From positions 1 through 21,047 of IMG/VR virus record IMGVR_UViG_3300025137_000371: a stretch of 21,047 nucleotides of DNA. One strand, given 5' to 3'. How positions within the stretch are numbered: the first letter of the stretch is position 1; each line of letters opens with the position of its first letter. The notes beneath the pieces were generated by a model, which made no database searches, had not been told where the DNA came from, and worked only from the letters and a program-made list of their open reading frames with translations. The translations under genes were made by a program, and so were the position numbers. Of this stretch, positions 1 to 21,047 are shown piece after piece. Source of the stretch: a virus.

Positions 1-1
1 G

Positions 2-43
2 TTTGCTATACCTAAAGCAGAGGATTTTCCTGATGATTTTTAG
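2..43 (+). CDS. 3' end of an upstream gene, acidic C-terminal tip (possibly single-stranded DNA-binding protein)
   Basis: The window opens inside a reading frame that ends at TAG 41-43. The readable residues are FAIPKAEDFPDDF. An acidic tip ending in Phe is the partner-binding tail of bacterial SSB proteins (DDDIPF) and resembles the acidic tails of phage SSBs, so an SSB-like protein is plausible. It lies directly upstream of a helicase operon on the same strand, which fits. Only 13 residues are visible, so this is a suggestion and not an identification. Confidence 0.4.
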   Translation, partial: FAIPKAEDFPDDF

Positions 44-51
44 GGGTTTAC

Positions 52-80
52 TTTTCATCTAAAATACATTAAGATATAAT
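52..80 (+). promoter_or_regulatory. Sigma70-type promoter for the metallopeptidase-helicase operon
   Basis: A perfect -10 box TATAAT lies at 75-80. Seventeen bases upstream is TTTTCA (52-57), which matches 4 of 6 positions of TTGACA. It sits in the only gap (44-104) before the + strand genes, and an AAGGAG ribosome binding site follows at 93-98. Transcription would begin near position 87. Because the window is AT-rich, a chance -10 match is possible. Confidence 0.5.
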
Positions 81-104
81 TTAATTAGAACCAAGGAGAA
101 TATA

Positions 105-884
105 ATGAATAAAAAAATAGATAAAATTTTATCTCAAGACTTAGAGTATCAAAAACTTGCGATTAAGTTTGCTAATGTTATGGTTGATGAGGTATTTAAA
201 AGTAAACACGAAATTTTTTACAATCACACAAATAAGAAAGATAAAAAGAAGTCTGTGTTGAGACATGTTAAGGATTGGACTTTTTTATTTACTCATTATG
301 CAAGTCAAGGATCATCTGCTGGTAATGCTATTTGTTACAGCGATAATCAACTCAAATCATCTTTGAATCTGAGAGGCAGGAAATATAAACAGAAATATAG
401 ATCAGGTTATGCTATGAAAATTACTGCTATCTGTGATGTTGGTTCTGATTGTGTAAAGGACGATTATCATTATTATATTTGGGAGTATCCATCAATTAGA
501 AATAAGATTGGTATTGGTGATGGCTATACTAAAGACGACAGAATTAAATTGTTGGCAATTGTTGCTCACGAGTTGGCTCATATTATTTGTGACTTTATAA
601 GAAGATGGGCAAAGCATGGACACCACTGGGAACAATCAATAGAATGGGGCAAGAATCCTTTACACGAAAGACTTGCTAGATTGCCTTGGAACTATAAAAA
701 TCCTAGCACTGCTATCCCCAATCCTAACAATTTGGATATAGCCAATAGATATTATGGACACCAAAAAGGTTGGCAAGAAGTTTACAAAATACTAAGAGAT
801 GAATTTGTAAATGATTACATGATTACTACAAAAGAATATAATGAAATAAACAGAGAGGAAAAGATAGCAGCAAAGAATGTTTAA
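105..884 (+). CDS. SprT-like zinc metallopeptidase
   Basis: This is a 259-residue protein with the zincin motif HELAH at residues 155-159 (His155 and His159 bind zinc, Glu156 is catalytic). HGHHW at 171-175 supplies the third ligand in the arrangement seen in SprT/Spartan-type proteases (HExxH followed by HGxxW). There is no signal peptide, so it acts in the cytoplasm. Cellular Spartan degrades proteins crosslinked to DNA; what phage SprT-like proteins do is not established. The N-terminal 60 residues are Lys-rich, as in a nucleic-acid-associated protein. The start is set by AAGGAG six bases upstream. The end overlaps the helicase start by 8 bases, so the two are probably translationally coupled. 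Lack of the usual zinc-ribbon C-terminus makes it a minimal SprT-like domain. Confidence 0.75.
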   Translation: MNKKIDKILSQDLEYQKLAIKFANVMVDEVFKSKHEIFYNHTNKKDKKKSVLRHVKDWTFLFTHYASQGSSAGNAICYSDNQLKSSLNLRGRKYKQKYRSGYAMKITAICDVGSDCVKDDYHYYIWEYPSIRNKIGIGDGYTKDDRIKLLAIVAHELAHIICDFIRRWAKHGHHWEQSIEWGKNPLHERLARLPWNYKNPSTAIPNPNNLDIANRYYGHQKGWQEVYKILRDEFVNDYMITTKEYNEINREEKIAAKNV

Positions 885-2325
885 AGTAAAGCCGACAATA
901 ATACTTGGTGGTCCAGGAACAGGTAAGACCACCAAGTTAATTTCAATTGTAATGAATGAGATTGATTCTGGTGTAGATCCTCAACACATTGCTTATGTTA
1001 GCTTTACCAAACAAGCTGCATATGGTGCTCGTAAAAGAATGGATTTAACAGAGAAGCAAACTCCTTGGTTTCGTACTTTACACTCTATGGCATTTAGGAA
1101 ACTTGGTATGAGTAGAACTGAAGTCCTTGATCATAGCCATTATCAAAAAGTTTGCTCTATGCTTGGTATGACTTTCACTGGCTTTGTTGATCTTGAAGCA
1201 CCTGCTTATGGACCAGAAGGCAATAAGTGTTTAGCAATTATTGAATACTCTAGAAATACATTAACAGACTTAAAAGTGTCTTGGTCGAGTCATGGTTCTG
1301 GAGTTGATTGGTTTAAGTTAAAAAGATTTAATGATACATTAGTTGATTATAAAAAAGACATGAATGTTATTGATTACTCTGATATGTTAGAAAAGTTTGT
1401 TGCTGCAGAATCAAACTTGGGTGTTGAAGTAGCAATCATAGATGAAGCACAAGACTTAACTCCACTTCAATGGTTAGTCTGTAAAACAGCTTTCAAAGAC
1501 TGTAAAAGAATATACATAGGTGGTGATGATGATCAAGCTATATACAAATGGTCAGGTGCTGATGTTGAAACTTTTATTAATTTAAAAGGCAATGTTGAAG
1601 TATTAAAGAAGTCTCATAGACAACCAATACAAGTATTTAAACAAAGTAGTGTTATCTTAAATAGAATATCTAAAAGAAGAATAAAAGAATATGAGCCATC
1701 AGATAGGCAAGGCAAAGTTTTTTGGCACAATCGTGTTGAAGGCATAGACTTGTCAAAAGGTACATGGTTGCTATTGGGTCGTAATTATTATTTGTTAAGA
1801 CATTACGAGATGATGGTTCGTGAGCAAGGTTATCTTTACACAACCAAAGGCAGATTAAGTTTTGATAAAAATTTGATAAGAGCAATACAATCTTATGAGA
1901 GTCTTAGAAAAGGCAACAAGGTTACAGGAGCAGAAGCAAATATTATTATGAAAAGACTAAAGATAGATAAAAAAGTTGAAACTGGTAAAGATTATAGTTC
2001 TGCTGATTTAGAAATAGATACAACTTTAATATGGCATGATGCATTTAAAGGTGTTGGAATTAAAGACAGAGAGTATTTAGTTTCTTGTTTAAGGAGAGGT
2101 GAAGACCCAAGAAAAGAACCTAGAATAAGAATAGATACTGTTCATGCTAGTAAAGGAGCAGAAGCAGAGAATGTTATAGTTATGTCAGATGTTTCAAGAC
2201 AGTCTTACAATGGTCTGCAAATGTCACCAGATGATGAACACAGAGTATTCTATGTCGCTTTGACTAGGGCTATGAATAATTTACACATAGTGCAACCACA
2301 AACATCTATGTTTTACAGAATGTAA
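877..2325 (+). CDS. UvrD/Rep-family superfamily 1A DNA helicase
   Basis: This 482-residue protein has the full SF1A motif set. Walker A GGPGTGKTT is at 11-19; motif Ia lies around residues 38-50; Walker B with DEAQD is at 185-193; motif III GGDDDQAIYKWSGA is at 215-228; motif IV KKSHRQP is at 244-250; motif V TVHASKGAEAENV is at 421-433; motif VI VFYVALTRAMNNL is at 457-469. It should be an ATP-driven 3'-5' DNA translocase used in replication, recombination or repair. It is much shorter than UvrD (about 720 residues), so the 1B/2B accessory domains must be reduced. The ATG overlaps the metallopeptidase stop (ATGTTTAA) and has only a distant GAGG upstream, which fits translational coupling. 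It ends immediately against the stop of the first - strand gene. Confidence 0.9.
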   Translation: MFKVKPTIILGGPGTGKTTKLISIVMNEIDSGVDPQHIAYVSFTKQAAYGARKRMDLTEKQTPWFRTLHSMAFRKLGMSRTEVLDHSHYQKVCSMLGMTFTGFVDLEAPAYGPEGNKCLAIIEYSRNTLTDLKVSWSSHGSGVDWFKLKRFNDTLVDYKKDMNVIDYSDMLEKFVAAESNLGVEVAIIDEAQDLTPLQWLVCKTAFKDCKRIYIGGDDDQAIYKWSGADVETFINLKGNVEVLKKSHRQPIQVFKQSSVILNRISKRRIKEYEPSDRQGKVFWHNRVEGIDLSKGTWLLLGRNYYLLRHYEMMVREQGYLYTTKGRLSFDKNLIRAIQSYESLRKGNKVTGAEANIIMKRLKIDKKVETGKDYSSADLEIDTTLIWHDAFKGVGIKDREYLVSCLRRGEDPRKEPRIRIDTVHASKGAEAENVIVMSDVSRQSYNGLQMSPDDEHRVFYVALTRAMNNLHIVQPQTSMFYRM

Positions 2326-2541
2326 TTAAACTTCATCTCCGTACCTAGACTCGCAATAAAATTCAAAGCCTTTTAATTCCTCTCCATAAGTTAATATGTG
2401 AGGTGTAAGTAATTCCATTTTATGCTCTGCAATGTATTCATGACACTGCCAAGTGTCTTCAAATGTGTTAGCTTTGTATTCTCTGCCAATATTTACGTCT
2501 GTGCTGTGGAAAGTCATTACAATTGTTATTACAAACCACAT
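2326..2541 (-). CDS. Small membrane-anchored or exported protein with a Cys pair
   Basis: This is a 71-residue protein of unknown function. Residues 1-10 form a short hydrophobic N-terminus that could be a signal anchor. The rest is polar with two Cys (33 and 63) that could form a disulfide outside the cytoplasm. It is the last gene of the late operon, starting in a TAATG overlap with the 55-residue membrane protein before it, so it is probably made together with the lysis proteins. A spanin-like or superinfection-related role is conceivable but nothing in the sequence proves it. The layout resembles the 76-residue protein encoded at 13933-14163. Its stop codon abuts the stop of the opposing helicase. 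Confidence 0.6.
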   Translation of the reverse strand: MWFVITIVMTFHSTDVNIGREYKANTFEDTWQCHEYIAEHKMELLTPHILTYGEELKGFEFYCESRYGDEV

Positions 2542-2708
2542 TATTTAATCCACTTATCAATTAATTTTTTACCTGCATAAACAAACATTATTAATAAAAC
2601 TATTAATATAAAATCTAATGCATTAGAGCCTGTGTCTACTTCTACTTTGCCTTTATCAAAAGCAATCCTTTCATTACCTATTATTTCAACAGAAGTAATT
2701 TCTTCCAT
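2541..2708 (-). CDS. Small single-TM membrane protein in the lysis block
   Basis: This 55-residue frame fills exactly the space between the holin and the last gene. Its ATG (2708-2706) overlaps the holin stop as TAATG, and its own stop (2543-2541) overlaps the next ATG in the same way. Coupling at both ends is strong evidence that it is a real gene. Residues 1-28 are polar and mildly acidic, residues 29-46 (LDFILIVLLIMFVYAG core) form one transmembrane helix, and the tail is basic (KKLIDKWIK), which predicts the C-terminus inside the cytoplasm. Its position right after the holin suggests a lysis accessory or antiholin role, which is inferred from context only. Confidence 0.65.
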   Translation of the reverse strand: MEEITSVEIIGNERIAFDKGKVEVDTGSNALDFILIVLLIMFVYAGKKLIDKWIK

Positions 2709-3115
2709 TATTTTTTAAACTTTTTAAGAGTTGTAACTCCAAAAGCACCACCAACAATAGTTAAAACTATAATCCAATAATAATCATTTGCTTGAGATAA
2801 TATTTGCCAACCTCGTTCCATGTATGGTTGAGCTGGTCCAACGAAATGTGCTAAGAAAACTAAGGTAAATACAACTGTGATCCATTCATCTTTCCAGCTA
2901 TTTTCTTGTTGTCTTACTTGCTCTAATTGAACTCCTATTTTAGCAACATCAACTGCTTGTGCTGCTTCTATTTCTTTTGCTTTTATTATTTTTTCTTTTT
3001 CCATCTTGTGCTTTATAGCACCGACAGTTTTTTCAGCTACTAATTTAGTTATAGGATTGTTAAGCAGACCACCCCCTAATCCTAGTAGTGGTTTAATCAG
3101 TAATAATGGATTCAT
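2708..3115 (-). CDS. Holin, GTA three-TM type
   Basis: This 135-residue protein has a hydrophobic Gly/Leu-rich N-terminus (3-19), a charged amphipathic helix (30-70), the sequence WKDEW at 74-78, and two clear membrane segments at about 78-94 and 112-130, ending in KKFKK. This layout, with W-K-D-E-W before the first TM, is that of the GTA_holin_3TM family, which releases gene transfer agent particles and occurs in many phages. It would form holes in the inner membrane so that the lysozyme can reach peptidoglycan. AGGAT lies a few bases upstream of the ATG. It follows the lysozyme gene in the same operon. Assignment rests on motif recall, without an alignment. Confidence 0.75.
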   Translation of the reverse strand: MNPLLLIKPLLGLGGGLLNNPITKLVAEKTVGAIKHKMEKEKIIKAKEIEAAQAVDVAKIGVQLEQVRQQENSWKDEWITVVFTLVFLAHFVGPAQPYMERGWQILSQANDYYWIIVLTIVGGAFGVTTLKKFKK

Positions 3116-3242
3116 TGCTTTTATCCTTTTTTTGTTTTTTAGGTTTATTCTTTAATTTTCTCTCCTCTCTCTGTCTAATAGATTCTTTATAAGAAAGCTC
3201 TAACAGTTTGTTCTCATTATCCCAATATTCGTGAAACTTCAC
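3093..3242 (-). CDS. Possible small, very basic protein between lysozyme and holin
   Basis: A 49-residue frame starts at GTG (3242-3240), four bases after the lysozyme stop, and ends at TAA 23 bases inside the holin gene. It would otherwise be a 131-base gap in a region with almost no gaps. The product is KFHEYWDNENKLLELSYK at the start and then strongly basic (RQREERK, KNKPKKQKKDK). There is no transmembrane segment and no good ribosome binding site near the GTG, so initiation would rely on coupling. The reading may simply be AT-rich leader sequence for the holin. Confidence 0.4.
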   Translation of the reverse strand: MKFHEYWDNENKLLELSYKESIRQREERKLKNKPKKQKKDKSNESIITD

Positions 3243-3246
3243 TTAA

Positions 3247-3690
3247 TTAAATTGGTATCTCTTCATCACAGTTACGCATTACATCAGACAAACTTTGAGC
3301 TCTGTTAGGAGTTTGCTTTGCCCATAGACTATCAAGCATTTGTTCTGATGCTTCTGTATAGTCTTTTTCTTTTAATGCTTTCCACATCATTTTAAATTTC
3401 ATGACACCACCTATACCAAGTTGGAAAATCATTTCAATTATAACTTCTTTTGCTTTTTGGTGTAAGTCTAATTCACTAGTAAGAGAATTAGCATGAGATA
3501 AAGCATTGTTAAAATCAGTTTTAAATATTAAACCTAAATGCTCCTTGCTGTATTCTTTTCCTTCTTCCCAGATTTCATCACTTTTACACAGATGACCATA
3601 TCCGATTGTTTTAAATCCTAGCGAATCTTTATACACTTTTGGAACAAAACCTTCATGCAGTTTTATTCTTTCCATTAGTTCTTCGTACAT
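3247..3690 (-). CDS. Endolysin, T4-type lysozyme (GH24 muramidase)
   Basis: This 147-residue enzyme cleaves the MurNAc-GlcNAc bonds of peptidoglycan. The catalytic triad of T4-type lysozymes is present: Glu13 in HEG, Asp22 in KDSLG, and Thr28 in TIGYGH, with the spacing E-8-D-5-T close to that of T4 lysozyme. There is no signal peptide or SAR anchor, so it depends on a holin for export. A strong AAGGAG lies six bases before the ATG and overlaps the end of the preceding gene. It is slightly shorter than T4 lysozyme (164). It lies between two membrane-protein genes that look like holins. Confidence 0.92.
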   Translation of the reverse strand: MYEELMERIKLHEGFVPKVYKDSLGFKTIGYGHLCKSDEIWEEGKEYSKEHLGLIFKTDFNNALSHANSLTSELDLHQKAKEVIIEMIFQLGIGGVMKFKMMWKALKEKDYTEASEQMLDSLWAKQTPNRAQSLSDVMRNCDEEIPI

Positions 3691-3700
3691 TTTGTTCTCC

Positions 3701-3913
3701 TTACATTATGGAGCGAACGATCAAATAACACATTTGAGCAAATACAGTACCACCTACAACCCAAACAAATTTAGTTAATCTGTCGATATCCTGAGCCATG
3801 TGAGAAAGATGATTGTCTTTCATGATATCTATTTTTTGATGAAGTAATTTGAGTTCGCCTTTTATTTCTATTATGGCTTCTTTATTTGATTGTGGTGTAT
3901 TTCTGCTTGGCAT
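3701..3913 (-). CDS. XhlA-like small membrane protein, candidate holin component
   Basis: This 70-residue protein has a predicted coiled-coil/amphipathic helix (about 12-45, EIKGELKLLHQKIDIM) followed by one transmembrane segment (49-69). That is the architecture of the hemolysin XhlA family, which are small holin-associated membrane proteins of phages and prophages. It is directly upstream of the lysozyme gene, the usual place for a holin. With the three-TM holin downstream, the phage would have two candidate membrane-lesion proteins. The gene follows a 42-base AT-rich gap and has no clear Shine-Dalgarno. The family call is by architecture rather than by a diagnostic motif. Confidence 0.6.
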   Translation of the reverse strand: MPSRNTPQSNKEAIIEIKGELKLLHQKIDIMKDNHLSHMAQDIDRLTKFVWVVGGTVFAQMCYLIVRSIM

Positions 3914-3955
3914 CTATTTTTTATAGCTTATTTTTGATACTTAGTATATTGTTTT

Positions 3956-4360
3956 TTAGTGATCGTGATCATCATCTTCATCAGCAAAGTAATCATGACC
4001 ATCAGAGTTAGGATTATTGGCTAATGCATACTCTTTTCCGTATATTTTATATGTAAATATGTAGTTTAATGCTGTTATTTCGTCCTCTTTATGTGTATTT
4101 TTAGCAAAATTAAGGACTATATCATCAGTTAATTGGTTCATAGGTATGAAATCAGACCTATCCCCCATGCCTATTTGTATAGTATCAAAAGGAATCCAAA
4201 ATTCTTCTGTTGCTGATTTATCCTCTCTTGTTGCAGTTATTTCTACTAGGATATTTTTTACTATGTTCTCTAATCTATCATATCCAGGCTCGTCAAAAGT
4301 CCCAAATAAAAAGTCTTTCAAGACCCAATTATAATTATAATCTGTGAAAGGATAACTCAT
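3956..4360 (-). CDS. Unknown protein with His/Asp-rich tail, tail-tip neighbour
   Basis: This is a 134-residue protein of unknown function. Its ATG overlaps the tail-tip stop as ATGA, so it is coupled to that gene and may be a structural or assembly partner. The body is mixed alpha/beta with no transmembrane segment. The last 15 residues, DGHDYFADEDDDHDH, are almost all acidic or His, an obvious divalent-metal-binding or disordered acidic tail. The DHDH codons create a GATC repeat at the DNA level. No family was recognised. It is the last gene before the lysis block. Confidence 0.6.
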   Translation of the reverse strand: MSYPFTDYNYNWVLKDFLFGTFDEPGYDRLENIVKNILVEITATREDKSATEEFWIPFDTIQIGMGDRSDFIPMNQLTDDIVLNFAKNTHKEDEITALNYIFTYKIYGKEYALANNPNSDGHDYFADEDDDHDH

Positions 4361-7300
4361 ACTGAGAACTTATATGCCCTATATTGCACTGCTTTTGAAG
4401 AATTTAGTGTAACTCCACTCCCATCTCCTTGTGCAGATAGAACTATTGTTAAAGCATTACTGCCTGTGTAATTGATACCAAAAGCAAATTGAGATTTACT
4501 AGCATCACTAGTATATCTATCTATGTGACCTGCTTGAGAACTTAATGTAAAAGTTTCTATAACTGCAGAGTTGCTGTTCGCTACTGAAGATGGGGTTGTG
4601 TGACTTGTATTGGCACTTCCAAATGTAAATTGACTAGTATCATCAATGAAAGCTAATTGAACTGATTTGACCTGACCATTGCCTCCTTGTATTCTTATGA
4701 AACCATGATAGAATCCTGCACCAGTACCTATTGATCCTAAATTCCTGTTATTCATTCTGTTTTCAAAGAAACTACCTAGTGAAGATCCTGAAATAGTCGT
4801 ACCCACTGATGGCAACACCAAGTCAGTTACAACAAGTCTGTCTGCTGAGATTGTTGATGATGCAATTTTATTTCCTGTAATGGTATTTGCTGTGATTTTA
4901 TCTGCAGTAATAGCATTTGCTGCCAACTTAGCAGTTGTAATAGCTGTGTCAGATATTTTGGTTGTAGTAACTGCACCTGTTGCAAGTTCGTCTGCAGTAA
5001 TAGTACCAACTGCAATTTTATTAGCAGTAATTGTATTTGCTGCAATCTTATCTGCATTAATAGCACCTGCATTTACCTTATCAGTTGTAATAGCACCATT
5101 GGCAATAAAAGTTGTACCAACTGCACCAGTACCAACAAGATTACCTATGTTAGAAGTTGTTACAGTATTTACAGTAGCAAATGATCCTAGTGCAACTGTT
5201 CCATTGCTTACTATACTGCTACCACCTTGAGTTATACTTAACTGTCCTGAAGCTGCAGTTACTGCTATTCCATTTACATCATTAGGAAAGAATGCACTAG
5301 CATTACCTGTAAAGTCTGTTGATCTAATCCAAAATCTTTGTTGTGTGCCTGCTGTTAAGTTTTGTCTGGTAATATTCATAACTTGTCCTGGAGATCCTGC
5401 TACTGAAAAATTAATTGTAGAGTTACCACCAGAGTTTGGATTTCCTGTTCCAGTTCGCATAACAAACTCTGCACCTCTAAAATCAGTTTCGCTTGGATTG
5501 GTAAATGTTAATAATGCACCTTCACCTATTGCTGTTCCTGTCAAGCCTGTATATGCAGATGGAGCAGTTGTGTCTGCTGCAATAGTTAAATTGCTTGATG
5601 TTGCTGCTGAACTTCTTACTCCTAAAACAGACACACAAGTTACTTTACATCTGTAAACACGACCTACTATCAATCCACCAAAACGAGTTGTTGTTACTCC
5701 TTGTTGAACATTTTGAGTATCTACAGTTACAAAAGAGCCACTAAGTTGTGCTTGCAATTGTATTTCTGAATGTGAAATAAAACCACTAGTGCTTTCTGCG
5801 AAAGATAAAATAGCACTTGATAAGAATGTTCCGTCATTGTTTAAATCTCCTGTATTGGTAAATGAACTGATTACTGGAGTTGATACTGATCTAAATGTTG
5901 GTAAATTAGTGTCAGGAGTTGGATCAACAGTTACTGCATCAGCAGAAGGATCAAAATCGTAAGCAGCAGATGTATCTTCTCTTAATGATAAAACACAATG
6001 TAACTGGTTTTGATCAGCACCAAAATTAACTGCAACAACTCTAAAAACTTGATTTGTAAATCCTAACCTTGTTGATGTTATATCAATTCTATCATTAGGA
6101 ACTAAACGCAAACCTTTTAAATTAGTAGATATATTACATTGCAATTCATTCCTTCCTTGAAACAAAACAGTCTTTGCAATTCTTTGTGCTTGGCTACCTG
6201 CAATACACATAGATAAAGGTACATCTTTTATTATCTCTAATCCGTCTTCTGTAACAAAACTATTTTGGATAAATGCAGGGAAGTCTGCTTCTTGCCAACC
6301 ATTTTCAGGACCAACAAAAACTCCTTTCACTCCGTTAAATCTATCTTTTCTAGATATTTTAGTTTGTATCTCTATTGGACCTATTATATCATCATCAGTC
6401 AAACTTAAAGATGAATTTGCAAATGAAGCTGGTGACATTCTAAATACACCACCTGTGTAAGTAAAAGTTCCTGCACAAGATGTTAATATATTTGTAACAT
6501 TAGTTTCATGAGAAGCATCTGATAATAAAGTTCCATCACAACCATATCTAATTTCTTTAGTTCTTTCTGCTGTTATACTAGAGCTTGATGATGGCAGTGA
6601 TGTTGATCTGTTTCTCCAATTTGCTTGATTAGTTGCTAATCTAAATGCTTGGAATTTACTAGAGACAGCACTATCATCATCAGGATGATATTGAGTCAAT
6701 CCGTCACCTAATATTACATAATAAGCTGTACCACCAAAAGTTAATTCATCGCCATCGTGCAAGGTTACAACAGTGCCATCATTTATATAATAATTTACTG
6801 AAGCAATTGATTGAACTGTGTATGTATCAGATATATTGGCAGCATCATCTTTGTGAGCAAACCAAGAATGTGCAACTGATCCTGATGCAATGATATGAGT
6901 ATTATCAATCTCAGAAGATGCTGCACCCAAACCAAATTTAGTATCTTTCATGTAATCAGCAAAAATGTAAGCAGGATTATTTGAGTAATGTGTTGCATTT
7001 CTGTTAAAATCGAAAATCTTTTTCCCTCTTACCAAAGCAGAAACCATAGGTATGCCATTCGGAAAGCTATCAGAGTCATAATTGCACTTAAGAAAAATGC
7101 AAGCTATGCCTTTGAACTTATCAGTTGTATTCAGTGATGTATTGGTACTAAAATCACTCGGTATTGTTTGGGTTGTAGTTCCAGGAAGAACTTGTATGTG
7201 AACTTTGCCATCATACTCTGAAGGATTATTTGCAGTTCTAAAACCAGTAAATGGATCTCCATTAAATGTAACTGGCGTATCACCAATATACAAACGCATC

Positions 7301-7650
7301 ACTCCGTCTATCTCATGGGATGCTATTCCAATAACCATATATAAATCTTGATCATCGTTTGCTGTCTCTATAAATAAAACAACTCCTGATACTTTTGATG
7401 TTCCATAAATTGTTCTTCTAGGATGAGCAGGTTGCTTAATCATTTGCTTTCGCTCTTGCATGCCCATATTTATATCGGGCTTGTCCATTAATTTAGGTAA
7501 AATTAATGCTGTAACTAAGGTTGTTACAAATGCCATTGCGAAAACTGCTGCATAACTTGCAACTGCTACACCAGTTACTACTGCACCTATTGCTGCTGCA
7601 CCTACTGCTGCTGCTCCTGCTGCAACTGCTACTATTACTGCCTGTGGCAT
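4357..7650 (-). CDS. Tail tip / host-specificity protein (lambda gpJ, GTA gp15-like)
   Basis: This 1097-residue protein is the central tail tip that contacts the cell surface. Residues 1-54 are a long Ala/Gly-rich hydrophobic stretch like the membrane-active region of lambda gpI, here joined to the J-type body. PRRTIYGTSKVSGVV (about 77-91) is a typical entry to the J/gp15 tip domain, followed by beta-rich regions to about 610. Two fibronectin III-like domains occupy about 620-800. Residues 851-940 are nine tandem decapeptides, and the last 155 residues form a variable beta-rich domain likely used for receptor binding or trimerisation. The ATG follows the NlpC-like gene stop with no gap, and a G-rich stretch upstream acts as a weak ribosome binding site. 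Confidence 0.88.
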   Translation of the reverse strand: MPQAVIVAVAAGAAAVGAAAIGAVVTGVAVASYAAVFAMAFVTTLVTALILPKLMDKPDINMGMQERKQMIKQPAHPRRTIYGTSKVSGVVLFIETANDDQDLYMVIGIASHEIDGVMRLYIGDTPVTFNGDPFTGFRTANNPSEYDGKVHIQVLPGTTTQTIPSDFSTNTSLNTTDKFKGIACIFLKCNYDSDSFPNGIPMVSALVRGKKIFDFNRNATHYSNNPAYIFADYMKDTKFGLGAASSEIDNTHIIASGSVAHSWFAHKDDAANISDTYTVQSIASVNYYINDGTVVTLHDGDELTFGGTAYYVILGDGLTQYHPDDDSAVSSKFQAFRLATNQANWRNRSTSLPSSSSSITAERTKEIRYGCDGTLLSDASHETNVTNILTSCAGTFTYTGGVFRMSPASFANSSLSLTDDDIIGPIEIQTKISRKDRFNGVKGVFVGPENGWQEADFPAFIQNSFVTEDGLEIIKDVPLSMCIAGSQAQRIAKTVLFQGRNELQCNISTNLKGLRLVPNDRIDITSTRLGFTNQVFRVVAVNFGADQNQLHCVLSLREDTSAAYDFDPSADAVTVDPTPDTNLPTFRSVSTPVISSFTNTGDLNNDGTFLSSAILSFAESTSGFISHSEIQLQAQLSGSFVTVDTQNVQQGVTTTRFGGLIVGRVYRCKVTCVSVLGVRSSAATSSNLTIAADTTAPSAYTGLTGTAIGEGALLTFTNPSETDFRGAEFVMRTGTGNPNSGGNSTINFSVAGSPGQVMNITRQNLTAGTQQRFWIRSTDFTGNASAFFPNDVNGIAVTAASGQLSITQGGSSIVSNGTVALGSFATVNTVTTSNIGNLVGTGAVGTTFIANGAITTDKVNAGAINADKIAANTITANKIAVGTITADELATGAVTTTKISDTAITTAKLAANAITADKITANTITGNKIASSTISADRLVVTDLVLPSVGTTISGSSLGSFFENRMNNRNLGSIGTGAGFYHGFIRIQGGNGQVKSVQLAFIDDTSQFTFGSANTSHTTPSSVANSNSAVIETFTLSSQAGHIDRYTSDASKSQFAFGINYTGSNALTIVLSAQGDGSGVTLNSSKAVQYRAYKFSV
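4831..5100 (-). repeat. Nine tandem 30-bp repeats coding decapeptides in the tail-tip protein
   Basis: Exactly 270 bases encode nine consecutive ten-residue units. Examples are NGAITTDKVN, AGAINADKIA, ANTITANKIA, ANAITADKIT and SSTISADRLV; the consensus is A-N-T-I-T-A-D-K-I-A. Copies differ at several codon positions, so the array is old and the protein pattern is under selection. Regular hydrophobic spacing of this kind is common in the stalk before a phage tail-tip C-terminal domain, where it forms a trimeric rod. The low-complexity DNA produces spurious open frames on other frames. Confidence 0.85.
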
Positions 7651-8115
7651 CTACACCCCCCAAACATATTTAGCTCTAGACATTGGCACTTCAACTAAGT
7701 AATCTTTTTTAGCATTTACATATGCATATCTGCCAGTGTCATTTACAACTGCAGTGTAAAGATCTTTTTGATTTGGTAAATCCATAAGCACAACATCTCC
7801 AATCATAGTTCCACCTAATGATTTCGGCTCTCCTAAAAAAGAAGCCCAAAAACCAATTAATCCGTTATACTTGTAAAATTTTCCGTCCAATCCTTTCATT
7901 CCTGAAGATAGTGATTTATATGCAGACTGTTCGTCTTTATACATACTTTTAAAATTATCCATTGGACCATAGCCAGTCATAGCTTTTATGCAATCAGAAG
8001 CAAAACAGAAACAATCTGTTTCACCCCAAATAAATTCATCTTTTTCATAATTATCAAATACCTTGTTAAGTTTATCTTGCCAATCTTTTTTCCTATTTAC
8101 ACTTTTAAATTGCAT
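7651..8115 (-). CDS. NlpC/P60-like tail assembly protein, probably lacking catalytic His
   Basis: This 154-residue protein has FIWGETDCFCFASDC at about 28-42. That is the Cys-bearing helix of the NlpC/P60-like proteins of tail modules (GTA gp14, DUF6950 type: WG..DC..F.AD). Cys35 would be the nucleophile position. GDVVLMDLP and YTAVVNDTG later in the protein follow the expected beta strands, but the usual GHV-type His is replaced and the whole protein contains no His. It may therefore be a structural tail-tip part instead of a peptidase. Its place between the gp13-like and tip genes is exactly that of GTA gp14 and lambda gpK. It starts two bases after the previous stop. Confidence 0.75.
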   Translation of the reverse strand: MQFKSVNRKKDWQDKLNKVFDNYEKDEFIWGETDCFCFASDCIKAMTGYGPMDNFKSMYKDEQSAYKSLSSGMKGLDGKFYKYNGLIGFWASFLGEPKSLGGTMIGDVVLMDLPNQKDLYTAVVNDTGRYAYVNAKKDYLVEVPMSRAKYVWGV

Positions 8116-8117
8116 AA

Positions 8118-8684
8118 TTATCTACCCCAAGATATTTCTTTGCTTTGTAATCCTGCAATAAATCTTAAGCTATCGTCACTAGACTGATCTATTTTTTGAT
8201 CTTCCTCTGTATATCTTCTGTTGCGTCTTTCTTCTAAAGCTATAATTCTATTTTCAACTTTAAGACTTACTACTAACTCTGAACCACCATCTGCTATGTT
8301 CATAGTGTCAGCTTGACCTTTATAAATAGTGAAAGGATCTGCGATAATAGTATCGCCTGTAGAGTTTTCAGACAAGAATCCCATGAATACTGTGACAGGT
8401 GAGCCTTGATAAGAATCTGTTAGCATAGTTCCTAGCAAAGAAGAGGGAACTCCTGATAAACTTAATTCTATTCCTGTTGCTTTTAACTCTTCACTTTCTT
8501 CTACACGACTAACTCCAATAAGATTACCAAGACCTGTATAAGTTTCTGAACTTATAGTTGCTTCACCTAAACCAGTCCACATCCTTAATGTGCCAGAAGG
8601 GAACTCAATCTTTACTGCAAAAAATGCTTTCACAGTTTCATTGTCTAATTCATTTGATATATTAGTTGTAAGAACTCTTGTCAT
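8118..8684 (-). CDS. Tail tip-associated protein (GTA gp13 / DUF2163-like)
   Basis: This is a beta-rich protein with SGTLRMWTGLG at residues 30-40, a YTGLGNLIGVSRVEES stretch, and a C-terminus D.SL.FI...KEISWG. These are features of the hub proteins found between the distal tail protein and the NlpC-like gene in GTA-type modules. The longest frame begins at a TTG (8702), but the ATG at 8684-8682 overlaps the previous stop as TAATG. The same arrangement is used by the tape measure and distal tail genes, so this start is preferred (188 residues). It is shorter than GTA gp13 (about 300 residues), so a domain is missing relative to that family. Confidence 0.7.
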   Translation of the reverse strand: MTRVLTTNISNELDNETVKAFFAVKIEFPSGTLRMWTGLGEATISSETYTGLGNLIGVSRVEESEELKATGIELSLSGVPSSLLGTMLTDSYQGSPVTVFMGFLSENSTGDTIIADPFTIYKGQADTMNIADGGSELVVSLKVENRIIALEERRNRRYTEEDQKIDQSSDDSLRFIAGLQSKEISWGR

Positions 8685-9301
8685 TAAAATGCCTGAGTGC
8701 AACTAAAAGAGAAACCATAATTACTTGTTCTGTTTGCAGACCAACCCATTGCATCTGCATCCATTCTAAATATAGCTTTTGTTCCAGTTAATTTAACAGC
8801 AGTATCATTAGCAACTGCAGCACTAAGTGCAGGCTCAAAATGAACTGTTGCTGCACCACCAGAAGCTGTCGCTGTTGCAGAAACTAAATGTAAGGTGTTT
8901 GCTCCGTCTGCACCAATCTGTATGTAATCACCTTTGATTATTGTTCCATTATTGCTAAATCCATCTAATGCAATTTGAGTAGCAGTAGCATTGGCTGCAC
9001 CATTTGTTAAAATTGTTCCTGTCGCTGTTCCTTGTAATTGTTGTCCATCAGGATCTCCAAGCAAGAATGTGCCTTTTCTACCTCTTAATTGAGTTACAAA
9101 GACTGACCAATTATTCCAATCAGATCTTTTCATAGGTGGCAATGTAAAACTTGCTCTCCAAAGTGCATAAGGAAACTCATGTACTTGTTGTTTTCCAGTG
9201 AATGGAGATATCGTAAATCCTGACTGTCTAATTAACTCAAAATTAGATTCAGTAAATCCTGGAGTTGTTGGTAGTGATAATGGATAGCTTGGATTTGACA
9301 T
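8684..9301 (-). CDS. Distal tail / minor tail protein
   Basis: This is a 205-residue beta-rich protein. Residues 10-40 (LPTTPGF, then SPFTGKQQV) and 72-86 (LRGRKGTFLLGDPDG) are a pattern I recognise from minor tail proteins encoded just after tape measures in marine siphoviruses. From about 90 to 180 an inserted beta domain rich in Thr/Ala/Gly (QGTATGTIL, KGDYIQIG) is present. It probably forms the ring joining tail tube and tip. The ATG overlaps the tape-measure stop (TAATG), and the stop overlaps the next ATG in the same way. It does not carry the GTA gp12 (DUF2460) motifs, so the exact family is uncertain. Confidence 0.65.
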   Translation of the reverse strand: MSNPSYPLSLPTTPGFTESNFELIRQSGFTISPFTGKQQVHEFPYALWRASFTLPPMKRSDWNNWSVFVTQLRGRKGTFLLGDPDGQQLQGTATGTILTNGAANATATQIALDGFSNNGTIIKGDYIQIGADGANTLHLVSATATASGGAATVHFEPALSAAVANDTAVKLTGTKAIFRMDADAMGWSANRTSNYGFSFSCTQAF

Positions 9302-11349
9302 TAGTTATTACCTAAAGCAGATCTAAATCCGCCACCTCTTTGTTTACTATCAGCAACTGCAGTTAAAGTCTCTCTCTTAATTAAAGGCATCATATTTAAA
9401 ATTTCTGCTCTTACTGTTGGTGTAACTCCAACTGCAAAATTATTATTCTGTACAACTGTAACACCTTGTCCGCCACTCATCATACCTTTTGAATCATTTG
9501 CATTTATTATACTTCCTGCAGTTCTTGGCATAAATATTTCTGGTCCTCTTTCACCAACTAGCATAGGTTGATTGCTACCAATAGCACCACCTGATGCAGA
9601 TGCAGCAATTGGAGTATCTGAGGGTACACCTATCGCACTTGAAACTCCTCCCATAATAGCATTTTTTATTTTATCAAATATTAACATTTTAAGTATAGCA
9701 ACAGCCAAATCAGCAATAAAACTTCTTAACATGTCTTTCATTACATCTTTTAAATTTTTAGTGCCATCAATAAGACCTAATATTGAATTTTCCATAACAG
9801 TAAAAGCCTTGTCAACTGCACTTTTAACCATATTATAACTTTTCTGAAGTTGCTCTGTTGCCATTGCATGTTTTTTAACTTCTTCAACCATTTTATCAAC
9901 TGCTTCTTTTTGACTTTTACTCATTGAGTTGAATAAATCGTTACCATCTTTGAATATTGTATTAAGCATCTTTTGTTTAAACTTTAATGCTTCTAATGCT
10001 CCACCAGTCTTTCCAATCTGAATCTGTAATGATCCTTGAGTCCTTAACAATTTTCTAGTTTGTTTTTCTAATTCAACTATAATTGGTGCTTTTTCTGGTG
10101 ATATGTCTATTATTGTTGCAGGTGATCTACCTATCTGCTCTTGACTTACCATTTTCAGCAAATTGTTTAATGTTTCTGCTTCAGATTGAAGCATTTTAAT
10201 TCTTTGAAGTCCACCTGTCAGAGCATTAGGCAAAATAGCAAGTTCACCAATACTCAGCAACTGATCTAAACCACTCATAGCTTGGATCTCATCAAATCTG
10301 TCTTTGGCTTTTTTTAATGCTCTTTCTTCTAAATCAAGTGATGCTGCATTAGACAATATTGCCTTGTCTATCTCTTTTAGTCTTTCAACCAGTTCCTTAT
10401 CAGTGAAATCTTCAAATTCTTCAACAGGTATTGCTCCAGAGAAAAAATCAAGCGTGTCTGCAAACCCACGCATAAGTCTAGTTCCTGCTAGAGTCTGTTC
10501 ATTAAATAATTGAATTTTTCTATTTAACTCATCGAAAGATCCTGCTAAAGTTGCTTTCCCTCCAGATCCTGCCATCATTTCAGCAACGCCACCTGCTTGT
10601 CCTTCAATTGATGCAAGTATCATATCCATAGCTTCCAGATTTCTTCCTGTATCGCTTAAAGCATTAATCAAGTTTTTCTGAGAATCTGTGAAACTTACAC
10701 CAGATCTTCTTAACATTGATAATCCTATTCTAGGATTCTCTAATGCTTTACCTAATTGCAATACTGCTGATTTTAAATCTGTGCCTAAGATTGCTGCTAA
10801 ATCACCTGCAACTGCCATTGACCGACCGAAAGCATCACCAGTTACAGCTTTGAATGTAAGCATAACACCTGCTGCATCACGAACTTGTTGCACACTAAAT
10901 AAAGTATCTCTTGCCATTCTTTTTGAGAAATGCTCTAATTGATCTGCAGTCATACCTGCAGCCATACCAGTAGACTGAACGAGTGCTTTAAATTTCATCA
11001 TCGCCATTTCTGCTCGCATCGTAGCACCAACGAATGTTTTGAACATTGTAACTAGTGCTGCCATAGCCAAAATTAATGCACCTGCAGCAAATCCTGCACT
11101 ACCCATCAAAGCACCGAAAGAACGCATACGACCAGCAATTGGACCAAGTGGACCTTGCATTGCAGCAGTTGCAGTTGCTGCATTACTCATTCTTTTTGAA
11201 AATGCTGTTGCTGATTTGCCTGTTTTGTCCAGGCTCTTTTTCATTTTAGTGGAAGAACTCTTAACACTTGAGTCAGCTTTTTTCATCTTGGACTCAAGAT
11301 CTTTGATATCTGCTTTTATCTTTACGACTAATTCATCAATTGTAGCCAT
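9301..11349 (-). CDS. Tape measure protein
   Basis: This 682-residue protein sets tail length. The N-terminus is coiled coil (1-60), followed by a hydrophobic segment (78-110). The conserved lambda-type tape measure region around 130-230 contains LFSVQQVRDAAGVML and the stretch GDLAAILGTDLKSAVLQLGKAL. Further coiled coil fills 310-530, with a second hydrophobic stretch at 545-575. Near the C-terminus is the VGERGPEIFMP signature typical of tape measures. At about 0.15 nm per residue it implies a tail of roughly 100 nm. The ATG (11349) overlaps the stop of the chaperone extension as TAATG. Position after the chaperone pair fits the general tail gene order. Confidence 0.92.
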   Translation of the reverse strand: MATIDELVVKIKADIKDLESKMKKADSSVKSSSTKMKKSLDKTGKSATAFSKRMSNAATATAAMQGPLGPIAGRMRSFGALMGSAGFAAGALILAMAALVTMFKTFVGATMRAEMAMMKFKALVQSTGMAAGMTADQLEHFSKRMARDTLFSVQQVRDAAGVMLTFKAVTGDAFGRSMAVAGDLAAILGTDLKSAVLQLGKALENPRIGLSMLRRSGVSFTDSQKNLINALSDTGRNLEAMDMILASIEGQAGGVAEMMAGSGGKATLAGSFDELNRKIQLFNEQTLAGTRLMRGFADTLDFFSGAIPVEEFEDFTDKELVERLKEIDKAILSNAASLDLEERALKKAKDRFDEIQAMSGLDQLLSIGELAILPNALTGGLQRIKMLQSEAETLNNLLKMVSQEQIGRSPATIIDISPEKAPIIVELEKQTRKLLRTQGSLQIQIGKTGGALEALKFKQKMLNTIFKDGNDLFNSMSKSQKEAVDKMVEEVKKHAMATEQLQKSYNMVKSAVDKAFTVMENSILGLIDGTKNLKDVMKDMLRSFIADLAVAILKMLIFDKIKNAIMGGVSSAIGVPSDTPIAASASGGAIGSNQPMLVGERGPEIFMPRTAGSIINANDSKGMMSGGQGVTVVQNNNFAVGVTPTVRAEILNMMPLIKRETLTAVADSKQRGGGFRSALGNN

Positions 11350-11573
11350 TAGTCAGGAAACCTCGTCATTAAATCCTCTAACTCTTCTGTTGTTACTGGG
11401 TTGTTATCTTTCTGACCAGCGTGAAATTCATTATGACAATCCATAGCAGTTTCAAATTGCTTATAAGTCATATCCCAAAATTCAGATGGTGGAATATGCA
11501 ATATACCGACTGCTATCCCATACCATCTAGAAAATGGTAAAAATTCTATTGGTCTTGGTTCTCTTCTTGATCT
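11349..11573 (-). CDS. Tail assembly chaperone extension (GTA gp10.1-like), made by -1 frameshift
   Basis: This 74-codon frame lies -1 relative to the upstream chaperone and has no usable start codon. It is closed by TGA just upstream (11585), and the first ATG falls inside the conserved core. The product contains FSRWYGIAVGILHIPPSEFW and ends with ELEDLMTRFPD. That matches the small GTA gp10.1-type protein, with its FW motif and DLM.RFPD terminus. Together with the slippery heptamer at 11579-11573 this indicates synthesis as a fusion of about 187 residues, like lambda gpGT. The extension would bind the tape measure, whose gene follows. An indel in the assembly is the alternative, but the heptamer being in the right frame argues against it. 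Confidence 0.78.
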   Translation of the reverse strand, partial: RSRREPRPIEFLPFSRWYGIAVGILHIPPSEFWDMTYKQFETAMDCHNEFHAGQKDNNPVTTEELEDLMTRFPD

Positions 11574-11911
11574 AAAGGGCTGTCACTTGCCTCTTGCAAT
11601 CCCATTGATGTAAGTAAAACATCTGAAACGATTGTTAAGCAGTTAGAAAAACCGTGCTGTAATACCATATTGCCAACAGCTTCGTAAGTGAACTTCCCAC
11701 CTGCACCTGTTAATGCTTCATGTAAAATAACAGTGACATTATTTATACCAATGTTACCAGCACCAAAACCATTAACTATTTTCATAACAGGCTCGTTAAG
11801 TCTTGCTTCTATATTAGACAGATTTTTAAAAGTTAATTTAAACTTTCTATTTTTACCTGCAAAATTATATTCTAAAGCACCTTCTATATTATCAAATTTC
11901 TCTTGACTCAT
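11546..11911 (-). CDS. Tail assembly chaperone (GTA gp10-like)
   Basis: This 121-residue protein sits between the tail tube and tape measure genes, the fixed place of the tail assembly chaperone. It resembles the GTA TAC family: a beta-rich N-terminus (NFAGKNRKFKLTFKNLSNIE), the turn to helices at about 35-60 and a helical C-terminus, then an acidic, poorly conserved tail (DQEENQDQ). The unshifted form is the gpG equivalent that coats the tape measure before tube polymerisation. The start overlaps the preceding gene by 20 bases. Its GGAG is about 13 bases upstream, so initiation may be weak or coupled. The tail residues after Leu113 are replaced in the frameshifted form. Confidence 0.75.
   Translation of the reverse strand: MSQEKFDNIEGALEYNFAGKNRKFKLTFKNLSNIEARLNEPVMKIVNGFGAGNIGINNVTVILHEALTGAGGKFTYEAVGNMVLQHGFSNCLTIVSDVLLTSMGLQEASDSPLDQEENQDQ
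11573..11579 (-). promoter_or_regulatory. Programmed -1 ribosomal frameshift site C CCT TTA
   Basis: In the reading frame of the chaperone the codons are AGC CCT TTA GAT, so the seven bases CCCTTTA form X XXY YYZ with X=C, Y=T, Z=A. Slipping back one base lets the tRNAs re-pair with CCC and TTT. The site lies inside the overlap of the two frames (-1 frame open from 11582, zero-frame stop at 11548). The zero-frame stop is eight codons further on. No strong downstream hairpin was found by eye. Confidence 0.75.
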
Positions 11912-12173
11912 CTTTAATTTCTATCTCCTTTTTCTTTTTTATTTTGTTCTCTTCAACCTTAACTATATCTAAAACAGTTATCTCTTCATGTCTAGATATA
12001 ACTGCTCTAATGTAAAAATCATCATTTTCGATCTTTACTTTATCATCAAGATTGTAAATTTTATCTTTATCATATGGTAATTCAATAGCACCAGTACCTC
12101 TATCGTGAAGAACTTTAGCCATGCCATCAATTTTAGTACCATTGATACTTATGGATTGTTTCATCCAGGGCAT
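11892..12173 (-). CDS. Unknown protein between tail tube and chaperone genes
   Basis: This is a 93-residue protein with no recognised family. The first 70 residues look like a small beta-strand protein (SISINGTKIDGMAKVLHDRG, then DKVKIENDDFYIRAVISRHEE). The last 20 are dense in Lys and Glu (NKIKKKKEIEIKDESREI) and probably disordered. A perfect AGGAGG lies just upstream of the ATG, so translation should be strong. The standard GTA or lambda module has no gene here, so it may be a tail-tube accessory or completion protein. Function is not assigned. Confidence 0.6.
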   Translation of the reverse strand: MPWMKQSISINGTKIDGMAKVLHDRGTGAIELPYDKDKIYNLDDKVKIENDDFYIRAVISRHEEITVLDIVKVEENKIKKKKEIEIKDESREI

Positions 12174-12197
12174 AATAACCTCCTTTTATGCTAGTTA

Positions 12198-12629
12198 CTA
12201 TGCAACTGTATGAGTAATTTGACCAGAAGACTCTAATGTTAAAGAGTATGTTTCTTCGCCATTGAACTCACCAGCTCTTTCATAACTTGTTATAATGAAA
12301 TTACCAACTATGTGATCACCATCACCAAATAGAAGTTTGTAAGATTCTCTAGAGCCTTTTTGTGCTCTTGTTCTTACTTCATTTTCTACTGCTGAGTCAG
12401 TGAAAACTCCACTTGCTGTTAGTGATAAACTTCTAACACCGCCACCTTCAAGCAAATCTCTTGCTTTATCAGCACCACCTGAAACAAGTGCAGCTGAGTC
12501 TTTTGTTGTGATGTCAACAAGCTCTCCGTTTATAGTCATAGATGTAGATCGTAAACCTGCTAATGTAGTTTCACTTCCACCTGATGGCGTTGTTTTGAGT
12601 AGCAACGCACTACCTTTTTGTGCAGCCAT
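12198..12629 (-). CDS. Major tail (tube) protein, TP901-1 / GTA gp9 type
   Basis: This 143-residue protein forms the hexameric rings of the tail tube. The N-terminus MAAQKGSALLLKT, the sequence AGLRSTSMTINGELVDIT (about 24-41) with KDS after it, the GVRSLSLTASGVF stretch, and the C-terminal NGEETYSLTLESSGQI are characteristic of the GTA gp9/TP901-1 tail tube family, and the length fits. It has the strongest ribosome binding site in the window (AGGAGG, 12641-12636, six bases from ATG), as expected for a high-copy structural protein. It is also preceded by one of the few intergenic gaps, which holds a palindrome and a TATAAT box. Confidence 0.9.
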   Translation of the reverse strand: MAAQKGSALLLKTTPSGGSETTLAGLRSTSMTINGELVDITTKDSAALVSGGADKARDLLEGGGVRSLSLTASGVFTDSAVENEVRTRAQKGSRESYKLLFGDGDHIVGNFIITSYERAGEFNGEETYSLTLESSGQITHTVA

Positions 12630-12635
12630 AATTAA

Positions 12636-12641
12636 CCTCCT
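12636..12641 (-). promoter_or_regulatory. Strong ribosome binding site of the major tail protein
   Basis: AGGAGG is complementary to the 16S rRNA 3' end and lies six bases from the ATG at 12629. It fixes the start and predicts high expression. Confidence 0.8.
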
Positions 12642-12670
12642 AGTGTAATTTTCGCTTATTTAAAATTTCT

Positions 12671-12688
12671 TTAAGTGTCCACACTTAA
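12671..12688 (-). promoter_or_regulatory. 18-bp palindrome upstream of the major tail protein gene
   Basis: TTAAGTGT-CC-ACACTTAA is a perfect inverted repeat of 8+2+8 bases in the 90-base gap between the tail terminator and major tail genes. As RNA it could form a short hairpin (about seven pairs with a four-base loop); as DNA it could be a dimer-binding operator. No T-run follows it in the transcript, so it is not a standard terminator. It may be an RNA processing or stabilising element for the abundant tail-tube message, which is inference. Confidence 0.5.
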
Positions 12689-12708
12689 TTTGGTTCTTTT
12701 TTTGGTAT

Positions 12709-12714
12709 ATTATA
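12709..12714 (-). promoter_or_regulatory. Possible -10 box of an internal promoter for the major tail protein
   Basis: TATAAT is read on the - strand within an AT-rich symmetric stretch. No convincing -35 element occurs 16-18 bases upstream. It lies just upstream of the palindrome and 80 bases from the start codon. Chance occurrence is quite possible in this composition. Confidence 0.25.
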
Positions 12715-12719
12715 ATATT

Positions 12720-13124
12720 TTAATCGTGAAGTATAGTCCTAAATCTTTGCACGCCATGATATGTAAGACCATCTGTTTCTTTTATAACATCGTGAAATTC
12801 AAATCTAGTATTTACATGAGTTGCACCACTAACTGTTAAAGCCACATTGTGTAAGAGTGTGTACATTCTAGCCATGATTTCTTTTGCTTCTTTTCTGCCT
12901 CTATTTCTAGAAAAAGTATGTATAGTTAAAGTGAATTCATTAAAATCTATGTCTTTTGAAGAAGAGTCATCTGTCATAGTTTCTTCACCAATAACTACAT
13001 AAGGGAAAGGAGTTCCTTGTGGGACGTGATCGTGAACTGTAACTTTCAGAGTATTAGTCAGAGTGCTATCTCCACTTAATTTACTATAAATAGATTTTTG
13101 TAATTCAAAACTGTGATCACTCAT
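12720..13124 (-). CDS. Tail terminator / tail completion protein (DUF3168-like)
   Basis: This 134-residue protein is of the DUF3168 type, which caps the tail tube and joins it to the head. Typical features are the N-terminal helix LQKSIYSKLSGDSTL, the segment VTVHDHVPQGTPFPYVVIGE (P-PYV-IG), the NEFTLTIHTFSRNRGRKE strand-helix, and a C-terminal RFRTI strand. The length is that of the family. The ATG overlaps the HK97 gp10-like stop as ATGA. The following gap with a palindrome separates it from the tail tube gene. Confidence 0.85.
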   Translation of the reverse strand: MSDHSFELQKSIYSKLSGDSTLTNTLKVTVHDHVPQGTPFPYVVIGEETMTDDSSSKDIDFNEFTLTIHTFSRNRGRKEAKEIMARMYTLLHNVALTVSGATHVNTRFEFHDVIKETDGLTYHGVQRFRTILHD

Positions 13125-13576
13125 TTAGTTGCCTGCTTTGTTGCTGATTTAATAGCTTTACTTATTCTTTGTTTTATTTTCTTTCTGTTCTTTTCTAAAG
13201 CAGGAAACATATATGGTCTTGGTAACATTTTGCTTGTTCCGAACTCTAGAAACTTACTATATGTTGAACGACTGCCTACTTCGCCACCCATGTTGTCATT
13301 ATCCATTTTTCTTTTTATGTTATTGGCTAGAAAGCCAGTATCAGATGCTGGTGGTTGCCCAGGAGCAGATGCTTGGTGAGTTCTTTTAGGATTGTATCTT
13401 TGATAAACTATTCCAGAAGGAGATCCTCTTTGCACTGACTTTTTAGCTTCTTTCTCAACATCTGCTACACTTTTAAATACTGCATGTTGCACTAGTTGTT
13501 TTCCTTTATCAGATATGCTTTTAATCTTCTTGCTTATTTCAATTTGACCTACAATGGTTGTTTTAATATTACTCAT
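13121..13576 (-). CDS. HK97 gp10-like head-tail connection protein
   Basis: This 151-residue protein carries the signature of the HK97 gp10 family, YSKFLEFGTSKMLPRPYMFP at 106-125, before a Lys-rich C-terminal helix. SAPGQPPASDTGFLANNI at about 70-87 is also typical (APG.pP...tG.L..si). Members bind the head-tail interface or tail completion machinery. It overlaps the joining protein stop (ATGA) and the terminator start in the same way, so the three are translated as a unit. High Lys content fits DNA or negatively charged interface contact. Confidence 0.87.
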   Translation of the reverse strand: MSNIKTTIVGQIEISKKIKSISDKGKQLVQHAVFKSVADVEKEAKKSVQRGSPSGIVYQRYNPKRTHQASAPGQPPASDTGFLANNIKRKMDNDNMGGEVGSRSTYSKFLEFGTSKMLPRPYMFPALEKNRKKIKQRISKAIKSATKQATK

Positions 13577-13932
13577 GCTGATATAGCCACATTCTCTTCT
13601 GCTTCAATTTTTAAAAATCTATTCTTCTCTTCTAAATTTAATATTGATCTTATATTAAACTCTCTAGAACCAAAAACTATTTTACTGGAATTAGCAATAG
13701 TTATATCATCACGATATCTTATAAATATTTCGTGTGTAATAGGATTTTCTATTTGCATACCTTGAGACCCATCACTAAATTGTTCAGAGCCTTTTGATGG
13801 ATTGATAGAAGCAAATACATCAGCTGTGTTGCTGTATGCTTGAGTAAATCCACCTGCACCATCACTTGTATTTGTAGAGTTCTGTATAGTAATTAGATGT
13901 CTTAGATCTCCTATTTTTGGTTTGTTTTTCAT
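13573..13932 (-). CDS. Head-tail joining protein (SPP1 gp16 / Phage_H_T_join family)
   Basis: This is a 119-residue beta-barrel connector. The N-terminus IGDLRHLITIQNST with DGAGGFTQAYSNTADVFASI after it (G.lrhrI.iq..t...d..Gg...w....dv.A.I) and THEIFIRYRDDI at 66-77 are the standard family motifs. It forms the stopper ring below the portal-bound connector. An AAGGAATAA ribosome binding site lies before the ATG. It follows three non-structural-looking genes that separate it from the gp6-like connector, which is unusual because these two are normally adjacent. Confidence 0.88.
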   Translation of the reverse strand: MKNKPKIGDLRHLITIQNSTNTSDGAGGFTQAYSNTADVFASINPSKGSEQFSDGSQGMQIENPITHEIFIRYRDDITIANSSKIVFGSREFNIRSILNLEEKNRFLKIEAEENVAISA

Positions 13933-14163
13933 TTATTCCTTTATGATTTTATCACAATGTTTAACACCTGTTTGGTCTACTGTCATTTTACATTTTTCCA
14001 AACTACAAGTATATTGCACTTGATTGCCAGAGTTTCGTTCTGCTGTTCTTTTTGCTTCTAAGCAAGTGCTTAAATTGTCTTGATGGTACCAACCTTCAAT
14101 ATTTCTATTGCCACCATCATAAACATATAAACTAAGTATAATAACTGTCTCAATTATTCCCAT
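13933..14163 (-). CDS. Small Cys-containing protein with hydrophobic N-terminus
   Basis: This 76-residue protein begins with a short hydrophobic segment (3-14, IIETVIILSLYV). It is followed by a polar domain with four Cys at 34, 53, 58 and 70, which suggests an exported or periplasm-facing disulfide-bonded protein. No family was recognised. It overlaps the preceding membrane coiled-coil gene by 14 bases and ends one base before the joining protein gene. It belongs to a three-gene insertion in the head-tail connector cluster. The general plan, a hydrophobic start and Cys pair, recalls the 71-residue protein at 2326-2541, though clear similarity is not visible. Confidence 0.6.
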   Translation of the reverse strand: MGIIETVIILSLYVYDGGNRNIEGWYHQDNLSTCLEAKRTAERNSGNQVQYTCSLEKCKMTVDQTGVKHCDKIIKE

Positions 14164-14524
14164 TTTGCTTATCCTCTAAACTTATTAGCCTTTCTTCATG
14201 AAACTGAATAGTCATATCATTTTTCAATATCATAGGCACTTCAGCTTCCATTTGCTCTTTAAGTTTCTCAACATTGCCTGATAGATATTCAACAAGCATA
14301 TAAAGTTCTTGAACTTGAGGACTAACCATATCACCTTTAGGAACTCCGTCTATAAATTCATTTGCAGCATCTAAGTCTTTTGTTATTAATTGCAACTCTG
14401 TTTCAATAATATTTAATCTTTCAATAACTCCAAATCCAAACCATGCACCGACAGCTACTGCACCAATAATAGTAATTAAGTTTCTCATTGGCATTGAAAT
14501 TGATGTATCTTCGCTTATTTTCAT
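14150..14524 (-). CDS. Membrane-anchored coiled-coil protein
   Basis: This 124-residue protein has one transmembrane helix at about 14-34 (LITIIGAVAVGAWFGFGVI). A mostly acidic coiled coil follows (34-56 and 70-96, with IETELQLITKDLDAANEF), and a Gln/Asn-rich end. With a short N-terminal tail, the long part could face either side; few Lys/Arg flank the helix to decide. Its ATG comes one base after the stop of the Cys-rich gene. The family is unknown. It is not a recognised virion part, and its place between two connector genes suggests an accessory gene such as an exclusion or envelope-modifying factor, which is inference. Confidence 0.65.
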   Translation of the reverse strand: MKISEDTSISMPMRNLITIIGAVAVGAWFGFGVIERLNIIETELQLITKDLDAANEFIDGVPKGDMVSPQVQELYMLVEYLSGNVEKLKEQMEAEVPMILKNDMTIQFHEERLISLEDKQNGNN

Positions 14525-14525
14525 G

Positions 14526-14681
14526 TTAATCTCTATGTTTACTTAAATCTATTAATGATTTATAATATTCCTCTGCTTTTTGCTTATCATGATTACAATT
14601 TAAACAAGGACAAACAGCACACTTACCCCCATTAGAGCAATGACAAGAGTGATCGCAATTTTCACAAGTGTAACTTTGCAT
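14526..14681 (-). CDS. Metallothionein-like Cys-rich miniprotein
   Basis: This 51-residue protein has eight Cys at 6, 9, 13, 15, 21, 24, 26 and 29 and three His at 11, 14 and 31, all within 26 residues. The pattern is CxxC, x3, CxC, x5, CxxCxC, xx, CxH. CxC and CxxC clusters with interspersed His match the logic of bacterial metallothioneins of the SmtA type, though the order is not identical. The tail (32-51) is a charged helix. A perfect AGGAGG (14691-14686) lies four bases before the ATG, and the ATG abuts the connector stop, so it is clearly expressed with structural genes. It could bind zinc or copper, or be a zinc-ribbon protein. No signal peptide is visible. Confidence 0.8.
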   Translation of the reverse strand: MQSYTCENCDHSCHCSNGGKCAVCPCLNCNHDKQKAEEYYKSLIDLSKHRD

Positions 14682-15347
14682 TTATCCTCCTAATATATTA
14701 GAGAATCTAACTACTCTATATGGTTGTAAAAGAGTTTGCAGAGTCATAGGGACTGGTAGTTGTTTCTGTTCTATGTATAATTCTCTATTTTCATATAAAT
14801 GAGATGTGTATAATACTATTGCTTGTTTTATTGCTGATGGTACATCCTTTGGTGCTGTTCCGTAACCAGCAGTGAATGTTACAATAAAAGCATTAGCAAC
14901 TCTTAAACTAGCAACATCAGGAAAAGTTTGACTTCTTCTTAATACTATTCTTGCTGTGTCGCTGAAATTGTCTAAATAATAATTGCTTGTAGCAAAAGTA
15001 TTTTCTGTGTCAGAATCATCATAATATTTAAAGCTAGTTATAGCAACGACTGGTGCTTTTGGTAATGCTATGTAATTTTGAGTTTTTTCAATAAATGGTC
15101 CAGTGCTAAACCCTTCAACAAGTTTGTCTTCTTGGGAGTAGGGTATTCTATCAAGAGCAAAATCAAATGTTTTAGTTATAAAAGACCTACCAGTATACTC
15201 TTCTAAAATTTTGATAGAAGACTTTAACATCATGATAAGCTCAGCATCTTGATCAAAGTTATCAGGATCTATCCTTAAAGTTTGTTTGACTTCACTTAAA
15301 GTTACAGGAGTTATGTTCGTCTCTGTTGTTAGTTTTAATCCTGACAT
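14682..15347 (-). CDS. Head-tail connector protein, HK97 gp6-like
   Basis: This 221-residue, mostly helical adaptor docks under the portal. The N-terminus (PVTLSEVKQTLRID, then DQDAELIMMLKSSIKILEEYTGRSF) is the classic start of the gp6/phiE125 gp8 family: short domain, then helix with the E..TGR.f motif. Later the DVPSAIKQAIVLYTSHLYENRE helix and the C-terminal LLQPYRVVRF complete the fold. Length is normal. Its ATG overlaps the 66-residue gene stop as TAATG. The next gene downstream is the Cys-rich miniprotein and not the joining protein. Confidence 0.88.
   Translation of the reverse strand: MSGLKLTTETNITPVTLSEVKQTLRIDPDNFDQDAELIMMLKSSIKILEEYTGRSFITKTFDFALDRIPYSQEDKLVEGFSTGPFIEKTQNYIALPKAPVVAITSFKYYDDSDTENTFATSNYYLDNFSDTARIVLRRSQTFPDVASLRVANAFIVTFTAGYGTAPKDVPSAIKQAIVLYTSHLYENRELYIEQKQLPVPMTLQTLLQPYRVVRFSNILGG
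14686..14691 (-). promoter_or_regulatory. Ribosome binding site of the Cys-rich miniprotein
   Basis: AGGAGG four bases before the ATG at 14681 lies inside the last codons of the connector gene (I-L-G-G-stop). It decides that the short frame downstream is a gene. Confidence 0.75.
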
Positions 15348-15547
15348 TAGTGTATCGTTCCTTCTTCTAGTAAGTTATATTCAGTTTCATCTTCATGCAA
15401 ATTATCATCTCTTAAAGACATAAGTTGTGCTGCATAAAGACCTGCTATCATTTTATTAGGAAATCCTTTTATTTTTAAAACTATTTCCACTGCTCCTTCT
15501 TCCTCTTCTTTAATATCCATTACTGTTTTAATTTTAAATTCATCCAT
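15347..15547 (-). CDS. Small unknown protein between portal and connector
   Basis: This 66-residue acidic protein (EEEEGAVEIVLKIKGFPNKM in the first half) has no recognised family. It may be a beta hairpin followed by a helix (NKMIAGLYAAQLMSLRDD). It is separated from the portal stop by one base and coupled to the connector by TAATG, so it is co-translated with both. HK97-type clusters normally have the protease and capsid genes here, for which this protein is far too small. Confidence 0.6.
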   Translation of the reverse strand: MDEFKIKTVMDIKEEEEGAVEIVLKIKGFPNKMIAGLYAAQLMSLRDDNLHEDETEYNLLEEGTIH

Positions 15548-15548
15548 G

Positions 15549-17540
15549 TTAATTTTTCAACGGATGTCCAGATGGTAATAAATCTCTATCAAACTGTCCT
15601 GATCTAAATCTTCCTGTCCTAACAGCGAATAAAAATGCATTAACTCTAGCATATGCCCATTGCTCCTCGCTACTTACATTTGGTCTTACTGATTGTGGGT
15701 TTGTTCTGTATGCACCTATCCCTCTTCTAAACACAGCACCTAGCATTCTTACATTAACTTTCTTGCCTTTTTTCTCTCCATGCTTTTCATTGTGTTCTTT
15801 AACTTTATTTTTTAAGCCCTCTTTAACAGCAGCAGTCAATTGCTTCTCTTCATCTGTTTCTGTTACTTGAACTTCAATAACTTCTGTTTTGGACTCATTG
15901 TCTATTTGCTTAGCTTTCTTTCTAGACCAGCTGAAACCTGAATCACCACCCCAAAGCGACCATGCTATTCTTCCGTTAGAAGGATAGCCTTTCTCTCCAG
16001 GTCTAAAACCTTGTGCTTGTTTATCAACTTCATGTCTACTAAAGAAAGAAAACATTCTCTTGACAGTGCTTGGTGATAGATTTTCTTTACTAACTAGTTG
16101 ATTTGCTCTTGCTAAGCCTACCATAGTTCCACCACGACCATATTCTTTTCTCCAGTCTAAACCTTTTCTTGCTTCAGATGCCATTCCGTCTGTCGGCTTA
16201 AAATCTATATCGCTTATAGCTTTTTCATCCTGAGGATAATCATCAGTTATTTCTAAAGACTTTTCATCTTCATCATCACCAATACTCTCTCCTGCCAAGC
16301 TAATCGGCATCATAGTGGCTGATATAAACAGTGCATCTCCACCTTTTATCGGATCAAAGCCTAATTTAGACCTAGCTTCATTCCGAGTTAGTATACCAGA
16401 ATTAACTCCTTGCACTACAGAATCGAAAACTCTTTTACGACTTTCTGCCATTGCTGGTATGCTATCAATATCATACTCTAGCTTCAATCCATCACCAAAC
16501 TGAGGAGTGAGCCATTCATTTAAATCAGATTGTATTCTTCTTAAAATAGGAATAATAGTTTCTTCATAAAGTGCAAGTCTTGCTTCTGGCATATTATTAT
16601 ATGTCTGTGCATCAGGAATACCAACTAACTGTGCAGGAACTCCGAAACATAAAGCAATATCAATTGCAGCCATCTTCTTAAGAACTGAGAAGTCCATGTC
16701 TTTTGGCGACATACCCATTTGTTGGAAGTTAAAATCTCCTTCTAGCAACATAGGTCTGCCAGCATTATTAGTACCAGCAAAACGATCTTCCATGTCTTTA
16801 ATTATTTGAGATCTTTGAGTATCGCTTAACTGAACTGAAGTTCCAGTTTCGTCTTTTGGCTTGAATACAATAGCACCACTAGGTCTTGCTCCATTTTGTA
16901 ATAAAGAAACATTGTGTCTATTTGTTAAATTGTGACTGTCTATATTACTTGCAGCAGCAACCAATGGAGACATTCCTAAATAATCACTTTTAGGATGAAA
17001 TAATTTAAAATGTTTTACAGCAGACGCTCCTGTTACTTGATCAACATTGTATTGTGATATTACAGTTCCTCCTACTGAATAAGAATAAGATGCTGGTAAA
17101 TTACTTTGTCCAGGAGTTATTTTCATTCTGTCTGGTCTTAAGCAATAAAGTTCTTCAGGCACTCCATTTTCAGAGCCAGAACCTATTAAATAACTATTAC
17201 CAGATAATAGCAAGTGACAATATAAAGATTCAAATAATTCAACATAGCCTTTGGTCGGAGAAGGTCTTTCTAATAAATCTAATAAAGGATGATCTTCTAC
17301 ATTGACTTTGCCTCTAAATAGCTTTAGTTTAACACCAGCTGCACCTTGAGATATTTCATTAATGCATCTAAATGCAATAGCATTATTCTCATAACCCTCT
17401 TTGACTAATTCGTCATAATTATATCTCTGACCAGCATTGGTGTTTACAGTGTTAAGCATAGCCATACTTGAAGGATGCTTTTTAAACTCAGTATTTACAG
17501 CTGGTCTAAAGATATTTCTTATGTTGTCAAGTACTCCCAT
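15549..17540 (-). CDS. Portal protein (HK97 type) with a two-part C-terminal extension
   Basis: This is a 663-residue protein. Residues 1 to about 410 are an HK97-family portal: NNAIAFRCINEISQGAAGV near the start, the stem region, DMDFSVLKKMAAIDIALCFG with VPAQLVG, and LTRNEARSKLGFDP. It forms the dodecameric DNA channel at one capsid vertex. HK97 portals are about 420 residues. Here an acidic linker (about 412-440) leads to a second domain at about 445-530 (MASEARKGLDWRKEYGRGGT, then LWGGDSGFSWSRKKA). A third follows at about 568-660 (VFRRGIGAYRTNPQSVRP, then WAYARVNAFL and DRDLLPSGHPLKN). I recognise both as domains that recur in phage proteins, but cannot name a function. They are not an S78 prohead protease. 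The ribosome binding site AAGGAA lies about ten bases upstream. Confidence 0.88.
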   Translation of the reverse strand: MGVLDNIRNIFRPAVNTEFKKHPSSMAMLNTVNTNAGQRYNYDELVKEGYENNAIAFRCINEISQGAAGVKLKLFRGKVNVEDHPLLDLLERPSPTKGYVELFESLYCHLLLSGNSYLIGSGSENGVPEELYCLRPDRMKITPGQSNLPASYSYSVGGTVISQYNVDQVTGASAVKHFKLFHPKSDYLGMSPLVAAASNIDSHNLTNRHNVSLLQNGARPSGAIVFKPKDETGTSVQLSDTQRSQIIKDMEDRFAGTNNAGRPMLLEGDFNFQQMGMSPKDMDFSVLKKMAAIDIALCFGVPAQLVGIPDAQTYNNMPEARLALYEETIIPILRRIQSDLNEWLTPQFGDGLKLEYDIDSIPAMAESRKRVFDSVVQGVNSGILTRNEARSKLGFDPIKGGDALFISATMMPISLAGESIGDDEDEKSLEITDDYPQDEKAISDIDFKPTDGMASEARKGLDWRKEYGRGGTMVGLARANQLVSKENLSPSTVKRMFSFFSRHEVDKQAQGFRPGEKGYPSNGRIAWSLWGGDSGFSWSRKKAKQIDNESKTEVIEVQVTETDEEKQLTAAVKEGLKNKVKEHNEKHGEKKGKKVNVRMLGAVFRRGIGAYRTNPQSVRPNVSSEEQWAYARVNAFLFAVRTGRFRSGQFDRDLLPSGHPLKN

Positions 17541-17546
17541 TTGCTA

Positions 17547-17783
17547 TTATTCCTTTTTTTCTTCCTCGTCTTTAGTTAAACTTTCTTTTAACATAGCAAT
17601 GTATTTATTGGCAACGAGATCTAAGGCTTCAATATCAAGCAATAGTGATTGTACAGATGTTTCACAATTGTTTTTCTTGACACCTACATTCCTTAACAAG
17701 TTAGATATTTTAACTTGCTCTTCAGTAAGATCTGATTCCTTATACTCTGTGCCGTCTATATTAATTTTTCGTTCTTCTTCCAT
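17547..17783 (-). CDS. Small marine-phage protein (DUF6447-like)
   Basis: This 78-residue protein begins with KINIDGTEYKESDLTEEQVK. That is the IdG.eY...dLs.e beta hairpin plus helix of DUF6447-type small phage proteins. It continues as two amphipathic helices with a final acidic/Lys tail (KDEEEKKE). Function is unknown; such genes commonly lie near structural genes in marine phages. It begins four bases after the previous stop and ends six bases before the portal start. Confidence 0.6.
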   Translation of the reverse strand: MEEERKINIDGTEYKESDLTEEQVKISNLLRNVGVKKNNCETSVQSLLLDIEALDLVANKYIAMLKESLTKDEEEKKE

Positions 17784-17787
17784 GGTA

Positions 17788-18075
17788 TTACCACTCCTTT
17801 GTTTTATTAGTTGTTTCTGGGTTTTTTAGATTATCTATTTGTATATCTAAATTTGCTTTCATTTCCTCTTCAGTTTGATCGCCACTGTCAATTACACAAG
17901 CAATACAATTCTCTTTTGTCATTGAATCAAAGTCCATGTCAGCACCATCACAAGAGCCATAAGATCTTGCACTATGCTCGCCATCAACTGCATCAAGTGA
18001 CCAATGAATTGTTTTTACTTTGTCATCTGCGTCTGTTTCAAAGTTAGGGAATGACCAGTTATATTCTGTTGCCAT
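17788..18075 (-). CDS. Small marine-phage protein (DUF7936-like)
   Basis: This 95-residue protein has YNWSFPNFET at the start, KTIHWSLDAVDGEHSARSYGS in the middle, and a C-terminal helix with NPETTNKTKEW. This pattern (W.f..., V..vhW...a.dge...yGs) occurs in short proteins next to tail fibre genes of marine phages. Function is unknown; a fibre-associated or chaperone role is possible. Three Cys occur at mid-protein (CDG, CIAC). An AAAGGAGAT ribosome binding site lies seven bases before the ATG. Confidence 0.55.
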   Translation of the reverse strand: MATEYNWSFPNFETDADDKVKTIHWSLDAVDGEHSARSYGSCDGADMDFDSMTKENCIACVIDSGDQTEEEMKANLDIQIDNLKNPETTNKTKEW

Positions 18076-18144
18076 TTTTATCTCCTTTTTAGTTAGTTAA
18101 TTTATATACTCATTCTATTGGTTCTTAAATACTTATTAATCTTG

Positions 18145-18396
18145 TTATCCTTTGTCTGCTATTAGCTTATTCTCCCAAGCAGTCTTAACTGCATCAGTCC
18201 ATACAGCATTTGCCACTGCTTGTACTTCTGCATCTTCAGAAGATATGTCTTGGTCAGGTGTATAAGCAACTCTGTGAGCTGTTCTGCTTATTTCATTACC
18301 ATCTTCTTTGATAATAATATCAGTCCTTACTTGAATATGTTTATATTCACCTACGACTTCTATTTTTGCTATTTCATTTGTTTTTGTTATTGCCAT
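18145..18396 (-). CDS. Small marine-phage protein downstream of the tail fibre
   Basis: This 83-residue protein is of unknown function. It starts MAITKTNEIAKIEVVGEYKH, followed by beta strands (IQVRTDIIIKEDG, HRVAYTPDQ) and a helix (AVANAVWTDAVKTAWE). The HRVAYTPDQDIS... and VWTD...AWE elements recur in small proteins near marine phage fibres, so a role in fibre assembly is plausible. AGGAGAAAGCAAA before the ATG gives a good ribosome binding site. It is followed by a 69-base gap holding only the next ribosome binding site. Confidence 0.55.
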   Translation of the reverse strand: MAITKTNEIAKIEVVGEYKHIQVRTDIIIKEDGNEISRTAHRVAYTPDQDISSEDAEVQAVANAVWTDAVKTAWENKLIADKG

Positions 18397-18416
18397 TTTG
18401 CTTTCTCCTTATCAAA

Positions 18417-20744
18417 TTAAGCTGTTGTATAAATAAATGTGTGTTGCGCTCTGTTACCTGCAAATTCACTTCTTGTCATAATAACTCCGTCTGCTACATC
18501 TCTGAAACTAACAGTAGCACCACCAACCTGTGCGCTAATATTTTGATTTCTTCCAGCCACTCTTGTATTTTGTTGGTAATAATCATCACTAGCTGAGAAA
18601 GGTAATCCACTCATACTAGTTGCTTGTGCTGTATCTGAGGGTGAAGAGTTATATGTTACGTCACAATATACAGTTACAACATTACCTATTTTTGTATAAA
18701 CAGCTTTGTGAACTGTAGCTACGCCCAAACTTGGTCCACTAGGAGTCCAAGTACCCTCTTCATAATCATCAAGTAGGTTACTTGCTGCTGCGGAAGTTAC
18801 ACCAAGATGAATACCTTGACCAGTAGAGTTTCCTGGTAATAAATTTCCATCTGAGTTTATTGACCATTGAGTACCAACTCCTGCAGCTCCAAAAGATAAT
18901 GCATTAGTGCTATGATTATATATAATACGACCAGCTAATTCATCACCACTATCTGCAAACGCTATTGTTCCGTGGCTTGAATTTCCTGAAGCAATAGTCA
19001 TTCCTGAGTATGCTGAACCTTCTATAACAAACTCATCTGCATTAGCGTGAGCGGATGAACCACTGTCTGCTGTTATAACGTGAAGTCTACCTAAAGGTGT
19101 AGCCTCACCACCTATACTTACACTATTAGTTCCGCCATTAACAAACAACATCTTATCAACGCCATTAGATTCTACTCGGAAGTCTATGTCTGCAGAGCCT
19201 TCGTTAAAGACATTTTCACTTGCACTAAACCTAACTGTTTCAGCCGATGAATCACCACCAACTGCAATAGTTTTAAAAACTAGTGCTGTTGCTTGATTGA
19301 CTCTACCATCATTACCATCACCTACTGTTACAACAGTTGATATTTCTGCACCGTTATATGTAAAGTCTGTGCCTTGTCCTTCAAAGATAATTCTTCCTAA
19401 AGTATCTCCAGCTTGAGTATCAGGCTGACCAGAACCTGAATCATTTGCCTGACTTAATCCTAAAACAATACCACCACCAAATTTAGAACCATCAGGTGTT
19501 ACAGTGCTTCTTATTTCCATAAGTGGTGCGTTAGCACTAGTAACTATATCAAGTAGTTGAGATGGACTTGAAGTTCCAATTCCTACTTTACCAGAACTAT
19601 CTATACGAAGTCTTTCACTGCTATTAGTAGTAAACGCTAAATAATTACTTCCTGAATTTCCTAAAACAAAATTATTAGCATTACCAAATTGTAATTCTCC
19701 ACCTGTTGGAAGTCTTATAGCACCACCATTACCAGCTAATTCCAAAGTGACTGCGGGACTTGTAACTCCAATTCCTACTTTACCATCAACTTTAACAATC
19801 ATCTTAGTTGAATTGTTTGGTGCAAGCCTTACATCATGGCTTGTAAGTGTTCCGAAATAACCACCATTACCTGCGTCAGCTTGCATAAATGCAATGTTAT
19901 TAGCATCACCATCAGTTACTCTAATTGTTGGACTTGCGTCATCACGAATTTCAAATATGCTATTCGGAGTTGTAGTTCCAATTCCGATTTTGGAATTAAA
20001 TATAGCTGTACCACCATCAGACATATCAAGTGTAAGGGCTACTATACCCGAACCACCGTCATTACCTCTAAATACAATGTCTTTGTCTTGTGTTGGGCTA
20101 ACAATATTAAATGTACCTGAAGAATTATTATAAAACTGACCGAAGTTTACACCATCATCAGCAAGAGTTATTGTTGTACCATCTACATCAATATTGAGGT
20201 TTCCTGCAATATCAAGAGTTAGACTACTAGCAGAAGTAATATCATTACCATTAACATCTAAGTTCCCACCTAGTTGTGGTGAAGTATCTTCAACAACTTC
20301 ATTAGTTGCAGCAACTGTAGCATCTACGTATGCTTTGATACTTTGTTGTGTTGATAAGGCTGTTGCAGAATTAGAAACCATATTGTCTTCGTCTTTTATA
20401 TCTGAAACAGATGAGCCTGTGCCTAATTTAAGATTTCCACCTATGGTTACATCATTAGAGAAAGTACCACTAAAAACTCCAAAGGTATCATAAACAACAA
20501 CAGTGATTTCATCACTTGCTGCTAATGCACTTAAACTTGCGATTGTGTTTGCTGTGCTAGTGTTATAGTCAGTGTCTGCTTTTAATTTTACACCATTTAA
20601 ATAGACATCAACATATTCGCCATCACTAAATAATAAAGTATTGCCATTCGCATCAGAGCCTGAAACACTAGTAGCATTAGCTGATACCACATATTGGTAT
20701 CTTCTTCTAACTGCTTGTGATGGTGATTTTCCTAAATATGGCAT
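18417..20744 (-). CDS. Tail fibre protein
   Basis: This 775-residue protein is probably a receptor-binding fibre. The N-terminus (MPYLGKSPSQAVRRRYQY, then EYVDVYLNGVKL) is the attachment module common in marine phage fibres. The shaft is beta-rich and carries three GxxGIGTxxP units (near residues 250, 320 and 385, e.g. GKVGIGTSSPSQLLDI) flanked by glycine-rich repeats. The C-terminal domain begins at DDYEEGTWTP and runs through SGLPFSASDDY to the end; this type commonly forms the host-binding tip. AAGGATAGT precedes the ATG. The gene lies upstream of the portal and far from the tail-tip gene, an unusual place. Confidence 0.85.
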   Translation of the reverse strand: MPYLGKSPSQAVRRRYQYVVSANATSVSGSDANGNTLLFSDGEYVDVYLNGVKLKADTDYNTSTANTIASLSALAASDEITVVVYDTFGVFSGTFSNDVTIGGNLKLGTGSSVSDIKDEDNMVSNSATALSTQQSIKAYVDATVAATNEVVEDTSPQLGGNLDVNGNDITSASSLTLDIAGNLNIDVDGTTITLADDGVNFGQFYNNSSGTFNIVSPTQDKDIVFRGNDGGSGIVALTLDMSDGGTAIFNSKIGIGTTTPNSIFEIRDDASPTIRVTDGDANNIAFMQADAGNGGYFGTLTSHDVRLAPNNSTKMIVKVDGKVGIGVTSPAVTLELAGNGGAIRLPTGGELQFGNANNFVLGNSGSNYLAFTTNSSERLRIDSSGKVGIGTSSPSQLLDIVTSANAPLMEIRSTVTPDGSKFGGGIVLGLSQANDSGSGQPDTQAGDTLGRIIFEGQGTDFTYNGAEISTVVTVGDGNDGRVNQATALVFKTIAVGGDSSAETVRFSASENVFNEGSADIDFRVESNGVDKMLFVNGGTNSVSIGGEATPLGRLHVITADSGSSAHANADEFVIEGSAYSGMTIASGNSSHGTIAFADSGDELAGRIIYNHSTNALSFGAAGVGTQWSINSDGNLLPGNSTGQGIHLGVTSAAASNLLDDYEEGTWTPSGPSLGVATVHKAVYTKIGNVVTVYCDVTYNSSPSDTAQATSMSGLPFSASDDYYQQNTRVAGRNQNISAQVGGATVSFRDVADGVIMTRSEFAGNRAQHTFIYTTA

Positions 20745-20752
20745 ACTATCCT

Positions 20753-21037
20753 TTAGCTATCGTCTCTAGCTTTACGGTTTTTATAATCAGCACGAGCTGT
20801 TACTAGTGCTACAAAGTCTGCTTGGTTAGAGGGAATTGAATCAGTAAATGAATCATCGTTCATTAACTTAGTTGTCCACTCTTGTTGCATGCGCTTCCAA
20901 GAATTATTAATTTTACCATCTATTGCTCCTTGCAGCCATACATCAATGCCAGCATTGTCGGTGTCGTTGTATAAATCATTAGACAGAATCTTTTGTTGTA
21001 AATCTGTTAATGTTATTGTTTTAGTGTGATTAGCCAT
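20753..21037 (-). CDS. Small marine-phage structural-cluster protein
   Basis: This 94-residue, helical protein (LTDLQQKILSNDLYND, GIDVWLQGAIDGKINNSWKR, then AIDGK... WTTKLMND) ends in DYKNRKARDD. The -YKnR.aRd ending recurs in small proteins preceding fibre genes in cyanophages and pelagiphages. Function is unknown; it may be a fibre-assembly factor. The start is ten bases from the window edge and no Shine-Dalgarno is visible in the remaining bases, so the true start cannot be tested. It ends eight bases before the fibre start. Confidence 0.6.
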   Translation of the reverse strand: MANHTKTITLTDLQQKILSNDLYNDTDNAGIDVWLQGAIDGKINNSWKRMQQEWTTKLMNDDSFTDSIPSNQADFVALVTARADYKNRKARDDS

Positions 21038-21047
21038 ATTATTTTAT

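Follow-up and report, generated by a model that had tools for sequence, protein, structure and literature searches.

How is the second of two overlapping tail chaperone frames expressed when it has no start codon of its own? The question arises in the 21,047-nucleotide stretch of DNA analyzed here (the window), a 21-kb fragment comprising positions 1-21,047 of one IMG/VR metagenomic virus record, IMGVR_UViG_3300025137_000371. An initial annotation proposed that a gp10-like frame and a gp10.1-like frame are fused by −1 programmed frameshifting, according to the lambda gpG/gpGT scheme. The features concerned are the following.

9301..11349, minus strand, tape measure protein (PF06791, E 1.1e-8; PHROG tape measure)
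11349..11582, minus strand, start-less −1 frame with a gp10.1/TAC_6-type domain (PF09550), the T-like extension
11546..11582, minus strand, 37-nt overlap of the gp10 frame and the −1 frame
11579-11573, minus strand, slippery heptamer C_CCT_TTA, in register inside the overlap and read AGC CCT TTA GAT
11546..11911, minus strand, gp10-type tail assembly chaperone (G-like product), 121 aa, zero frame, PF11836
11892..12173, minus strand, small ORF of 93 codons between the tail tube gene and gp10, without a match in family searches
12198..12629, minus strand, major tail (tube) protein (PF06199, E 3.2e-26)

The gp10-type ORF, which runs from an ATG at 11911 to a TAG at 11548-11546, matched PF11836 ('GTA-gp10') with an E value of 1.5e-12 and 47.8 bits, over the curated cut-off of 27.8. 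The −1 frame opens at 11582 after a TGA (11585-11583) and ends at a TAA (11351-11349). Profile comparison, which had been suggested as a check, identified its product as a member of PF09550 (TAC_6; E 4.3e-9, 37.1 bits over the curated cut-off of 23.4); a match to NCBIfam TIGR02216 (rcc01693, the RcGTA second chaperone family) had an E value of 2.9e-5, under that model's cut-off. The two tail assembly chaperone families thus sit in −1 register between the tail tube and tape measure genes, and the tape measure gene begins with an ATG that shares bases with the −1 frame's stop (TAATG). The overlap, its register, and the in-frame CCCTTTA were as the initial annotation had described them. The first NTG of the −1 frame does lie inside the conserved core, as had also been noted: it is codon 28, a TTG seven codons before an invariant FW. 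By arithmetic from the coordinates, 113 gp10 residues and 74 from the −1 frame give a predicted fusion of 187 residues, matching the length originally estimated. The predicted gp10 model (mean pLDDT 79.8) is helical and ordered to about residue 107, and residues 108-121, the slip-site zone, are disordered, so this zone fits the role of a linker. Fold comparison with the gp10 model gave no convincing match, and neither gp10 nor the −1 domain had a sequence match among solved structures.

Against a gene transfer agent (GTA) cluster, the only matches of window proteins were to the portal, gp6, and tail tube proteins; none was found to gp12-gp15, including the gp15 megatron. Judged by this gene content, the window is a phage carrying a GTA-like chaperone pair and not an RcGTA-type gene transfer agent. 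In tblastn searches of isolate phages, the window gp10 had no match and the −1 frame had four weak ones. The portal protein (window 15549-17540) has 663 aa, including ~260 extra C-terminal residues with a weak DUF5824 match below cut-off. Between the portal and gp6-like connector genes (window 14682-17540), we found only a 66-aa ORF and no protease or major capsid gene, an order that differs from that of HK97 or GTAs. The phage lysozyme (window 3247-3690) matched the Bartonella GTA endolysin BgtA model weakly, far below cut-off.

The CCCTTTA at 11579-11573 is the sole copy in the window on either strand. Since the TGA closes the −1 frame just before it, a slip is usable only at or after the heptamer. 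Of the 5873 codons of the window genes, 23 (0.39%) hold an in-frame canonical X_XXY_YYZ heptamer whose second triplet is A or T, and the chance of finding one in an overlap of equal size is about 4-5%. At that level, the window site by itself is unremarkable, and the case therefore rests on comparison with relatives.

Sixteen related viral contigs with an intact junction were identified, a contig present under several locus ids being counted once. All 16 retained a start-less −1 frame in the same register. In none of the 17 sequences (the window and the 16 contigs) does an NTG lie 17 or more codons ahead of the conserved FW, and every one carries an in-frame canonical heptamer within the overlap: CCCTTTG in 12 (L003-L010 and L025-L028), CCCTTTA in three (the window, L002, and L012), and CCCAAAA in two (L032 and L060). 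The alignment of related phages called for at the outset therefore found the heptamer and the missing start kept in every relative. In the gp10 bodies of these phages, canonical heptamers occupied 26 of 1759 codons, near-copies included.

The more distant relatives share 49-69% gp10 identity with the window. The slip-site proline is fixed in an otherwise variable tail, where the only other fixed residues are a Glu-Asn a few positions later. The codon preceding it encodes Ser, Asn, Leu, or Asp, yet always ends in C, although only 9.5% of window codons do. Where Leu TTR follows, the proline codon is CCT, and where Lys AAA follows, it is CCA; XXXYYYZ is preserved in both cases. This C-ending codon and the covariation of the proline codon with its neighbor indicate that the heptamer, rather than the protein, is conserved. 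Given the amino acids and the window codon usage, the four kinds of site would be canonical heptamers with probabilities of 0.034, 0.064, 0.0045, and 0.12. Multiplied over four collapsed lineages, these give ~1e-6, a figure that overstates independence as the contigs share ancestry. At the level of the alignment, this pattern shows nucleotides at the slip site kept beyond what the protein would need. In the pure −1 region, substitutions between the window and its relatives cluster at third positions of the −1 frame; against L002, for example, 4, 2, and 22 sites differ at codon positions 1, 2, and 3, respectively. This concentration argues that the frame is translated.

We also looked for accessory signals. 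For the downstream RNA of eight sequences, folds computed without pseudoknots had z-scores from −2.05 to −0.02, with no consistent fold; covariation near the slip site gave no support, and no Rfam match was found. An upstream Shine-Dalgarno-like stimulator of the dnaX type was considered and rejected: judged by eye from the alignment, GAGG is present in the window and L002 and AAGGA in L012 and L060, and such a motif is absent from L003, L025, and L032. L012 (2974-3037) has a second canonical in-frame heptamer, A_AAA_AAG, in the same overlap, 18 nt ahead of its CCCTTTA. Other sites accompany the start-less PF09550-like frames of the more distant loci L064, L061, L092, and L095: G_GGA_AAG, A_AAA_AAG, G_GGA_AAA, and, in Microcystis phage Mae-JY02, GAA_AAG with no canonical heptamer.

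The family matches and the conservation support the proposed fusion of gp10 to the gp10.1 domain. We put the probability at about 0.92 that a −1 programmed frameshift like that of lambda gpG/gpGT yields the predicted ~187-residue gp10-PF09550 product. Ribosomes would start gp10 at the ATG at 11911, and most would terminate at the TAG at 11548-11546, yielding the short chaperone. With tRNA-Pro and tRNA-Leu positioned on C_CCT_TTA, a minority would slip one base back to CCC_TTT and continue through the PF09550 frame to 11349, giving the fusion. The phage would thus very probably make a minor, longer tail-building helper by means of a few slipping ribosomes.

Three other explanations were weighed against frameshifting. 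The second frame might instead yield a separate protein, if ribosomes re-initiated close to the gp10 stop on a codon other than NTG, in most sequences ATA. In most of the phages, the TAG and this ATA do overlap, and many GTA clusters start their second gene at an ATG or GTG overlapping the gp10 stop. However, none of the 17 sequences offers an NTG before the core, and the ATA, which becomes TTA in L025 and its near-copies, simply encodes an isoleucine of the −1 frame. Re-initiation would also leave unexplained both the conserved heptamer, with its two variants each fitting XXXYYYZ, and the conserved basic stretch that the −1 frame encodes between the heptamer and the gp10 stop. We consider it very unlikely. 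Transcriptional slippage, in which the polymerase rather than the ribosome slips, would produce the same fusion, and no result of the analysis favors it. Known transcriptional slippage sites are long runs of A or T. The runs of identical bases at this site are only three long, and its CCC-YYY structure and codon register fit tandem tRNA slippage, making slippage by the polymerase very improbable. The least probable explanation, a single reading frame split by sequencing or assembly error or by gene decay, might be entertained for a 21-kb fragment from a single metagenomic virus record, but the identical split and register recur in 16 other contigs and the −1 frame evolves as coding sequence.

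The proposed programmed frameshift in the window has close counterparts. Its heptamer, CCCTTTA, is not that of lambda, GGGAAAG, and its families are GTA gp10 (PF11836) and TAC_6 (PF09550) in place of lambda G and T. The lambda gpG/gpGT frames are likewise found between the tail tube and tape measure genes in −1 register, with a canonical heptamer near the end of the first frame and a start-less second frame (PMC5009743). The lambda fusion has two binding partners: through the part it has in common with the short protein it binds the tape measure protein, as the short protein also does, and through its T part it binds the tail tube protein (PMC5009743). By analogy, the short form in this phage would coat the tape measure protein, recruitment of tail-tube subunits would fall to the basic linker and PF09550 domain that the rare form adds, and a fixed ratio of short to fused form would matter for tail assembly. 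From gene position and family membership, we infer such binding to the tape measure and tube proteins and a need for the chaperones in tail assembly. Frameshifted tail chaperones occur throughout the long-tailed phages (PMC5009743, PMC10885494; PMC3556154 for phiCbK), with exceptions that include T4-like phages (cited in PMC12846349). Genes 15/16 of Streptomyces phage OnionKnight (OQ938575) were deposited as a joined tail assembly chaperone with a PF09550 extension, as predicted for the window, although the first frame has no Pfam match to GTA gp10. With frameshifted chaperones so widespread and a joined PF09550 product already deposited, the mechanism proposed for the window is known in kind.

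The chaperones of RcGTA-type agents, in contrast, carry two gene names: g10 and g10.5 are listed as tail chaperones 1 and 2 (PMC11409702). The families and their order (g10, then g10.1/g10.5) are those of the window, whose second frame lacks its own start. The initial annotation had held that gp10 and gp10.1 remain two proteins in GTA modules. We surveyed GTA-like pairs by a PF09550 search that covered genomes from the class to which a Maricaulis MAG belongs and from two of the families in that class, and classified the junctions of 62 chromosomal alphaproteobacterial gp10/gp10.1 pairs with a recognized gp10-like ORF. The MAG was reached through L046 (IMGVR 2788500287_000027), a 22-kb contig binned in it that carries a relative of the junction. 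L046 has 33.8% G+C versus 68.3% for L080, the GTA-like locus of the same MAG, so the binning is doubtful and L046 is probably a stray phage contig.

In 32 of the 62 pairs (L096-L117 and others), the second gene starts at a codon of its own close to the gp10 stop, usually in overlap with it, and a heptamer is absent; the statement that GTAs keep two proteins holds for this class, which differs from the window in the start that overlaps the first gene's stop. It does not hold for 26 pairs that are seemingly frameshifted, in which such a start is missing and an in-frame heptamer lies near the gp10 stop. Their heptamers are CCCTTTC (18), CCCTTTT (4), CCCTTTG (3), and GGGAAAC (1); 25 of the 26 are thus CCCTTTN (L118-L134, L137-L142, L085, and L088), and the GGGAAAC of L147, 61 nt upstream, is doubtful. 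Neither pattern applied to four pairs, three with no start or heptamer (L083, L087, and L091; the ATG at the gp10 stop of L087 lies inside the core) and one, L093, with both. Own start and heptamer hardly ever occur together in a chromosomal pair (1/62), and their mutual exclusivity has a Fisher p of about 4e-13 when relatedness is ignored. Elsewhere in the surveyed chromosomal gp10 genes, canonical heptamers make up 0.07% of codons. L092, which carries G_GGA_AAA, was outside the scored pairs, its gp10 being unrecognized by the classification.

Five heptamer-bearing loci were checked, and all lie in GTA head-tail clusters, four of them complete. L150 encodes terminase, portal, capsid, gp6, gp7, gp13 hub, gp14 peptidase, and the GTA megatron gp15 (1843 bits), and its proteins match, in the same order, those of L148, L149, and L151, which have the heptamer, and of L152, which has its own start. 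The fifth, L153, matches L150 through gp12 and in parts of gp13 and gp15 and has no gp14 match; its gp13-gp15 end thus looks degraded. These CCCTTTN clusters (L148, L149, L150, L151, and L153) share with the window both families, the −1 register, the start-less second frame, and a CCCTTT-type heptamer. In these clusters the gp10.1 core (PF.W) begins right at the slip site, whereas in the window a mostly basic linker separates the two. In L148, TTT makes up 4.8% of Phe codons and CCT 3% of Pro codons; the slip site nonetheless uses CCT and, in the −1 frame, TTT.

The family of G010 contains loci of both states, heptamer and own start. Mapped on a tree of the tail tube protein, the states require five changes, and well-supported branches force two or more of these. 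We consider it likely that CCCTTTN frameshifting expresses the second chaperone in a large share of alphaproteobacterial GTAs and that lineages have switched more than once to or from an overlapping start. What was not expected is that the slip, at a site of the same type, seems to operate in many GTAs and to have been replaced by an ordinary start codon in others. No report of frameshifting in GTA tail chaperones was found in the literature searched, which consisted mostly of open-access papers. If such switching is true, particles that are otherwise homologous would set their chaperone ratio by one or the other of two means. Within one bacterial family, the survey allows expression of this protein pair to be compared between loci that rely on frameshifting and loci that rely on a start codon, so GTA producers could be used to test why a fixed G to GT ratio is needed by long-tailed phages. 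Start-less gp10.1 frames in GTA clusters can also be found and correctly annotated by this simple route. The second chaperone frame of the window has no start codon, and for this reason standard gene callers miss or truncate it, as deposited relatives illustrate: in Microcystis phage Mae-JY02 and Pseudanabaena phage Pan4, only the downstream end of the second frame is annotated.
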